A DNA stretch of 64,000 bases. It comes from a virus. The stretch spans positions 1 to 64,000 of IMG/VR virus record IMGVR_UViG_3300020473_002209; one strand, 5' to 3'. The position numbers were made by a program, and so were the translations under genes. This document shows, piece after piece, positions 1 to 64,000 of this stretch; the first letter of the stretch is position 1; each line of letters begins with the position of its first letter. The notes beneath the pieces are model-generated. The model was not told the origin of the DNA, searched no databases, and saw only the letters and a list, made by a program, of their open reading frames with translations.

Positions 1-405
1 AATGATACAAGCTCAGATGTTGCTCAGGTCATGTTACAGTTTACAGGTAGTGCAGAGATAATTCCCAGCACTGGTGGCTTTGCATCAGGGTCGATTGGGG
101 CAAATAACATGATTCATGTTGACGTTAAGATACCGGGGAAGACTGCCTGGCTTGATTTAGCAAAAGCAGGTTCTGGTGCGGGAACATTTAATGTGGACTT
201 AAATGGATGCTTAAAGGGTACGCCAGGACAGACGATTAATTCTAACGGTGCACAAACGCTGTGCTCATTTCAAGGTGAGACTGCAAATGGGACTGGTGGA
301 GCCTCGGTCCCTGCTGCGGCATCCGATTTTGTACTAATTAGAATAAATGCGGACGATGATTGGACAGGCAATCTCGACACCATCCGCGTTCAATGGAGCA
401 CATAA
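1..405 (+). CDS. C-terminal part of a virion structural protein (partial)
   Basis: The reading frame is open from base 1 and ends at TAA 403-405, so the gene begins before the window; the first internal ATG at 31 is not necessarily the start. The visible 134 residues are rich in Gly, Ser, Thr and Ala and look beta-structured, ending in a hydrophilic segment with ADDDWTGNLDTIRVQW. I do not recognise a named family. It lies 3 bases before a repeat-rich structural gene and at the head of a long run of virion genes, so a tail-fibre or other virion role is inferred from context only. Confidence 0.6.
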   Translation, partial: NDTSSDVAQVMLQFTGSAEIIPSTGGFASGSIGANNMIHVDVKIPGKTAWLDLAKAGSGAGTFNVDLNGCLKGTPGQTINSNGAQTLCSFQGETANGTGGASVPAAASDFVLIRINADDDWTGNLDTIRVQWST

Positions 406-408
406 GAA

Positions 409-2220
409 ATGGCTGGAAAGAGTCTTACTACTGCTACATTATTTGCTCAGAAAAAGCTTCTGAACAAAGCACAGACTAGTGTTTTAAAGTCTGATGCACA
501 AGAGGTAATCGGCTCGAATATCCAGCCAGCAGCTGAAACTACATTCGGCCAAAAGATACCCACATCGCCCTCACAGACTTTGTACCTTATGCAAAGTGGA
601 AGCCTTGGTGCTCCAGCGACAGTAGAATATGTTCAGTTTGATATTGAAGCGATAAGCGGTACAAGTTATGATGCGAATTCTGTCGACACAGGTGCTGGGC
701 CTGAACCATCAACTACTGGCCCTCACGGCTACAAGCTGATATTGACTGGAAACTACGAAAGTCTTTCTTCCAATCCAAAGAGGGGGAACGGTATATTCGA
801 CAACAGCATGGACGTTTATACTACAATCGGTGGTCTTCAGATAATCCCTCCTGTATTTTCAAATGACAGTCCCAATCCGTATACAATCAAACTATATAAG
901 GGTGACCCAGCAGACCCCACAAAAGAGATCTCACTAGAAAGTGAAATTGATTGGCAGCTTGATACTTTCAATGGTATCTTGTTTGTGCAAGACTATGATG
1001 TCTCGAATGTACCTCTTTTCGCTAGGGCGTTTATCTATGTAGGTGATATGATTGATACAGTCATCACCAATACTGGTGGCGCTGATTCTGCCGCAGAGTA
1101 TCTTGTGTTGACGCCAACGGGGTCTCTTACGAATGAAAGGGCTTTTACTCCAGGTACTGGATTGTCTGCGACTGACGGTGGCGCCGGTGGCGCCTATACC
1201 GTGAAAGTGCTTGATTCCGTTTTCGCAGCTCTTACGGGCTCTGTGTTTTCAGGAACGGTTTCTTCCCCAGCATTCTCTGGATCATTGACGAAGTTACAAG
1301 ATGGAAGTAGCTATTTGATCGCTGGAAGCAATACAACGATAACAACGGGCTCTTCAGGAGCCATCACAATTTCTTCGACTGGAGGTATTGATGGTTCTGG
1401 GGCTACGAATAGAATCGCGACTTGGGCAGATACAGATACGTTGACGTCCGATGCTGACTTCACTTGGGATGGCACGACTTTATACGTATCTAGCGCTGGC
1501 ACGACCGTGAACGTCCAAGGAGATACCAACCTTAACGGAACCGTAGTGGTGAACCAAAGTGGCGCCGATAAAGACTTTAGGGTAGAAACCCAAAATAAAA
1601 GTAGCGCCTTACACGTAGATGGCGCAACAGACCAAGTGCTTCTATTTTCCGGAAGTCTTTCGGATGCTTCCGGCCATGGCTCCTCCCCAGCGGACCCTGA
1701 CCCAAGAGCGTTCACTGACACTAATTTCTTTGTGTCAGGCTCTATTGGTTCTCTAGACACTTCAAGAAGAGGTTCATCTGTTTTCGGGGGTGATGTACTT
1801 TCATCCGGTTCACTAGTTGTTAAGAACGGTATAACAGGCTCTCTAACGCAGCTTTCAGATGGTACTTCATACCTAAGGGCTGGCTCGAATATAACAATCA
1901 CATCTGGATCAGATGGTTCCGTTTCAATCGCTAGTTCAGCAACCAGTGGTGACACAAGATCAAAAGATGTTTACTTTATAAATTCTGACTATGATGCAGG
2001 TTCTGCAATCACTGTTGGTTCATCTGATTTTTCTGCCGCGTCTTATGATCCTAATAAGATCGATATATTTTTGAATGGCCAGCTTGTTCATTCTGGGTCT
2101 GTTTCGCAAGTAAACGCTGGTGATAGAGATTATTATGTGAGTTCTTCCACATCACTAAAATTCGCATTCAAGGTACAAATCGATGATATTCTTGATGTTG
2201 TCGTCTTTTCCGCAAGCTGA
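409..2220 (+). CDS. Repeat-containing virion structural / tail-fibre-like protein
   Basis: This 603-residue Gly/Ser/Thr-rich protein has a middle segment around residues 120-225 (YKLILTGNY, LDTFNGILFVQDY, ARAFIYVGD) of a type found in phage structural proteins. It is followed by two diverged copies of a unit reading GSLTKLQDGSSYLIAGSN and GSLTQLSDGTSYLRAGSN, near residues 291 and 477. The last ~55 residues (IFLNGQLVHSGS, DYYVSS, FAFKVQIDDILDVVVF) resemble the C-terminus of the product of the gene at 2610-4760. No enzyme motif is visible. A GGAG lies 13 bases before the ATG inside the preceding gene. Tail fibre or head fibre is the likely role; which one cannot be told from sequence. Confidence 0.7.
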   Translation: MAGKSLTTATLFAQKKLLNKAQTSVLKSDAQEVIGSNIQPAAETTFGQKIPTSPSQTLYLMQSGSLGAPATVEYVQFDIEAISGTSYDANSVDTGAGPEPSTTGPHGYKLILTGNYESLSSNPKRGNGIFDNSMDVYTTIGGLQIIPPVFSNDSPNPYTIKLYKGDPADPTKEISLESEIDWQLDTFNGILFVQDYDVSNVPLFARAFIYVGDMIDTVITNTGGADSAAEYLVLTPTGSLTNERAFTPGTGLSATDGGAGGAYTVKVLDSVFAALTGSVFSGTVSSPAFSGSLTKLQDGSSYLIAGSNTTITTGSSGAITISSTGGIDGSGATNRIATWADTDTLTSDADFTWDGTTLYVSSAGTTVNVQGDTNLNGTVVVNQSGADKDFRVETQNKSSALHVDGATDQVLLFSGSLSDASGHGSSPADPDPRAFTDTNFFVSGSIGSLDTSRRGSSVFGGDVLSSGSLVVKNGITGSLTQLSDGTSYLRAGSNITITSGSDGSVSIASSATSGDTRSKDVYFINSDYDAGSAITVGSSDFSAASYDPNKIDIFLNGQLVHSGSVSQVNAGDRDYYVSSSTSLKFAFKVQIDDILDVVVFSAS

Positions 2221-2241
2221 GTTTATTTCTAGATAATCTCC

Positions 2242-2258
2242 ATAGTTACATGTATAAT
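2242..2258 (+). promoter_or_regulatory. Candidate phage promoter region (ATAGTTA + ATGTATAAT)
   Basis: The 57-base gap before the gene at 2278 holds ATAGTTA (2242-2248) followed one base later by ATGTATAAT (2250-2258). Each of these short motifs recurs in other intergenic gaps of this window, which is why I flag them. There is no clear sigma70 -35 box. Promoter function is inferred from recurrence and position only. Confidence 0.35.
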
Positions 2259-2277
2259 TGCTGAAGCGTGGATTTCA

Positions 2278-2502
2278 ATGAAAGATAACCAAAACGACCT
2301 GTATGAGACGTCAGACCTTGGTATTGCTGCATATCTCATTATTAAGGGACGGCAGCTTATACTGGCAGAAAAAAGGCCTGGCAGATATTCTTTCACTTTT
2401 TTAGGCAAGGATGAGTGTCAAAAGTTGGCTGTAGAGTATGTCAACACTGAATTTTCACGCTTCGACGCCGCACTAAAAAATCTGAAAAGCGTTATAAAAT
2501 AA
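2278..2502 (+). CDS. Small DUF5659-like protein
   Basis: The product is 74 residues: a hydrophilic start, then SDLGIAAYLIIKGRQL, a short beta-rich middle (GRYSFTFLG), and a helical C-terminus ending in an ALKNLKSVIK-like segment. This layout (aAYLxxkGxxl, xxFxF, then a helix with LKxxi) matches the small DUF5659 domain proteins known from phages and bacteria, whose function is unknown. The ribosome binding site is weak (GTGG about 10 bases upstream). The gene sits alone between two fibre-like structural genes and is preceded by two candidate promoter motifs, so it may be separately expressed. Family assignment is from memory of the pattern, not a search. Confidence 0.6.
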   Translation: MKDNQNDLYETSDLGIAAYLIIKGRQLILAEKRPGRYSFTFLGKDECQKLAVEYVNTEFSRFDAALKNLKSVIK

Positions 2503-2609
2503 AGATGCGCTTCATATTTAAGTGTGTTAGTCATTAGTTTCGTTTGTCACTTTGTTTGTATGTAATGTTTCTTAGTTTTTAACAACTATAAAACAAGGAA
2601 AAATATTTT

Positions 2610-4760
2610 ATGGCTTCTTTTACACAATTAAGAGTGCTCAATGCAACCGGTTCATTCGGTGTCGCAGAGGGCCAAATTAATGATGACACATCTCAGCTTG
2701 CCCAAACCGGCTCAATCGGCGCGGACAACTTAGGTGAATCATTATCTTACATGGCGGCCGCAATCCGCCGTATTCACGGTGGTGACTGGTTCTCGAACCA
2801 AGCTGTCGGTGTTTTCTCAACTACAATCAAACCAAACGCTGCGAACAAAGATATCGGTGCTACTGACGCAGAATGGGGTGATATCTTCATTGGCGATGGA
2901 AAGTCACTCAAGCTAGGTAATGGTCAAGAGTCTTTCGTCTCTGATGCTGGCCCTGGTCTTCAAATCGGCTCATCCGAAGTAATCAAGATTGGTGTTGACG
3001 CAAACACGGCAAATATCGATATTGGTGCTGTTGCACAAGCTAAAACAATCACAATCGGTGACGACGCCTCAACAAAAGTTGATGTCAACGCTCTAGCGAT
3101 TGAACTTGATGCTGGTTCAAACGGATACACGATTGACGGTGCTGGAAACTCAACACTCTCAACCAGTAACAACGGAACACTCACTATCGATTCTGCTGGT
3201 GCGTTAGTTATCGATACTGACGGTACTGATAGCATTGATATCGGTGTTGAGGCTGTTGCCAAGACAATCACGATTGGTAATGATGCTTCAACGAAAGTTG
3301 ATGTCAACGCTCTCGCGATTGAACTTGATTCTGCTGGAACACTCGTTGGTACTTCGACAACTTCAACTTCTCTGACAGCAACAACCACAATGACCGTTAC
3401 CGGTGGTGGTGTTTCCAAGTTCGGTGATGATACTGCAACACTCGATTTTGACGGCGCAGGTGCTGTTACTGAAACTGCTATGGCTTCATTTGAAATCACT
3501 CCTTCTGGCGCTTTGACAATGAAAGGTGGTGGTGCTTCCAAGTACGGTGACGATACTGCAACTCTCGATTTCGATGGTGACGGTGCTGTTACTGAAACTG
3601 GAATGACTTCATTCGTTATTAGCCCTTCTGGCGTTACTACGCTCGGTGGTGGCGGTCTCGTTACACTAGACTCTTCTGGTGCAGCAAATGACATCAATAT
3701 TGGTGTCGAAGCTGCTGCTAAGGATATTGTTATCGGTAATGCTGCTTCTGCGCTTGTTGACATTAACGCTCTTGCTGTTGATATTGACGGAGTAAATAGT
3801 GTTTCAATGGTCGGAGCAGGCGGCGCTACTTTTGGCGACGATACTAAGACTCTCATATACGACGGTTCTGGTAATCTTGATCTCACCGCTGGTACTCTGG
3901 ATATTGATGCTTCTGGTTTAACCACAATTGATGTTACCGGGAATTTGTCAATAGACTCTAGTGATAACTCCAACCTCTCTGTTACTGGAGCTGCTAAGTC
4001 TCTGGTCGTTAACGCTGCCGGCGGTGGCGCACAAACGCTCCAATTACTGTCGAGTGGTTCTGGTCCTACTGCTGTTCAAGTTAAGGGTGAAGGTGGTGTT
4101 GCGATACAAGCTGGTAACACAAAGTCGATCTCTATTGGTAGCGGCGGAACAGCTGAGGTTATGGTTACCCCAGACTCTACTGCTGCTGACTCTAAGATCA
4201 AGGTATTCGCTGAGAACGGTACCGCTGCTAACACAAGAACAGCTAACACTAATGCTCTCTCGCTACAAGCTCCTGCTGGTGGCGTGCACATTAGTGGTGA
4301 CGCTGTTATCTTGTCAGGTTCTGGTGCTCAAGGGGTTACTGTCTATGGTGATGGATCTATGACTTCTGGTAAGGGTGGTGCTGGTATGCTTTTCGGAGCT
4401 GTTGCTGATTACGGTACTTTCCGTGGTAAGTCTCTTTTCTCAGCTGGAACAACTGTTATCGGTGCTCTGAACACTCTCGCTGACAACATTACTGGTGCGA
4501 CTGCTACGATCTTCACAGGTTCTATCGCGACTAATATAGCTGCCGGTGGAAACGCCACAGTTAAGAAGCAGGCTGGTGATAACGCTGCGTTGGCTCCAGA
4601 TTGCGGAATCGAGAAAGCACAGGTATACGTCAATGGTCAGTTGCTTGTTTCGTCTTCAATCGGCGCAACAAACGATTACCGGATTTCTGCTAATGACACG
4701 ATCATATTCGAATTCGATCTACGCGTTGGTGATATGATCATGGTTGTTGACCGTTCCTGA
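2610..4760 (+). CDS. Repeat-rich beta structural protein (tail-fibre-like)
   Basis: This 716-residue protein consists largely of short beta-type repeats: units with KTITIGDDASTKVDVNALAI (two close copies and one diverged) and units with KFGDDTATLDFDG (two close, one diverged). Such repeats are common in fibre-like proteins of marine T4-like phages. The last ~50 residues (VYVNGQLLVSSS, DYRIS, FEFDLRVGDMIMVV) match the C-terminal pattern of the 409-2220 product, suggesting a shared assembly or attachment module. An AAGGA lies upstream of the ATG, and a strong terminator follows about 45 bases after the stop. The 107-base leader (2503-2609) is T-rich with no clear structure. No catalytic motif is visible. 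Confidence 0.7.
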   Translation: MASFTQLRVLNATGSFGVAEGQINDDTSQLAQTGSIGADNLGESLSYMAAAIRRIHGGDWFSNQAVGVFSTTIKPNAANKDIGATDAEWGDIFIGDGKSLKLGNGQESFVSDAGPGLQIGSSEVIKIGVDANTANIDIGAVAQAKTITIGDDASTKVDVNALAIELDAGSNGYTIDGAGNSTLSTSNNGTLTIDSAGALVIDTDGTDSIDIGVEAVAKTITIGNDASTKVDVNALAIELDSAGTLVGTSTTSTSLTATTTMTVTGGGVSKFGDDTATLDFDGAGAVTETAMASFEITPSGALTMKGGGASKYGDDTATLDFDGDGAVTETGMTSFVISPSGVTTLGGGGLVTLDSSGAANDINIGVEAAAKDIVIGNAASALVDINALAVDIDGVNSVSMVGAGGATFGDDTKTLIYDGSGNLDLTAGTLDIDASGLTTIDVTGNLSIDSSDNSNLSVTGAAKSLVVNAAGGGAQTLQLLSSGSGPTAVQVKGEGGVAIQAGNTKSISIGSGGTAEVMVTPDSTAADSKIKVFAENGTAANTRTANTNALSLQAPAGGVHISGDAVILSGSGAQGVTVYGDGSMTSGKGGAGMLFGAVADYGTFRGKSLFSAGTTVIGALNTLADNITGATATIFTGSIATNIAAGGNATVKKQAGDNAALAPDCGIEKAQVYVNGQLLVSSSIGATNDYRISANDTIIFEFDLRVGDMIMVVDRS
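3042..3330 (+). repeat. Intragenic repeat A (two close copies, one diverged)
   Basis: About 70 bases at 3042-3111 recur at 3261-3330 with mainly third-position changes, encoding TITIGDDAST...DVNALAIELD twice. A more diverged third copy lies at about 3715-3789. The synonymous pattern of change indicates old duplication under protein-level constraint rather than recent copying. Confidence 0.75.
3414..3633 (+). repeat. Intragenic repeat B (tandem, two close copies)
   Basis: About 97 bases at 3414-3510 recur at 3537-3633, encoding SKFGDDTATLDFDG and SKYGDDTATLDFDG followed by AVTET and a SFxIxPSG turn. A diverged third unit (FGDDTKTLIYDG) follows near 3830. These are units of a beta-repeat shaft. 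Confidence 0.75.
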
Positions 4761-4804
4761 GGTCCTGGTTGCTCATGAGTTTCATGGGCCTTGACCCATT
4801 TTCT

Positions 4805-4834
4805 GAGGGCCGTCGAAAGACGGCCCTCTTTTTT
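4805..4834 (+). terminator. Strong intrinsic terminator
   Basis: A perfect 10-bp stem, GAGGGCCGTC / GACGGCCCTC, closes a GAAA tetraloop and is followed directly by six T. A smaller hairpin (ATGGG 4784-4788 / CCCAT 4795-4799) lies just before it. It ends the transcription unit of the fibre-like gene 2610-4760. Confidence 0.92.
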
Positions 4835-4850
4835 ATTTCTTAAAAAACGT

Positions 4851-4859
4851 ATGTATAAT
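4851..4859 (+). promoter_or_regulatory. Candidate promoter, ATGTATAAT
   Basis: ATGTATAAT lies directly after a strong terminator and 33 bases before the next start codon, where a new promoter is needed. The same nine bases occur at 2250 and 14546, and a one-mismatch copy at 35538. No -35 box is evident at proper spacing. Confidence 0.45.
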
Positions 4860-4892
4860 ATTGTTGTCTAGACAGTTTTTGGAGGGATAAAG

Positions 4893-5456
4893 ATGGAAGA
4901 AAACGAGTTTATCTTTATGCTGGATGAAAAGATAGAGTCTCTGATTCAGCAAAGACAACAAATAACGAAAAATCTTTTGGACAGTAATTGGCACGCTAAT
5001 GTTGTTAAAGAAAGCATTGATGATGGCTTAAGCCGACTAGAAGAATTAGCGCAAACGCAAGAGATAAATGTTGAGCAAGAATTGCTTTCGATACTAGACC
5101 AAGTTCCCTCTCTTGTAAAGAGTGTTTGGTCGAACGCAACCGCGCAAACAAGGGCGTATGATAATGAAATCGCCCGCTGGAAAGAAATGGCAGCGTATTA
5201 TTCGCAATTTTTAGAAAATAAGAAAAAAGAAGAAGAGAGTAAGAAAAAAGAAGAAGAGAGTAAGAAACAAGAAGAAATTGAGGCTAAACAGCAGCGATCT
5301 GAAATTGCTTCTGGAAAGATCTCTGAGCCCACCAGGATGGATGCAATAAGGCGCCAGCCCGGTGAAGCACCATCAATGCGGCTTTCTAGATTTAGAAAAT
5401 TATCTACTGAAATTGCTAATGAGGAAACAAGCGACCCAGATGATTCAAGAGGGTAA
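4893..5456 (+). CDS. Coiled-coil protein of unknown function
   Basis: This 187-residue, mostly helical, charged protein has N-terminal helices (MLDEKIESLIQQRQQITK) and a centre around VKSVWSNATAQ. A Lys/Glu-rich stretch at about residues 110-138 carries two exact copies of KKKEEES, and the tail is polar and likely disordered. It has a good GGAGGG ribosome binding site and its own terminator/promoter-like junction upstream, so it starts a new transcription unit that runs into the structural genes after it. I do not recognise the family. A small virion or assembly protein is plausible from position. Confidence 0.6.
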   Translation: MEENEFIFMLDEKIESLIQQRQQITKNLLDSNWHANVVKESIDDGLSRLEELAQTQEINVEQELLSILDQVPSLVKSVWSNATAQTRAYDNEIARWKEMAAYYSQFLENKKKEEESKKKEEESKKQEEIEAKQQRSEIASGKISEPTRMDAIRRQPGEAPSMRLSRFRKLSTEIANEETSDPDDSRG

Positions 5457-5467
5457 TACTTATACCC

Positions 5468-6409
5468 ATGGCTGGCATATTAGATAAAAAGACACGCTTT
5501 ATGGACACGTTCTTGACGCAGACTGGTCGAGAGCAGATGGCAAAAGGCGAACTAAATTTTGCATTCGCAATATTCTCGGATTACGCTACGTTTTACGAAT
5601 CTTCTTTAGAGGACCCCAATGTGGCGGAAGATGCAATTAATCGCATTTTCTTTGAAGCAGCAAATAGGCCTCAAGACTTAGTCATTCCTGAATTTGATGA
5701 GGATGGTGGGATAATTTTTCCTGCTGGTGATTTTGATCTAGTGAATGGCCAACTAAAGGTTTTAACAGGCTCTTCAGCAGCAAGCCTAACTGGAGAATCT
5801 TTAGTGGTGTCAGCGTCAGCCGCGATTAGCGACTGCATTGAATCATTTGCAGCTATGAGACCGCTAAGGAGTGAGGAGGCCCTTACAAATACGACCGGGT
5901 TTCGATTAAGTCAAAATACGGGAGAATTTTTAGTTACTACTGATCTACCTATTTCTCCCGGAGTTCCAACACAGATAAGTCTTTCTAATATAGAGAGCCT
6001 GTGGCAAGACAAGCGATTAACTCACGTTCCAAACTATCAATTTAAACCACCAGTCAACAGAATATCAGGTAAGCAATTAAAAACGTACCCCAAGCTACAG
6101 CAGCCCACTCCTATGACCTTTACAGATCTCGCAAATGAACTTGGTGCAAATGATCCAAGCGGAGAAACGGGTGTCGGTCCACCGATTAGCTTAACATTTC
6201 CAGCCACTAGCAATGATAATAATCTTGTGTGTCAAGTATGGGAAGTTTGCAGTGGCAGTATAAATAAATTACGCATGATTGATTTCGGGGAGTTTGAGGA
6301 TGGAGATCCATATAGCCCTGGTAAGCATGTATTCTTTGTAGGAAAGCTGTTTACTGATGACGGCGGCGAATCGACTTTCTTAAATCTTTTCACAGTGGTT
6401 TTTGATTAA
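5468..6409 (+). CDS. Virion structural protein, GRE-motif family
   Basis: The 313-residue product begins MAGILDKKTRFMDTFLTQTG followed by REQM, a start pattern shared with the product of 14581-15291 (DAVLTDYGRELL, then a FxFxDDxxxY-type segment). Proteins with this opening occur in T4-like marine phages next to other tail-region genes and are generally listed as structural. The rest is a mixed alpha/beta protein with no enzyme motif. The start overlaps no gene; a GAGGG lies 20 bases upstream within the preceding gene. Exact location in the virion is unknown. Confidence 0.55.
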   Translation: MAGILDKKTRFMDTFLTQTGREQMAKGELNFAFAIFSDYATFYESSLEDPNVAEDAINRIFFEAANRPQDLVIPEFDEDGGIIFPAGDFDLVNGQLKVLTGSSAASLTGESLVVSASAAISDCIESFAAMRPLRSEEALTNTTGFRLSQNTGEFLVTTDLPISPGVPTQISLSNIESLWQDKRLTHVPNYQFKPPVNRISGKQLKTYPKLQQPTPMTFTDLANELGANDPSGETGVGPPISLTFPATSNDNNLVCQVWEVCSGSINKLRMIDFGEFEDGDPYSPGKHVFFVGKLFTDDGGESTFLNLFTVVFD

Positions 6410-8941
6410 ATGATCTTCAATCTTCCAACTCTAAAAGATACGCTACTATTTCCATCATTCCCTGCTCGCCTTCGCGCAGTCAGGGGAGATCCTGGTAGTC
6501 GTGAATTTTTGTATGAAATAACGATGGAAGTAGATGTAGAAAAGGCACTTTATAATGATTGCTTAACTCTTGAGGTTGATGTTCTACCGAAAAAACCCAC
6601 TCCTGTGATGCAAAGAAAACCCGCCAGGGTTGGAAGCGCAAGATCATTTACACGATCTACCAAGACTATGGAGAGGAGCCTGCGGAAGAAAAGAAAGAAA
6701 AAAGAAGAGAAAGTAATAAAGAAAAGGTGGGTCGATCTTACGAAGTACATCAGCAATTCTCTAGCTAAGCTGATAAAAAGGCGAAAAGCAATTTCTGATG
6801 CCAGATTGAGTGCAGCAAAGAAGACCAGCGTATCTTCGGTCCGCGGTGTATCTTCAGGAAAGAATATATCAATTTCAACCAATCCTCTTGCAGCCTCTAG
6901 TATCATGCGGTCTTCATCTCCTTTATTTTCTGCTCTGGCTAGCCAGCCTGTTCCTACGTCGATACCGCAAAGAACGAATATGTCTCTTAGAAGTATATCG
7001 AGATCTTTTCTGTCTTCTAAAAAAGACCCAGGGCAGATTACGAAGGTTTCAGTTAAGAGCCTACCGTCTGCGATAGGGCAACGAGCTCAGAGTCTTCGCT
7101 TTACACCCCAGCTTAAAATTCAGCCACCTAGAACATATAGGATATTTACGAAAAAGCGGAAGATAAGGTTCAGGATCATTATTCAAGAGGAGCGTTTGAA
7201 ATCTCTCTCGACATATTACTTAAGGGCTCGTTTAAGAAATAACAAGAATGTCAAGCTAGAAGAAGTCGGTGCGGTCATTCAACATTCAAAATTATTAAAT
7301 GACTACCTTACACCGATTAGGGAACCGCTAATCGAAGCTTCTATAATCAGGGCCGGTGAGATATCAATAGGTGTTAAGCAAGTTGATAAAAAAGCTAAGT
7401 CTGTAAGAGTTTTTCGAAGAACAGCTCCAGCGGAAACCGGCGGGTCTGATGCAGGCTCATCCTGGAAAGAGATCATAGAGACGCCCCTTTTATCACAGGA
7501 TGATGAGCTTCGGTTTAAAGATGAATTTGCCACAAGCAGAACCGTGTTATATAGAGCTGTTGCTTTAGGCGAGAACTTGAGGTCAGCAGAAGATTTTGGG
7601 TCAACAGTGCTATTACCCATAAAAGAATTGAAGGTTGATCAGACAACAGCTTTAAGTGCTGTCGCACAGTCTGCGAAAAGTGGTAAGATTGTAAAGATAA
7701 CAGTTTCAGATATTCCTACCGACGCTGTGTGCGTGATGGTTAGAAAGTATGACCTAACGATTAATTCATATGCAAGTTTCAAGTCTGGAAAAGACTCTGG
7801 TTTTACGTATGTCGGTTCCACACCAGAGCAACAATCAAAATTTGTCGTAGGTGATGAAGACGCAATCGTTAATTTTTATGATAAAAAAGTAATCCTCGGA
7901 AGAGAGTACCGGTATGTTCCCGTCGCAGTAATGAAGAGAGGTAAAGAGATCATAGGAACAGACGCAATTTTAGAGCTTCCACATTCATTAGATGATGATG
8001 ATAAGATTTCTTTAAAGACACCAACACCCGTGGTGCTGGTAAAGAACCAATTACCCTCTGTTTCGTTTAGTCTGGAGGCTTCATTTACTGATTTCGGTTT
8101 TGGAGAAGTAAAGCAAGCACTTAACGCAGGCAACCAGGGTGTGCTTTTTGATAAAGATATTTTATCGGAGAGGAGTAATTTCGCTGAGCTCATTAATTTT
8201 CTAGTTGAGAGAGAAAATTTTGTTACTGGAGAGGTTGAATCATTTGGTGTGTATCCAGCTGGTGATTTTGAAGATAACGTAGATACGCAAGAAGAAAAAA
8301 ACGTTAAGCCGCTAATGCCAAGTGTTAGGTACGGTTATAGGATAACTGCTCTTGTAAGATCTGCAGAATCGTTATTTCCAAAACTCGTATCAACAGATCA
8401 AGACTTGGCATCGCTGGCTTCATTTCAAAAAATGGTCGGGAAATTTCGGAACCCTCTTTCGTTACGTAGAGCTACATTGCAATCAACAGTCCGGCAGGTG
8501 AACATCTCGGCCCCAAGCAGGATTGAACCTGTCGACCCATTCTTGCAGGGCCGTACAAATGTACAGGTAAGAATTGAAGTCAATATGCCAGTGCCAAAAA
8601 AGCAGGGGTATGCTGTAAAGAGCGAGAATCGTGGTGACAATAGATTAGTAACCTGGACGTATTACGGCGATCTAAGCCAAGTGGACCATTTTCAGGTATT
8701 CGCTACTAGCGATGGTGGGAGAAATTTACTTGGTACGGTTCATGCTGATCCTTCTTCTGCCAATTTTATGTTTAGGCATTTCACCACTGGATATTCTGTT
8801 CCTTATCGTTATGAGGTACACGCTATTCAATTAAATTATAAAGTTAGAAATAGGTACAAGTCAGCGATCGTAAAGCCTAAGCAGTTTGATAAAAAATTAA
8901 AGAGAGGGTCCAGATCCTCAAAGAAGATAGTGAGATTATAG
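6410..8941 (+). CDS. Large virion structural protein with basic segment and C-terminal FnIII-like domain
   Basis: This is an 843-residue protein. After a short N-terminal domain comes a strongly Lys/Arg-rich segment at about residues 65-235 (e.g. RSLRKKRKKKEEKVIKKR). Beta-rich domains follow, and a fibronectin-III-like segment at about 735-830 (NRLVTWTYYGDLSQVDHFQV ... YRYEVHAI). It starts on the ATG directly abutting the preceding TAA, so it is probably translationally coupled. The next gene follows after one base. FnIII-like domains are common on phage tail proteins, where they are thought to aid surface contact. The basic segment is unusual for such a protein. Tail or baseplate periphery is inferred from context. 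Confidence 0.6.
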   Translation: MIFNLPTLKDTLLFPSFPARLRAVRGDPGSREFLYEITMEVDVEKALYNDCLTLEVDVLPKKPTPVMQRKPARVGSARSFTRSTKTMERSLRKKRKKKEEKVIKKRWVDLTKYISNSLAKLIKRRKAISDARLSAAKKTSVSSVRGVSSGKNISISTNPLAASSIMRSSSPLFSALASQPVPTSIPQRTNMSLRSISRSFLSSKKDPGQITKVSVKSLPSAIGQRAQSLRFTPQLKIQPPRTYRIFTKKRKIRFRIIIQEERLKSLSTYYLRARLRNNKNVKLEEVGAVIQHSKLLNDYLTPIREPLIEASIIRAGEISIGVKQVDKKAKSVRVFRRTAPAETGGSDAGSSWKEIIETPLLSQDDELRFKDEFATSRTVLYRAVALGENLRSAEDFGSTVLLPIKELKVDQTTALSAVAQSAKSGKIVKITVSDIPTDAVCVMVRKYDLTINSYASFKSGKDSGFTYVGSTPEQQSKFVVGDEDAIVNFYDKKVILGREYRYVPVAVMKRGKEIIGTDAILELPHSLDDDDKISLKTPTPVVLVKNQLPSVSFSLEASFTDFGFGEVKQALNAGNQGVLFDKDILSERSNFAELINFLVERENFVTGEVESFGVYPAGDFEDNVDTQEEKNVKPLMPSVRYGYRITALVRSAESLFPKLVSTDQDLASLASFQKMVGKFRNPLSLRRATLQSTVRQVNISAPSRIEPVDPFLQGRTNVQVRIEVNMPVPKKQGYAVKSENRGDNRLVTWTYYGDLSQVDHFQVFATSDGGRNLLGTVHADPSSANFMFRHFTTGYSVPYRYEVHAIQLNYKVRNRYKSAIVKPKQFDKKLKRGSRSSKKIVRL

Positions 8942-8942
8942 A

Positions 8943-11900
8943 ATGCCAGATTTACTTTCAGATATGAAGCTAGACTCTCTAGTAAACGTTGAAAAGGAAG
9001 AGGTAGTATCTCTAGTTGAGCTTTTATTAGGCGAGCAAGCCGCAATCTACAATAAAGAAAAAGAGCGTGCAAAGAATACAAGCACTCCGGGTGTCAAAGT
9101 AAAAAGCCGCCGCCAGCGTCGAAAATCCGGTCGTTCTGCGAAAACAAAAAACAAGCAAAAGTCGAAGACAGGTTCCTCAGTACAAAAAATGGAACAGCTA
9201 AGAGTAGCAAAGCAGCGACAGGAACGTCGGAAGCAGGCTTTATTAGCATACCAACTTCAATCAGGACAAAGAAGGATCGGCGATCCGGTCGGCCGATCAG
9301 GCGATGCCACGGCGTCTAAAAGAGTGGCTAAAAAAGATGCTGAGAAAGCAGCAAACTCTATTGAAATAAATGCCGCCTTAAGACCTGTAATATTGGGCTT
9401 AATAGACTTTCAACCAATCTTTGACTCAGATAAGAACGTTACGTCTGTTGGAAACTGCATAAAAGCAAAGCGCGCCGCAAGAGCAATGCATGTTGAAAAT
9501 CTTTTGGACATTGACACATCTGAAGAAATGATAGGAGAGCTTGATTGGCTAGCGGCGCATATTAAAAATCTTACGCAGCAACAAGAGTTTTTCTCTTCAT
9601 TAGACGCTAATAATATCGAGATGTATGAAGAAGCGCTATCTGCATTTGAGTTTGATTCCACTTCAGTTTCATCAGCGTCTAACACAGAGGTCTTATACAC
9701 TTTCATAAGGGACTACTGTTACTCTTTATCTGCATGCACCCCAAGACTTCTAGAGATGTCCGATAGAGAATTTGAAGCAGGAGCTAGATTACCGAGTTAT
9801 CCAAATAGCCCTAATCGCTTGAGGAAGCAATTGAAAACATCTCGTGCTTGCATGAGCACGATGTATTCCATAATGTCAGAAGATAATGAAATAGCGCTTA
9901 AGCATTTGCTGGCGACAATTTCAAGAGAGTATTTAGTGTCATTCAATAAAAAGAATGGTAACATTCCTGATGATGATGAGAGCATTTACCCTAGAAGTGG
10001 AGCCGCGTACAAGGGGTGGGGCTTTTGTTCTGCCCTAAACATCCGCCCTGCCGTCTCAAGAATGAGAGAAAACAATAACGGGGTTTCATCATCGAATATA
10101 TTTGGCAAATTTAATCTAAATGGAATTCTATATCCTTCAACTTTAAACCGCAAAAGAACGGCGGTCTATCCTTTCGAAAAATCTGAGCTTATAACAAATA
10201 GCAGACGATACGCTGCGGTGGATTCTGCTCCAGATCAAATTAAGAAATTATACAAGTCGGAAGAGCCATCAATCGCTGATGGTCCATATTCTGAGATATC
10301 GACACGCTGGGCAGAAACCGAGGAGTTCGTTAATAGTCTTTTAACAAATGAAACTTTGGAGCTTGGCTCATCACCTGGTTCTGAAGTGCTAGAATTGATC
10401 CTTAGGAACGTCGTGTTGGAGTGTTTAGAAAAGCTTCCCCAGTCCTCCTCTTCTACTGCGAGTATTTCAGATGCGATACAAATCGCATGGCTATGTGCAG
10501 CAGGTAGAGATAATTCTGCATGGAAGTGGCTGTTTTTGTTTTTAGCGTTTCTGCAAGACCAGTTTAGCGGTGCTGCAATAACTGGCGACACATCTGATAT
10601 CTCTGCGCTGGCTCATGTTGTAAAAAAAGATTCTTCCCTGATAAACATGCTTGGGAAACCCTCATCAAGTGGAACAAAGACGCAATTTTTTAGTGTTCCT
10701 GAATCATCTGTTCGTGTCTCTCCAAAGCCTGAAGACTGGGAAAACCCAACAACAATAGAGCCAATGGAAGTGACGCAAAAAACAGACATCGCTGAGGGTG
10801 AAAGTAGCGAGAACACATCACTTCAGTCTTATTTCGGGCTAAGCTGGGAAGAGGTTTGTGATAAGGTCACCATGGGTATTCGTGATAAGCTTTCAACTAG
10901 TACTAAATCGACTTCCAGCGAGTTGTCTGGAGAGACGTCTGTTAAGCTTGATGATATAAAAGACTCGCTAATGGCTCTTTCGACATCGGGTGATTCAATA
11001 TTCGCGAACCTTTTAGGACTGCTAGATGATGTAAATTACTTGTTTCTGAATGGGTCAATAGATGAGCTTGAGCTGACGACATTCACACAGATCCCATCCA
11101 ACCGCATGCATGGTGCTATAATACTTGCTGCTGCAAAGGTGTCATCTTTTTATATAGATGATTTAACGAATACAAGCGGAACAACTTCTGCTGTTTATGA
11201 GACAGAAGCTTCAAGCGTGTCTTCTCTTACAGGGAAGGCATCTATTGCAACATTGGCTGGTGGATCAACTGCAAAATTAATAGGTCCAAGAATGGCAGCA
11301 TCCTGGACTTCGCCCTCTGCAGGAGACAAGATTGCTCCAGCTGGCTTAAGTATGACATTTAGCTATGCTGGAGTGACTGATCGTATCGATGCTCTTTCTA
11401 CTTTTCTTGACTCTGAAGAGCAGAATTCTTCTACTTTAGAAGAAAGCTCTTCTGCTATTGCTCGAATCTTTACTGCGCTTGATGAAGACCATGAATTTGC
11501 AATAGGGTTTATTTCTTCTTTGTCAAAGTATTTTTCAAATGTAAGCGACAATTACACTGCGGTCGTCGATTCTTTGTCTTCTGATATCGATGATGAAACA
11601 GAGGGGACACAGAGTCTAAGAGAAAGAATAGAGGGTGGCTTGCCGATGTCGACAGATATGTGCAAGATGCTATTAAATTATATTCGGGTGTACGATTCAT
11701 CTGATGCGACTTACCGTGAGATACGTACAAGAGATAAGCTGCTTGCATGCTCGAATATGACGTTTATGTCAACCACGTTACAAGAAGAAGATTTCTGTGA
11801 AGCAAACAAACTAAAATACGCTGTTGTTGGAATACCTGCCGGCTTATTAGATATGACAAAAGAAGAGCCGATAGATCTTGATGATGTGGATCGAGAATTA

Positions 11901-12731
11901 TCAACTACTTCAAATGAAAATTTCTTGGTCTCTATTGAAAAAGTTGACCTGACCAGACCTGAGCTAGAGTACGTTGATAAAGAGTATTCATTTTCTAGAA
12001 ATTTATTTATTAACAGAGTAGATGATTCCACCGAGGGAGAGCTGATTGTAAATTTCGATTCCATCGATGGTGATTTTTCTGTAACAGAAGAGACAGAGTC
12101 AGGATTGTCAGAAGAGAAATATACGGATGAGCAAATAAACAATCTTAAGAATGATTTTGCTCTCAAGCTTTACTCCGATATCTTTTTAGATTTAGACTTC
12201 TTTCCTGATGCTTACCCTAATGGCACTCGACAGCGTAGGGGCGTCTTGACCGGATCTATTTCGATGCCAGCATTGGACGCCGTTAATAAAGATGAATCTT
12301 CGTTTTTGTCTGGAAGCAATATAGCATTTGACACAGACGATAGGAAGGTTGAGGCGTTTACATTCTACAATGAAAATGGTGAAACTCTTGACATGAATTT
12401 ATTCAAGGGTTTAGATCCCGTAGCGTTTTCTGTTTATTCTTATTTGAATTCTTATGGAGCCGTCGCATCAGCGGCTGATAAGAAAGAGTCTCTAAAATAT
12501 GGCACGATATTTGAAAGAGTACTTGCTATCCCATTTGATCCTTCATCATTTGAGGTAGAGATTTCAACTGATGAAGAAGACTCTGCATCTGTGAACGCAA
12601 AAAACAATAAGTTAACAGAGTCAGAAGCAGAAGTAGGAGTCGGGCTAGAAACATCTCAGGGCGTTGAGCTAGCTAATTACAGGGTGTATGTGACCATTCC
12701 AGAAACTGAATCAGAGGAGTCGACACAATGA
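8943..12731 (+). CDS. Very large uncharacterised virion-region protein
   Basis: This 1,262-residue protein is one of the largest in the window. Residues ~35-125 are extremely basic (KSRRQRRKSGRSAKTKNKQK). The remainder is largely helical, Ser/Glu/Asp-rich, with long segments of low hydrophobicity and a moderately acidic C-terminal third. I recognise no catalytic motif and no family. It is embedded in an operon of structural genes and its stop overlaps the next start in ATGA (12728-12731), so it is coupled to the FnIII-like protein downstream. A large fibre-, whisker- or baseplate-associated protein is possible. Confidence 0.55.
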   Translation: MPDLLSDMKLDSLVNVEKEEVVSLVELLLGEQAAIYNKEKERAKNTSTPGVKVKSRRQRRKSGRSAKTKNKQKSKTGSSVQKMEQLRVAKQRQERRKQALLAYQLQSGQRRIGDPVGRSGDATASKRVAKKDAEKAANSIEINAALRPVILGLIDFQPIFDSDKNVTSVGNCIKAKRAARAMHVENLLDIDTSEEMIGELDWLAAHIKNLTQQQEFFSSLDANNIEMYEEALSAFEFDSTSVSSASNTEVLYTFIRDYCYSLSACTPRLLEMSDREFEAGARLPSYPNSPNRLRKQLKTSRACMSTMYSIMSEDNEIALKHLLATISREYLVSFNKKNGNIPDDDESIYPRSGAAYKGWGFCSALNIRPAVSRMRENNNGVSSSNIFGKFNLNGILYPSTLNRKRTAVYPFEKSELITNSRRYAAVDSAPDQIKKLYKSEEPSIADGPYSEISTRWAETEEFVNSLLTNETLELGSSPGSEVLELILRNVVLECLEKLPQSSSSTASISDAIQIAWLCAAGRDNSAWKWLFLFLAFLQDQFSGAAITGDTSDISALAHVVKKDSSLINMLGKPSSSGTKTQFFSVPESSVRVSPKPEDWENPTTIEPMEVTQKTDIAEGESSENTSLQSYFGLSWEEVCDKVTMGIRDKLSTSTKSTSSELSGETSVKLDDIKDSLMALSTSGDSIFANLLGLLDDVNYLFLNGSIDELELTTFTQIPSNRMHGAIILAAAKVSSFYIDDLTNTSGTTSAVYETEASSVSSLTGKASIATLAGGSTAKLIGPRMAASWTSPSAGDKIAPAGLSMTFSYAGVTDRIDALSTFLDSEEQNSSTLEESSSAIARIFTALDEDHEFAIGFISSLSKYFSNVSDNYTAVVDSLSSDIDDETEGTQSLRERIEGGLPMSTDMCKMLLNYIRVYDSSDATYREIRTRDKLLACSNMTFMSTTLQEEDFCEANKLKYAVVGIPAGLLDMTKEEPIDLDDVDRELSTTSNENFLVSIEKVDLTRPELEYVDKEYSFSRNLFINRVDDSTEGELIVNFDSIDGDFSVTEETESGLSEEKYTDEQINNLKNDFALKLYSDIFLDLDFFPDAYPNGTRQRRGVLTGSISMPALDAVNKDESSFLSGSNIAFDTDDRKVEAFTFYNENGETLDMNLFKGLDPVAFSVYSYLNSYGAVASAADKKESLKYGTIFERVLAIPFDPSSFEVEISTDEEDSASVNAKNNKLTESEAEVGVGLETSQGVELANYRVYVTIPETESEESTQ

Positions 12732-14524
12732 GCGTAGAATCTATACCAAGCCAGCCTCTTCCTGTTTTTGATGTACCAGAAATGATAGACATAAAAGCAG
12801 AATTTAGATACAACTTTTTTGTTGCAGATGAAACAATAGATGAAAGTGGCAATCGTGCAGTGAACGGTAATCTATCTCGCAGATTTAAGAATAAGGGCAC
12901 AGTTGATGAAACTAATCTTGACGCCCGTCAGTCTCGATACGCTACACTAACTTTTGGGCTTAAAGATACAAAGAAAAGTATGTTGGCTACAAAGAATTCA
13001 TCACTGAGATCCACACGAAGGGAAATCCGTCGATCCCTACGTAGGGGAAAGATTTTTACCGAAGACGAAGCTGCTGGCTTAAATTTCTCCGCGCTTTGCG
13101 CAGGCAACCTGCAACTACCACAGAATATAGAAAACATGGTAAGAATGCGGCTTAATTCGCTTGGCACTGATGAAGCTACCCCGCTTGAGCTACTTACAAC
13201 AATCGCAGAAACCAGCGAAATAGACTCAAATTTATTAGAGAGCCTGTTACCCCCCTCATTGAATGAAGAGCCCGAAAGCGCTGCTTATACAGATTTCTTT
13301 GTTAACGAATCAAAGGCTTCAACGTTAATGCAGCTTAATTCCACTTATGCACCCTATATGCGAAGAACATCAGCACAAAGGGGGACGTCTATTGGGATGT
13401 CTCAAATTGTTGAAGACTATTTGGCTTCATTAAAGAAGTCAAAAGCTATCTCAAATAACCCGAGTCTGCTTAGCAATGATGAATACTTGTTTGACATTCC
13501 CTACATAGATTTAGAGCAGGTAGACACAGATGACTTTGTTGCAGAGGCAGATGTCGTGGGGTTTGTAATCCAAAAGAAGCGGGTTTATAAGGGAGTACGT
13601 TACCCGATGCCTCCGATTATTGCGATGGGGCAAAAGGTGAGAACAGTATATGATTCTCAGATAGCTTATGGTCAAACCTACGAATATACAGGACACACTA
13701 TAGCAAAGTTTAGAGTGCCAGCTACAGACACTGAGGGAAATATGTTTATTAAAACATTCCTGGTGTCTTCTAAACCAGCTCCCGTGGTGACTCTAGTTGC
13801 AAAAGAAACGCGGCGCCCCGATCCGCCGGCAGATGTTAATTACTATTTTGAATATGATAGTGAGAACCTTGTTATAACATGGGCACCCCCTGTGAATCCT
13901 CAAAGAGACGTAAAGTATATCCAGGTATTTCGGAGAAAATCTATTGATGATGCTTTCACGCTTATTAAGCATTTTGATTTTGACGACTCTGTAGTTAGAT
14001 CAGACCCTAAAGAGCATATCGACCCAGGTTTAGATAAGTCTGTGGTAACGATGCCGACGTATTTCATAGACAGTGAATTTGATAAGACGAAATCTTATAT
14101 TTATGCCATAGTTGCGATTGATGCGAGACAGATCAGCTCAAGATACTCTACTCAAATAAAAGTGAGCTTTGACAAGTCTAAGAATAAGATAAAGAAAGAG
14201 TTTATTTCTTACGCAGGTGCTCCAAAGCAGTACCCTAATTGGTTCTTAAAGCAAAACTTTTTTGTAGACACCATGAAAGATAGCGCTCATAAGGCCGTAC
14301 AGATTTACTTTAACCCAGAAGCTTATACACTTCTTAAGAATGGAAGGGAAGTAATTCCGGCTTTTTGTACAACATCACAAGACCCTCTTTCAAAATACGT
14401 TTTTCAGTTTATAAATACTGACAGGTTATTAGATCAGAAGTTAGAAGTTACGATTGATGATTCGATTTTGGTAGAGGCACCAGTTAAGCAAAAAACCACA
14501 CTAGAGCAAGATATAAGTGAGTGA
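12728..14524 (+). CDS. Virion structural protein with FnIII-like domain
   Basis: The start ATG overlaps the preceding TGA (ATGA). The 598-residue product has a short basic patch near residues 95-112 (RSTRREIRRSLRRGK). A fibronectin-III-like module follows at about 360-480: PDPPADVNYYFEYD, LVITWAPP, VKYIQVFRRK and YIYAIVAIDA show the usual W/Y/Y pattern. A beta-rich C-terminal domain ends the protein. It shares the FnIII plus basic-patch architecture with the product of 6410-8941, and both flank the 1,262-residue protein, so the three may form one substructure. No enzyme motif is visible. Confidence 0.6.
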   Translation: MSVESIPSQPLPVFDVPEMIDIKAEFRYNFFVADETIDESGNRAVNGNLSRRFKNKGTVDETNLDARQSRYATLTFGLKDTKKSMLATKNSSLRSTRREIRRSLRRGKIFTEDEAAGLNFSALCAGNLQLPQNIENMVRMRLNSLGTDEATPLELLTTIAETSEIDSNLLESLLPPSLNEEPESAAYTDFFVNESKASTLMQLNSTYAPYMRRTSAQRGTSIGMSQIVEDYLASLKKSKAISNNPSLLSNDEYLFDIPYIDLEQVDTDDFVAEADVVGFVIQKKRVYKGVRYPMPPIIAMGQKVRTVYDSQIAYGQTYEYTGHTIAKFRVPATDTEGNMFIKTFLVSSKPAPVVTLVAKETRRPDPPADVNYYFEYDSENLVITWAPPVNPQRDVKYIQVFRRKSIDDAFTLIKHFDFDDSVVRSDPKEHIDPGLDKSVVTMPTYFIDSEFDKTKSYIYAIVAIDARQISSRYSTQIKVSFDKSKNKIKKEFISYAGAPKQYPNWFLKQNFFVDTMKDSAHKAVQIYFNPEAYTLLKNGREVIPAFCTTSQDPLSKYVFQFINTDRLLDQKLEVTIDDSILVEAPVKQKTTLEQDISE

Positions 14525-14545
14525 ATGTTTACTACGTTTTTAGAG

Positions 14546-14554
14546 ATGTATAAT
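14546..14554 (+). promoter_or_regulatory. Candidate promoter, ATGTATAAT
   Basis: This is an exact copy of the nonamer at 2250 and 4851. It lies in a 56-base gap, 26 bases before the start of the gene at 14581 and just upstream of a strong GAGGAAG ribosome binding site. Promoter role is inferred from recurrence. Confidence 0.45.
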
Positions 14555-14580
14555 TAAACCCTGAGGAGTGGAGGAAGCAC

Positions 14581-15291
14581 ATGGGCTTTTTAGACAATAG
14601 CACGAACAACATTATAGTAGATGCGGTTCTCACCGACTATGGTAGGGAATTATTGTCAAGAAATGATGGCAGCTTTTCGATTGTTAAGTTTGCTTTTGGA
14701 GATGATGAGGTAGATTATACTACGGTACAGAAGTTCGGAAGAACGGTTGGTAAAGAAAAGATAGAAAAAAATACACCGGTTTTTGAAGCGCAGACAAACC
14801 AGAATTATGCGCTGAAAAACAAGCTTATAAGTCTTTCAAACCCAACGCTGGTTAAGCTACCGGGCGTGACTCTTACTGGGGACGGCTTAAGCGGCAATAC
14901 ACTGTCCTTCAAGCGAACAGGTGCCAGCGCGCAACGTTCTGTCACCTTCACGCAATCTGTTACAGATGAAAATACGTTGGATCCAGAGTTAAGAGACCAG
15001 ACATTCTTGGTGAAGCTGCCGTATCGCTTTTTGGAGCTAGTAGGTTCAGACAACACTCCTGACTCAATAGATTCTAATGACATAGCAACATATATCGTTA
15101 CAAGAGATAGCTCCACTACCGCAATCGGGGGCTCAAAGTTAACTCTCAATATTAAGACTCGATCGATTTCTGACAGCGTCTTCACCTATTACGGCGATGC
15201 CGACAACAAGTCTCAGATTTCTAGCACTCTTCGAGTAATCGGCGTGCAGTCAGGTGTTGTTTCAGAGTTGACCGTTTCGGTACAGAAGTGA
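14581..15291 (+). CDS. Virion structural protein, MGFLDNSTNNI family
   Basis: The 236-residue protein begins MGFLDNSTNNIIVDAVLTDY then GRELLS, followed by FSIVKFAFGDDEVDY. I recognise this opening from structural proteins of T4-like marine phages. It shares the LTxxGRE segment with the product of 5468-6409. The C-terminal half is beta-rich. It has a strong ribosome binding site (GGAGGAAG) and a candidate promoter just upstream, so it probably begins a unit with the two structural genes after it (gaps of 10 and 11 bases). Precise virion location is unknown. Confidence 0.6.
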   Translation: MGFLDNSTNNIIVDAVLTDYGRELLSRNDGSFSIVKFAFGDDEVDYTTVQKFGRTVGKEKIEKNTPVFEAQTNQNYALKNKLISLSNPTLVKLPGVTLTGDGLSGNTLSFKRTGASAQRSVTFTQSVTDENTLDPELRDQTFLVKLPYRFLELVGSDNTPDSIDSNDIATYIVTRDSSTTAIGGSKLTLNIKTRSISDSVFTYYGDADNKSQISSTLRVIGVQSGVVSELTVSVQK

Positions 15292-15301
15292 GGAAAGATT
15301 A

Positions 15302-16627
15302 GTGGCTACATTTAAAGAAATCTCAGCAGCAGACGTTAAGACATCGCGCTCTGTGCTAAATCAGCTTGTAGATGTTATTCAAGAAGATATTTCTGGGTCT
15401 GCGACTAGACGAACATACCAGATGTGGGTAACTGGTGGTATTGGTCCCGGTGTTACGTCTTCGCTGTACCAGACAGTATATGATCAAGATTTTTCGCTTC
15501 AAACCGCTAACCCCATTATGGATATGACAGCAGGTTTGTGGGTTTCCGGGTCGACAGTGCTGAGCTGCTCATCGGGGCTGGATGCCAATGGAAAAATGCT
15601 GTTTCCTTCTAGCTCATTAATGATGAGAGAAAAAGTAGACATCTATAAGCAATATGCAGCTAGTTTACTTGGGAATGCTGAATCAGCTTTTACGACCCCG
15701 TTCGGTAGCGCAACAGCTACAGACCAAGTTGACGCAGCCGTATTTCTTTCTTTCAAGAGATTATTTTCCCGTGACAAAGTAAAAAGAGAGACGTTTGCTC
15801 TTAAGATGTACGCGTCTGCTTCGGAAGTACAATTCCCAGAAGATGGTGGCCAGAACAAATTTACAGTACCAGGTGGCTCTGCTTGGGGTGGAGACAGTGG
15901 CGATACAATGTGGTTCGGAATTCCGAACCTTGATAAGACGTCTACAGGCTCTGTAAGAATTTATACAGATTTCGGAGCATCTCAAAATAGGCGCAGAACG
16001 TTTGGCGGAGAAGTTGGTGATTTGGTTGATTCATCTGATACGACAAAGAAGATTGGATTGATTTTCTACGATCAAGGTACGGTTGTGCTAAACGTCGATA
16101 GAGCCATTAACTCTAAGCAGTACGCTAGCGGAACCATCGATGGAATGACTGCGACTGCGAACAAGGATGTTCCTCGAGGAAAAGCACTCTTGGGATTTGG
16201 TAACGGTACAATAACACGTAACAATGGAAGCGAATGTCTTGGTAGTAAAGCGCAGTTTGTTCCTGACTTCTTTACATCTGGCTCCATTGACGATATCGTT
16301 ACACACTTCGCTACAACAAGATTTAGCTCTGGCTCATTGACGGCATGTACGTTCCAGAACAATACGAATATTAATTCAACCCTGATTTTCTGTAGAGCAA
16401 CAGCGGATGAGTTCAACTATTCATCAAACCCGACCTACACAGACACGAATAATAGAATTAGAGTTATCGATGAAGGGCAAGAAGACGTACAACGGTCATT
16501 CAGTTTTATAACGACTGTTGGTCTATATGACGTAAATGACAACCTATTGGCGGTTGCTAAGCTTTCAAGACCCATCGAAAAGAATGACGAAAAGGATTTG
16601 ACTGTTAGGGTAAGGCTGGACTTCTAG
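15302..16627 (+). CDS. Virion structural protein (MATFKEISAADVKTSRS family)
   Basis: The 441-residue protein starts with GTG at 15302, preceded by GAGGAAAG with good spacing. Its first half (KEISAADVKTSRSVLNQLVD, DISGSATRR, MWVTGGIGPGVTSSLYQTVY, SFKRLFSRD) matches a conserved structural family I recognise from T4-like marine myoviruses, of unknown detailed role. The C-terminus ends VRVRLDF and aligns with that of the next gene (VRVKLDF), suggesting a shared C-terminal module. No enzymatic signature is visible. A tail or baseplate-associated role is likely from its neighbours. Confidence 0.65.
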   Translation: MATFKEISAADVKTSRSVLNQLVDVIQEDISGSATRRTYQMWVTGGIGPGVTSSLYQTVYDQDFSLQTANPIMDMTAGLWVSGSTVLSCSSGLDANGKMLFPSSSLMMREKVDIYKQYAASLLGNAESAFTTPFGSATATDQVDAAVFLSFKRLFSRDKVKRETFALKMYASASEVQFPEDGGQNKFTVPGGSAWGGDSGDTMWFGIPNLDKTSTGSVRIYTDFGASQNRRRTFGGEVGDLVDSSDTTKKIGLIFYDQGTVVLNVDRAINSKQYASGTIDGMTATANKDVPRGKALLGFGNGTITRNNGSECLGSKAQFVPDFFTSGSIDDIVTHFATTRFSSGSLTACTFQNNTNINSTLIFCRATADEFNYSSNPTYTDTNNRIRVIDEGQEDVQRSFSFITTVGLYDVNDNLLAVAKLSRPIEKNDEKDLTVRVRLDF

Positions 16628-16638
16628 TGGGGGTATAG

Positions 16639-19230
16639 ATGTCCCTTTTTAGGCTTGACAAAAATTACTTTGACAGTTTTAAGATTCTTACGAAGCCTAT
16701 TCGGACTTTTGTTTCAGCATCAGGTGCAAATCCTGGTGCGGGCGGGGAGTCTGAGCTAGCTGGAGCTGTAAAAGTATTCCCGCTAGCTGCGATGGGAATG
16801 AAAGAGGTGCCAAAAGAGGCACCACCTGATTCTCCTCCGTTAGCAGATTCTTTAGAAGAGTATCGACTCTCTGTTTTAGCAATAACAGCGTCAGCCGACA
16901 CCACATCTATTTCGTACGATGAAATAGACCAATATATGCTTATGGTAAATTCTGCCAGCGTATCTGCTAAGCGACAAAAAGAAGTTGAGATACTACGGTT
17001 CGAGCCATCGTTTAAGTTTACCAGTGACACGTTAAGAAAAAGAGTCATCCAAGAAGTTTTATTCCCCTTTTATAGACCACAATATGGGTCAACATGTAAT
17101 TGGGCTTTTTCGAATTATCATACGTTAAATTTCTTTTATACAGATGAACCAGAAAGAACGGCTTGGGAAGAGCGCTGTGTCCCCATGGGCCCTGCACTTG
17201 CTCGAATTCCCTCTAGCTCTGTGTTGATATACCCTGCAATGTCGGCAAGCTCAGCCGGGATTGTTCGCTCTGCGAACAGTCAGCTTAACGGCTTGACGCC
17301 ATACCGCCCAACAGGCTCTTTCTCTTTTGAGTTCTATATAAACCCTCGATATACAACTTTCGAGCGAGGCGGAGAGTTCAGGGCTGGAACATTGTTTCAC
17401 ATGTCAAGCTCTTTCGCTCTTTCTTTGGTCGCGGGTGATTCGAAAGACGACAACGGGTACCTGGATGGATATCGCTTATTACTGCAATTGTCCCACAGCG
17501 CAGACATTCCGCCTTCTAAGATTGCGATGGATACCCTGGCAGCACCTTCAGCAGGTCATCTTGTGTATTCTTCATCCAACAATTCTTTGAAAAGAAATCA
17601 TTGGCACTATTGCTGCGTTCGGTGGGGTTGGCATGATCAGAACTCAACTGGATCGTTCTTTATTGACGGTGAAGAGAGGGGCACATTCTTAATTAGAGAT
17701 ATGTTCTTGACAGCCAGCGGGTTGACTCAGTCTGGAAGTTGGCTTCAAGCAACAAGGTTGGATACGGTTCGTGATTCCGGAAGAGAGCGAGGCGCTCCGG
17801 ATGCGCTCTTTGTGGGTAACTATTATGATGGTCCCAACGATGATTCACCAACTTGGGGCGGCGCTGGAACCGACTCTTATATTGCACAATTCTTTAATCC
17901 TACCGCAGCGTACAAGGATGGCATAAAAAACTTTTATCCAACAATCGATAAAGACTCTGTTGATTCTCCCACTGAACCGACGATCTATAATTTCAGTCAT
18001 CCTCTTCAAGCAGAAGTGCATGAGCTAAAGATTTACAGCCGATATCGTGATGATGGTGAGATATTAACTTCTAGCGTTGATGGGATAGAAAACCTTTATA
18101 GCGCGTCTTCGGACGGTCTTGAATTTTATGTTCCACCATTTTTCATGAAAGATACTAAGACTAGAGATATTTTTCAAACACCATTCCAGACTGTACGTGG
18201 CTCCACTGATGATCCATTCAACGTGCCATTGTCTTTTGGCGTTGGTGGTCATTATTTGAATCTAGAGAATTTCACCAAAGAGCTAGTACAAAAGCAATGG
18301 CCCCGGCTTTTTAGATTAACCGGAAGCACCATAGATACAGATACTGGGTGGCAAAGCTGTAATTACTTCTTAAATACAACGGGTAGTGTAAGAAAAAGAA
18401 ATTTGACAATTCTTCCGTGTGATAACGGATTGTTCAACCAGAATTTTGGTCTCTTGGAACAAGTTGTCACTTCCTCTGATTCCTTAAGTTTATTTGTCGA
18501 TGATATGGGAACAAGAAGGCTGAGTTTGATTAGCTTGAACAATCTCTTACCGACTGGGTCAATTGGAGAAGGGCTGCTTGGTACCGAAACAGCTGGCTCG
18601 ATATCGCAAGCTTTGCAAGGCCCAACGCCAGATGATCCCTCTGTACCAGCTGGAGCCATCCTAACGATTTATAACAGAACACGTGATCCATCGTCTAATG
18701 AAGTTTCTTTCTTCGATGCTAGTAACCTGTTTTATGGAAACAAGATCGACCCTGGCTCGTATGTTTTGACAGACCCTCTTATAACTGGCTCTTCCGGGCG
18801 TGTTAAAATTACTCTTAAAGATAACGGCCGCGGAAATCTATACAGGGCAGATGCAACAGGTAGTCACCCATTGTGGTCTACTGTTGGCACTATAATGTAC
18901 GAAGAGGGTCTTGCTGTCGTAAAGACACCGGTTATACCAAGGTTCGGAAGAGATCGATTTGAGGTCAATCTGAAGGGACAGCAGAATATCTACAACCTAA
19001 GAATGAGTGTCCCGGCTGAGGAAGGGAATTTAGATCTTTCAGTGAATCCATCATTCAAGAATTTGGCGCCATCAGGCTTGACAGCTGATTCGTTATCTGA
19101 CTTTACTTACATAACGAATGTTAACTTTTTGGATGAAAACCTTAATGTTATACTTAAGTCTCACTTCTCTCAAGCGATTGTGAAGAGGGTTGATGATAGG
19201 TTTGTCGTAAGAGTTAAGCTGGATTTTTAG
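16639..19230 (+). CDS. Large structural protein with LamG/concanavalin-like domain
   Basis: This is an 863-residue protein. Residues ~220-350 have the pattern of a LamG/concanavalin A-like jelly-roll: TGSFSFEFYINPR, a HWHYCCVRWGW strand, then TGSFFIDGEERG. Such folds often bind glycans. The C-terminus (LDENLNVILKS ... VRVKLDF) resembles that of the upstream gene. A GGGGGT ribosome binding site precedes ATG, and the TAG stop overlaps the GTG start of the resolvase gene by one base (TAGTG). A host-surface-binding or structural protein is a reasonable reading; carbohydrate binding is not shown. Confidence 0.6.
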   Translation: MSLFRLDKNYFDSFKILTKPIRTFVSASGANPGAGGESELAGAVKVFPLAAMGMKEVPKEAPPDSPPLADSLEEYRLSVLAITASADTTSISYDEIDQYMLMVNSASVSAKRQKEVEILRFEPSFKFTSDTLRKRVIQEVLFPFYRPQYGSTCNWAFSNYHTLNFFYTDEPERTAWEERCVPMGPALARIPSSSVLIYPAMSASSAGIVRSANSQLNGLTPYRPTGSFSFEFYINPRYTTFERGGEFRAGTLFHMSSSFALSLVAGDSKDDNGYLDGYRLLLQLSHSADIPPSKIAMDTLAAPSAGHLVYSSSNNSLKRNHWHYCCVRWGWHDQNSTGSFFIDGEERGTFLIRDMFLTASGLTQSGSWLQATRLDTVRDSGRERGAPDALFVGNYYDGPNDDSPTWGGAGTDSYIAQFFNPTAAYKDGIKNFYPTIDKDSVDSPTEPTIYNFSHPLQAEVHELKIYSRYRDDGEILTSSVDGIENLYSASSDGLEFYVPPFFMKDTKTRDIFQTPFQTVRGSTDDPFNVPLSFGVGGHYLNLENFTKELVQKQWPRLFRLTGSTIDTDTGWQSCNYFLNTTGSVRKRNLTILPCDNGLFNQNFGLLEQVVTSSDSLSLFVDDMGTRRLSLISLNNLLPTGSIGEGLLGTETAGSISQALQGPTPDDPSVPAGAILTIYNRTRDPSSNEVSFFDASNLFYGNKIDPGSYVLTDPLITGSSGRVKITLKDNGRGNLYRADATGSHPLWSTVGTIMYEEGLAVVKTPVIPRFGRDRFEVNLKGQQNIYNLRMSVPAEEGNLDLSVNPSFKNLAPSGLTADSLSDFTYITNVNFLDENLNVILKSHFSQAIVKRVDDRFVVRVKLDF

Positions 19231-19778
19231 TGCACTATATTCTAGGTTTAGATATATCAACCTCAAATGTTGGGTGGTGTATCTTAGAAAAAAATACGGG
19301 TCGATTTGTGGATGCCAGTGCGGTATTACTGGGCAAGGTCCCTTGCGTATTTCAGAAAGCTGAGAATGTAAGGCAAGAATTGAAAAACATACAAGACCGC
19401 TATAATATTACTCATGTAGCTATAGAAGAAAATCTTCAGGCATTTCGGCCAGGATTTTCTAGCGCAAAAACTATCGTGACTCTCGCGCGGTTTAATGGGA
19501 TGGTTAGCTTAATGTCTTATGATGTGTTTGGTCTGTCCCCCTCTTTTATCAATGTGAACCATGCAAGAAAGAGGGTTGGCCTTAAGATAGATAGAAAGTC
19601 TGAAACTAGCACGAAAGACCAGGTTCTAAATTTCGCAAGAGGAAGAATATCAAGCTTTGAGTGGCCGATGCGCACGCTCAAGTCAGGCCCTAGAAAAGGT
19701 CTTGTACTCTTTGCTGATAGCTGTTATGATATATCAGATGCTTATGTTATAGCTTCTTCTTGTGTGAAAAATGAGTGA
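19230..19778 (+). CDS. RuvC-like Holliday junction resolvase
   Basis: The 182-residue product has the RNase H-fold layout of RuvC-type endonucleases. Asp8 lies in ILGLDISTSNVGW (first strand), Glu66/67 in VAIEEN, and C-terminal acids Asp163, Asp167 and Asp170 in ADSCYDISDA. These are the expected metal-binding carboxylates. Such enzymes cut four-way junctions; in phages they resolve branched replication and recombination intermediates before packaging. GTG start overlaps the preceding TAG, and the stop overlaps the primase start by 8 bases, so the resolvase, primase and SbcCD genes form one coupled set. T4 uses the unrelated endonuclease VII for this step. Confidence 0.85.
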   Translation: MHYILGLDISTSNVGWCILEKNTGRFVDASAVLLGKVPCVFQKAENVRQELKNIQDRYNITHVAIEENLQAFRPGFSSAKTIVTLARFNGMVSLMSYDVFGLSPSFINVNHARKRVGLKIDRKSETSTKDQVLNFARGRISSFEWPMRTLKSGPRKGLVLFADSCYDISDAYVIASSCVKNE

Positions 19779-20745
19779 TGACCACCTTATAAGAAAAAGA
19801 GTAAATCTAGTCCAGCGAGCTTTCGGAACATCCATCTTAGATAGAGATGGCGTGAATGTTGCAGTAAGCTGCGTCAACTCGAAATGCTCTTCTTACGGAA
19901 ACCAAGCAAAGAAAAAACTAACTCTTCGTGTTGATAATGAGTTTTTTCACTGCTGGGTTTGCGGCTTGCGAGGAAAGGGTCTTGCATACTTTTTCAAACG
20001 CTATAAGCCGAATTATCATTGTACAGCGTCTGAGATTTTTGAAAAAAAGGTTACAGAAAAAAAAGAAGAGGAGTTACCTCCAGTTACGCTGCCCGAGAAT
20101 TTCTCTTTATTGGCAGCCCTGGCAAAGAGAGCAGACCCCGATTTGAAAGCATGTCGCAATTATCTTTATAATAGAGGGTTTTCCGATAGAGACCTATGGT
20201 ATTTCAGGTTGGGTGCTGTTTCTTCTGGGCGGTTTCGTAGAAGGATTATCATACCCTCTTTTGACGGTGATGGAACGCTTAATTACTTTACGGCACGCGC
20301 GATTGACGAAGACGTCGGCAGGAAGTATATGAACCCAAGAGTAAAAAGAAGCGAGATTATTTTTAATGAAATAAACATCGATTGGGATGATGAGCTTACA
20401 ATTGTCGAAGGACCATTTGATTTGATGAAAGCCAACCAAAACTGCACTTGCTTGCTGGGCAGCTCATTGAGCGAAAAGCACTTCTTGTTTCAGCGAATCG
20501 CAGCGAACAAGACACCGGTCCTGCTTTCGCTCGACCCAGATGCAAAAAAGAAGACTCAAGACATCGCCAAGCTGCTTAACTCTTTTGATGTTGATGTTAG
20601 GGTTGCAGATGTTAGACCCTACAGCGATGTAGGTGAGATGCCATTGGGCGAATTTGAGAAATATAGGAACGAAGCGAATCCATGGTCGGATATGGATAGG
20701 TTGAGAAGCATGATTGACTCTATCAAATCGGGTTCACTAATATGA
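19771..20745 (+). CDS. DNA primase (zinc finger + TOPRIM)
   Basis: The 324-residue protein has an N-terminal zinc-binding module (CVNSKC at about 34-39, then CWVC near 62-65). A DnaG-like core follows, with a TOPRIM domain: VEGPFD carries the conserved Glu, and LSLDPDA has the DxD-type acids. It would synthesise RNA primers for lagging-strand DNA synthesis. No helicase domain follows, so the helicase must be encoded elsewhere. The start overlaps the resolvase gene by 8 bases, and the SbcCD fusion follows 12 bases later. Length fits stand-alone phage primases. Confidence 0.85.
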   Translation: MSDDHLIRKRVNLVQRAFGTSILDRDGVNVAVSCVNSKCSSYGNQAKKKLTLRVDNEFFHCWVCGLRGKGLAYFFKRYKPNYHCTASEIFEKKVTEKKEEELPPVTLPENFSLLAALAKRADPDLKACRNYLYNRGFSDRDLWYFRLGAVSSGRFRRRIIIPSFDGDGTLNYFTARAIDEDVGRKYMNPRVKRSEIIFNEINIDWDDELTIVEGPFDLMKANQNCTCLLGSSLSEKHFLFQRIAANKTPVLLSLDPDAKKKTQDIAKLLNSFDVDVRVADVRPYSDVGEMPLGEFEKYRNEANPWSDMDRLRSMIDSIKSGSLI

Positions 20746-20757
20746 GGGGATTAAAGT

Positions 20758-23700
20758 TTGTCTTTTAAGTGCGCACATTTTGCAGATATACACTTCAGGG
20801 GTCTTACACGCCATGATGAGTACAGGAAGGTTTTTGAGCAAGCGTATGCTGAGCTGCGTATACTGAAACCTGATGTCATTTTCTTGGGCGGTGATATTGT
20901 ACATTCTAAAACGCAAGGCATCAGTCCTGAGCTTATTGAGATTTTAAGGTGGTGGTTGACATCTCTAGCAGAGATTGCTCCTGTTCATATTATTTTAGGT
21001 AATCATGACGGGTTGATGCTCAATGAAGATCGACTTGACGCCATTACCCCGATTGTTAAAACGCTGAACAATCCAGACATCTTGTTAATGAAGGGGACAG
21101 GTGTGTATCCGACTGGCGTTCCTGGATACAACTGGTGTACGTTCTGTTGCTTTGATGTTAAGTCCTGGCCGGATCTTGCCCCTCCTGCAGAGGGTGTCAA
21201 TCTAGCCCTGTATCATGGCCCAGTTAATGGGTCGCTTACAGACCAAGATTGGGAAATAAACGGTGATAGCGTCAAGGTTGACTTTTTCAAAGATTACGAC
21301 TTTGCTCTGCTTGGTGATATTCATAAGCGACAGTTTTTAACAGACACTGTCGCGTATCCAGGTTCAACCATTCAGCAAAATTATGGTGAGGATGTTGAGA
21401 AGGGTTTCTTGTTCTGGGATATTAAGGACAAGGAAGATTTTACCGTTAAGTTTATCCCACTTCATAATCAGCATGCTTTCAGGACCATTCAGTGGGCTGG
21501 TGATGTTGTTGAAACTATAGAGCAGATACCGGATGACTGGGTAGGGTCCCGGTTTCGAATAGCTCACAAGGGGATAAACCAGCTAGATTTTCGACAGCTC
21601 CAGTCTGCTTTAAAAGAAAAGTTTGATGCGTTTGAGGTCGTTTCTAAAAACGAATCTTCCGCGATGGCAGGGGGAGAGGTAGAGATAACAACCTCGATTG
21701 GAAAGATAAGTCGCAATGATCTGCGTAGCTTCTCGCAGCAAGACAAGCTGATGTCAGATTTTGTAGCAAAGATGGAACTTGAGGAAGATGATCGAGAAAG
21801 ATTGAGGAGCCTGCATAAAGACATTTTTAAGAGATGCGTTCAGCAAGCGACAAATAAGTCTCACCAGTGGAGATTACGAAAGCTTTCCTTTGATAACACT
21901 TTCGGCTATGGAGAGAGCAATGTCATCGATTTCGATGCGCTAAGTGGGATCACTGGAATCTTTGGTAAGAACAGATCAGGCAAATCTTCAATCCCTGGCA
22001 CGCTTGTTTACTCGCTCTTTAATTCTACAGATAGAGGAGTGCTTAAAAACGTACACGTAATCAACAACCGGAAAACTTTTTGTCGAGCTACAACGGATTT
22101 TTCCGTTGGCGGAGAAATGTACAGAGCTGATCGTCAAACGATAAAGAGGATCAGTAGAAAGGGCGTTGTGTCCGCACCTACGAACCTTAATCTTTTTAAG
22201 GTCGGCTCTGACGGCGAACCCATCGAAGACAACACAGGCGAACAGAGGCGTGAAACTGAGAAAGTTTTACGAACTCTTGTTGGTAGCGTGGATGATTTTC
22301 TAATGACATCGTTCGCGTCACAGGGCGAGATGAATGCATTTATTAGGGAGGGCTCAACTCGAAGAAAAGCAATACTCACCAGATTCTTAGACCTGCAGAT
22401 GTTTGATGACATGTTAAAAATAGCCAAGAACGAAATGTCTGAACTTCGAGGTGAGATGAAATCAGCTCCAGACAAGAACTGGAATTTGCTTGTTGAGGAG
22501 CAACAAGAGCTACTTTCATCATTCCATGAGGAGAGAAAAGAGGTAGAAGAAGAATTAGAAGAGCTAAAAGAAGAAAGGGATGAGTTGAAGATTAAGATGG
22601 CAGCGCTACCATCTGCTGGAAAATACACTAGAAACCAAGTCAACGCGCAACTACAGAAGCTTAATGGTCTAGAAGGAAAAGCAAATACACTGGAGAAAGA
22701 GATAATCCAATTCTCTACAGAGAGGGAAGGGGTTTCTAAAAGACTCGAAAAGATTGAAGCAATCAAAGAGCAATTTCCAATAGACGAGCTGCGGTCACAA
22801 TCATCACTCTTGACTGGGCTTAAGCAGCAGGGTGAATTGTCGGATGCAAATCTTAATCTAGAAATCCAGCGCCTTGAATCCAAAAAGAAGCTTAGCAAAA
22901 AGCTTAAGCCTTGTTCGTGCTTTGAGCATCTTCCAACATGTAGGTATGTCAAGGATTCCAAGAAGTGCGAAGGAGAAGTAGACGATCAGAAGGCCGTCGT
23001 TTCCACTGCACGAAAAGAACTCAGAGCGATTAGATCAAATTTGGAAAAGCTCGCTTCTGCTGGAATTTCTGAAAAACTAGCCAAATACGAAACGATACTT
23101 CAGCAAGAGCAAGATCTCAAGCTTGAGAATTCTGAAATGAAACTGCAGATGAAAGAACTAGAATCCAGCCACCAGGAGCTGCTAACATCTATAACATCAG
23201 GTAAAGACTTGCTTAGAGAGATGAGACTAAGATCAGTTGACGATGAGAAAGACAAGGAAGTCTTAAAGATGCAACAGGACTTGGCAAGAGTAGAGTCTCG
23301 TATATCCGAGCTTGATGGAAGTCGTCTGTATCTTGCAGAGCAGATTAGTGTCACAAAACAAAATTGCTCGAATCTTGTAGATGAAAAAGAGAAGTTCAGC
23401 GCAATCAAGTCAAGGTGGGAAACTTATAACACATTTTCTCAAGCTGTTGATAAAAAGGGCATTCCTCTAACGATTCTTTCTCTGCAGCTACCACAGATAA
23501 ATGCTGAATTAACAAAGATACTTCAGGGTGTTGTTAATTTTGATCTCTCACTTGAGGCAGACGGTGACTCAAATAATATGGACATCTTTATAGACTATGG
23601 AGATTCAAAACGGATAATAGAGTGCGGTTCTGGCATGGAAAAAATGATAGCTTCGCTTGCCCTAAGGGTCGCTCTTATCAATATCTGTAATGCACCAAGA

Positions 23701-23907
23701 AGTGATGTGCTTATAATCGATGAGGGTTTCGGCGCTTTGGATGATAAGAATATTGAGGCATGTTCTCGTCTACTAATATCTCTCAAAAAGTATTTTTCAA
23801 ATATCCTTATTATTTCTCATGTTGATGCAGTGAAAGATATCGTGGATAATGTTTTAGATATCCAGAAGGTGGGTAAGGATGCAAGAGTCACATATTCCGG
23901 AGCTTGA
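20758..23907 (+). CDS. Fused SbcD-SbcC (Mre11-Rad50) recombination nuclease/ATPase
   Basis: One 1,049-residue chain carries both subunits. The nuclease half has all Mre11 motifs: D10-x-H12 (FADIHF), D46 (LGGD), G81-N-H-D84, YHGP, and G186-D-I-H189. The ATPase half has Walker A G403-KNRSGKS, a long coiled coil (about 510-880), a signature segment CGSGMEK and Walker B VLIID988E989. The apex region holds Cys719, 721, 728, 737 and His724 rather than a plain CxxC hook. T4 encodes these functions as separate gp47 and gp46. The likely role is DNA end processing for recombination-dependent replication and host or branched DNA breakdown. It starts with TTG at 20758 after GAGGGG; no in-frame ATG is better placed. 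Confidence 0.9.
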   Translation: MSFKCAHFADIHFRGLTRHDEYRKVFEQAYAELRILKPDVIFLGGDIVHSKTQGISPELIEILRWWLTSLAEIAPVHIILGNHDGLMLNEDRLDAITPIVKTLNNPDILLMKGTGVYPTGVPGYNWCTFCCFDVKSWPDLAPPAEGVNLALYHGPVNGSLTDQDWEINGDSVKVDFFKDYDFALLGDIHKRQFLTDTVAYPGSTIQQNYGEDVEKGFLFWDIKDKEDFTVKFIPLHNQHAFRTIQWAGDVVETIEQIPDDWVGSRFRIAHKGINQLDFRQLQSALKEKFDAFEVVSKNESSAMAGGEVEITTSIGKISRNDLRSFSQQDKLMSDFVAKMELEEDDRERLRSLHKDIFKRCVQQATNKSHQWRLRKLSFDNTFGYGESNVIDFDALSGITGIFGKNRSGKSSIPGTLVYSLFNSTDRGVLKNVHVINNRKTFCRATTDFSVGGEMYRADRQTIKRISRKGVVSAPTNLNLFKVGSDGEPIEDNTGEQRRETEKVLRTLVGSVDDFLMTSFASQGEMNAFIREGSTRRKAILTRFLDLQMFDDMLKIAKNEMSELRGEMKSAPDKNWNLLVEEQQELLSSFHEERKEVEEELEELKEERDELKIKMAALPSAGKYTRNQVNAQLQKLNGLEGKANTLEKEIIQFSTEREGVSKRLEKIEAIKEQFPIDELRSQSSLLTGLKQQGELSDANLNLEIQRLESKKKLSKKLKPCSCFEHLPTCRYVKDSKKCEGEVDDQKAVVSTARKELRAIRSNLEKLASAGISEKLAKYETILQQEQDLKLENSEMKLQMKELESSHQELLTSITSGKDLLREMRLRSVDDEKDKEVLKMQQDLARVESRISELDGSRLYLAEQISVTKQNCSNLVDEKEKFSAIKSRWETYNTFSQAVDKKGIPLTILSLQLPQINAELTKILQGVVNFDLSLEADGDSNNMDIFIDYGDSKRIIECGSGMEKMIASLALRVALINICNAPRSDVLIIDEGFGALDDKNIEACSRLLISLKKYFSNILIISHVDAVKDIVDNVLDIQKVGKDARVTYSGA

Positions 23908-24133
23908 TTTCTTCGTTCCCCTGGATTGTCCTGTATGCGGTCTTCTGATGCGAGACATGAGAGATTCTGTCCAATATTTAGAGACCAAGTGCTGCGTTCA
24001 GTGCTGGATATCGCTTGTAGAGCCTTTGAGAAAAATAAAAGAAGATGATGATTATTTCCCATCAGAAGAAGATATTTCAACCCATAGAGAAAAGTTAGCT
24101 CAATCCGAAATAATTAAAGACGAGGAGTTTTAG
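23879..24133 (+). CDS. Small CxxC (zinc-ribbon-like) protein
   Basis: The 84-residue protein overlaps the end of the SbcCD gene by 29 bases and is preceded by AAGG a few bases before ATG. It has CPVCG near residue 17 and CCVQCW near residue 38, a four-cysteine set that could bind zinc, followed by an acidic helical tail. The function is unknown. Coupling to SbcCD and position before the terminase cluster suggest a small accessory or regulator, but nothing in the sequence settles that. Confidence 0.6.
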   Translation: MQESHIPELDFFVPLDCPVCGLLMRDMRDSVQYLETKCCVQCWISLVEPLRKIKEDDDYFPSEEDISTHREKLAQSEIIKDEEF

Positions 24134-24136
24134 AAC

Positions 24137-24505
24137 ATGTTAACATTAGAAGAAGTAAGAGCGCTTGGTGAAGTCCTGAATACAACTTGGGGACGGTCTA
24201 GTAGCAATATGAAGGTTACGCATCGTTTAGAGGGTGATAACCTGGACTTACAAATACAGTCAATCGTTCACTTTGATGGCTCACGTTCATTGAACCCCCA
24301 AGTGCTTAGGGAAAGAGAGATTGCAAACGCTATTTTTACTGATGCGTTAAAGAAGGTGAAAGCAGACTTTAAAGATGCAACCGGTCGAGCACTAACCGTT
24401 AAAGAGATATCTCGTGATGATGATATTGAGTTGATTCAGGCGACTTCAGTTAGCCCAAGAAAAGTCGCGTATTTTCGGTGCCAGTTAAGACTACAAGTCA
24501 GTTGA
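24137..24505 (+). CDS. Conserved protein upstream of terminase
   Basis: The 122-residue protein begins MLTLEEVRALGEVLNTTWG and has alternating beta strands (LDLQIQSIVHFD), a long amphipathic helix (NAIFTDALKKVKADF) and VSPRKVAYFRC near the end. I recall similar proteins lying near terminase genes in T4-like marine phages, with no known function. It occupies the place of T4 gene 16 (small terminase), directly before the large subunit, but shows no helix-turn-helix or TerS-like coiled coil that I can see. I do not assign it as TerS. A GAGGAG lies before ATG at 24137. Confidence 0.6.
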   Translation: MLTLEEVRALGEVLNTTWGRSSSNMKVTHRLEGDNLDLQIQSIVHFDGSRSLNPQVLREREIANAIFTDALKKVKADFKDATGRALTVKEISRDDDIELIQATSVSPRKVAYFRCQLRLQVS

Positions 24506-24511
24506 GGTCTT

Positions 24512-26107
24512 ATGCCGCCTCTGAATAAGCAAAAGCAAGTTGCAGAGATTGTTAAGTGCGGTAAAGACCCTACTTATTTTATCAATCGCTATGTTCAGAT
24601 CCAGCATCCGATCCGCGGTAGGATACCATTTCATACCTTTGCGTTTCAAGATGACTGTCTTCAACATTTCAATGATCACCGTTTTAACGTTGTCGTAAAG
24701 TCACGCCAGCTTGGCCTTTCAACGCTGTCAGCAGCGTATGCTGTTTGGATGGCTCTTTTCAGAAAAGACAAGACGATTCTTGTTATCGCTACGAAGCTGG
24801 CGGTTGCTCAAAACTTTATTAAGAAGGTAAAGATTGCGTTGTCTGGTATCCCAAAGTGGATGTGGATTACAGAGATAACTGCAAAGAATACCCAGGCAAT
24901 TGAATTCTCAAATGGTTCAGCGATTAAAGCTGTTCCTACGTCTGATGATGCAGGCCGATCAGAGGCCTTGAGCCTCTTGATAGTTGACGAGGCTGCGTTC
25001 ATTAGAAACTTTGATGAGCTATGGAAGGGATTGTATCCTACCCTTTCAACCGGTGGCCGAGCAATAATCGTAAGCACCCCGAACGGAACGGGCGGCCAAT
25101 ATTATGACATCTACCACAACGCAGTTAACGGTGAGAATGAATTCAACGCCATTAAATTACCTTGGGATGTCCATCCAGAGCGAGGCGACGAGTGGTTCGA
25201 GAACGAGTCAAGAAACTTAAATAAGCAGCAGATCGCTCAAGAGCTGCTTTGCGATTTCCAGGCATCTGGAGAGACGTTTCTTTCGACAGATGATATTATG
25301 AAATTAAGGATGCAGATAAAGCAGCCTCTTGAGAAGTGGGGTCCAGAAAATGCAGTGTGGGTGTGGAAGTACTCGTTGGCAGACCACCAGTATATCATAT
25401 CTGCCGATGTTGCTAGAGGCGATGGCAACGATTATTCTACATTTCATGTTATAGACACAACCGAGTCAGAGGTCGTTGCAGAATTTAAGGGGAAAGTACC
25501 CCCTGACCAACTTGCGTTTCTCTTAATAGAGGCTTCCAAAAGATATTCTGAAGCGTTAATATGTCCTGAGAATAACACATACGGCTACGCTGTGTTAATG
25601 AAATTAAAAGAGCTCGGGTGTAGAAACATCTACTTCAAAAAAGAAAAAGACAAGTTTAACGCTCTGTATGGAGACGGGTCCATTGGAAAAGCCGGGTTCG
25701 CAACCCAGGGAAATAGTCGACCACAGATCTTAACTAAATTAGAAGAGGTAATACGGAATGATAAGATCCTTGTGTATTCTTCGAGGTTGGTGGATGAGCT
25801 TAAGACTTTCGTATGGACCAATAATAAAGCCCAAGCTCAAAGAGGGAAAAATGACGATTTAGTCATGTCACTCGCAATTGGAGTTTGGCTTTATGATGCG
25901 AAAGGAAAGAAGCAAGTTAAGAGTATCGATATGAATGCAGCTATGCTTGCTGGCTTCGCCCTGAACAAAAGAGAGGCCCCAAAACAGAAGGACATGTCTC
26001 GCTTTAATCAGCAGGTCGGTATACTTACTGCAAGGGGAATGCCTGTCTCTATGGGTGAAGACCACCCAGCATTGTCGGGCTCCGCAGATTTTAAGTGGCT
26101 TCTTTAA
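24512..26107 (+). CDS. Terminase large subunit (gp17-like packaging ATPase/nuclease)
   Basis: The 531-residue motor protein has an N-terminal ATPase with a deviant Walker A K63-SRQLGLST (the usual late Lys is Leu69, with the Lys at the start of the loop, as in many terminases). Walker B is LIVD159E160, and a STPNG coupling motif lies near residue 190. The C-terminal RNase H-like nuclease has SAD299VARGD and a late acid pair D448/D449 in GKNDDLV. It cuts concatemeric phage DNA and pumps it through the portal. Length is close to T4 gp17. It is followed by the portal gene after 27 bases, the normal arrangement. Confidence 0.95.
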   Translation: MPPLNKQKQVAEIVKCGKDPTYFINRYVQIQHPIRGRIPFHTFAFQDDCLQHFNDHRFNVVVKSRQLGLSTLSAAYAVWMALFRKDKTILVIATKLAVAQNFIKKVKIALSGIPKWMWITEITAKNTQAIEFSNGSAIKAVPTSDDAGRSEALSLLIVDEAAFIRNFDELWKGLYPTLSTGGRAIIVSTPNGTGGQYYDIYHNAVNGENEFNAIKLPWDVHPERGDEWFENESRNLNKQQIAQELLCDFQASGETFLSTDDIMKLRMQIKQPLEKWGPENAVWVWKYSLADHQYIISADVARGDGNDYSTFHVIDTTESEVVAEFKGKVPPDQLAFLLIEASKRYSEALICPENNTYGYAVLMKLKELGCRNIYFKKEKDKFNALYGDGSIGKAGFATQGNSRPQILTKLEEVIRNDKILVYSSRLVDELKTFVWTNNKAQAQRGKNDDLVMSLAIGVWLYDAKGKKQVKSIDMNAAMLAGFALNKREAPKQKDMSRFNQQVGILTARGMPVSMGEDHPALSGSADFKWLL

Positions 26108-26134
26108 CCTTTATAATGGTTGGTGAGGAATTAG

Positions 26135-28090
26135 ATGGCAAGTAAAGGAAATATCTTTCAACGATTAACGCAACTTTTTCGTTCTGGACCAGTGGTAAAG
26201 AGAAGAGTTAGGCAAAATGTTCCAGGACTCTCCACATCCGCAGCAGAAGTTTTTAAGCGCTCCCATAATGATGTCTATAGCAACACTTTAAGCGCCTATG
26301 GGTCGTTTGACAGAATGTCTAGATATTCTGATTTTGCTGAGATGGAGGCGACCCCAGAAATTGCATCAGCGCTAGACATTTATTCGGAAGAGACAGTTAG
26401 TCCTGATGAGCATGGTAAAGTGCTGCATATCTTTTGTGAAGACGAGCTAAAGAAAGAGCTTCTTGAGACGTTATTTTATGATACTCTAAACGTTGAATTT
26501 AATCTAGTAATGTGGGTAAGAAATCTCTGTAAGTACGGAGACTTTTTTCTTTTCAACGATGTTGATCCAAAGTTTGGGATTGTTAACGCATATCCCATAC
26601 CAATCTCTGAAATGGAAAGGGAAGAGGGGTTTGATCCCGACAATCCCGGTGCCGTACGTTTCAGGTGGATCACCCAGGGTAACACAGTTTTAGAAAATTG
26701 GCAGGTATCCCATTTCAGGCTTTTGGGGAACGATGCATTCTTACCGTACGGCTCATCAGTGCTTGAGTCAGCTCGCAGGATTTGGAGACAATTAATTTTG
26801 ATTGAAGATGCGATGCTCGTCTATCGCGTTATTAGAGCCCCAGAGCGCAGAGTGTTTTACATAGACGTAGGAAATGTCGCTCCTGAAGATGTTTCGGATT
26901 ATCTCGAACAAGCAACGTCTACGTTGAAAAGAGCTCCAGTCGTCGATAGACAAAACGGGAAAGTAGACCTTAGGTATAACCCACTTTCTGTTGATGAAGA
27001 CTACTTCATCCCTGTGAGAGGTGGTGATTCTGGAACAAAGATCGACACCCTTGCCGGTGGACAAAACACGGCAGCCATAGAAGATGTTGAGTATATTCAA
27101 AAGAAGCTCTTCGCTGCGCTAAAGATACCTCGTGCTTATCTTGGGTATGATGAAGAGATTGGTGCAAAGGCGACATTGGCTCAAGAAGACATCCGCTTTA
27201 GTAGGACGATTCAGCGCATTCAGAAAACCGTTATTGCAGAGTTAAATAAAATAGCAATGATTCATCTGTATGTTCATGGGTACGATGCCGAAGACCTTAT
27301 CGATTTTGAGCTTAAGCTATCCAATCCATCTTCGGTCGCCCAGATGCAGAAACTAGAGTTGATCTCTCAGAGGTTCGACATAGCTGGTAAGGTTCCGGAA
27401 GGCATGCTTGACAGACGCTGGGTACAGAAGAACGTTCTGGGTCTTACTGATAAGGTGATTGAAGAGATTCATGAAGGAAAGATGCAGGATAAGATTGCAG
27501 ATGCTGAAGTAGAAGGAGCTGGTGCTGAAGAAGGCGGCGAAGAAGGCGGGGGTGATGAAGGTGGCGGAGGCGGAGGTCTCTTTTCAGCAGACATCCCTGA
27601 AGATGGTCAGCTTCTGACAGCGCTTCCAGCAGATGGAGACAAAATCGGCCAGGACGACGATGACGATGACGATGATGATGATGTTATTGATATCGCAAAT
27701 CTTTCTATTGACGATCCTGAGGCCCCAATAAAGGCACAGTCAGCTGTTCAGCAAAGAAGTAAAAAGTCATCTGGTGGACCCTTGAAAACCCACATGCCAG
27801 ATTTCAGGACGATGGTAACGAATAAAAGGCCCCAGGACTCGATGAGAAAACCATTCGGTGATGATTATCTTCGAACTCAATTCGAGGGAACAGAATGGGA
27901 AGAGCAAGATAGTTATAGAAGAAAGACCGGTGTTCGACCGGTAATAACACCAGAATTAAGGGGTACATTCAGATCATTATCTTCAATCCTTACTCCTGAA
28001 GGCGGAGTGCTTCTATCTGAAGCGGATTTAAGTGAGGGAGACAATTTCGACCTCGATGAATACGATGCCGGAGAAATAGATGAAAGTTAA
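26135..28090 (+). CDS. Portal protein (gp20-like)
   Basis: The 651-residue protein lies directly after the terminase. The N-terminal ~450 residues match the T4 gp20-type portal: TPEIASALDIYSEE, a VRNLCKYGDFF-like segment, PERRVFYIDVGN and LAQEDIRFSRTIQRIQK. It forms the 12-subunit ring through which DNA enters, and it nucleates head assembly. Compared with T4 gp20 (about 524 residues) it carries an extra low-complexity C-terminal tail, with a Glu/Gly-rich stretch near 465-490 and a run of Asp near 507-516. A GTGAGGA precedes ATG. The last 11 bases overlap the next gene. Confidence 0.92.
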   Translation: MASKGNIFQRLTQLFRSGPVVKRRVRQNVPGLSTSAAEVFKRSHNDVYSNTLSAYGSFDRMSRYSDFAEMEATPEIASALDIYSEETVSPDEHGKVLHIFCEDELKKELLETLFYDTLNVEFNLVMWVRNLCKYGDFFLFNDVDPKFGIVNAYPIPISEMEREEGFDPDNPGAVRFRWITQGNTVLENWQVSHFRLLGNDAFLPYGSSVLESARRIWRQLILIEDAMLVYRVIRAPERRVFYIDVGNVAPEDVSDYLEQATSTLKRAPVVDRQNGKVDLRYNPLSVDEDYFIPVRGGDSGTKIDTLAGGQNTAAIEDVEYIQKKLFAALKIPRAYLGYDEEIGAKATLAQEDIRFSRTIQRIQKTVIAELNKIAMIHLYVHGYDAEDLIDFELKLSNPSSVAQMQKLELISQRFDIAGKVPEGMLDRRWVQKNVLGLTDKVIEEIHEGKMQDKIADAEVEGAGAEEGGEEGGGDEGGGGGGLFSADIPEDGQLLTALPADGDKIGQDDDDDDDDDDVIDIANLSIDDPEAPIKAQSAVQQRSKKSSGGPLKTHMPDFRTMVTNKRPQDSMRKPFGDDYLRTQFEGTEWEEQDSYRRKTGVRPVITPELRGTFRSLSSILTPEGGVLLSEADLSEGDNFDLDEYDAGEIDES

Positions 28091-28937
28091 ACACAACAAA
28101 AAAAGAAATGTCGGGCTGATCTTTGCGCAACTATCTCAGTATATTTCCGAAGCTCTTGTAGAGGGAAAGGTCCAAAAATCGAAAAAAGCTATTGATATTC
28201 TTCAAAAGCATTTTGTACCCGGTACAGAGCTGTTTAAAGAATTTCGGTTATTTCGTGCTATGATGATAACAGAAGTACCCTCTTCATCTCTTGCTAGTTC
28301 GATTATAACAGAAGCAAAAGGCGCTGCTAGAAACTTGGACATTAAGGTCTTAACGCAGCAAAAGTCTGCGCTCATTAAAGACATCAATTACATTTTAGGC
28401 GAGAGTACCTTTTATAATAGACGTGTTGAAGACTACAAAGAGTTTGCGACAGTACAAACTCTTTTATCACAATGGCGCTCACCTAATCCTGACATAGTCG
28501 TGTCTAGTAGGTTTGAGGGAGAATTACATTCATACCTTCTAAAAGAAAAGAGTAATAAGGATCTCGTTGATTTGAAGACACCACAAGCGAATCGTCTTGT
28601 TGTAGAGATTATGCATAAGAAAATAGAAGAAAAATTTGGTGCCTCTTTTTCACAAGACCAGATTGACCTTTTAAGAGAATATGTTTTCTCAGAAAATGAC
28701 AGTGATGCATTCCGCTCTAAGCTGGTTTCAATTAAAAAGAACACGCTGAATTCTCTTAGCGAGTATTCCTTGATGTGCGAAAACAAAATATTGACGAACC
28801 AGCTGGATGAAGTTAAGCGCTCTGTGCAGTCTCTTGATGTAGATGACTTTAATGACGACTCTATATCAAAATATTTAACGTTAATGAAGCTTACTGAAGA
28901 GCTTACCACAGGAGATGAGTCAAATGGCCGACCTTAA
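28080..28937 (+). CDS. Probable prohead core protein between portal and protease
   Basis: The 285-residue, highly charged and mostly helical protein has a basic N-terminus (MKVKHNKKRNV) and no enzyme motif. In T4 the genes between portal (20) and protease (21) are the prohead core genes 67 and 68, so a core or internal-scaffold role is inferred from gene order and composition, not from clear similarity. The ATG lies inside the end of the portal gene, and its end overlaps the start region of the protease gene, so all three are coupled. Confidence 0.5.
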   Translation: MKVKHNKKRNVGLIFAQLSQYISEALVEGKVQKSKKAIDILQKHFVPGTELFKEFRLFRAMMITEVPSSSLASSIITEAKGAARNLDIKVLTQQKSALIKDINYILGESTFYNRRVEDYKEFATVQTLLSQWRSPNPDIVVSSRFEGELHSYLLKEKSNKDLVDLKTPQANRLVVEIMHKKIEEKFGASFSQDQIDLLREYVFSENDSDAFRSKLVSIKKNTLNSLSEYSLMCENKILTNQLDEVKRSVQSLDVDDFNDDSISKYLTLMKLTEELTTGDESNGRP

Positions 28938-29541
28938 GTTATTGACAGAATGGACTCCCTGGAATTATTCGAAAGAAATGATTGAAGAATCAAAAGCCCA
29001 AAATGGCGGCAAGCTTCTCATGAAGGGGGTATTGCAGAAATCTGATACTTTGAATCAAAACGGCAGAGTGTATCCAAGAGCTATTCTCGAAAGAGAAATC
29101 AGAAACTATCAGAAGTTTATTGCAGAGAATCGTGCTCTCGGTGAGTGCGATCATCCGGACAGCTCTGTAGTCGAGCTCAAGAATGCATCCCACATCGTTC
29201 GCGAGGCGTACATGGACGGCGATGTTTGTTACGGTGTTGTGGAGCTGCTAGACACCCCGTCTGGAAAGATACTACAGAGCCTTGTAGAATCCGGCGTCAC
29301 TCTTGGTATTTCATCTAGAGGTGTTGGATCAACGAAAAGACAGGGAGACACAGATGTCGTCCAAGATGATTTTCAGCTTATTTGTTGGGACTTTGTTTCT
29401 GAGCCCTCGACTCCCGGAGCATTTATGATGCGTGAAGGTAGAATTCGAGAGGGAGACCTTAATAAGGTCTTCAACAAGACAGACAGGATCCACAGATTAT
29501 TCAATGAAGTATTAGATTGGGAAGGAGAGCAAGATGAGTAA
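28924..29541 (+). CDS. Prohead maturation protease (gp21-like)
   Basis: This serine protease is of the T4 gp21 type: NGRVYPRAILEREI, ECDH77P with the catalytic His, and GIS130S131RG with the nucleophile Ser. It cleaves scaffold, core and capsid propeptides after shell assembly. I place the start at ATG 28924 (205 residues), because GGAG (28911-28914) lies 9 bases before it and directly abuts an earlier in-frame ATG at 28915. It overlaps the upstream gene by 14 bases and the next gene by 8. Length is close to T4 gp21 (212). Confidence 0.92.
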   Translation: MADLKLLTEWTPWNYSKEMIEESKAQNGGKLLMKGVLQKSDTLNQNGRVYPRAILEREIRNYQKFIAENRALGECDHPDSSVVELKNASHIVREAYMDGDVCYGVVELLDTPSGKILQSLVESGVTLGISSRGVGSTKRQGDTDVVQDDFQLICWDFVSEPSTPGAFMMREGRIREGDLNKVFNKTDRIHRLFNEVLDWEGEQDE

Positions 29542-30070
29542 CACATGGCCAAGACCCGGCCTCGGTATGGTCGGCGAGTATCAAAGAAGCGGTCTTCCCT
29601 TTGTAACGTCTTCAAACGGCGCTGAATTAAAGACCGCGACCAGCAACGTGGTGCAGATTTCTTTTCCTCGAGTAACTAGATGGTTCGAGGTGCGTGGTCT
29701 TGATGCAAGCAATTCCACCGCAGAAATTAGGATTGGGTTTACTGAAAACGGAGTAAAGGGCGAAGGCGCCGTCACTGGTTCCATACCAACTGGTGAATTT
29801 ACAGACACCACAGGAAATCAGAAATTTGTCAAAGTCGAACCTCTTCCAAGTACAGAAGCTCAGAAGGCTACTCATGCGAATTATTTCGTTATACCGAGCG
29901 CAGAAACTTCTGAAGCACCGGCAATGCGATATGAATTAATGTGTACTGACCTCTTCTTGACAATGCACTCTGCTCACAACAGCGGGTTTTGTGTCATTGC
30001 CGGCTTAACAGACATTCCAAGAAGCTCTTTAAATCTTACAGGGTCTGCTGGGTACCAAGGAGTAGGATAA
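29534..30070 (+). CDS. Small structural protein of the head cluster (NTWPRPGL family)
   Basis: The 178-residue beta-rich protein begins MSNTWPRPGLGMVGEYQRSG and contains QISFPRVTRWFEVRG and VIAGLTDIPRSSLNLTGSAG. I recognise this as a conserved family in the head-gene region of T4-like marine phages, of unknown detailed function. A small capsid-associated or decoration protein is plausible. Start overlaps the protease stop by 8 bases, and its TAA shares a base with the next ATG (TAATG). Confidence 0.6.
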   Translation: MSNTWPRPGLGMVGEYQRSGLPFVTSSNGAELKTATSNVVQISFPRVTRWFEVRGLDASNSTAEIRIGFTENGVKGEGAVTGSIPTGEFTDTTGNQKFVKVEPLPSTEAQKATHANYFVIPSAETSEAPAMRYELMCTDLFLTMHSAHNSGFCVIAGLTDIPRSSLNLTGSAGYQGVG

Positions 30071-30495
30071 TGGCGAAAATATCTCGTGATATGTTGAAAG
30101 CTGTAGTAAAGGAATGTCTTTTTGAGATTTTGCTGGAATCTACTGGTGAACCTAAAGGGTCTTTGATGGAGGCTCGTAAGCCTTCACCTAAGAAAAGAAG
30201 CTCAAGAGCAAGAACATCTCGTCCTGCTCTTGATTCAATATCTTTTAATAGCAAACCTTCGAAGCCAGAGGTTCGTCCACTCGACGTTAGTGGCATCACC
30301 TCAGACCCTGTAATGGCTTCAATATTTCAAGACACCGCGCAGACAACTTTGGTTGAACAAGCAGAAGCGGAGCGCGGTCGACCGGGTCAACCTACGGGTC
30401 CAGGAATTCCTCTTGACAGTGGAGTTGGAGCCGACGGATTAGGAGAAGCCTCAAAAAATTGGGCTTATCTCGCTTTTCATGATAAATCTGAGTAA
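30070..30495 (+). CDS. Small head-region protein with N-terminal amphipathic helix
   Basis: I set the start at ATG 30070, which overlaps the previous TAA and follows GGAGTAGG. A longer frame opening at 29989 lies inside the upstream gene and is not needed. The 141-residue product opens MAKISRDMLKAVVKECLFEI, an amphipathic helix of the kind also seen in the products of 30546 and 62792, followed by a basic, Pro/Ser-rich and probably disordered region. No family is recognised. Packing of head-cluster genes around it suggests a core or internal head protein, possibly a substrate of the gp21-like protease. Confidence 0.55.
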   Translation: MAKISRDMLKAVVKECLFEILLESTGEPKGSLMEARKPSPKKRSSRARTSRPALDSISFNSKPSKPEVRPLDVSGITSDPVMASIFQDTAQTTLVEQAEAERGRPGQPTGPGIPLDSGVGADGLGEASKNWAYLAFHDKSE

Positions 30496-30545
30496 AGAAA
30501 CAACTTGTTCGAAATACATAGAAGTATAGTCTGGAGGAAATCACA

Positions 30546-30818
30546 ATGGCTAAGAAAATCAAATTAACACCCGCTCTTTTGAGAAAGCTCGTTATGGAAG
30601 AAAAAAAGAAGATCCAAGAGTCACTAGAGCAGGGCGAAGAGAGTGTTGAAAAAGTAGATGCAGTAGAAGTAGAAGCGGGCGAGTACGCTGATTCTCTCGA
30701 AAAAGATATCGATCATATTGCAGCTCTAAAAATTCAAGAGCGTATACTTAAGAGAAAGTACGCAAAAGTTCAAGAAGCGAAAAAGCGTCTTGTTCGTAGA
30801 GTGAAAAAGAGTCGATAA
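30546..30818 (+). CDS. Small charged helical head-region protein
   Basis: The 90-residue protein, MAKKIKLTPALLRKLVMEEK onward, is almost entirely helical and charged, with an acidic middle (EKVDAVEVEAGEY) and a very basic end (AKKRLVRRVKKSR). It has a strong GGAGG ribosome binding site. The opening LLRKLVMEEKKKIQESLE belongs to an N-terminal helix pattern shared by other small products here. Its size, charge and location resemble T4 prohead core protein gp67, but similarity cannot be shown by eye. A core or internal protein is inferred. Confidence 0.5.
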   Translation: MAKKIKLTPALLRKLVMEEKKKIQESLEQGEESVEKVDAVEVEAGEYADSLEKDIDHIAALKIQERILKRKYAKVQEAKKRLVRRVKKSR

Positions 30819-30847
30819 TCTTACCAATTTAATTTAGGAGTAAATAA

Positions 30848-31330
30848 ATGCCCACACATACACAAACAATCGTAGAAACGCTACCGACCGAACAAGGTAT
30901 GGGTACAACTGGTACCGCAACCGTTCAGGCTTGTTTCCCTGCATCACCTATGTATTCCGGTGATATAACTGATGATGAACGGAAAGCGCTTTTTACAGAG
31001 TTAGTTTTATCTCCAGTAGTGAATGATGGTGGTCATACATTCGGTGAATTTAACCGTGATTTTGTTGACGCTCCTAACATTGCTGATGTCGAGTGGGGTG
31101 GAGGCGGACTCCCGGGTAGCCCATACACTCCTAACCCTGTATCTCCTGGTCCAGGTAGCATTAATGCTTCTGACCAAGCTGATCCTCCAGATGGCTGGGG
31201 ACAAACCCCACCCGAACAATGGGGTACAGGTGTAGGCTCACAGTTACAGCCCAGCGAAAGCTCTGCTCAGCAGTCTGGCGGAACTCTTGGTGACTATGTC
31301 ATGGGTAAGGCTTGGGGTACTAATTCTTAA
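30848..31330 (+). CDS. Small Gly/Pro-rich protein of unknown function
   Basis: The 160-residue protein has a short ordered N-terminal part (ITDDERKALFTELVLSP) followed by a Gly/Pro/Ser/Gln-rich tail (PGSPYTPNPVSPGPGS) that is likely disordered. It has a good TTAGGAG ribosome binding site, and its TAA overlaps the next ATG (TAATG at 31328-31332). No family is recognised. It belongs to the head operon between protease and scaffold. Confidence 0.55.
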   Translation: MPTHTQTIVETLPTEQGMGTTGTATVQACFPASPMYSGDITDDERKALFTELVLSPVVNDGGHTFGEFNRDFVDAPNIADVEWGGGGLPGSPYTPNPVSPGPGSINASDQADPPDGWGQTPPEQWGTGVGSQLQPSESSAQQSGGTLGDYVMGKAWGTNS

Positions 31331-31932
31331 TGGGCGTAACGCCAGGTAATCCAGATAGTCCGATAAGCATCGGCCGTAGAAGGGGAAGTAATCTAGATCA
31401 TAGAGACGACCTCGGCTACGGCCGAGTTTCTTCTAAATTCCATGAGCCTCGAGTAAAGGGCTCTGTGTATCCTTACATCGATGAAGACGAATATGATGAA
31501 GAGATCGATTTAGGTTTAGAGATCGATATATTGGACAAAATTATAAACAAGTTTGCGACCCCTTACAAGAGCGATGATTCTTTAATAGGTCGATCCGCTG
31601 ACCACAATGCAAAGGTTGATGGAAATAAACCACTTGCCCCCGTGCAGCAAGAGATTGCTACCGCTAAAGGAATGGTCCCTTTTCCAGCGATGTATAAGAA
31701 AAGGATACAAGTGGGGGGCGGAGTAGCTGGTGGCGGCACACGATATGTCCGAGGTTCCGATAGGGTGAAGACCGGTACTTGGGATGGATATTCGCATGCT
31801 CCAGAAGAGCTCGGCGGGCCAGAAGGTGTGAATGTTACTTTCGATGAATATATTAACGATGAAGAAGATGCGAATATTGTAAAGCTACGCAAAGTAGTTC
31901 GAGGAATACTTGACCAACAAGAGGAAGCGTAG
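31330..31932 (+). CDS. Unknown protein upstream of scaffold gene
   Basis: The 200-residue protein has a polar N-terminus, an acidic patch (IDEDEYDEEIDLGLEID, about 58-74), a Gly-rich middle and a helical C-terminus (NIVKLRKVVRGILDQQEEA). The last helix resembles the amphipathic helices found at the N-termini of neighbouring small proteins. Start overlaps the previous stop by one base. Function is unknown; a head-assembly role is inferred from the neighbourhood. Confidence 0.55.
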   Translation: MGVTPGNPDSPISIGRRRGSNLDHRDDLGYGRVSSKFHEPRVKGSVYPYIDEDEYDEEIDLGLEIDILDKIINKFATPYKSDDSLIGRSADHNAKVDGNKPLAPVQQEIATAKGMVPFPAMYKKRIQVGGGVAGGGTRYVRGSDRVKTGTWDGYSHAPEELGGPEGVNVTFDEYINDEEDANIVKLRKVVRGILDQQEEA

Positions 31933-31967
31933 AAATTACAAATGTAGGAAATCTCGCTTTGTCCGCA

Positions 31968-31974
31968 ATACTTA
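31968..31974 (+). promoter_or_regulatory. Candidate promoter element ATACTTA (variant of ATAGTTA)
   Basis: ATACTTA lies in the 72-base gap before the scaffold gene, 30 bases from its start codon. It differs by one base from the ATAGTTA motif seen before several tail genes, and also occurs at 35515 and 48721 in other gaps. Weak evidence, based only on recurrence. Confidence 0.25.
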
Positions 31975-32004
31975 ACTGTAAGTGCACACAACTAAGGTGG
32001 ATTC

Positions 32005-33495
32005 ATGTCGACAAATCTTTATAAAGAGGCGATAGCAGAAGCGCAGCAGCTAAAGCTGCTTGCTGAGCAAAATGCCAAAAATAAAATTATAGAGGCACTC
32101 ACACCGCGCATTCAAGCGATGGTGGAGTCCCAATTGTTATCAGAGCAGGAAGAAATCCAGCTAGTCGATGTCGAAGGACCGATAGCTGATGTGGTTTCTG
32201 ATGAACTAATAGATGATGAAGAGGGAGAAGTTGAATCTTCCATTCATATTGATAATGCCGACGGCGTTGTCAATCTTACTGTATCTGAAACATTTCAAAA
32301 GAATTTGGGAGAGTTAAAGGCCCAATATACAAACTCTACGTCTTCCGATCGTAATAAGCTAGCCGAAAGAATTGCAAGGCTTCGTGGGAAGGTTAGGAGA
32401 ATGGATGCATTGCTGAACGGTTTAAACGCAAATGCATTATCCGAACAGCAAAAGTCTGTAATTAAAAAGTCATACCAAAAATTGTTGGCAGAAGCCGTAA
32501 CTTTACGCTCAGAGGCAATAGTTAACTCTAGCAATAAGAGTCAGGGCAACCGTCTAGCAATATTCGAAACACTTAAGGAGATGAATATAATGACTAACAA
32601 ACGCAGCCGCGCCATCTTCAACCAACTTTTTGAAGCTGGACTCGGCGAATTAGATGAAATGGAATTGGTGCTCAGTGATGAGGACCTCGAAGCCCTTGGT
32701 GTTGAAGACGCTGAAGAGGCTGATGTTGATGCTCTAGACCTTGAGCTCGTCGCCGATGTCGGTGAGGACGAAGAAGTTGAAGGCGAGGAAGAGGAAGCTG
32801 AAGGTGAGGAAGAGGAAGCTGAGGGCGAGGAAGAGGAAGAAGTTGCTCTTGACCTTGGTGAGGTTTTCGAAATCGATCCCCGCATGCTGAAGATGGAGCT
32901 TCGTAAGCTTCGTAGAATGCGTGAAGCTACTGAAGGAAGTGTCGAAGCTACCGATATGGCTGACCAGTTTGGCGGCGGAGAAGTTGAGGACGAGTCTTTC
33001 ATCGATGTTGATGAAGATGATCTCTTGAACGCTCTTGCTGATGAGCTTGGTGATCCTGGTGTTCCCACCCCAACTGTAGAGTCTCGTCGCCGCCGCGCTA
33101 GAGCAAGCCGTCGTAGAAGAATGGCCGAAAGACGTTCAGGTCGCCGTGCAACAAACTCAACAACTCGTGAGAACCGCGCTCTTAAGCAGCAGCTCTCCGA
33201 AATGAACCTTTTTAACGCAAAACTGCTTTATGTGAATAAACTGATGCAAAATCGTAATGTAAGTTCTAAGCAACAGCGTGCCATAGTCGAGGCCCTTGAT
33301 AATGCCAAGACAATCCGTGAAGCTAAGCTAGTGTACGAAAGTATTACTCGCTCACTTAACAAGAAGTCCCTTTCAGAGGGCAAGAGAAGAGTTCTTGGAT
33401 CTTCTAGTAAGCCAACTCGCAGAGGCTCTGCCGCTGTAAATGAGTCTGGCCAGACAGATCGATGGGCACGACTCGCTGGTATTAAAAACAAATAG
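32005..33495 (+). CDS. Prohead scaffolding core protein (gp22-like), with likely internal start
   Basis: The 496-residue protein lies directly upstream of the major capsid gene, as gp22 does in T4. It is helical and strongly acidic in the middle (EGEEEEAEGEEEEAEGEEEE near 255-275), with a very basic patch (RRRRARASRRRRMAERR near 363-379) and a helical end. The scaffold forms the core around which the shell assembles and is later degraded by the gp21-like protease. T4 gp22 is about 269 residues. Here an internal ATG at 32590 with a strong AAGGAG would give a 301-residue product nearer that size, so residues 1-195 may be a separate function or an extended form. Confidence 0.8.
   Translation: MSTNLYKEAIAEAQQLKLLAEQNAKNKIIEALTPRIQAMVESQLLSEQEEIQLVDVEGPIADVVSDELIDDEEGEVESSIHIDNADGVVNLTVSETFQKNLGELKAQYTNSTSSDRNKLAERIARLRGKVRRMDALLNGLNANALSEQQKSVIKKSYQKLLAEAVTLRSEAIVNSSNKSQGNRLAIFETLKEMNIMTNKRSRAIFNQLFEAGLGELDEMELVLSDEDLEALGVEDAEEADVDALDLELVADVGEDEEVEGEEEEAEGEEEEAEGEEEEEVALDLGEVFEIDPRMLKMELRKLRRMREATEGSVEATDMADQFGGGEVEDESFIDVDEDDLLNALADELGDPGVPTPTVESRRRRARASRRRRMAERRSGRRATNSTTRENRALKQQLSEMNLFNAKLLYVNKLMQNRNVSSKQQRAIVEALDNAKTIREAKLVYESITRSLNKKSLSEGKRRVLGSSSKPTRRGSAAVNESGQTDRWARLAGIKNK
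32575..32592 (+). promoter_or_regulatory. Internal ribosome binding site and in-frame start
   Basis: AAGGAG (32575-32580) is followed after 9 bases by an in-frame ATG (32590-32592), codon 196 of the scaffold gene. This is as good a site as those of the highly expressed genes around it. Base and codon use also shift from AT-rich to the capsid-gene style just after this point. It probably initiates a shorter scaffold form. Confidence 0.55.
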
Positions 33496-33523
33496 ACGCT
33501 AATCTTTAAAGGAGAAAAAGAAA

Positions 33524-35431
33524 ATGTCAAAGAAGTTCACACTTGACACACTGACGGAAGGTATCCGTCAACGTCACCAAGGCGAATCTAACAAGCGCCT
33601 TACCGAAAAGTGGGCTCGGACTGGTCTTCTTAGGGGTCTCGAGAGCGTCCATCGTGAAAACATGGCAACGTTGCTCGAGAACCAAGCTGGTCAGATCCTT
33701 CGTGAGCAAAACACCCTTGGTGGTGGTGGTCTCACACCTGCTGCAGCTTCCGGAGATATCCGGGGCTTCACTAACATCGCTTTCCCAATCGTCCGTCGAG
33801 TCTTCGGTGGTTTGGTTGCTAACGAGTTAGTCTCAATCCAACCTATGAGCCTTCCTTCCGGACTGCTCTTCTATCTTGACTACACCTACGGCACAAACGT
33901 CGGTGGTACTGTCGACGGTTCAGCTGGCGCTGATACCAGAAACACGTACGACGCTGGTCAGTCAATTTATAATAACCCCGCGGGAATGGGCGTTCGCTCC
34001 GGTTCTCTTGGTACCGGTGGTCAGTATGACCTTGCTGGTTCTGGTTATTCTCGTGTCCACACTGGTTCAGACAGCGGTAACGCCGGTGCATCTTGGATCC
34101 TGAACGCATTCGTTCTTGGTACAAGCTCTGCTCAAAGTCGTTCATCCACCATTTCTGGTGGTGCTGGTTCAACCGGTGCAGACGGTCGTTTCCTTCAGTT
34201 TGACCCACAGGTTACACAGAAGATTGATGATGATAGCAACCCTTACTTCTTCGCTACCGTCCCGCTTGGTGCTCTTGGCTCCAACCTTGACGTAACAGCT
34301 GTTAAGGAAATTGCACTCTTCCATACTGGTACTGTACAAGGTGACCTCGCTACTTTTGGTGAGACATTCCAGGGCGGTCAGGGAGTTTACAACCTTCGTC
34401 GTCTCAACCAGCTCGTTAAGTCTGGTTCTTCAAACGGTACTATCGAACCTGATCCAATGGCGACAGCTCAGAAGGCTGGTTCTGCTATTCTGATGGTTCT
34501 GTCCGGTACTTCGGTTTCAAGCGATGTTGGTGGTTGGAGAATTACCTATCCTAAGACCAACTCACTGAATGTTGATTCTAGTGATGGTGACACTCTTGTC
34601 GTTCCCGTCTTCGAGTCCAACTTCAGCCAGACAAACGCACAGCCTCAGATTCCTGAGATTGACATCAAGATCGAAGCGATCTCGGTTGTCGCTCAGACTC
34701 GTAAGCTTCGCGCTCGTTGGTCACCAGAACTCGCACAGGACTTGAACGCTTACCACAGCCTTGACGCTGAGGTTGAGCTTACTCAAATCCTCTCTGAGCA
34801 GATTGCTCTTGAGATCGACCGCGAGATCCTCAACGACCTCCTTATGCAGGCCGATACGAACTACTACTGGAGCCGTAAGCCCGGCGACTTCGTCAACAAG
34901 AAGTCTGGTGCTGCTGCTGTCAAGGCATCTTCCCTCGCTGGTGGACCCGCCTTTACCGGTACTGTTCGCGAATGGTACGAGACTCTTGTCGAGACCATTA
35001 TCGATGTTGCTAACGAGATTCACCGTAAGACCCTTCGTGGTTCTGCAAACTTCATCGTTGTTTCCCCTGATGTTGCTACTGTCCTTGAAGCCTCCGTGCT
35101 TTACAAGCCAGTCTACAGCATCGACGGCGACGGTCAAGTTGCTCCCGGTATGAGTCTTGGAGCCGAGAAGGTTGGTACACTGAGCAACCGCTTCACAGTC
35201 TACAAGGACCCCTACTTCCCACGCAACAAGATTCTTGTTGGGTACAAGGGTGGTAGCTACCTCGAGACTGGGTATGTATACGCTCCTTACGTGCCACTGA
35301 TCGTTACTCCTACTATCTTCGCTCCCGAAGACTTCACTCCTCGCAAGGGTGTGATGACTCGGTACGGTAAGAAGATGGTGCGTTCCGACTTCTACGGAAC
35401 AGTAACATGCCTTGGTATGGACGTCATCTAA
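33524..35431 (+). CDS. Major capsid protein (gp23-like)
   Basis: The 635-residue protein is of the T4 gp23/HK97-fold family. LTEKWARTGLLRGL, ASGDIRGFTNIAFPIVRRVF and LVSIQPMSLPSGLLFYLDY match the conserved N-arm and E-loop region; KTSLNVD-like and SPELAQDL segments follow, and the C-terminus ends GTVTCLGMDVI. It builds the head shell. T4 gp23 has 521 residues, so this version carries extra insertions. Candidate gp21-type cut sites in the N-terminal region are LTE12/G13 and LLE52/N53. It has a strong AAAGGAG site, a codon choice distinct from replication genes (much CTT/CTC and CGT/CGC), and a terminator directly after: all fit very high expression. Confidence 0.95.
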   Translation: MSKKFTLDTLTEGIRQRHQGESNKRLTEKWARTGLLRGLESVHRENMATLLENQAGQILREQNTLGGGGLTPAAASGDIRGFTNIAFPIVRRVFGGLVANELVSIQPMSLPSGLLFYLDYTYGTNVGGTVDGSAGADTRNTYDAGQSIYNNPAGMGVRSGSLGTGGQYDLAGSGYSRVHTGSDSGNAGASWILNAFVLGTSSAQSRSSTISGGAGSTGADGRFLQFDPQVTQKIDDDSNPYFFATVPLGALGSNLDVTAVKEIALFHTGTVQGDLATFGETFQGGQGVYNLRRLNQLVKSGSSNGTIEPDPMATAQKAGSAILMVLSGTSVSSDVGGWRITYPKTNSLNVDSSDGDTLVVPVFESNFSQTNAQPQIPEIDIKIEAISVVAQTRKLRARWSPELAQDLNAYHSLDAEVELTQILSEQIALEIDREILNDLLMQADTNYYWSRKPGDFVNKKSGAAAVKASSLAGGPAFTGTVREWYETLVETIIDVANEIHRKTLRGSANFIVVSPDVATVLEASVLYKPVYSIDGDGQVAPGMSLGAEKVGTLSNRFTVYKDPYFPRNKILVGYKGGSYLETGYVYAPYVPLIVTPTIFAPEDFTPRKGVMTRYGKKMVRSDFYGTVTCLGMDVI

Positions 35432-35458
35432 TCTGATTAGACGAAGTCAAAATATTCA

Positions 35459-35488
35459 GGGGCGGTCCTTTCGGGGTCCGCCCCTTTT
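35459..35488 (+). terminator. Intrinsic terminator after the major capsid gene
   Basis: The stem GGGGCGG (35459-35465) pairs with CCGCCCC (35478-35484), with inner CC/GG pairing around TTTCGG and a T run after. It lies 27 bases beyond the capsid stop codon. Confidence 0.88.
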
Positions 35489-35514
35489 ATTATGTCAAAT
35501 CTGAAGCTCACATC

Positions 35515-35546
35515 ATACTTAAGTGTTAGCACGGTGCATGCATAAT
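35515..35546 (+). promoter_or_regulatory. Candidate promoter region (ATACTTA and ATGCATAAT)
   Basis: After the capsid terminator the gap contains ATACTTA (35515-35521) and ATGCATAAT (35538-35546), the latter one mismatch from the nonamer at 2250, 4851 and 14546. A promoter is needed here because the upstream unit ends at a strong terminator. The rest of the 178-base gap shows no gene. Confidence 0.35.
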
Positions 35547-35609
35547 GACTGACCCCACCGGTCGCATCGACGTCTGTGGACTAACATTCCAACTTAAAGG
35601 AGAAAAATT

Positions 35610-36056
35610 ATGCCTTCAATTAAAGTAACCCCTACGAAGGGTTTATTTCAGAGAGGTGGGACAACTACTATTCCCAACGGCACCCTCTCTGGACACAAGC
35701 AAGTTTGCTTGGCGAAGTCATCTGCTTATACTTTGACACAAGCTGATTGCGGATCAGTGATTACAGTCACAGGTACTACGACGATTACGCTACCTGCCGC
35801 TAGCACCAGCAAGGGATTCCACTTCCTGCTTTTCTCTGGTGATACAGGCACGCACACATATGAATCCGCAGGGTCAAGTGATATAAGCGCTTATAACGCA
35901 CACTCGACTGCCGACAGTGGCGCGTATGTCACAAGAGCGCATGCAATTGACAGCATAGCGGTTACTGGTGACATCGGTAACAGAGTAGAATTATGGTGCA
36001 ACGGCACCTGGTGGATTGCAACAGTAATTTCCGATGCAGTCGCAACAATGTCATAA
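35610..36056 (+). CDS. Small beta-rich protein, candidate capsid decoration protein 1
   Basis: The 148-residue protein begins MPSIKVTPTKG, then Thr/Gly-rich strands (GSVITVTGTTTITLPAAST, FHFLLFSGD), and ends in a strand with VELWCNGTWWIATV. The opening resembles that of the next gene (MPKIHLDPTLKG), and both have a TITLP/ITMAAAGT-type core, suggesting related folds. It has a strong AAAGGAG site and lies just after the capsid gene, where phages often encode decoration or head-fibre proteins. The role is inferred from position and fold type. Confidence 0.5.
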   Translation: MPSIKVTPTKGLFQRGGTTTIPNGTLSGHKQVCLAKSSAYTLTQADCGSVITVTGTTTITLPAASTSKGFHFLLFSGDTGTHTYESAGSSDISAYNAHSTADSGAYVTRAHAIDSIAVTGDIGNRVELWCNGTWWIATVISDAVATMS

Positions 36057-36093
36057 AACATAAAAGCATAAAAAATAATAAGGAGATATAAAA

Positions 36094-36486
36094 ATGCCAA
36101 AGATTCATTTAGACCCCACTTTAAAGGGGATTGAAATTAAAGAAAAGAACGCTGGAGTGGATGCAAAATTCGTCCAGGGTGATACAAGGGTCAGAAGCTC
36201 GCTGCAAACCTTAAGTGGTAATGGCGAGACAATTACTGTTTTAGATAAGGGTATGGTCATCCGCATTGATGCTGGAGGCGGTGCGCGCACAGGCACGATC
36301 CTGCAACAGGGTTCTGTTGACGGCCAGATCATAATTCTTGTTAATGTCGGGGGTGAAAAAATCACCATGGCTGCCGCAGGAACTTCTAATGTCGCATCCG
36401 GAACAGGGTGTGCTATAGACACTGGTACATCTTACCTTTGTGTTTACGACTCAACAGTCGGTGATTGGTTCCCTGCAGAGACTTGA
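36094..36486 (+). CDS. Small beta-rich protein, candidate capsid decoration protein 2
   Basis: The 130-residue protein begins MPKIHLDPTLKGIEIKEKN. It contains EKITMAAAGTSNVASGTGCA and ends TSYLCVYDSTVGDWFPAET, a pattern met in small phage head or fibre proteins. It probably shares ancestry with the preceding gene. Ribosome binding site AAGGAG. An intrinsic terminator follows within 60 bases, so the two small genes form a short unit after the capsid gene. Confidence 0.5.
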   Translation: MPKIHLDPTLKGIEIKEKNAGVDAKFVQGDTRVRSSLQTLSGNGETITVLDKGMVIRIDAGGGARTGTILQQGSVDGQIIILVNVGGEKITMAAAGTSNVASGTGCAIDTGTSYLCVYDSTVGDWFPAET

Positions 36487-36512
36487 TATTTAAGCCTTTG
36501 TATCCAATATTC

Positions 36513-36543
36513 AAATGCCACCTTTCGGGGTGGCATTTTTTTT
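36513..36543 (+). terminator. Strong intrinsic terminator
   Basis: A perfect 10-bp stem, AAATGCCACC / GGTGGCATTT, encloses TTTCGG and is followed by a T run to 36543. It ends the unit of the two small post-capsid genes. Confidence 0.92.
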
Positions 36544-36598
36544 ACTTTACTGTTTGAATTGTTGTGTTATATTGTAATTCCTTGGAGGATAGAACAAC

Positions 36599-36886
36599 AT
36601 GGCAACCACTAGCAAGGCAGCAACGCCAAAGCGAACTACTAAGACAAAGTCGACAACTACAACTACTGATACGACCGCGCTTCAGGCTCAGGTTACGACT
36701 CTCCAGTCACAGGTAGAAACTTTGACTTCTCAAGTCACAAACCTAACAGCAGCGCTTGAGGGTAGAGATATTGATGGAGACGGAATTCCAGATGTCGCTG
36801 GTCTTAAGGCTCGCGTTGATAATATTGTGAATTTTTTAAAGCGTAAGTGGGGCCAAGGTCCCATGGAACAAAACGGCATTCACTAG
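36599..36886 (+). CDS. Small coiled-coil protein with DxDxDG loop
   Basis: The 95-residue protein has a Thr/Lys-rich basic N-terminus, a heptad-type Gln/Val/Leu coiled coil (LQAQVTTLQSQVETLTSQVT, residues 28-47) and a calcium-loop-like motif D57-I-D-G-D-G-I-P-D65. A short basic C-terminal helix (IVNFLKRKWGQGP) ends it. The loop resembles dockerin or thrombospondin-3 type calcium sites. It has its own strong ribosome binding site (TTGGAGG) and is bracketed by terminators, so it may be expressed on its own. No family is recognised; a small virion or attachment protein is possible. Confidence 0.6.
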   Translation: MATTSKAATPKRTTKTKSTTTTTDTTALQAQVTTLQSQVETLTSQVTNLTAALEGRDIDGDGIPDVAGLKARVDNIVNFLKRKWGQGPMEQNGIH

Positions 36887-36904
36887 CCAAAACCGCCGTT
36901 TTTT
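36871..36904 (+). terminator. Possible weak terminator
   Basis: AAACGGC (36871-36877) can pair with GCCGTTT (36895-36901) over a 17-base loop, followed by TTT. The 5' arm lies inside the end of the coiled-coil gene. Large loop and short stem make this less certain than the others. Confidence 0.5.
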
Positions 36905-36940
36905 GAAAAAAGTTCGAGAAGACATTTGTCGCCCTACATA

Positions 36941-36947
36941 ATAGTTA
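36941..36947 (+). promoter_or_regulatory. Candidate late promoter element ATAGTTA
   Basis: ATAGTTA lies in the gap after a possible terminator and 15 bases before the neck gene start. It is one of six exact intergenic copies in the window. Confidence 0.35.
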
Positions 36948-36962
36948 TCAGTAGGGTGATTA

Positions 36963-38138
36963 ATGTCTTCTTTTGCTTATACTAAAAATCCAACTCCGTT
37001 TAGCTTTTTTGATACCGATACTGAGTTTCAAACAGAAGCAAATGCTATAGTTTCGTTTGTCAAGAGAAAGCTTGGTGACGATATTCTAAGCGTTGAGTTA
37101 ACAAAAAAACAAATGTGGGCCTGCTTTGAAGAGTCATTTTTAGAGTACGGCCGTATAATCAATGAAGCAGACGCAAAGTCGCAGTTGACAAATCTTCTTG
37201 GATATTCAACCGGAAGTAACAAGACGGGATTATTTCCTAAGCAGAACCTGGAATTCCTCTTACGGATGGCTGAGCCGTATTCAATGGAGGCTGGTATTGG
37301 TGGCTCATACAACGAGGTTTCTGGTTCAATCCAGCTAGAATATAAGCGGCAAGACTATAACATCTATGACGAGTTAAAAGACGGGAACGGAACCCTCATT
37401 GTATCGAGTAGCCGAAATTCGCCCCGTACTAAGATGCGCATAAAAGAAGTTTTTCACTTCAGCCCACAGGCTGCGTATAGATTTTTTGACACAACATCAG
37501 CGGTTAATTATCTTAATAATGAATTTAGCTTTGAGTCATTTACACCAGAAACTATTTTTTACGTTTTACCTGTTTTTGAAGATGTCCTGCGAGCAGGCCA
37601 AATGGACATATCAAATCGAGTGAGAAAATCAAATTATTCTTACAGAATTATTGGCGAGAAAATTAGGATTTATCCTATGCCCACCGAGCTAACTGGGTCT
37701 AGTAATCCAATGAAGCTTTGGATTCGCGTCGCATTCGCTCCTGATCCATACGATCCAGACATTCAAGATGATACGATCTATGGTACGTCCAATTTATCAA
37801 ACGTACCTTTTGGGAGGATGAGTTATAAGCATACAAATTCTGTGGGTAGACAATGGGTACGTGAATATACATTGGCGCTATGTAAAGAATTATTAGGGCA
37901 GGTCCGTTCCAAGTTTGCATCGGTACCGATTCCATCTGGGGACCTAAACCTTAATGGTACAGACTTGGTTTCGCAAGGACGCGAAGACCAGACAAGACTA
38001 AGAGACCAGTTGGTAGAATTATTAGACAGTCTTACCTATAGTAAGTTGTTAGAAGGACAAGCTACAGATGCAGAAAACATTATGAGAGCTTTAAAGGCAA
38101 TGCCGATGCCTTTGGGCAAATCCATTATCATCAAGTGA
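36963..38138 (+). CDS. Neck / head-tail connector protein (gp13-like by position)
   Basis: The 391-residue protein contains VKRKLGDDILSVELTKKQMW then CFEESFLEYG, a segment I associate with neck proteins of marine T4-like phages. Further conserved-looking segments are FHFSPQAAYRFFDT and KIRIYPMPTELTGS. It lies first in a set of three genes (with 38150 and 38826) located between capsid and sheath genes, where T4-like phages encode gp13, gp14 and gp15. It should sit between portal and tail and be needed to complete the head. No enzyme motif is visible. Identity with gp13 is by position and partial pattern. Confidence 0.65.
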   Translation: MSSFAYTKNPTPFSFFDTDTEFQTEANAIVSFVKRKLGDDILSVELTKKQMWACFEESFLEYGRIINEADAKSQLTNLLGYSTGSNKTGLFPKQNLEFLLRMAEPYSMEAGIGGSYNEVSGSIQLEYKRQDYNIYDELKDGNGTLIVSSSRNSPRTKMRIKEVFHFSPQAAYRFFDTTSAVNYLNNEFSFESFTPETIFYVLPVFEDVLRAGQMDISNRVRKSNYSYRIIGEKIRIYPMPTELTGSSNPMKLWIRVAFAPDPYDPDIQDDTIYGTSNLSNVPFGRMSYKHTNSVGRQWVREYTLALCKELLGQVRSKFASVPIPSGDLNLNGTDLVSQGREDQTRLRDQLVELLDSLTYSKLLEGQATDAENIMRALKAMPMPLGKSIIIK

Positions 38139-38149
38139 GGTTTTAGAAT

Positions 38150-38824
38150 ATGGCGAGACTTTTCATAACCCCACGCGAACAGGACTTAATTTCTGATCTC
38201 ACTAAAGAGATAATGAAAGATGTAGTAGGTCAAAAGATTTACTATTACGCTGTTCGTACTGATGTGACACACATTCATGATGTTTATGAAGAGGCCATCG
38301 ACAAATATTTCGACCCGCCCCTTGAGATTGAAGCCCAAGTTTTGTGGTCACCGCAGACTGTTATCACGAATCGTTTCGGTTCTGAGCAACTTTATACTAT
38401 CGAAGTGTATCTTCACTACAAAGACTTAATAGATAGAGATATAGACGTTCAAGAAGGAGACTATTTTTCTTACGGTGAAACGTTTTTTGAGATTACATCA
38501 TTAACATGGCAGTCTAATATCTATGGAGAAATTGAGTATATGACAGGAGTTAAGCTTCTTGGCAAGCAAGCAAGGAAAGGACTTATCGATAAGCCACCAA
38601 TCGGTCCAACTGATGAAGCATACTATCCTGGCGACCCTGACGCAATTCAACGTACGTTTATTCAGCAACGAGGTTTCGCTGAAAACGCGGAAGGCCCGAC
38701 GGGTGATAAGAGGGCCCTAATAGAGCAAGGAAAATTACAACTGCCACCTGAGCCGGCACCGGCAGAAGTATCACCAGAAGGTTCACCCGGCGAAATAAGC
38801 TCTGCTTTCTACGACGAGAGTTAA
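38150..38824 (+). CDS. Neck protein (gp14-like by position)
   Basis: The 224-residue protein begins MARLFITPREQDLISDLTKE, and contains DVVGQKIYYYAVR, DPPLEIEAQVLW and EGDYFSYGETFFEITS. I recognise this family as a conserved neck or head-completion component in T4-like marine phages. The C-terminal ~60 residues are Pro/Gly-rich and probably flexible. GTGAGG precedes ATG. The next gene follows after one base, so the two are coupled. Confidence 0.65.
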   Translation: MARLFITPREQDLISDLTKEIMKDVVGQKIYYYAVRTDVTHIHDVYEEAIDKYFDPPLEIEAQVLWSPQTVITNRFGSEQLYTIEVYLHYKDLIDRDIDVQEGDYFSYGETFFEITSLTWQSNIYGEIEYMTGVKLLGKQARKGLIDKPPIGPTDEAYYPGDPDAIQRTFIQQRGFAENAEGPTGDKRALIEQGKLQLPPEPAPAEVSPEGSPGEISSAFYDES

Positions 38825-38825
38825 T

Positions 38826-40154
38826 ATGGCAACAAGATATTCATTAACAAAAGGTAAGTACCAGACAGTTGATACTGGTTATGACAGCGGAGACGTCGTT
38901 GATGACTTCACTATACCCTCTTGTACGATAGAAGATGTTGATAGAGGAGTATTTGATTTATTCAACAAAGAGCTACCATTATTTTATAAGCGTAAAGATC
39001 AGCAGAAGCGTGTGCCTGTAATATTCGCAACAGGTGAGCGCTTCGCGATCTTGGCTAGAAACAAACCTTTGAGAGACAAGTCTAACGCATTAATTCTACC
39101 CTTAATTTCCGTTATAAGAACCGGCATAGACCAAGAAGGTGCAAAAGGCGCAGGACAATTTCAGGGCGGACCTATTACTATTAAAGCTCGACTAAGCGAA
39201 GATGACTTAAGATATCAAAGACTTCAGAACAATAATGGGTTCAAGAATTCAGACGAAAATGCTATAGCTGCATTTGACAAATTGAATAATGGTGACGGAG
39301 GCGGAACAACAAACGGCCGCCTTGCAACTCGCAGAGGTATGCCAGTGATACCAACGTCAAGCAGACGAGGCACAATTTTAATACCAAGCGTAAAGAAAAA
39401 CTTGATGGAAATGATTCAAATTCCCCCAATTAAGCAGTATACTGCGACCTATGAGATTACTTTTTGGACGCAATACACTCAAGAAATGAATTCGATGCTC
39501 AATGTTTTGATGGGCGGTTATGTAGAAAATAGAAGGCGTACTTTCGTTATTGAGACTGAGAGCGGATACAGGTTTTCTGCATTTGTTGATGCGGCACTAA
39601 CACCGCAGAATAATTTTGATGATTTTACAGATACAGAGAGACTAGTCAAATATAACCTAACAATGAGTGTTGCAGCATATATGGTCGCAGCTCAAGAGCC
39701 CGGGATGCCAGTGCCATTTAGAAAAACTGTTTCTTCACCTGATGTTGCTTTTGGCGTAAGTCAAACCATCGGTGGAGTACCGGCATCCCCACCACCCGCA
39801 GGAATCCCATCTGGTGATCCGATGGCATGGATTTTTGCCGGTACCACCCCAGCAGATGAAGGTGATCCACCCGGCGGGATAGGTTCACCGAGAGGTGCGA
39901 ACGCAATTGGCGGGTTCCCAGGAACCCCAACAGTAGAAGTCGGAGGGCAATCTGCAGCAAATCTTGCAGGTCCAGCGAGATTAACGAGTCCGACGACTAT
40001 AATTACAACTATCAACCCATTTACAGGAAAGAAAGAGCATCTCGAAATCATAATTTCAAGCGCGGATCCCAAGACGGGAGAAGCAGTTTTTAAGTTTAGT
40101 AAGAAGTCCCCCAGTGGCTTTGCACTCGATCTTGGGAAACTACTCAAAGATTGA
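38826..40154 (+). CDS. Tail completion / sheath stabiliser (gp15-like)
   Basis: This is a 442-residue protein. The segment at about residues 200-290 (YTATYEITFWTQYTQEMNSM, RTFVIETESGYRFSAFVD, YNLTMSVAAYM) resembles the T4 gp15 family that caps the tail tube and sheath and joins the tail to the neck. T4 gp15 is about 270 residues; here a Pro/Gly-rich linker (about 305-375) and an additional C-terminal domain follow. The gene lies directly upstream of the sheath genes, consistent with the role. Moderately sure of the family; the extra C-terminus is unexplained. Confidence 0.65.
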   Translation: MATRYSLTKGKYQTVDTGYDSGDVVDDFTIPSCTIEDVDRGVFDLFNKELPLFYKRKDQQKRVPVIFATGERFAILARNKPLRDKSNALILPLISVIRTGIDQEGAKGAGQFQGGPITIKARLSEDDLRYQRLQNNNGFKNSDENAIAAFDKLNNGDGGGTTNGRLATRRGMPVIPTSSRRGTILIPSVKKNLMEMIQIPPIKQYTATYEITFWTQYTQEMNSMLNVLMGGYVENRRRTFVIETESGYRFSAFVDAALTPQNNFDDFTDTERLVKYNLTMSVAAYMVAAQEPGMPVPFRKTVSSPDVAFGVSQTIGGVPASPPPAGIPSGDPMAWIFAGTTPADEGDPPGGIGSPRGANAIGGFPGTPTVEVGGQSAANLAGPARLTSPTTIITTINPFTGKKEHLEIIISSADPKTGEAVFKFSKKSPSGFALDLGKLLKD

Positions 40155-40188
40155 TAAAGCTATATGAGACATTTAGGCATCGTACGAA

Positions 40189-40195
40189 ATAGTTA
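40189..40195 (+). promoter_or_regulatory. Candidate late promoter element ATAGTTA
   Basis: An exact ATAGTTA in the 74-base gap upstream of the first sheath gene, 33 bases before its start codon. Part of a recurring intergenic set. Confidence 0.35.
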
Positions 40196-40228
40196 TTTGT
40201 GATATAGAAGATCCAGGAGACCCGACTC

Positions 40229-43200
40229 ATGGCAGAGCAAACATTTAGATCCCCAGGTTTTTTTGAGCGTGAAATCGACGCGACAGCAAGAGAAACCTCA
40301 ATCGTAGGTACTCCAGCAGGTGTTGTTGGAACCGCACAAAAAGGTCCTGCGTTCGTACCGGTAACGGTCGGAAGCATGACAGACTTTATCAATAAGTTTG
40401 GCGATATTGATACAAACAGATTTGGTCCTTACGCTGTGCAAGCATTCCTGGCAAACAGGACTGCACTAACCTACATGAGAGTGCTAGGCGCCGGCGCAAA
40501 TGAGACCACAACAGATATTGAGAACACCCAAAACAAGGGTATCGTAAAAAACGCAGGGTTCAAAATAGTCCCCGCTACCTCACAGTGGAACATCGATACC
40601 GCTCTCGGCGCAAGCGTTGGAAAGTACGATGATAGCTGCGTCCAGTTTCTTGTTGCGAAGCACTACGTTTCAGGCGCGACAGACTATTCTCACCCAATGT
40701 TCGTTGATAACCCTTCTTTCGATAGTTCGGGCGGAGACAACGTAAACTTGGTCCGAGGTGTTATCTTTACTGCTTCGGGAAGTCGTATGCAGATCCTTGA
40801 TATTGGTGAAACTTGGACGAACATCCTAGACTCCAGAGCGAGTCTGCTTGAATCCAATTTATTCGCTCTGGCTGTGTCTTCATCAAGAGGTGGGGCTTAC
40901 ACTACTCAATATGGTGTAACAGATAAGTACGGCGCGAAAGTTGCTGGACCAGGTGTCAATATTATGACAGCGTCACTTGACCCGTCAAGCAACAATTACA
41001 TTTCTAAGGTACTCAATACTGATCCGCTTAAGTTTTACGAGCATCAGCACCTTTTATACCTCGACTTTGCTGTTGAGGCAGAGATCGCTGGATTGCTGGA
41101 AGGTTCAGCTGGCTGCATTGGACTCCTCTCAGGCTCACAAGACCAGCTAAACAATGCGATTGACGGAAAAGCACTCGGTAGCTTCGGTCGTTTTGATACA
41201 AGATATACGACTGCTCAAACCCCCATGATTTTCTCGCAACCTTATGGTGGCACTGAGTATGAGCTCTTTCACTTCGAGTCACTTTCTGATGGTGAGTATG
41301 CAAATGACAACGTAAAGATCACCATAGCTAATCTGCGGGCTTCTACCGATGGAAACTATCCGTACCCCGAGTTCGAAGTTCAAGTTAGAAAGTTCGATGA
41401 TTCAGATATGGACCCGAAAGTATTGGAGACATACCCTGCTTGTAACCTTGATCCTGGCTCTGAAAACTTTATTGCTAGAAAGATCGGTGATTACAAGGCA
41501 CGATACAACTTTGACGCAGACTCTGATGCAGAAAAGAGAATTATCGTTACCGGACGTTACGCAAACGTATCTAACTTCGTTCGCGTAGTAATGAAAGAGG
41601 CAGTGTATAACCGCCTTATTCCGAAAGATGCATGTCCGTTCGGCTTCGAGGGACTTCCGGTTCTTAAAACAACAGATTCTATGACAGACAACGCCGCGAA
41701 CCTTAAAGAGAATGGTGTTGTTTACGGAAATGTTGTTGATGATACCGACTCGCCAGGTGGGCGTATGTGGGGTGCAGGCGATTCGGATGAAGCTAATGCA
41801 GGCGCAGCGCTTCTTAGATCGATTGTACCGCCCCTTCCCTTCCGCTTTAAGATTACTCGAGGTAATGTAAAGAACAATTATTCAGGTATGGCAGGTGACC
41901 CGAGTTCAAGAGAGATTGTCGATAGACGCCTTAACTGGGGTGTTAAGTGGTCTCGCTGTCCTGAAACAGGTAGCATGGACAACGCGAACCTAAACGTTAA
42001 CGCTTCTAACATTGCGAATCCGCTTATTAAGGCATACGCTAAAATGAACGGAATCTCTCTTCTAGATACAGTCGTTACCGGTTCTGGTAAGAATGCTTTT
42101 AACGCCAACAAATTCACTCTTGCTAGAGTTGCTCTAGTCGGAACTGGTAGCGGTGGATCAGCTAAGACGCTTTACTGGCTAACAGGAAGCGGTGAAGAAG
42201 TCATGAAGGAAGCTTGCTATATCAGAAATGGTGTACCCGACTCCCAGAATTACGTTATTATGGATCCTGATAAGACCAACCAGGGTCGTGTAACGCTGGC
42301 TACGCTTGTGCAGTCAAGCTCTGTTAAGTTCAACCGCTTTACAGCATACACTGCCTTCAACATTCCGATGTACGGTGGTTTTGATGGCGTAAACATTCTT
42401 AATAAAGAAATGTACTATATGACTGATAGGGCTGCTTCGACGGATGCCACAACTGGAGGGTTCACAGGATACGCTTCTGATGAGTTCGACCAGGGAACGA
42501 TTGGTCTTTCACCATCGTATAGCGATGGTTCCTTGGCTAACCAGTCTGGACAAGGAAGACTCAATAACAGCATCGCGGCATATCGAAAAGCTGCTGAGAT
42601 CATGACAGATGCGATGACTACAAGAATTAACATTCTAGCTATCCCTGGTATTCGTGATGCATACGTTACTGATCATGCTGCTCTTAAGACGAAAGAGTAC
42701 TCAATGGCCATGTACGTGATGGACATCCCATCCTGGACCGAAAGCGAAACACGCTTATTCGGCGGTGAAGATAGCTCTAAGATCGCTAGTGCATCCTACT
42801 CATTACCAGATGTCAGAGAAACAGCTGAACAGTTTGAGTCAAGAGTATTTGATAATAACTACACAGCAGCTTACTTCCCAGATGTGTACATCACAGACTC
42901 TACCACGATGAACAAGGTTCAGGTTCCAGCATCCGTCGCAGTAATGTCTGCCTTAGGATATAATGATAAGGTCGCGTATCCCTGGTTCGCACCAGCAGGA
43001 TTCAATCGCGGTGGATTAGGGATTGTAAGTAACACAGCTGTTCGATTAACAGCGGGTGACAGAGACGATCTATACGATGCCCGTATTAACCCAATCGCGA
43101 ACTTCTCAGATGGAAGCTTCGTGATATTCGGTCAGAAGACTTGCCAGCTTGCTAAGTCTGCTCTAGATAGAGTCAACGTTCGTAGAATGTTATTGGAAGT

Positions 43201-43480
43201 CAAGAGACAAGTTGTTGCAGTCGCTGACAAGATTCTGTTCGAGCCCAACAACGACGCTACCCGCGCTCGTTTCATCGGTCAGGTCACACCGCTTCTCGCG
43301 ACGATTCAGTCCCAGCAGGGTATTGAGTCTTTCAAGGTCGTGATGGATGGTAGCAACAATACAACAGAAGATGTTGAGAACAACAGACTAAACGGACGCA
43401 TTGTTGTCGTACCCACTAGAGCAATCGAATTTATTGCTATAGATTTTATCATAACAAACAGTGGCGTAGATTTTGCGTAG
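40229..43480 (+). CDS. Tail sheath protein 1 (gp18-like)
   Basis: The 1,083-residue protein begins with the sheath N-arm pattern (FRSPGFFEREIDATARET, GTPAGVVGTAQKGPAFVPV, MRVLGAG). It ends with the conserved sheath C-domain: YPWFAPAGFNRGGL, LYDARINPIANF, VIFGQKT, SALDRVNVRRMLLEVKRQV, FEPNN and a final beta strand. The sheath contracts to drive the tube through the host envelope. T4 gp18 has 659 residues; the extra length lies in the middle and presumably forms outer domains. It is a tandem paralogue of the next gene. Ribosome binding site CCAGGAG. Confidence 0.93.
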   Translation: MAEQTFRSPGFFEREIDATARETSIVGTPAGVVGTAQKGPAFVPVTVGSMTDFINKFGDIDTNRFGPYAVQAFLANRTALTYMRVLGAGANETTTDIENTQNKGIVKNAGFKIVPATSQWNIDTALGASVGKYDDSCVQFLVAKHYVSGATDYSHPMFVDNPSFDSSGGDNVNLVRGVIFTASGSRMQILDIGETWTNILDSRASLLESNLFALAVSSSRGGAYTTQYGVTDKYGAKVAGPGVNIMTASLDPSSNNYISKVLNTDPLKFYEHQHLLYLDFAVEAEIAGLLEGSAGCIGLLSGSQDQLNNAIDGKALGSFGRFDTRYTTAQTPMIFSQPYGGTEYELFHFESLSDGEYANDNVKITIANLRASTDGNYPYPEFEVQVRKFDDSDMDPKVLETYPACNLDPGSENFIARKIGDYKARYNFDADSDAEKRIIVTGRYANVSNFVRVVMKEAVYNRLIPKDACPFGFEGLPVLKTTDSMTDNAANLKENGVVYGNVVDDTDSPGGRMWGAGDSDEANAGAALLRSIVPPLPFRFKITRGNVKNNYSGMAGDPSSREIVDRRLNWGVKWSRCPETGSMDNANLNVNASNIANPLIKAYAKMNGISLLDTVVTGSGKNAFNANKFTLARVALVGTGSGGSAKTLYWLTGSGEEVMKEACYIRNGVPDSQNYVIMDPDKTNQGRVTLATLVQSSSVKFNRFTAYTAFNIPMYGGFDGVNILNKEMYYMTDRAASTDATTGGFTGYASDEFDQGTIGLSPSYSDGSLANQSGQGRLNNSIAAYRKAAEIMTDAMTTRINILAIPGIRDAYVTDHAALKTKEYSMAMYVMDIPSWTESETRLFGGEDSSKIASASYSLPDVRETAEQFESRVFDNNYTAAYFPDVYITDSTTMNKVQVPASVAVMSALGYNDKVAYPWFAPAGFNRGGLGIVSNTAVRLTAGDRDDLYDARINPIANFSDGSFVIFGQKTCQLAKSALDRVNVRRMLLEVKRQVVAVADKILFEPNNDATRARFIGQVTPLLATIQSQQGIESFKVVMDGSNNTTEDVENNRLNGRIVVVPTRAIEFIAIDFIITNSGVDFA

Positions 43481-43481
43481 T

Positions 43482-43488
43482 ATAGTTA
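43482..43488 (+). promoter_or_regulatory. Candidate late promoter element ATAGTTA
   Basis: An exact ATAGTTA right after the first sheath stop codon and 27 bases before the second sheath start. If active it would let the two sheath genes be transcribed separately. Confidence 0.35.
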
Positions 43489-43515
43489 AAAAGAGATTAC
43501 AGGAGATTATTTCAA

Positions 43516-46500
43516 ATGGCTGAACTTACATTTAAGAGCCCGGGTGTTTCTACCAAAGAAATAGACCTTTCGGGTCCGACAGTAACCGGACCGAGCGGAG
43601 TACCAGCTGGAGTTATCGGAACAGCAGATCAAGGACGAGCATTTGTTCCCATAACAATGGCGACTTTCTCTGATTTTGTGGCTGAATTTGGTAACACCGA
43701 TGGCACGAAATTCGGTCCAATGGCAATGAGGCAGTGGTTGCAATATACCCAGGCGGGAACCTATCTTAGGGTTCTGGGCGCTGGTGACGGCAAGAAGAGA
43801 GCAGCATCAGGTGCTGTAACAAATGCTGGCTTTATTGTCGGTGAGCAACTCCCCAAAGGAAACGGAATCTTGGGTAGGAATACCTACGCTGGTGCAGGCA
43901 CATCGGGCGGCGGTGCTCTTGGTCGTGCTTCGTTTCTGGCAGTTTGTATGTCTGCCCCTGATGGTACTACTCTCCCAAATACATCGAACACTTATCTTAC
44001 AGAAGCCGGCCTCCAGGCAAGCCAGCCAATTCTTAGAGGAGTTATTCTCGCTGCGTCTGGTGTTTTACCAGCGCTGAGTGCTTCTAGAGCTGCAACTGCA
44101 ACTGCTTCCACCGGTAGTCGTGGCGAAGCTGGATACGGCGGTGGTCTTTTCTCTGGGAATAATATTCCTCTCGGGGCCCCAACAGCTCAGAACCTCTGTG
44201 CAGCCACATCGTTTGGTACTGCTGCGACTAAGAACGCTGGTTCTACACTCGGGGCTGTTGATATCGCTGGTGGAAAGCAAGAATTCGTCCTTTTATTAAA
44301 TGGCCACACGCATACAGACTCATTCCCCACAGTTATTACTGCATCATTCGATCCGCAGGCACCGAATTACCTTGCTAATGTTCTTAATACTGACCCTATG
44401 GACCTTCAGAAGGCGGGCCACTATCTTTACACTCACTATCCTGTATACAGCAGCTTTGCGGTTCCAACCGGCTCTGGTTTGATGAACTACAATTATGAGC
44501 CTGCCGTAGACGGACTAGTGGGGTCAACGCAAAAGAAGATGGAAGACATCGCGTTCTTGGTTACTTCTTCGCTTGGAAGAAATGCTGGCAGCGCTACGAT
44601 CCCCAACTTTGAAGGATTCCGTGATCGGTTCCGCACTGCTGCGGCACCAAAAGTTATATCTCAAAATTACGGTGGTTCACCAAAGGACCTATTCCGTATC
44701 TGGTGTTTGGACGATGGCGCTATTGGGAACCACCGTGTTAAGATTTCTATCGACAACATCGTGAAATCGACAAATGTTAACAACAAGTATTGTGTATTCG
44801 ATCTTGCAGTTAGAGACTTTGAAGATACTGATGACCTTCCCGTAGTTATCGAGAAATTCCCCAAGCTTTCTCTCAATCCTCTCGATGAAAGATACATCGC
44901 CAGAGTAATCGGTGACTATCACCTGTATTATGACTTTGACAAGAGGGTAGGCTCTCAGAAGCTTGTTGTTGAGGGAAGCTATCCTAACCGTTCGAACTAT
45001 ATCCGCGTCGAACCGGTAGACGCTCTTGATAAGGGCGAAATCCCCGCTGATGCAGTACCTTGCGGTTTCCGCGGTATTGATCACCTCGTGACTTCTGGTT
45101 CGAGCATCTTTAAGATGCAATCGGCCGACTTCGCGGGAGACATTGGTCTTGGTGCATTTGCAAGTGCAGACATAGTTCAACCACCTGTTCCACTGCGTTC
45201 AACGGTTGCTAGAGGGCTGTCACCACGCAAAGTCCTTGCATCTCAACTCTACTGGGGTATCCAGTTTGAGAAGAAGCAAAACAGGAAAGAGCCGAATAAG
45301 AGCACTGTTTACGACGGTTCTATGGAGCAGTGGGGCACGTATTTCCCAAATTACGCACAGACTACACAGGCTGCCTTAGTGGGAGATAACGCTGGTGTTG
45401 CCGACGCGGGTGGTACGATTCTTGACTGTGACCGCTTTAACAATAACAAGTTCTCGCTTGAGAATATTCAGGTTATCGTAACCTCTGCCGATAAAGCAGA
45501 TTCGAGCCAGTGGGCAGCCGCGACGTATCGTCGGAACGGCGCAGCAGAAAGTATGGAAGACGTTGATGGTACTACAAAGACAACAGCGTCAGGGCTTACG
45601 AGACTTCTTAGCGTAGAAAAAGACTTCGGCCTTTCCTCGGCAAGAAAATTCCTCAAGTTCTCATTCCTTGCGCAAGGTGGCTTTGACGGATTAAACATCT
45701 TTGATAGAAATAAGTTCGAAATGACTTCTACTGCCTGTAAGAGAGAGATGGATGATTCGGAACAGGGCGAGACAAACGGTCCCACTGTTGCTAGTTACCG
45801 AAAGGCGCTAGACATTCTTGAGCAAAGAGCAGACGTAAATATCCAACTCCTCGCGATTCCCGGAATACGTCATGAGTCTGTAACTGACTACGCAATCACG
45901 ACTGTTGAAGATCGCTTCGATGCGCTCTACATCATGGATATTGAGCAAACTGATACTCTTGGAAAAGTAGTGACAGGCTCAGCTTCCATCGTCAGTGTTA
46001 CGAATACAGTGGCAGATTTCCAAAGTCGAAATCTTGACTCTTCATTCGCAGCTGCATACTTCCCTGACGTTATCATGGAAGAAGTGAATACAGGCGGAAA
46101 TGTTGTGGCGCCAGCTAGTGTTGCGGTCCTTGGGGCATTTGGTCTAAATGATAAGATCGCATATCCCTGGTTCGCTCCAGCCGGTTTCACACGTGGCGCT
46201 CTTAAGCATGTTAGAGAAGCTAGCGTGAAGCTGAACAGAGACAACCTCGATGCACTGTACGATGTGGATATCAATCCAATCACTGCATTCCCTCAATCGA
46301 AGGAAGTTGTTGTCTTTGGTCAGAAAACACTTCTTGCAGCTCAGAGCGCTCTCGATCGAGTCAATGTTCGTCGCCTGCTAATCGATATTCGACGCCAGGT
46401 ACGTGCTATCGGAGATACATTCCTCTTCGAGCCAAACAGAGAAGCAACGCTTGCAAGATTCTCTGCCGCGGTTAACCCGATCCTCGCAAGAATACAGCAA

Positions 46501-46665
46501 CAGCAGGGTCTTGAGAGATTCAAGGTTCAGATTGATGCAACAACTACAACACAGGCTGATATTGAGAATAATACAGTAAGAGGAAAGATATTCTTACAGC
46601 CTGTCCGTTCGGTCGAATTTATATCACTAGATTTCGTGGTAACTAATGCCGGCATGGACATTTAA
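43516..46665 (+). CDS. Tail sheath protein 2 (gp18-like paralogue)
   Basis: The 1,049-residue protein has the same N- and C-terminal sheath signatures as the preceding gene: FKSPGVSTKEIDLSG, GVPAGVIGTADQGRAFVPI, YLRVLGAG; then YPWFAPAGFTRGAL, LYDVDINPITAF, FGQKT, SALDRVNVRRLLIDIRRQV. The middle regions differ much more than the ends. Both copies keep the conserved terminal arms needed for inter-subunit strand exchange, so both look functional. Whether the tail uses both, mixes them, or uses one for a special ring cannot be told. Ribosome binding site ACAGGAG. Confidence 0.93.
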   Translation: MAELTFKSPGVSTKEIDLSGPTVTGPSGVPAGVIGTADQGRAFVPITMATFSDFVAEFGNTDGTKFGPMAMRQWLQYTQAGTYLRVLGAGDGKKRAASGAVTNAGFIVGEQLPKGNGILGRNTYAGAGTSGGGALGRASFLAVCMSAPDGTTLPNTSNTYLTEAGLQASQPILRGVILAASGVLPALSASRAATATASTGSRGEAGYGGGLFSGNNIPLGAPTAQNLCAATSFGTAATKNAGSTLGAVDIAGGKQEFVLLLNGHTHTDSFPTVITASFDPQAPNYLANVLNTDPMDLQKAGHYLYTHYPVYSSFAVPTGSGLMNYNYEPAVDGLVGSTQKKMEDIAFLVTSSLGRNAGSATIPNFEGFRDRFRTAAAPKVISQNYGGSPKDLFRIWCLDDGAIGNHRVKISIDNIVKSTNVNNKYCVFDLAVRDFEDTDDLPVVIEKFPKLSLNPLDERYIARVIGDYHLYYDFDKRVGSQKLVVEGSYPNRSNYIRVEPVDALDKGEIPADAVPCGFRGIDHLVTSGSSIFKMQSADFAGDIGLGAFASADIVQPPVPLRSTVARGLSPRKVLASQLYWGIQFEKKQNRKEPNKSTVYDGSMEQWGTYFPNYAQTTQAALVGDNAGVADAGGTILDCDRFNNNKFSLENIQVIVTSADKADSSQWAAATYRRNGAAESMEDVDGTTKTTASGLTRLLSVEKDFGLSSARKFLKFSFLAQGGFDGLNIFDRNKFEMTSTACKREMDDSEQGETNGPTVASYRKALDILEQRADVNIQLLAIPGIRHESVTDYAITTVEDRFDALYIMDIEQTDTLGKVVTGSASIVSVTNTVADFQSRNLDSSFAAAYFPDVIMEEVNTGGNVVAPASVAVLGAFGLNDKIAYPWFAPAGFTRGALKHVREASVKLNRDNLDALYDVDINPITAFPQSKEVVVFGQKTLLAAQSALDRVNVRRLLIDIRRQVRAIGDTFLFEPNREATLARFSAAVNPILARIQQQQGLERFKVQIDATTTTQADIENNTVRGKIFLQPVRSVEFISLDFVVTNAGMDI

Positions 46666-46677
46666 TTCAAGAACTAT

Positions 46678-46684
46678 ATAGTTA
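46678..46684 (+). promoter_or_regulatory. Candidate late promoter element ATAGTTA
   Basis: An exact ATAGTTA in the 43-base gap upstream of the tail tube gene, 24 bases before its ATG. Confidence 0.35.
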
Positions 46685-46708
46685 AATAAGAACAAGGAGT
46701 AAATCAAA

Positions 46709-47197
46709 ATGCCAGAAACATTATCAGTTACCGATATGTTGCCGAACAAGTTCGAGCCGAAAAGAAAATTTAGGTGGGTGTTCGCAATTGAAGGTATTGA
46801 CGCATTTTTGATCAAGACGGCTGCTCGCCCTACAATGAACACCGCTGAGGTTGAAATTCCCTTTATTAACTCTACCCGCTTTATTGCTGGTAAGACGAAG
46901 TTCGACGCTTTATCAGTCACACTTCACGATCCGATTGCTCCTTCAGGTGCACAGCAGGTTATGGAATGGGTTCGTACCCACTATGAATCTGTCTCTGGTC
47001 GCGGTGGTTATGCTGACTTCTATAAGCGCGATTGCCAGCTTAAGCTGCTTGACCCCGTAGGTACGGTGGTTGAACTTTGGGATATGAAAGGATGCTTCCT
47101 AACCTCAGCCGCTTTCGGTGACCTGGACTATGGTTCAGAAGATCCGGCAGAAATCTCATTGTCGATTCGTTTTGATAACTGTGTACTTCAATACTGA
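46709..47197 (+). CDS. Tail tube protein (gp19-like)
   Basis: The 162-residue protein matches T4 gp19 in size (163) and pattern: NKFEPKRKFRWVFAIEG, ARPTMNTAEVEIPF, FDALSVTLHDPIAPSG, and the end GDLDYGSEDPAEISLSIRFD. It stacks as hexamers to form the inner tube that the sheath surrounds. AAGGAG precedes ATG. A strong terminator follows 25 bases after the stop, consistent with separate, high-level expression from the upstream motif. Confidence 0.95.
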   Translation: MPETLSVTDMLPNKFEPKRKFRWVFAIEGIDAFLIKTAARPTMNTAEVEIPFINSTRFIAGKTKFDALSVTLHDPIAPSGAQQVMEWVRTHYESVSGRGGYADFYKRDCQLKLLDPVGTVVELWDMKGCFLTSAAFGDLDYGSEDPAEISLSIRFDNCVLQY

Positions 47198-47222
47198 TTA
47201 TCGAAAACAATCTATCCTAAAG

Positions 47223-47249
47223 AGAGCGTGTTATCACGCTCTTTTTTTT
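47223..47249 (+). terminator. Strong intrinsic terminator after tail tube gene
   Basis: An 8-bp perfect stem, AGAGCGTG / CACGCTCT, with a TTAT loop is followed by an uninterrupted T run to 47249. It separates the sheath/tube genes from the hub and tape measure genes. Confidence 0.93.
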
Positions 47250-47310
47250 GTTTACAGTGAAGTATCGAAGTTTAAGATAATCATAATGTTGTTAAGCATG
47301 AGGTGTATTT

Positions 47311-48171
47311 ATGTCAACTGAACAAGGCGGCGGCCCCGGCGGCCCAGAGAGAAGCGAAATTTTCGGATCCATGAAGGGACACATGCCCTCCCGAAATGTT
47401 ATGAAGGATGATTTCGGGTTTGAGATTCCTGTTGAAGTTGTTCCTCTCCCATCTGGTGGTAAGTGTTATGATGCCGAGCATCCGCTTTATGGTCAACAGA
47501 CCGTTGAAATAAGAGCCATGACAGCCCGTGAAGAAGATATTCTTACTTCAAAAGCTCTCATTAAGAAGGGTACCGTTATTAGTCATCTTCTAAAGTCATG
47601 TATGATTGATAAGCGTGTTAATCCTGATACAATGTTGGCTGGTGACAGAAACGCAATCATGGTCGCGATGCGCGTGACAGGTTATGGCGCAGCCTATAAT
47701 GTGGAAGTTGATTGCCCTGCATGCGGTGAGCGCTCTAAGCAGTCATTTAATCTTGGTGAATTACCAATTAAGCGATTAGATATTGAGCCTGCTGTTGAAG
47801 GAACGAATCTGTTTGAAGTACAGCTTCCTGTTACTAAGGCGAAATGTCGTTATAAGCTCCTCACTGGTACTGATGAGCAAGACATTATGATCGCTTCCGA
47901 AAGAAGAAAGAAGCAAGGTCAAAGAAGCGAAAACCTTATTACTTCACGCTTACGTTCTTCAATCGTTTCCGTAAACGGCGTTAGCGATCGTACTAAGCTT
48001 GACATGTTTGTATCGAGTCTACCGGCAAGAGACTCGTTGTTCCTAAGAAAGCATATTGATAAAAATGAACCTGGTATTGATATGACGTCCTGGATGGATT
48101 GTCCTTCCTGCTTGGAACACTCGGAGGTTAGACTGCCCCTGGGGGCGGCGTTTTTTTGGCCTGACGAATAG
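47311..48171 (+). CDS. Baseplate hub / tail assembly protein (gp26-like), zero-frame product
   Basis: The 286-residue protein has the pattern of T4-like gp26 family proteins: VPLPSGGKCYDAEHPLYGQQ, RAMTAREEDILTSKALIKKG, AGDRNAIMVAMRVTGYGAAY. Two cysteine pairs, C135-PA-C138 and C264-PS-C267, could bind one zinc. The end, PLGAAFFWPDE, is a normal end for the family. The gene lies between tube and tape measure, the place of tail assembly chaperones in many phages. Near its end a seven-T run (48151-48157) precedes a second open frame that continues 86 codons, suggesting a frameshifted longer form. Confidence 0.8.
   Translation: MSTEQGGGPGGPERSEIFGSMKGHMPSRNVMKDDFGFEIPVEVVPLPSGGKCYDAEHPLYGQQTVEIRAMTAREEDILTSKALIKKGTVISHLLKSCMIDKRVNPDTMLAGDRNAIMVAMRVTGYGAAYNVEVDCPACGERSKQSFNLGELPIKRLDIEPAVEGTNLFEVQLPVTKAKCRYKLLTGTDEQDIMIASERRKKQGQRSENLITSRLRSSIVSVNGVSDRTKLDMFVSSLPARDSLFLRKHIDKNEPGIDMTSWMDCPSCLEHSEVRLPLGAAFFWPDE
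48151..48157 (+). other. Candidate programmed frameshift site (TTTTTTT)
   Basis: The gp26-like gene reads GCG TTT TTT TGG CCT GAC GAA TAG here. A Phe tRNA on the T run can re-pair perfectly after a +1 or -2 shift, entering the frame that encodes the 48158-48415 extension. The extension frame is open from 48086 and has no good start codon or ribosome binding site of its own. Confidence 0.6.
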
Positions 48172-48415
48172 CACCAAAGAAATATTCCTCGAGCAGATTT
48201 TCTTGTTGATGTACTACATGGGGTTTTCCTATGTGGAAGGCTACAATTGCCCAATATGGATGCGCCATTGGTTTATCAAGCGGCTTAACGATGAGATAAA
48301 GAAGTCCAATGGTAAGCAGTCATCTCATGCTGCCCACCAAAACAGTCCTGACGCTAGAGCGATGATGGGAAGATATCGTTCCCAAGTACCAGCAAAATTG
48401 CGTAGATTTACATAG
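48158..48415 (+). CDS. Frameshift extension of the gp26-like protein
   Basis: After the T run the alternative frame reads GLTNSTKEIFLEQIFLLMYY then MGFSYVEGYN, CPIWMRHWFIKRLNDEI. The segment IFLLMYYMGFSYVEGYNCP and the following W-FIKRL belong to a small conserved pattern I recognise downstream of gp26-like genes and before tape measure genes. Conservation-like sequence begins upstream of the only possible starts (TTG 48203, ATG 48209), which lack a proper ribosome binding site. This favours expression by frameshift as a 367-residue fusion, as for the G/GT chaperones of other tailed phages. If translated alone it would be a 70-residue protein. Confidence 0.6.
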   Translation, partial: GLTNSTKEIFLEQIFLLMYYMGFSYVEGYNCPIWMRHWFIKRLNDEIKKSNGKQSSHAAHQNSPDARAMMGRYRSQVPAKLRRFT

Positions 48416-48418
48416 TTA
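48412..48418 (+). promoter_or_regulatory. Candidate late promoter element ATAGTTA
   Basis: An exact ATAGTTA overlapping the stop codon of the frameshift extension and 17 bases before the ATG at 48436. Confidence 0.3.
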
Positions 48419-48435
48419 TTGTAGAGGTGGTAAAA

Positions 48436-48684
48436 ATGGATCCAGTTAAACGACAGTTTCTAAAAGATTGCGCAAGATACATTCGAGGTGAAATAACCGA
48501 AATTAGGCTTAATGGCCCAAAGAAGACCATAAAGTTGTTCGCAGAAGCGTTGAGAGAGTCAAGGAACCTCTATACTGCTCTACACGGTAACAAGAAGATT
48601 TCAGATGTAATGCCGATTTTGGAATCCAAGAAATTTGCAACATCCAAGCTACGAAAAGCTACCGGGTTTGTGTGGCCTTTTTAA
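48436..48684 (+). CDS. Small conserved protein upstream of tape measure
   Basis: I choose ATG 48436, preceded by AGAGGTGG; a GTG three codons earlier lies within that ribosome binding site. The 82-residue product (FLKDCARYIRGEITEIRLNG, LFAEALRESRNLYTAL, ATSKLRKATGFVWPF) is a basic helical protein that I recall as conserved between hub genes and the tape measure in T4-like marine phages. Function is unknown; a tail assembly accessory is likely from its place. Confidence 0.65.
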   Translation: MDPVKRQFLKDCARYIRGEITEIRLNGPKKTIKLFAEALRESRNLYTALHGNKKISDVMPILESKKFATSKLRKATGFVWPF

Positions 48685-48720
48685 TGGTTGTTTTTTATGG
48701 TGCGTAGATTTCTATTTACC

Positions 48721-48727
48721 ATACTTA
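48721..48727 (+). promoter_or_regulatory. Candidate promoter element ATACTTA
   Basis: ATACTTA lies in the 77-base gap before the tape measure gene, 34 bases from its ATG. A one-base variant of the ATAGTTA set. Weak evidence. Confidence 0.25.
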
Positions 48728-48761
48728 TAGCAAGGTATTAGGCTTACTTAGAGTGGTTTAG

Positions 48762-51700
48762 ATGGCAGATGACACAAAAGAAGCACAAGCGCAATTAGAT
48801 ATACAGAATCAGATCAACCAGGTTCTTGCTGAACGTGCTGGAATTCTTGATGCGCAAGCCAAACAACTGTCAGGACAAGTCCAGCTTGCAGCTGAATTGT
48901 GCAAAGCTTTAGAGTGCAAAGATCTAGAGCAAGTCTCATCAAGACTTGAAGAGATAAATTCAGGCTTGAAAGATGCCGCTAACAACGCGAGTAGTTTTTC
49001 CTCAGCTGGTGGCGCGATTCAGCAGTCAATGGACCAGGGCGGCGTTGCAACACAATCCGCGATGAGTAAAGTAAGCGACTTTGTAAACGAGCTTGACACC
49101 ACCAAAGTCGCTGCCGCTGGAGCAGCTGTAGGAATTAGTAAGGGTATGAAGAGCGCCGGCGCCTCTATTCAGATGGCCGCCGCGAGCGCCATTCAGATGG
49201 CTAAGAATTTAGCTGCTGTCGGTAAGTCTATTATATCAATGCCATTTAAGATGCTTGGCGGTCTAACAGATATGGCTGCAGCTGGTGGCGGAGGTGTGTC
49301 TGCTTTAAGACAAGAGATGGAAAAGGTTCGTGGGGAATTTGGCGACCTCGCAACCGGTGAAGGTAAGGCCGTCATGGATGGCTTTAGTGATCTTACTTCT
49401 GCTAGTGGTGCTCTGGCTCAGAGCGGACTTAACGTTTCCCAAGTGTTCGGTCGCGGATCTGCTGGAATGGCAGCAGCGCTAGCAGCTGTGTCTGAGATTG
49501 CGCAAGAAGCAGGCAGCTCTTTCCACATGCTCAGTGAATCAATAGCTGCTAACGCAGGTCAGATGGTGATGATGCAAAAGGGCCTTGGTATGACCAACGC
49601 TTCTTTGGTAGAAATGACCAGACAGGCTCAGCTTGCTGGAAAAGATGTCGGCGAAATGCTGACAGAGACCGCGTCTATGGCAATCAAGATGGGAGACAAG
49701 TTTGGCATCTCTGCAAAGACGATGGGTAAGAACATGGCGTCTCTTACAGAAAACTTTGAGTCGTTAGGTAAGATGAGCACTAAACAGCTTGGTGCGACAG
49801 CTGCGTACATGGCGAAGTTGGGTCTTGAAGCTAAGGATCTCCAGGGAATTGTTGATGGATTTGATAACTTTGAAGACGCCGCCGCCTCAGCTGGTCAGTT
49901 AAATCAAGCATTCGGTATGCAGATCGACGCCATGGAAATGATGAATGAGCAAGATCCTGCTGCTCGGATGGATATGATGCGCGACGCGTTCCATCAGACA
50001 GGAAAATCTGTTGAAGATATGACTCGTCAAGAAAAGGCTCTGCTTGCAGAACAGATGAACTTGTCTGTCTCTGCTATGGAAAATGCTTTAGCAGCTGAAA
50101 ACCAGGGTGTCTCTTATTCCGAATTGTCTGAGGGCGCTGAAGACGCTGAAGAAGAAGCGTTGACTCAAGAGCAAGCCATGTCAAAGCTTGCTGATTCTAT
50201 CGAAAAGATGACAGAGGGAGGGGGTCAAGGCGTTCAGGGATTCTTTGATGCATTTTCCAAGGGCTTCATGAAAGGCCTCAAAGACTCAAAAGCATTCCAA
50301 GACGTCCTTAAGGCAATACGAAAAGCCCTAAAGATTGTTTTCCAGTTTGGTAAGCAAGTAGGTAAGATGTTTGCCGACCTTATGGGCGAGATGGGGGTCT
50401 GGGAAGGGATCAAAGACCTCTTTGACCCCAAAGACTTAAGGAACCTGCTGGGTATCAACGAAAAAGGCGGATTAACAGGAACAGGCTTATTAGGGATTTT
50501 CAAGAAGTTTAAAGACGCTCTGTCTGGAAAGGGAACATACAGCCCTCAGCAGATGGCTGAAGACATGGGCAAAGAATTCTCTAATTTCTTCAGCGCTAAA
50601 GGTCCAGCATTTTCTAAATTAAAGGAAGCTTTTGCAAAAGGTATTCAGATGATTGGTGCAGTAATCGCTGGACTGATTCCGTTTGTCCTTGGTAAGTTGA
50701 CTGATATGATGAATGGCATGGCTGATGCCCTTAGAAACCCATCCGGTCTTGGAGATGCAGCTTCATCTGGTATTGGCGGTGCGATAATCGGTGCGTTAAT
50801 GCAGATTGGTGACGCTCTCATGGCAGCGCTTCCATCCCTCATCGCCGGAATCCTGAATCTCCTATCTGCTGCCGCAATGAACCCGACTGTCTGGAAGGTT
50901 GCTGGTGCATATTTTGGGTTCATGATTATGAAATCACTTCTGATGGGCGCAATTATGGCTGCAAAAGCTGCGCTGTTTCAAGTGGTTGTCGGAAAGATAT
51001 CATCATTAATGACAGGCGCAACAGACAAGGCTGCTGCAGGTGCAGAGAAGGGTGGTAAGAGCGGACAGAAAATGGGTAAAGCATTCAAGAAGGGAATGTC
51101 TAATATGGCTAAGGGCCTGAAGTCATTTGTTCAAAAGATTGCTGAGATTAAGCCCGGTGACATTATGAAAGCAATGATTAACATGACGTTAATGGCTCTT
51201 TCATTCCTCCCCGCGATGGTGGTTTTTGCACTTGGCCTTGTTGCAGTTGCAGCTGTCCTATCTTTAGTTAAATTTAGCACGCTCGTGAAGGGCTTGGTTG
51301 GTATCGCCATGGGAGCAGTGGCTTTGCAGTTCGTTGCAAATGCGGCGATGCTAATACAGCCATCTTTGATTCTACCTGCTATCGTTGGATTACTTGCTGG
51401 CTCTCTTTTACTTGTCGTCGGTGGTGTTGCGTTTACTCTTGCGATGGGAGTAATCGGAATGGCAGTACAGACTGTAGGCGTAGGTACCATTATGGCGGGT
51501 GCACTCGGCTTAGCATCGCTGGCGATTGGGTCTATTGCTGTTGCCTTGGCTCTTATTCCGTTTTCTATTCTTGGTCTTCTCGCTCCCCTTGCAATTCTAG
51601 CTGCTCACGGTCTCCAGATCGGAGCTTGGATGTTAGCTGTAGGTGGTGTCGCCTTCACAGAAGCCGTCGGTGCAATTGGTAACGCCGTTAAAAGTGTTGG

Positions 51701-54320
51701 AATTGGAACGATGATGATGGCCGCTCTCGGTCTTGGTGTCCTCGCGATAGGAGCGTTTGCAGCGTCTCTTGCTGCGAAGGCTTTTGCTTTCGGTCTATCA
51801 TTCTTCGGACCCGGTATGGGTGGCGCACTTCTTGGTAGCATCTTCTTGCTTATTGGCGGTGTCCCGTTTATGTTCGCCGTGCAGGCCTTTAGCGAAGCTA
51901 TTGCCGGTATAAAATTTAAGCCTGTGGCTAAGGCAATGCTCTCGCTGGTCATTCTGGCGGGAGCTGCGGTTTTGGTCGCGTGGATCTTCTCCGCAGGCAT
52001 TGGCGCATTTGCAGTAGGTATTGCAGGCGCCCTCATCGGCATGATTTTTATGAAAGTGCTAGGTGGTCATTTCATGCCTGCGTTAAAAGCAGCCTCAGAA
52101 GAAATTCCTGATGACATGAAAGGTCTAGCGATGAATTTCTTACAGCTGGCGGTCATGTTGCTACCAGCTATTGCTTCTGCGTGGCTACTCGGTGCAGGCA
52201 TCTCGGCATTCATAATGGGTACAATCGGTGCAATCACTGCGATGGCATTCTTTTGGTCGCTGGCTCTTTTTGCAATGCCTGCGATAAAAAGCGCTGCTGA
52301 AACATTCCCTGAAAATATGCAGCAGTCTACAATAGACATGGGTCTACTTGCGATTATGCTCGGTGCAGCAGCTCTTGCTGCGTTGGCTTTTTCATACGGC
52401 GCAGTATTTTTTGTAATAGGAGCACTTGGCGCAGTTACGTCGGTACTATTCTTCGCAGCTTTATCTAAGACGTTCTTGCCAGCGTTTAATAAGTTTATGA
52501 GTAAAGCTGACACTGGCACTATTCTTGAAGGTGCGAAGGTTATGGTCGCGCTAGCGACGGTGATGGTCGCAGCAGCTCTAATGGCTACGCTATCATTGGT
52601 CATGCTAATTTTCGCTAACCCAATCGTTCTATGGCTAGCAAAGAAGGGTCTAAAAGGAACAGCAAAATTTCTTAATGCGCTTGTAGAGCACTTAGGACCA
52701 GCTATTACAAAATTGTCTGCTATGAAAGTAGGTGACCCGTCGCAGCTGAAGAAGCTTGTAGAAGCTATTGCATTAATCCTTGAAGCACTAGGCAAAAATG
52801 TTGATATTGTTATAAAAGTCGCAATGATCCAGGGGTTCTCAAACATGTCCGGTAGCGAGCAGAATATTTTAGCAGATGCTGAAAGTTTTATGACAGCTAT
52901 GTTCGAGGGAATGAAGGGCCTACTTAACACGCTTAGGGCTATGGTCGCCGGTATGAAGGCTGAAGATATTGAGAAGATGGAAGCCATTGGTGGATTGCTT
53001 GGAGCTATTGGTACCCTAATGGAGGCTCTCCAACCCCCACCCGCGCTGATCGACGCGATGGCTGACATGGGCAAAGGCGGTTTCTTTAAGAAAGCGAACC
53101 CGAAAGGCGCAGCAGACATGATGAAGCAATACGGCGCTACAATGTCTATGATTCTTGAGTCAGTGAAAGCTAATATTCCACCAATGATTAAAGAGATCTT
53201 GGCCATTGATATTGGAGATGACCCCAAGCTAGCTGAGGCAAAAGCCAAGGTTGTTGGTGAAGCGATGGGTGGAGCCGCTAAGCTTGTAGAGGCAATCGGT
53301 GGTATCGCCCAGCTCTTCATGGAGCAGAACCAGAGTGAGCAGAGCGGGTTCTTTAGAAAATCCGGTCCAACGATGGCAGACACCCTTGCTTCTATGAGTC
53401 CAGTATTTGATTATATTTTTAAAGCGATCAAAGGTAACCTACCAGGTATTGTCACAGCAGTTATAGAAGCTGTGCCTGAAGGTATCGATGCAAAAGCCGC
53501 GGAAGCCAAGATCGCAATTGTTGCAGGAGCCATGGAAGCTGTTTCAAACTTTGCTTCTGCCATCGGTACTGTCGCTGAGCTAATGCCTCCCGCCGGTGGG
53601 AGCTTCTTTAAGAAGGGTAAGACGATGGCGGAGCGCTCTCAAGAGATGATGATGATCGTTAAGAGCGTTGTGAACGCAGTCCGTGCGTACTTGCCGCCCT
53701 TGATCAAAGCAGTGCTAGATATCCCGATTGAGGGTGATCCAAAAGCGAATATGGCGAAGCTTGAAGTGATTGGAAAAGCCATGGGTATTGTTGCAGACTT
53801 CGCTAATGTTGTCGGCCAGTTAGCCGGAATGTCAGCGCCTGAAGATATATCCTCAATGATGGGTGGGTGGATCACAGCGATCCAGGATGCGCTTGTTGGT
53901 GGTGATGCAAACATGAATACGTTCTTCACAACACTTGGTACATTCAACTACGATGAAGCTGCGGTAGGAAAGCTTGACGGTGCAATCTGTACCATAAATA
54001 AAATGGCTGAATTTGCGACTGCGCTTGGAAACCTCCAGGTAATCGGCGCGGAAGGCGGCGGACTCGGAGCCGGTGTTGCAGCTATGGTTGCAGAAGTTAA
54101 TGCTGCGCTAGTCGCATTAAGTACTCTTGAGGCCATCGACGCTAACGTGGCATTAGAGAACTTTGCTGGTGCAATTGGTAATGGTGGTGGAGAATTTACG
54201 ATTACGAATGAGCCTGTTCAGATTACAATCAATATGAACGTTACAATGGATGCGAACAAGGTTGGTAAAGTCCTGGTTGATAAGTCAGTTATGACGTCGC
54301 CACTGGCTGCAGCTGAGTAG
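48762..54320 (+). CDS. Tail tape measure protein
   Basis: The 1,852-residue protein is the longest in the window and lies downstream of the tube and chaperone-like genes. The N-terminal ~120 residues are helical (AQLDIQNQINQVLAERAGIL). A Gly/Ala/Met-rich helical part follows. From about 806 to 1,285 there is a long series of hydrophobic membrane-type segments (SFLPAMVVFALGLVAVAAVL), including two similar GGVAFTxAxGxIGxAV units. The C-terminal part has three ~85-residue repeats (1,439-1,691). Tape measures set tail length at about 0.15 nm per residue and leave the tail ahead of DNA; the hydrophobic part often enters the membrane. T4 gp29 has only about 590 residues. Confidence 0.9.
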   Translation: MADDTKEAQAQLDIQNQINQVLAERAGILDAQAKQLSGQVQLAAELCKALECKDLEQVSSRLEEINSGLKDAANNASSFSSAGGAIQQSMDQGGVATQSAMSKVSDFVNELDTTKVAAAGAAVGISKGMKSAGASIQMAAASAIQMAKNLAAVGKSIISMPFKMLGGLTDMAAAGGGGVSALRQEMEKVRGEFGDLATGEGKAVMDGFSDLTSASGALAQSGLNVSQVFGRGSAGMAAALAAVSEIAQEAGSSFHMLSESIAANAGQMVMMQKGLGMTNASLVEMTRQAQLAGKDVGEMLTETASMAIKMGDKFGISAKTMGKNMASLTENFESLGKMSTKQLGATAAYMAKLGLEAKDLQGIVDGFDNFEDAAASAGQLNQAFGMQIDAMEMMNEQDPAARMDMMRDAFHQTGKSVEDMTRQEKALLAEQMNLSVSAMENALAAENQGVSYSELSEGAEDAEEEALTQEQAMSKLADSIEKMTEGGGQGVQGFFDAFSKGFMKGLKDSKAFQDVLKAIRKALKIVFQFGKQVGKMFADLMGEMGVWEGIKDLFDPKDLRNLLGINEKGGLTGTGLLGIFKKFKDALSGKGTYSPQQMAEDMGKEFSNFFSAKGPAFSKLKEAFAKGIQMIGAVIAGLIPFVLGKLTDMMNGMADALRNPSGLGDAASSGIGGAIIGALMQIGDALMAALPSLIAGILNLLSAAAMNPTVWKVAGAYFGFMIMKSLLMGAIMAAKAALFQVVVGKISSLMTGATDKAAAGAEKGGKSGQKMGKAFKKGMSNMAKGLKSFVQKIAEIKPGDIMKAMINMTLMALSFLPAMVVFALGLVAVAAVLSLVKFSTLVKGLVGIAMGAVALQFVANAAMLIQPSLILPAIVGLLAGSLLLVVGGVAFTLAMGVIGMAVQTVGVGTIMAGALGLASLAIGSIAVALALIPFSILGLLAPLAILAAHGLQIGAWMLAVGGVAFTEAVGAIGNAVKSVGIGTMMMAALGLGVLAIGAFAASLAAKAFAFGLSFFGPGMGGALLGSIFLLIGGVPFMFAVQAFSEAIAGIKFKPVAKAMLSLVILAGAAVLVAWIFSAGIGAFAVGIAGALIGMIFMKVLGGHFMPALKAASEEIPDDMKGLAMNFLQLAVMLLPAIASAWLLGAGISAFIMGTIGAITAMAFFWSLALFAMPAIKSAAETFPENMQQSTIDMGLLAIMLGAAALAALAFSYGAVFFVIGALGAVTSVLFFAALSKTFLPAFNKFMSKADTGTILEGAKVMVALATVMVAAALMATLSLVMLIFANPIVLWLAKKGLKGTAKFLNALVEHLGPAITKLSAMKVGDPSQLKKLVEAIALILEALGKNVDIVIKVAMIQGFSNMSGSEQNILADAESFMTAMFEGMKGLLNTLRAMVAGMKAEDIEKMEAIGGLLGAIGTLMEALQPPPALIDAMADMGKGGFFKKANPKGAADMMKQYGATMSMILESVKANIPPMIKEILAIDIGDDPKLAEAKAKVVGEAMGGAAKLVEAIGGIAQLFMEQNQSEQSGFFRKSGPTMADTLASMSPVFDYIFKAIKGNLPGIVTAVIEAVPEGIDAKAAEAKIAIVAGAMEAVSNFASAIGTVAELMPPAGGSFFKKGKTMAERSQEMMMIVKSVVNAVRAYLPPLIKAVLDIPIEGDPKANMAKLEVIGKAMGIVADFANVVGQLAGMSAPEDISSMMGGWITAIQDALVGGDANMNTFFTTLGTFNYDEAAVGKLDGAICTINKMAEFATALGNLQVIGAEGGGLGAGVAAMVAEVNAALVALSTLEAIDANVALENFAGAIGNGGGEFTITNEPVQITINMNVTMDANKVGKVLVDKSVMTSPLAAAE
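53076..53835 (+). repeat. Three diverged repeats in the tape measure C-terminal region
   Basis: Three successive units of about 85 residues each begin with a GFFKK / GFFRK / SFFKK motif. A Met-rich helix (ATMSMILESVK, PVFDYIFKAIK, MMIVKSVVNAVR), a PxxIxxxL/V turn and an AKxxVxGxAMG-type helix ending in an A-V/I-G-x-x-A-x-L segment follow. The repeats are protein-level only; DNA identity is low. Confidence 0.65.
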
Positions 54321-54328
54321 GAGTCAAG

Positions 54329-54574
54329 ATGAGTGATGAAAAGAAAATAGAGATTGATCTAGAAACCGAAGAGCCAGAAGAAGATGAAGAAGAAATCAAT
54401 CTAGAAGACTTCAGCGAAGATGAGCTAAAGGCAGCTAATGAGCAAATGCGAGAGTATTGGGAAAACGCTTTTACGCCAGATGTTGCAGATCTTGAAAAAA
54501 AGATTCACGCTCTTGCCTCCGATAATGCGTTTATGAGTAAATTTATCACCAGAATACTTAAAGAAGTGGAGTAG
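54329..54574 (+). CDS. Small acidic protein after tape measure
   Basis: The 81-residue protein is very acidic in its first half (LETEEPEEDEEEINLEDFSE) and helical after (DLEKKIHALASDNAFMSKFI). AGGAG precedes ATG, and the spacing of 8 bases from the tape measure stop suggests coupling. No family is recognised. Its charge and place suggest a tail assembly partner or chaperone, but that is a guess from context. Confidence 0.55.
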   Translation: MSDEKKIEIDLETEEPEEDEEEINLEDFSEDELKAANEQMREYWENAFTPDVADLEKKIHALASDNAFMSKFITRILKEVE

Positions 54575-54580
54575 CTTTAG

Positions 54581-57500
54581 ATGAGTACCGATGACATAAA
54601 TGGCGAAACCTATACCCCCGAAGGAACGGGGCCAGATGGTCAAGTTGTCATTGGTGATGACCTCAAGGAGGAAGCTCGCGAAACGCTGGCGTCCTATTTG
54701 AGCTCTCTTACAACAGACCCCCAAAATCGAAATGCGTTTCCTGTAGACCCAGCTACTCCCCTCAATGAATTCTCTCTTCGTCAAGCAGATGGTACCCCTT
54801 CAGAATTTACCACAGGGGGAAATGACGGGACAGAAGGGTTCACAGACACGATGCCAGAGGGAGATACTTCATCTGCTGCAGCTGTCGCAGTTTTTGAGAC
54901 CCTTAGTAATTCTGGGAAATTTAATCCGGGTATCGGAGATTGGTTAGATAAAAATACTCAAGAAGACGGTCATAATTTGCTTCGTGATGTTGCATCGACT
55001 TTTGAGAACAATGAGCCCGGAGTAGGCGATTCGTCAGGACAGTCATCATTCCCAAACCCGTCAGGCGCAACCCCGATGCAAGCGAAGATATCTCAAGTCT
55101 TGCAGGACACAAACCGCTTTGATCCCATGCCGACGACACCGTACATAAAGGATAATGAATTCTCTGAGCCTGGTATTCCCGTTGAGCAAGGTGCGTATGG
55201 TATCTATGATAAAGATGCAGATAGAACCAGTATTAAAAACATGCAAAGGATCGCGTACTCTGCGCTTATGAGACAGACCGGTCACAATATGGGCACGGCT
55301 CAATCTCCAATCAGCGCCGCTGCACAAACCGCCGCGTTGCTCCCCAACGGTGTACAGGTTGGTAGAAAGAAGGTTAGTACGTACAAGCTTAGACCAGTAT
55401 CAGCGTATGCTGCACCAGACCGCCCGCATGTGGTTGATGGTCACCTCGAATATAGTGATATTGATGGTTCGCCTCTTTCTTCTCAAAAGAGTTTTGGCGT
55501 ACTTAATAACCCATTTGAGCCTTTTGCATCTGCACGCCCTGGTGCAGCATTGTCTCAAATGACTACTGCTGCCATGGCATTCGCAGAAATATTAGTGGCT
55601 GCAGCCGTATTCGGTGCAATAATGACGGTTATTCAGACAGCAGCAGCCTCTACTTCAATTGAGAAAAAGCCGAGCCAAATGAAAAAAGGGCAATACAGGA
55701 TTGCGTCCGGTACTGCAAAGCTGCTTAAATTAATGGGGGTACCAGAGACGAACCAACCTATGTGGCGCTGCGTGTGTTATGGAATATTGGCATTTTTCAA
55801 GATAGCTCCTTCATCTGTTCCATCTATCCCCTCCGGCGGCGGCGGCGGTCCAGGACCAATTGCTCTGTGGTGGTCTGCTGTTCTTTTAGGTTCTGGTGGA
55901 AACATTTATACTCTTTTCACTTCTGCGATGAAGAGTCATGGTTATTATGCTACGATTCTGAGAAGCGTAAGAAGAGACTTGGAGCAGCTGTTGAGCGATT
56001 TATCGCCGACAGACCCTCCATCGATGTTTAATACCATCATGCATCTCAATGACTATTCTTCATGGAGGTTCATGTGCGCTTTAGCCGTGATGGGTGATCG
56101 GTTCTTAGATGCGAAGACCAAGAGGTTCGCTATCGTTCCCTCGATATCGGGTATGCCAATGAACGGACAAACTCGTCAGGGAAAGAGCAGAGCGTTTGGT
56201 GGTCAAATGAGGTTAGCTTGGCGCCACCGTGGTGTACCTTCATTGGTCTTGCTTCCACAGAAATATGCAAATGCTTATTCGCTATACGGCTTTATGCCGG
56301 GATACGCTAGAAAGAATATGCACGTGATAGGTGATAAGACAAATTCTCCTGGACAATATTTTAATAATCATGGGCCCGAAGAGATGGGACTCCCTCCAGG
56401 AACGCCAAGCCAGCGTAGGCGAAAGGTAATCCAGCGCGACACCCACCGGTTGACGACGGAGGATGTAACACAAATAGAGAATGAATTAGACTCCGAATAC
56501 ATGCCGTTTTATTTTCACGATTTGAGAACGAACGAAGTCATCGCATTCCAGGCATTTATAGAAGATGTAAAAGATTCATATTCTGTTAGTTATGCAGAGT
56601 CCTCTGGTTACGGTCGAATTGATCCGGTTCGTATATATCAAAACACTTCTAGAACTATTTCCGTTTCATGGGTGATGGTAGCAACAGGGCCAAAAGACTT
56701 CGATTCGATGTGGTGGAGTATCAATAAATTGGTCTCAATGTGTTATCCACAGTTTTCGATGGGTAAGCCAGTGAAGGCGGGTTCGAAAAAGTTCGTTATG
56801 CCATTCTCTCAAATTCCAACTGCTTCCCCGCTCATCCGTCTCCGCGTCGGTGATGTAGTACGAAGTAATTACAGCAGATTTAACCTCGCTAGAATTTTTG
56901 GTATGTCTGAAGCGATACCTGCTGCGTCAGCTTACGCGTCTCCGAGCGGCACGACAATCGATGATACCAATAGGGCAGAGTGGGAAGGCGCTCCATTCGA
57001 CTTAACATACATGGAAGAAGCCGAAGCAGCAGTTGAGATGGCAGAAGCCGCCGCCGAAGCAGCAGGTGCATCAGTAGAGTTATCCATAGATTTACACGTA
57101 CTCTTTGAACCAACCGAGCATGCCGACATGGATGCTGGTTACATCCCATGGGATACTAGTGGGTTAGGCCTCGGCGTCGCAATGCTGCAGGCTAATTCTG
57201 AGGGTTATACAACATACGATATGGACGAAAGCTGGACTCACCCTGGTACACCATACCCTGTTGGTGATTGGGCAACATTTTTCCCGCCACCCACTGCTAC
57301 GTCGGGGATCAATATTGAAGATACCCCATTTCTTTCTAGAACGCACGCTGACATGAAAGTACAGATTCTTGCTAGAAGAGTTTCAGATGAGTTCGGTGAT
57401 TTCGTTGATGGTTCTCCATGGGGAGATGGCGATGATCCGATGAATACTGAGACTAGCGTAAATGAAGACCTCGTCGAAGCCGGCCAATACGCAGAGTACC

Positions 57501-58123
57501 TTGTAACTCCGGTAGATATTGACGATCCTGGTGATCCATGGGGCCCTGTAAGCGCAAAGATGCATACTCATGCGTATGTTGTAACGTCTGTAGACATGTA
57601 TCCAATTTATCCAGACCCACCCGAACCAACAGTGCCGCCTGTAAATGTTACTCTCGAAGAACAGGTGTTTGATATATATGACTTCTTCCGGCCTGATAAA
57701 AACGCTGTTGTAAGATCTTTTGAATCAGCAGGGGGTCGAGGTCTCGCAGGAGTTATAACAAGCTTCGATATGGACTGGAAAGATTCAATGTGGGACATGA
57801 GAGATATTAGCAGAAGAGCGCCCACGATGATCAGGTGTAGTATTAATTTTAGTCCAATCCACGATATCGTTCCAGGCCTCGACAACAACGGCGCAATGCG
57901 CGCGTACAACTATCCTGTTGGAAAAATCAACAGCGGTATGGCAGAAGACTTCTACAGTCCCGGCGCGGGTCGGACAGTGCCTGGTGGCCGCATGAGCGTT
58001 CATCGTGGTACGTATGTCGATGATGATGCTAACATTGATACAGTCGAAGGGTTCAAGGATACCGTTACAGACGGTTACGGCGCTGGTGGCGCCGGTAGTG
58101 ATCCGACGGGCGGTACCCCATAA
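54581..58123 (+). CDS. Large virion structural protein, probably hub/baseplate
   Basis: This is a 1,180-residue protein. The N-terminal ~270 residues are polar and likely flexible. A hydrophobic stretch follows near 325-355 (AAMAFAEILVAAAVFGAIMT). A conserved central block near 640-780 contains PFYFHDLRTNEVIAFQAF, SYAESSGYGRIDPVRIYQNT and FSQIPTASPLIRLRVGDVV, which I recognise from structural proteins encoded after the tape measure in marine T4-like phages. An Ala/Glu helix (about 808-828) interrupts the C-terminal part. Its place between tape measure and a LysM/gp53-like gene supports a hub or baseplate role. No enzyme motif is visible. Confidence 0.6.
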   Translation: MSTDDINGETYTPEGTGPDGQVVIGDDLKEEARETLASYLSSLTTDPQNRNAFPVDPATPLNEFSLRQADGTPSEFTTGGNDGTEGFTDTMPEGDTSSAAAVAVFETLSNSGKFNPGIGDWLDKNTQEDGHNLLRDVASTFENNEPGVGDSSGQSSFPNPSGATPMQAKISQVLQDTNRFDPMPTTPYIKDNEFSEPGIPVEQGAYGIYDKDADRTSIKNMQRIAYSALMRQTGHNMGTAQSPISAAAQTAALLPNGVQVGRKKVSTYKLRPVSAYAAPDRPHVVDGHLEYSDIDGSPLSSQKSFGVLNNPFEPFASARPGAALSQMTTAAMAFAEILVAAAVFGAIMTVIQTAAASTSIEKKPSQMKKGQYRIASGTAKLLKLMGVPETNQPMWRCVCYGILAFFKIAPSSVPSIPSGGGGGPGPIALWWSAVLLGSGGNIYTLFTSAMKSHGYYATILRSVRRDLEQLLSDLSPTDPPSMFNTIMHLNDYSSWRFMCALAVMGDRFLDAKTKRFAIVPSISGMPMNGQTRQGKSRAFGGQMRLAWRHRGVPSLVLLPQKYANAYSLYGFMPGYARKNMHVIGDKTNSPGQYFNNHGPEEMGLPPGTPSQRRRKVIQRDTHRLTTEDVTQIENELDSEYMPFYFHDLRTNEVIAFQAFIEDVKDSYSVSYAESSGYGRIDPVRIYQNTSRTISVSWVMVATGPKDFDSMWWSINKLVSMCYPQFSMGKPVKAGSKKFVMPFSQIPTASPLIRLRVGDVVRSNYSRFNLARIFGMSEAIPAASAYASPSGTTIDDTNRAEWEGAPFDLTYMEEAEAAVEMAEAAAEAAGASVELSIDLHVLFEPTEHADMDAGYIPWDTSGLGLGVAMLQANSEGYTTYDMDESWTHPGTPYPVGDWATFFPPPTATSGINIEDTPFLSRTHADMKVQILARRVSDEFGDFVDGSPWGDGDDPMNTETSVNEDLVEAGQYAEYLVTPVDIDDPGDPWGPVSAKMHTHAYVVTSVDMYPIYPDPPEPTVPPVNVTLEEQVFDIYDFFRPDKNAVVRSFESAGGRGLAGVITSFDMDWKDSMWDMRDISRRAPTMIRCSINFSPIHDIVPGLDNNGAMRAYNYPVGKINSGMAEDFYSPGAGRTVPGGRMSVHRGTYVDDDANIDTVEGFKDTVTDGYGAGGAGSDPTGGTP

Positions 58124-58140
58124 TGAGGAGAAATTAGCAT

Positions 58141-58437
58141 ATGCCGATAAATCGATACCAGAGAGCTCCGAAATTAAGGCTCGGAAAATTTTACGGGACG
58201 TGGGATGCTTGCTACATAATATCTGTTGCAGTCGCTTCTGGCAAAATATCCTGGAAGGGCCACGTAACTGTAGAGGCTGAGCGTCTAGACATTATTGCTG
58301 GCGATATGTACGGTGATGGTACACTGTGGTGGGTGATCGCAGGTGCAAGCGGTATTGGGTGGGGATTGCAGGTTCCACCAGGCATCTACCTTAAGATTCC
58401 TACAGACATAGGCCAGATTCAAGCGTTATTAGGATGA
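58141..58437 (+). CDS. LysM-like baseplate protein (gp53 / tail protein X type)
   Basis: The 98-residue protein ends in a LysM-like module: ERLDIIAGDMYGDGTLWWVI, AGASGI and VPPGIYLKIP, the pattern of P2 tail protein X and of the C-terminal part of T4 wedge protein gp53. LysM folds bind glycan, but in baseplates this one serves structural contacts. ATGAGGAG lies just upstream of ATG, and it is flanked by two large structural genes (gaps 17 and 3 bases). Fairly sure of the fold; gp53 versus gpX is not decided. Confidence 0.75.
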   Translation: MPINRYQRAPKLRLGKFYGTWDACYIISVAVASGKISWKGHVTVEAERLDIIAGDMYGDGTLWWVIAGASGIGWGLQVPPGIYLKIPTDIGQIQALLG

Positions 58438-58440
58438 TAA

Positions 58441-61400
58441 ATGGCTGTTTACGATGATAAATTAGCAGACATTGTAGATAAGCTGGGAAGATACTGGTCT
58501 ATCGTTTCAAAAGAAGACTTTATGGCTTTGCTTGCCTTTGGTGGAGACGATGCAGTGGGCTCTTTTGGGACAGTTGATCTTGATCCCACTCCTGAAATGC
58601 ATAAGGTAATCCGCGCGTTCACTAATTCCACAGAGGGTGGGGTCACAATGATGCAAGCAATGCAAGCGCTCATCGATGCAATGAGCGGAGCAACTGCTGG
58701 AGAAGTCTCTGATATGGTAGACCTTGCGAAGCGCCTTTATCGGATAGTCGGTGAACCAGAAGCTTTCGACACGCTATTACTACCAACGGGCGTGGGATCA
58801 CCGACATGGCCGTCTTTTATTGGTTCGACATATTCTGCAAAAAAATGTATGAAGATTGACGAGGATGGAGAGGGAAAAATTAACGGCGCCTTTGCATCCC
58901 CAACGAAATACACTCCCAATGTTACAGCGCTCCAGGTCTTCAATCCAAAATTAACACCTGCAAAAAGAGATACTGGCGCCGCAGCGCTATGGATGAATTG
59001 TATACCCTCACTTGAATTAAGCAGGTGTCAACCATATCTTGATGTAACTGTTATTTCTCCCAAGAGCGGTGTCGCAGAAGACGGTAGAATTCAAACGATG
59101 GGCATGATGCAATTTTTATTGGGAACATCTCATCCTGTTGATAACACTGCAGATTTCTATATGGCAACTGCGCTCGATGGTTCTGCATTACATGACTTTG
59201 AGCAAGCGCAACAGACGATTGATGCTCAAGCAGACGCTCTCCCACCATCCGACCCGAACTCTGTTGATCCTGACTTTGAAGAACCTGAGATTGCAACTGC
59301 TGGTATGGAGATGTTTACCGCACCCCAGACAATGGTGCCGGTAATCGGAGACGGCCCGAATGCTAGAATGGAAAGGTATGAAGACTATGAAGCGTTTTCT
59401 CAAACACCGGGCTCTGCTCCAGAAGATCAGCCTGAAGTAGGTGGTCGCCGCGGCGCTGGAATAATCGATCCATTTCGACCAATGATGACAATCGAAGATT
59501 TCAGCGTGTCTGTTACACCCTCAAAGGGCTTTATGTCTCATGAGACAGCTGAAATATCTATGATCATGCACGATCGATCACGGCTAACAGAGATATCTGA
59601 GTTCGTGAAGCCTGATCTTTACGGTCACACAGAGCTGTTAATAACGTATGGGTGGTCTCACCCCGACCCGTCAGGTCATACCGACGCGTCTGGGAATGTA
59701 CAGGGAAACTTCTTTGGTACGTTTATAGATCTTAATAAGGTCAAGAAGAAATATATGGTTGTAAACAGCTCTTTTTCATTCGACGAAGTTGGACAAGTTA
59801 AGATCAAGTTAAAGCTTTCCATGAAGGGTTCTGGTAATATTGATACTGCAAACCTTAGCCAGGGAGAGGGCGTCGACAACATAATGCAGGCCCTGAAAGA
59901 CCTTCAAGACGCGATTAAAGTTATTAAAGAGCAGATTATGGCAGATGCAGAAGCTACAGGAGATTCTCAGTCTGCGAAAGATATGTTCGGAAACTCTTTT
60001 ATGTCAGCCGCTTCAGACACCAGTAAAGCAATGACTATGGATCAAGAGACCGCCGATGCTATTAAGTCATTTATTTCAGAGAACAGAAATTCTTCTAATC
60101 CTGCTCAAGAAGAGTTAGCAGACACGCTCACTGACATGTTTGGTAGCGACGGCCAGGGTGGTGTCGTTGCAGAAGCCAAAGCAACAATCGCTGATGCAGT
60201 AGCAGCAAAAATTCAGCACCTCGGTAATATGAGGGGAAGCAACAAAGATCCATTCGCTCGGACTGTTCGTGGCGCAGCAGGTAGCACCCAGTACGTTAAC
60301 GCAAGGTACAATGACGGCAAGTTTGTATCCTTCGGCGCGATGCTAATGTACATGATCGGCAAGCCGCTGGCTTCAACACGAAGATTTGATGAGATCCAAT
60401 TTTGCTTTTATCCAGTGAATGATAAGGCAAGCTATCTTTCAAACCTGACGGTCGCCGACATCCCTATCAGACTTGAAGACTTTAAGAAGAAGTTTGAGGA
60501 AGCTACAAAGACGACAGTCAATATGCCTTTGGGACGGTTCTTAAATTTCGTATCTAAAGAGTTCATTCAAAATCAAGCATCTTATGTGTATGGTCTTTGC
60601 GACCTGTTTGAAACAGACGAAGAAGGCAAGACCGAGATGAAGGAAGAATTCAAAGAAGATGCGACGAAATTAAACGATGAGAAAAAGAAGAGACTTGAAG
60701 ATGCGTATGGTGAGGGTGCAGATATAGCATTTAAGATGCCACGAATTAAGTTCGAGATGCAGGCTGTCCCGTGTAAGCCAGGTACTCACCCTAACGGTAA
60801 GAAGGGTACCATATTAAGGATCCACATATACGATACAGTATGTACTCCCTATACTGCGCTGCACAAGATGATGGGTGCCGCAAGAAGCGATTCTATTGGT
60901 TTAATGTCATCTGCAGCCGGCGGCGTCCCGGGTGAAGTAGAAGCTGCAGCGGGCTCATCGGACGGATGGGACTGCACACATCAGGAAGAATTTATCGAGG
61001 GCCTGGTCGCCGCAATCGAAGCAGGCCTATTAGAATGCGTTCCTCAAGCCAACTACGACGATTTTGAGTCTGGCGCCATAGACATAGAAGACTTTGTGGA
61101 ATCGCAATTTCGTGTCAAGGGCGGCTTCCCTGCGCTCAAAGATTTTATGATGAAGAGTATGCCTTCGATAATCTATGGTAGCTCAAATTCAGCTGTGCTT
61201 TCCGCAGATCTTTCTTCTATGAATAACCCAAAGCTGGCTTCTGTTAACATGCTTCGAGGTGGTATGGGCGGTGGCGACGGTCCTCAGGGGTCAAGAGACG
61301 CAGGGTTACCTCTCCAGACTGCTCCTGTATCGCTTTCACTTACAACTTACGGTTGCCCATTAATCGCGTATGGTCAGCAATTTTTCGTGGATTTTGGGAC

Positions 61401-61572
61401 GGGAACCACAATAGACAACACTTTCGTTGTGACAGGTATCGATCATTCGCTATCTCAAGGAAAATTTGAAACGAAGTTAAAAATGACGCAGATCGATGCA
61501 TTCGGTAAATACATCAGCATGATGGATAGCGTAAAGACTGCGTTGACAGCGATGTCAGATTCGTCATCTTGA
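58441..61572 (+). CDS. Large baseplate hub protein (gp27/late-control-like C-terminus)
   Basis: In this 1,043-residue protein a central block (MTIEDFSVSVTPSKGFMSHE, EISMIMHDRSRL, ELLITYGWSHPDPSG, MKGSGNID) and the end (GTTIDNTFVVTGIDHSLSQG then FETKLKMTQIDAFG) have the beta-type pattern of baseplate hub proteins of the gp27/gpD superfamily, in which the final domain checks solvent-exposed contacts with the tube. N-terminal residues may form a separate domain. It follows the LysM-like gene by 3 bases. Assignment rests on pattern and position; T4 gp27 is much smaller (391 residues). Confidence 0.55.
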   Translation: MAVYDDKLADIVDKLGRYWSIVSKEDFMALLAFGGDDAVGSFGTVDLDPTPEMHKVIRAFTNSTEGGVTMMQAMQALIDAMSGATAGEVSDMVDLAKRLYRIVGEPEAFDTLLLPTGVGSPTWPSFIGSTYSAKKCMKIDEDGEGKINGAFASPTKYTPNVTALQVFNPKLTPAKRDTGAAALWMNCIPSLELSRCQPYLDVTVISPKSGVAEDGRIQTMGMMQFLLGTSHPVDNTADFYMATALDGSALHDFEQAQQTIDAQADALPPSDPNSVDPDFEEPEIATAGMEMFTAPQTMVPVIGDGPNARMERYEDYEAFSQTPGSAPEDQPEVGGRRGAGIIDPFRPMMTIEDFSVSVTPSKGFMSHETAEISMIMHDRSRLTEISEFVKPDLYGHTELLITYGWSHPDPSGHTDASGNVQGNFFGTFIDLNKVKKKYMVVNSSFSFDEVGQVKIKLKLSMKGSGNIDTANLSQGEGVDNIMQALKDLQDAIKVIKEQIMADAEATGDSQSAKDMFGNSFMSAASDTSKAMTMDQETADAIKSFISENRNSSNPAQEELADTLTDMFGSDGQGGVVAEAKATIADAVAAKIQHLGNMRGSNKDPFARTVRGAAGSTQYVNARYNDGKFVSFGAMLMYMIGKPLASTRRFDEIQFCFYPVNDKASYLSNLTVADIPIRLEDFKKKFEEATKTTVNMPLGRFLNFVSKEFIQNQASYVYGLCDLFETDEEGKTEMKEEFKEDATKLNDEKKKRLEDAYGEGADIAFKMPRIKFEMQAVPCKPGTHPNGKKGTILRIHIYDTVCTPYTALHKMMGAARSDSIGLMSSAAGGVPGEVEAAAGSSDGWDCTHQEEFIEGLVAAIEAGLLECVPQANYDDFESGAIDIEDFVESQFRVKGGFPALKDFMMKSMPSIIYGSSNSAVLSADLSSMNNPKLASVNMLRGGMGGGDGPQGSRDAGLPLQTAPVSLSLTTYGCPLIAYGQQFFVDFGTGTTIDNTFVVTGIDHSLSQGKFETKLKMTQIDAFGKYISMMDSVKTALTAMSDSSS

Positions 61573-61573
61573 A

Positions 61574-61605
61574 CATCTGTCATATTCCTATTAAATTGAC
61601 AGATG
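61574..61605 (+). promoter_or_regulatory. Hairpin overlapping the DNA polymerase start codon
   Basis: CATCTGTCA (61574-61582) and TGACAGATG (61597-61605) form a perfect 9-bp stem around a 14-base AT-rich loop. The last three bases are the ATG of the polymerase gene, and no Shine-Dalgarno sequence is visible before it. It lacks a T run, so it is not a terminator. A translational operator is possible; T4 polymerase gp43 is known to repress its own mRNA through a hairpin at its start. Confidence 0.55.
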
Positions 61606-62799
61606 CCCATCTTACTTCATAAGAATTACATTGGTACAGAGAACCACATGATTATAAGTGGCGGCTTAATAAGATGGTCTAGTGAAATATCGGATAAGTC
61701 TTATTTTGTTATAGGCTGCCCTGGTCGCCCTGACTCTCTGGAGCCTTTGTTAAAATTATATGATATAGATATTCCTGATTTTGTACCAGAAAGATTTAGG
61801 AAGAGCTTCTCTGATATACGAACCGCTATTTCGGTTCCGTGGCGCTACGTTCTCCCGCGAAAAGTGTTTAAGGAAAATTTCAAGAAGTATGTAGAAGACC
61901 TTTGTAAGATTGAAGAGTTGCTATCAGAAAGCGATTACCCTAACTTCTTTATCGACTCGAATGAGCTGTTCAGTAATTTACGCCAATCCAAGATCGATAC
62001 AACGCTAACAATCAAGCTATTAAAGCATAATGATTCGCACGTTTTGAGGAAGCTATTATCGGGTTCTTCTGGTTCTTTTTTAGATGTACCGCGCTATGAT
62101 CGAGTGTCCACAAAGACTGGTCGACTTACAATTAAAAAGGGTCCGCAGGTCTTGACTCTAAAGAAGGAATTTCGGTCAGTGTTTACGCCGGAAAAATCTA
62201 ATACATCCCTTTATGAAATTGACTTTGTTTCTCTTGAGCCGAGGGTAGCTCTTAATCTAGCAAATGTGCACGCGTCGAGTGACGTGTACCTTTCATTTAT
62301 AGAGTCAACGAATATTGATATTTCCAGAGACACGGCAAAGCTAGCAGTGTTATGCTCGCTGTATGGAGCAGGAAATTTACGACTTGAACAGTTGCTGAGA
62401 AAAGACAAATCAGAAGTGACCGCGTCATATTTGATGAGAGCAGTTTCTGATTATTTCAAGCTGAATGATCTCAAGCGAGAGCTACGATATCAGGCAAAGA
62501 GTGGGATGATACAAAACTTCTTTGGTCGCCCAATTGAAATAGACGGCGCAAGAGAAAGTATTCTCGTGAATAATTACTTACAATCTACAGCATCAGATGT
62601 GGCTATAGCTGGGTTTAACGAATTCACGAAGTTGTTTTCTAGTAAGTGCAAACCCTTGTTTGTAATTCACGATGCATTGATTATAGATGCTTCTACTGAG
62701 CATTTAGACGCTATAACAAAATATGTAAATACAGGGTTTAACGTTCCAAAGCTTGGAAATTTCCCGCTTAAGATAAAAGAGTTTAACGATCATGAATGA
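61603..62799 (+). CDS. DNA polymerase, family A, polymerase domain only
   Basis: The 398-residue protein has the three Pol I motifs: A, EID207FVSLEPR; B, R242DTAK246LAVLCSLY254G255; C, IH356D357A358. The fingers motif has Leu250 at the place of E. coli Phe762, and motif C has Ala where Glu883 is usual. There is no room for a 3'-5' exonuclease domain; the first ~130 residues match nothing I know. A DnaQ-like exonuclease gene lies 540 bases downstream. It is presumably the replicative or a repair polymerase; T4 uses family B. TGA 61597 bounds the frame; the start is ATG 61603, or less likely ATG 61648. Confidence 0.88.
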   Translation: MPILLHKNYIGTENHMIISGGLIRWSSEISDKSYFVIGCPGRPDSLEPLLKLYDIDIPDFVPERFRKSFSDIRTAISVPWRYVLPRKVFKENFKKYVEDLCKIEELLSESDYPNFFIDSNELFSNLRQSKIDTTLTIKLLKHNDSHVLRKLLSGSSGSFLDVPRYDRVSTKTGRLTIKKGPQVLTLKKEFRSVFTPEKSNTSLYEIDFVSLEPRVALNLANVHASSDVYLSFIESTNIDISRDTAKLAVLCSLYGAGNLRLEQLLRKDKSEVTASYLMRAVSDYFKLNDLKRELRYQAKSGMIQNFFGRPIEIDGARESILVNNYLQSTASDVAIAGFNEFTKLFSSKCKPLFVIHDALIIDASTEHLDAITKYVNTGFNVPKLGNFPLKIKEFNDHE

Positions 62800-63277
62800 A
62801 CAAAAAGTCAGAAACTATATCAGAGAAATCCTCAATGAGGAAGAAAAGAAAAAGAAAAAAGGTAAAGCGATTAAACCAGGCGAAATTGGATTATCAGTTG
62901 GTCGTGGTGGGTTCACAAAAGTTGTTGCCGAAACCGGAGCGCTTGCAAAGAAAAACCCGGGCCAGCTTATGAAAAACTTGGGGATCAAGGGTGGAGGAAA
63001 CGGCTTGGAGGGTGTGCTCGCTGTCTGGAAGCAAGCTGTAAAGCAAGACACAATGGCGCAAGCTTACGGCGGTGTTGGAGTTGTAACGAAAGGAAGTAGG
63101 AAAGGATTGTCCATTGGCCTTGGAGAGCTCGATGCTCGAAATGGCGCTAAATTTCTTCATCACACGCTGATGGGAGCCATGACATCCGGTATTTTGGTTT
63201 CAGATGTACCGCTACAGATCCAGGTTGATGGGGATGATGTAATCGTTCATACCGGCTCTGAAAAGGGAGATTGGTAG
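62792..63277 (+). CDS. Unknown protein with N-terminal REILxEE helix
   Basis: The 161-residue protein overlaps the polymerase gene by 8 bases. It opens MNEQKVRNYIREILNEEEKK followed by a Lys run, the amphipathic N-terminal helix pattern that recurs in many marine phage proteins and in other small genes here. The rest is Gly-rich with two helical hydrophobic segments (GLEGVLAVWKQAV, FLHHTLMGAMTSGILVS) and a final strand (PLQIQVDGDDVIVHT). No family is recognised. If the helix is a capsid-targeting or protease-cut peptide it may be an internal head protein, despite its place among replication genes. Confidence 0.55.
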   Translation: MNEQKVRNYIREILNEEEKKKKKGKAIKPGEIGLSVGRGGFTKVVAETGALAKKNPGQLMKNLGIKGGGNGLEGVLAVWKQAVKQDTMAQAYGGVGVVTKGSRKGLSIGLGELDARNGAKFLHHTLMGAMTSGILVSDVPLQIQVDGDDVIVHTGSEKGDW

Positions 63278-63339
63278 TAATTTCTGTAAACATTGCTTCT
63301 TCGTTATACTATTAATTTGATCGTATTTTTGGAGAAGTG

Positions 63340-64000
63340 ATGAAGCATTTAGAGATAGATGGGCAAGTAATCCTCAATAAATTAACTGACTTAAGCCCGC
63401 CTGATAGAGACCCAGCAGATGGTGACGTTGTCGCTGCCGTTATTGATGTAGAGACTACCGGATTGAACCATCTGAAAGATGAGATTATCCAAATTGCTAT
63501 CCGGCCGTTCTTTGTAAATCCAACGACAGGCGAAGTGTCTGGATTAAGAAATACAATCGTCGCCCTCCAACAACCTTCATCACCGTTACCCAGGATTATT
63601 ACGGATATAACCGGTTTTACAGATGAAGATCTAGAAGGCAAGAGCATCCCATGGGATAAGGTGTCGCGTGTTCTTCAAAAGTGTCAATTTATTATTGCGC
63701 ATAACGCTTCGTTCGATAGAAAATGGATCGATGCTGCTCTCCGCAAGAATAACCAGCTAGCACCTGAGAATGCTATCTGGGGATGCTCTATGACGCAAGT
63801 TGATTGGACACCTATCGTTCGATGCTCAAAGGCTCTAGAAGTGCTTTGTGCTTGGCATGGCTACTTTTACGATTCGCATAATGCAGTTGCTGATGTAGAC
63901 GCAACGCTCCATCTTCTGAGAAAGAATAAGTACATGCAAGAACTTCTCCAGAATGCAGCAGAGCCAGACTATCACGTATTTGCCGCAAATTCACTGAGAG
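63340..64000 (+). CDS. DnaQ-like 3'-5' exonuclease (partial, runs off the window)
   Basis: The frame opens at ATG 63340, 3 bases after GGAGAAG, and is still open at base 64000 (220 codons visible). The DEDDh exonuclease motifs are complete: D36-V-E38 in VIDVETTGL, AHNASFD126 and H180NAVAD185. It is therefore probably an active proofreading-type or RNase T-like exonuclease. A candidate -10-like TATACT lies in the 62-base gap upstream. It may provide proofreading in trans for the exonuclease-less polymerase at 61603, or be the N-terminal part of a larger protein; the missing 3' end will tell. Confidence 0.88.
   Translation, partial: MKHLEIDGQVILNKLTDLSPPDRDPADGDVVAAVIDVETTGLNHLKDEIIQIAIRPFFVNPTTGEVSGLRNTIVALQQPSSPLPRIITDITGFTDEDLEGKSIPWDKVSRVLQKCQFIIAHNASFDRKWIDAALRKNNQLAPENAIWGCSMTQVDWTPIVRCSKALEVLCAWHGYFYDSHNAVADVDATLHLLRKNKYMQELLQNAAEPDYHVFAANSLR

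Follow-up and report, generated by a model that had tools for sequence, protein, structure and literature searches.

The window analysed here is a stretch of 64,000 nt that forms part of a 126,620-base IMG/VR virus record. In the 5' to 3' direction it carries genes for a tail sheath and a tail tube protein, a gp26-like gene, a short ORF and a 1852-aa tape-measure-like ORF (Table 1). The gp26-like gene (G) thereby sits between the tail tube gene (46709-47197) and an ORF that had no PHROG match and is probably the tape measure gene, as judged from size and position only. The tail tube protein also matched Pfam Phage_T4_gp19 below the cut-off. G was matched by PF12322 (T4_baseplate; E 2e-16, 60.6 bits against a cut-off of 24.5, profile positions 10-218 of 219) and by phrog_150 (E 2e-20, positions 20-233 of 282), and the short ORF upstream of the tape measure candidate gave no significant family match in Pfam and PHROG profile searches. 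Across the whole record, each part occurs once, and a search revealed no further gp26 paralogue.

Table 1. Features of the putative tail assembly chaperone locus and its neighbours (positions in the window)
Feature	Position	Strand	Evidence
Tail tube protein (gp19-like)	46709..47197	+	phrog_4542 tail tube, E 1e-29; phrog_45, E 2e-10
Shine-Dalgarno sequence of the G gene, GAGGTG	47300..47305	+	sequence
G, putative short chaperone form, gp26-like, 286 aa, 0 frame, ends FFWPDE-TAG	47311..48171	+	PF12322, phrog_150
48-nt block around the slip site	48118..48165	+	nucleotide-identical in several diverged relatives
Predicted +1 slip site, UUU_U	48154..48157	+	P-site wobble T in 56/56 relatives; adjacent Phe free (TTC in 11/56)
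T, putative frameshift-encoded extension, 85 aa + TAG, +1 frame	48158..48415	+	conservation, pN/pS, no Shine-Dalgarno sequence or conserved start
85-aa ORF, GTG start, between T and tape measure candidate	48427..48684	+	ORF call
Probable tape measure protein, 1852 aa	48762..54320	+	size and position

An earlier note, made from the letters of the window, had proposed that a programmed +1 (or -2) frameshift on a poly-T slip site joins the gp26-like protein to a conserved extension (T). All its coordinates were exact when checked against the sequence: the ORF 47311-48171 ending in FFWPDE-TAG, the run of seven T at 48151-48157 and the open +1 frame from 48086 to 48415 are all present. At the junction, the 0 frame reads GCG TTT TTT TGG CCT GAC GAA TAG, and the +1 frame reads TTT TTT GGC CTG ACG AAT AGC and stays open up to the TAG at 48413-48415; across the T run, the +1 frame gives FFGLTNSTKEIFLEQIFLLMYYMGF. 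With TTT (48154-48156) in the P site and TGG (48157-48159) in the A site, the first codon after the shift would be GGC (48158-48160), and the fused product GT would comprise 367 aa by translation. The predicted junction peptide is AAFFGLTNSTK for a +1 shift and AAFFFGLTNSTK for a -2 shift.

We scanned viral contigs, which yielded 80 relatives, and added isolates by tblastn. A dual reading of the tail gene appears to occur in more than 150 related contigs and phages. We analysed 64 sequences with a TTT/CTT_TGG junction, the window included, setting near-duplicates and truncated contigs aside; slip-site statistics were calculated from 56 dereplicated sequences. The alignment of homologues that the earlier note had suggested as a check gave the same arrangement throughout: in 64 of 64 sequences the short frame ended in FFWPDx-stop and the conserved extension lay in the +1 frame. 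Relatives as distant as about 30% identity carry the extension, with isolates represented by the Flavobacterium immuto phages, Microcystis phage Mel-JY01, Bacillus phage SP-15, Streptococcus phage GXN1 and Streptomyces phages BRock and LuckySocke. In some relatives, the +1 frame is closed by a stop codon 14 nt ahead of TGG, so that the shift must fall within the final few codons of G. In the window, the open +1 stretch upstream of the T run (48086-48150) is incidental.

A homopolymer error in the T run, with one intact gene in reality, was among the points that the earlier note wished to see checked. Such an error does occur in this family: IME-SM1 has five T where Moby has six, and other Menderavirus records are one base longer. 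For the window, this explanation is refuted by independent relatives: the 56 dereplicated sequences, both contigs and isolates, come from different studies and share one frame relation, and many of them carry TTCTTTT only. In all 56, the 0 frame terminates 9-18 nt past TGG.

The third base of the P-site codon was T in 56/56 sequences (TTT in 55, CTT in 1). The junction reads TTY TTT TGG in 55/56 and CTT TGG in 1/56. Elsewhere in the gene, 196 of 509 Phe codons (39%) are TTC; the comparison with the P-site wobble base gives a Fisher p of 2e-11, which is indicative only because the sequences are related and non-independent, and the argument lies in the unanimity across diverged lineages. The neighbouring Phe codon is free to vary (TTC in 11/56). 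A +1 shift leaves the P-site wobble base unread in the new frame, so dual coding does not explain its constancy. In distant relatives, the slip sites are UUU_CAC (SP-15), UUU_CGU (GXN1), UUU_CGC and UUU_CAG (BRock and LuckySocke) and UUU_CUA (LR756508); the Flavobacterium immuto phages have CUU_U, and LIS04 has UUU_A, where re-pairing would be poor. From these comparisons, the slip is a +1 movement on UUU_U, replaced by UUU_C or CUU_U in distant relatives.

Polymerases are known to slip on homopolymers, and the window and most relatives carry T7, so that the shift might be transcriptional. Runs as short as TTTT are, however, too short for polymerase slippage, and 11 of the 56 relatives have four T only (TTC TTT TGG), one has TTT CTT TGG and the distant ones have UUU_C. 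Transcriptional slippage is therefore highly improbable. The same relatives bear on the proposed poly-T slip site: slippage on a codon of the T run is supported, whereas the whole T7 is not needed and UUU_U suffices. They also decide between the two directions that the earlier note had left side by side. On T7, tRNA-Phe in the P site could also pair after moving back by two bases. On TTC TTT TGG and TTT CTT TGG, P-site re-pairing is possible at +1 only (UUU_U and CUU_U, with pairing on UUU), whereas a -2 shift would re-pair poorly (UUU to UCU; CUU to UUC). Ribosomal slippage by -2 is known from phage Mu, the sole natural example that PMC3498833 names; for the window it is very unlikely, and we retain +1.

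Besides the P-site codon, we examined two further predictions of frameshifting, concerning selection on the extension and independent initiation. In its own frame, the pN/pS of the extension was 0.14 for close pairs and 0.34 for all pairs; in the other two frames, these bases gave 1.1 and 1.7 (all pairs). The segment upstream of the conserved Met had a pN/pS of 0.087 in close pairs. The extension is thus under strong protein-level selection upstream of any possible start codon.

This result bears on the alternative that T is a small protein in its own right, translated from a start codon of its own by coupling to, or reinitiation past, the G stop. Database annotations of short 'gp51' ORFs in cyanophages and Vibrio phages would agree with such a product, as would a Met codon at the LMYY position in 49/54 relatives and an ATG that overlaps the G stop in phages AV101 and D533. 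A separate protein does not account for selection on the codons before the Met, nor for the wobble constraint on the slip codon. Moreover, the mean Shine-Dalgarno energy was -8.5 kcal/mol before G starts and -1.4 kcal/mol before the conserved Met of T, which is weaker than at random positions (-3.0 kcal/mol). At the two possible starts in the window, TTG 48203 and ATG 48209, we found no Shine-Dalgarno sequence either, as the earlier note had stated. Five relatives have replaced the Met by TCG, GTT, ATA, GTA or CTG, two (L070 and L075) have no start codon anywhere in the extension frame, and no in-frame ATG or GTG was found near the G stop among the +1 relatives. We regard an independently initiated T protein as very improbable. 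With its slip site kept under wobble constraint, its extension at a constant offset and its relatives devoid of a conserved start or ribosome binding site, the proposal of a programmed frameshift held, and a programmed +1 shift very probably operates in the window virus.

We propose that most ribosomes would read 47311-48171 and release G, a tail chaperone of the T4 gp26 family. A fraction would stall when tRNA-Phe is paired with UUU 48154-48156 in the P site and the A site presents the Trp codon UGG, and the tRNA would slip forward by one base. At UUU_C sites, tRNA-Phe would move onto UUC; UUU to UUC re-pairing has been argued for influenza PA-X (PMC3498833). Sequence comparison shows the dual-frame arrangement, the constraint on the slip site, the coding selection on T and the kinship of gp26 and gp51 described below; that the shift takes place in vivo, with what efficiency and ratio of products, and which parts the products play in assembly, we infer. 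If the pair works as gpG and gpGT of lambda do, the tape measure would be coated by G, and a helical T domain would allow GT to bring in the tube protein. The G:GT ratio is presumed to be constitutive rather than set by feedback of the prfB type.

No conserved stimulator of the +1 site was found among Shine-Dalgarno-like tetramers and nearby folds in the relatives. A Shine-Dalgarno-like tetramer lies 8-9 nt away in 26/54 members of the +1 clade, the A-site codon is TGG and not a stop, and no clear nearby RNA fold recurs across relatives. A hairpin just 5' of the slip site (-10 kcal/mol in the window) was rejected as a stimulator because it was no more stable than shuffles across relatives.

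A block of 48 nt around the slip site (48118-48165; 12/12 synonymous codons) is identical in the window and in L009, L013, L015, L022, L024 and L032. Elsewhere in the gene, these viruses share only about 43-57% of synonymous codons, and the block is patchy on the gene tree, requiring at least 4 changes. Selection on the RNA, short-tract recombination or another role may account for it.

G and T of the window were folded separately, G with AlphaFold. The G model (pLDDT 83) matched predicted gp26-family proteins of many contractile phages; it had no PDB relative, the matched gp26-family structures all being predicted and none solved. The T model has helices at residues 6-23, 27-32 and 35-52 and a low-confidence tail, and gave no significant match in the fold search. 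The extension alone yielded weak matches only in Pfam and PHROG (DUF6760, E 0.05; phrog_34754, E 0.13) and no match by tblastn against phages.

In single-copy T4-like phages we found the extension in the -1 frame after the gp26-like gene, past T TTT TTC. This frame relation was present in 98/98 loci (80 cyanophage-like, 17 others and Aeh1). Phages with this arrangement include Cronobacter phage S13, Aeromonas phages ZPAH1 and AS-szw, Agrobacterium phage OLIVR5, Synechococcus phages S-RIM2 and S-CAM7, Pseudomonas phage pf16, Vibrio phage CZ01 and Rhizobium phage RL38J1. T TTT TTC (U_UUU_UUC) occurred in 89/89 unique -1 loci. The base before TTT, which is the third base of the preceding codon, was T in 89/89, compared with 62% T in codons for the same residue elsewhere in the genes. 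The C of TTC is the first base of a -1-frame Arg or Gln codon and was left out of the constraint count as dual-coding. A Shine-Dalgarno-like tetramer lies 9-10 nt upstream in 88/89 loci, and the downstream 60 nt were more stable than shuffles (z -1.6 vs -0.45 in the control). The wobble constraint on T TTT TTC, the upstream tetramer and the downstream fold are marks of bacterial -1 programmed shifting. The short ORF of OLIVR5 matched phrog_634, 'baseplate hub assembly catalyst' (E 2e-7). In Aeh1, a gp51-like extension is present, unannotated, 3' of gp26 (L123, after 3789). Unannotated gp51-like extensions were likewise seen in gaps of ~160 nt after gp26 in ZPAH1, S13 and AS-szw (L097, L098 and L107).

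Several members of the family depart from these patterns. The 595-kb huge phage L004 (LR756511) groups with the +1 clade and has GGT TTT TTC and a -1 extension (around 4681); the slip direction may thus have changed on more than one occasion. In the Ackermannviridae-type phages AV101 (L103) and Vibrio D533 (L106), the slip sites are weaker (A ATT TTC and CTT TTC); given their ATG at the G stop, members of this type may use translational coupling instead of frameshifting. We considered IME-SM1 (L101, KR560069) as a switch from -1 to +1 and rejected it in favour of a one-base loss relative to sister records: its slip run at 3193-3197 has 5 T where that of Moby (L221, MN095772) has 6, and its gp26 annotation enters the wrong frame. 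The missing T is probably a sequencing error.

T4 itself has two genes of this family. Its gp26 and gp51 both matched PF12322 (E 9e-64 and 4e-52), which identifies them as paralogues; profile comparison of gp51 with gp26 gave E 9e-23. Gp51 is longer at its C-terminus by about 50 residues (phrog_150 columns to 280). In hhalign comparisons, the -1 GT fusions aligned with gp51 over 240 columns (E 5e-24), and the -1 T parts alone did so with probability 98.4, E 6e-15 and a score of 69.7, against at most 13.7 for column-shuffled controls. The -1 extension is thus homologous to the C-terminus of gp51. Compared directly with T4 gp51, T of the window clade reached a probability of 2.5, the same as shuffled controls, whereas with T of the -1 clade it reached 85-88 (E about 1e-6), above controls. 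Homology of the window T to the -1 T is moderately supported by these profiles, and the link to gp51 runs via the -1 clade only. T4 gene 26 ends in ...GLKEFFELL (GAG TTC TTT GAG), close to the slip position of relatives and with no slip heptamer, and gene 51 is in frame through the junction. We discarded the notion that T4 gp51 is merely the next ORF after gp26, as the two genes diverge there.

A tree of the G domain (59 rows; long deep branches make the root and exact placement unsure) separated two groups with an SH-aLRT of 100: that of the window, which is +1 and includes the -1 phage L004, and the T4-like group, which is -1 and includes the IME-SM1 artefact. T4-type gp26 and gp51 fall together in a single clade (SH-aLRT 98), nested within the T4-like group of frameshifting phages. 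The simplest reading of this tree is that frameshifting was ancestral, that duplication replaced it in the T4 lineage and that the slip direction changed between the two groups. In T4, the gene would have been duplicated, with gene 26 making the short form only and gene 51 carrying the extension fused in frame. By sequence, gp26 resembles a short (G) and gp51 a long (GT) tail assembly chaperone. We consider it likely that gp26-gene frameshifting is ancestral and near-universal in the T4 superfamily and related contractile-tailed phages, with switching between -1 and +1, and that T4 genes 26 and 51 are a resolved duplicate locked as short (G) and long (GT) forms, gp51 being the GT chaperone. 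This conclusion extends beyond the claim of the earlier note in including T4 gp26 and gp51.

The G-T frameshift was described as widely conserved 'except T4' in a 2016 review (PMC5009743). T4 has thus stood apart from the other long-tailed phages, in which this frameshift is conserved, and its gp51 is essential and listed as of unknown function. Gp51 is absent from the particle, and gp26 and gp51 have been listed as chaperones (PMC3004832). If our reading is right, both proteins gain a testable role, T4 is no exception to the G/GT rule and the family shows clearly how a duplicated gene has taken the place of recoding. Sullivan et al. (2010) reported that cyanophage gp51 has about 20% of the T4 length, with the first ~200 residues absent and a matching C-terminus, that gp51 is missing only in Aeh1, and offered no mechanism (PMC3037559). 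Here, the cyanophage 'gp51' corresponds to T parts that would be read from gp26 by a -1 shift, and Aeh1 has an unannotated one. This explains both the '20% length' and the apparent absence, and corrects the annotation of many phage records. In agreement with the earlier note, which knew of no described frameshift in the gp26 family, our literature search, which reached only a minority of subscription journals, found no paper proposing one.

At the codon level, the window site resembles prfB (RF2; CUU_UGA) and influenza PA-X (UUU_CGU), where a P-site tRNA likewise slips onto UUU or UUC at +1 (PMC3498833); the PA-X sequence UUU_CGU also occurs at the junction of Streptococcus phage GXN1. The window has UGG and not a stop in the A site, and its clade lacks a conserved close Shine-Dalgarno-like stimulator. 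Among contractile-tailed viruses, a very likely +1 shift has been proposed for the G-T pair of the haloarchaeal myovirus HSTV-2 (cited in PMC5009743). Lambda gpG/gpGT (-1), P2 and Mu likewise encode, beside the tail tube and tape measure genes, a short form and a rarer long form made by frameshifting near the end of the first ORF, and their second ORF has no start of its own, as in the window. The lambda-type analogy drawn in the earlier note is supported by the order of the genes and by the family at large, with function attributed by that analogy; the window clade differs in using +1, and we claim no sequence relation to lambda G/T. The family also allows +1 and -1 shifting to be compared at one homologous junction. 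A further close counterpart is T4 gp26/gp51 (PF12322, phrog_150 and phrog_634), whose G domain belongs to the same family as that of the window: T4 has two genes and no slip site, whereas the window virus has one gene and, very probably, a +1 shift.
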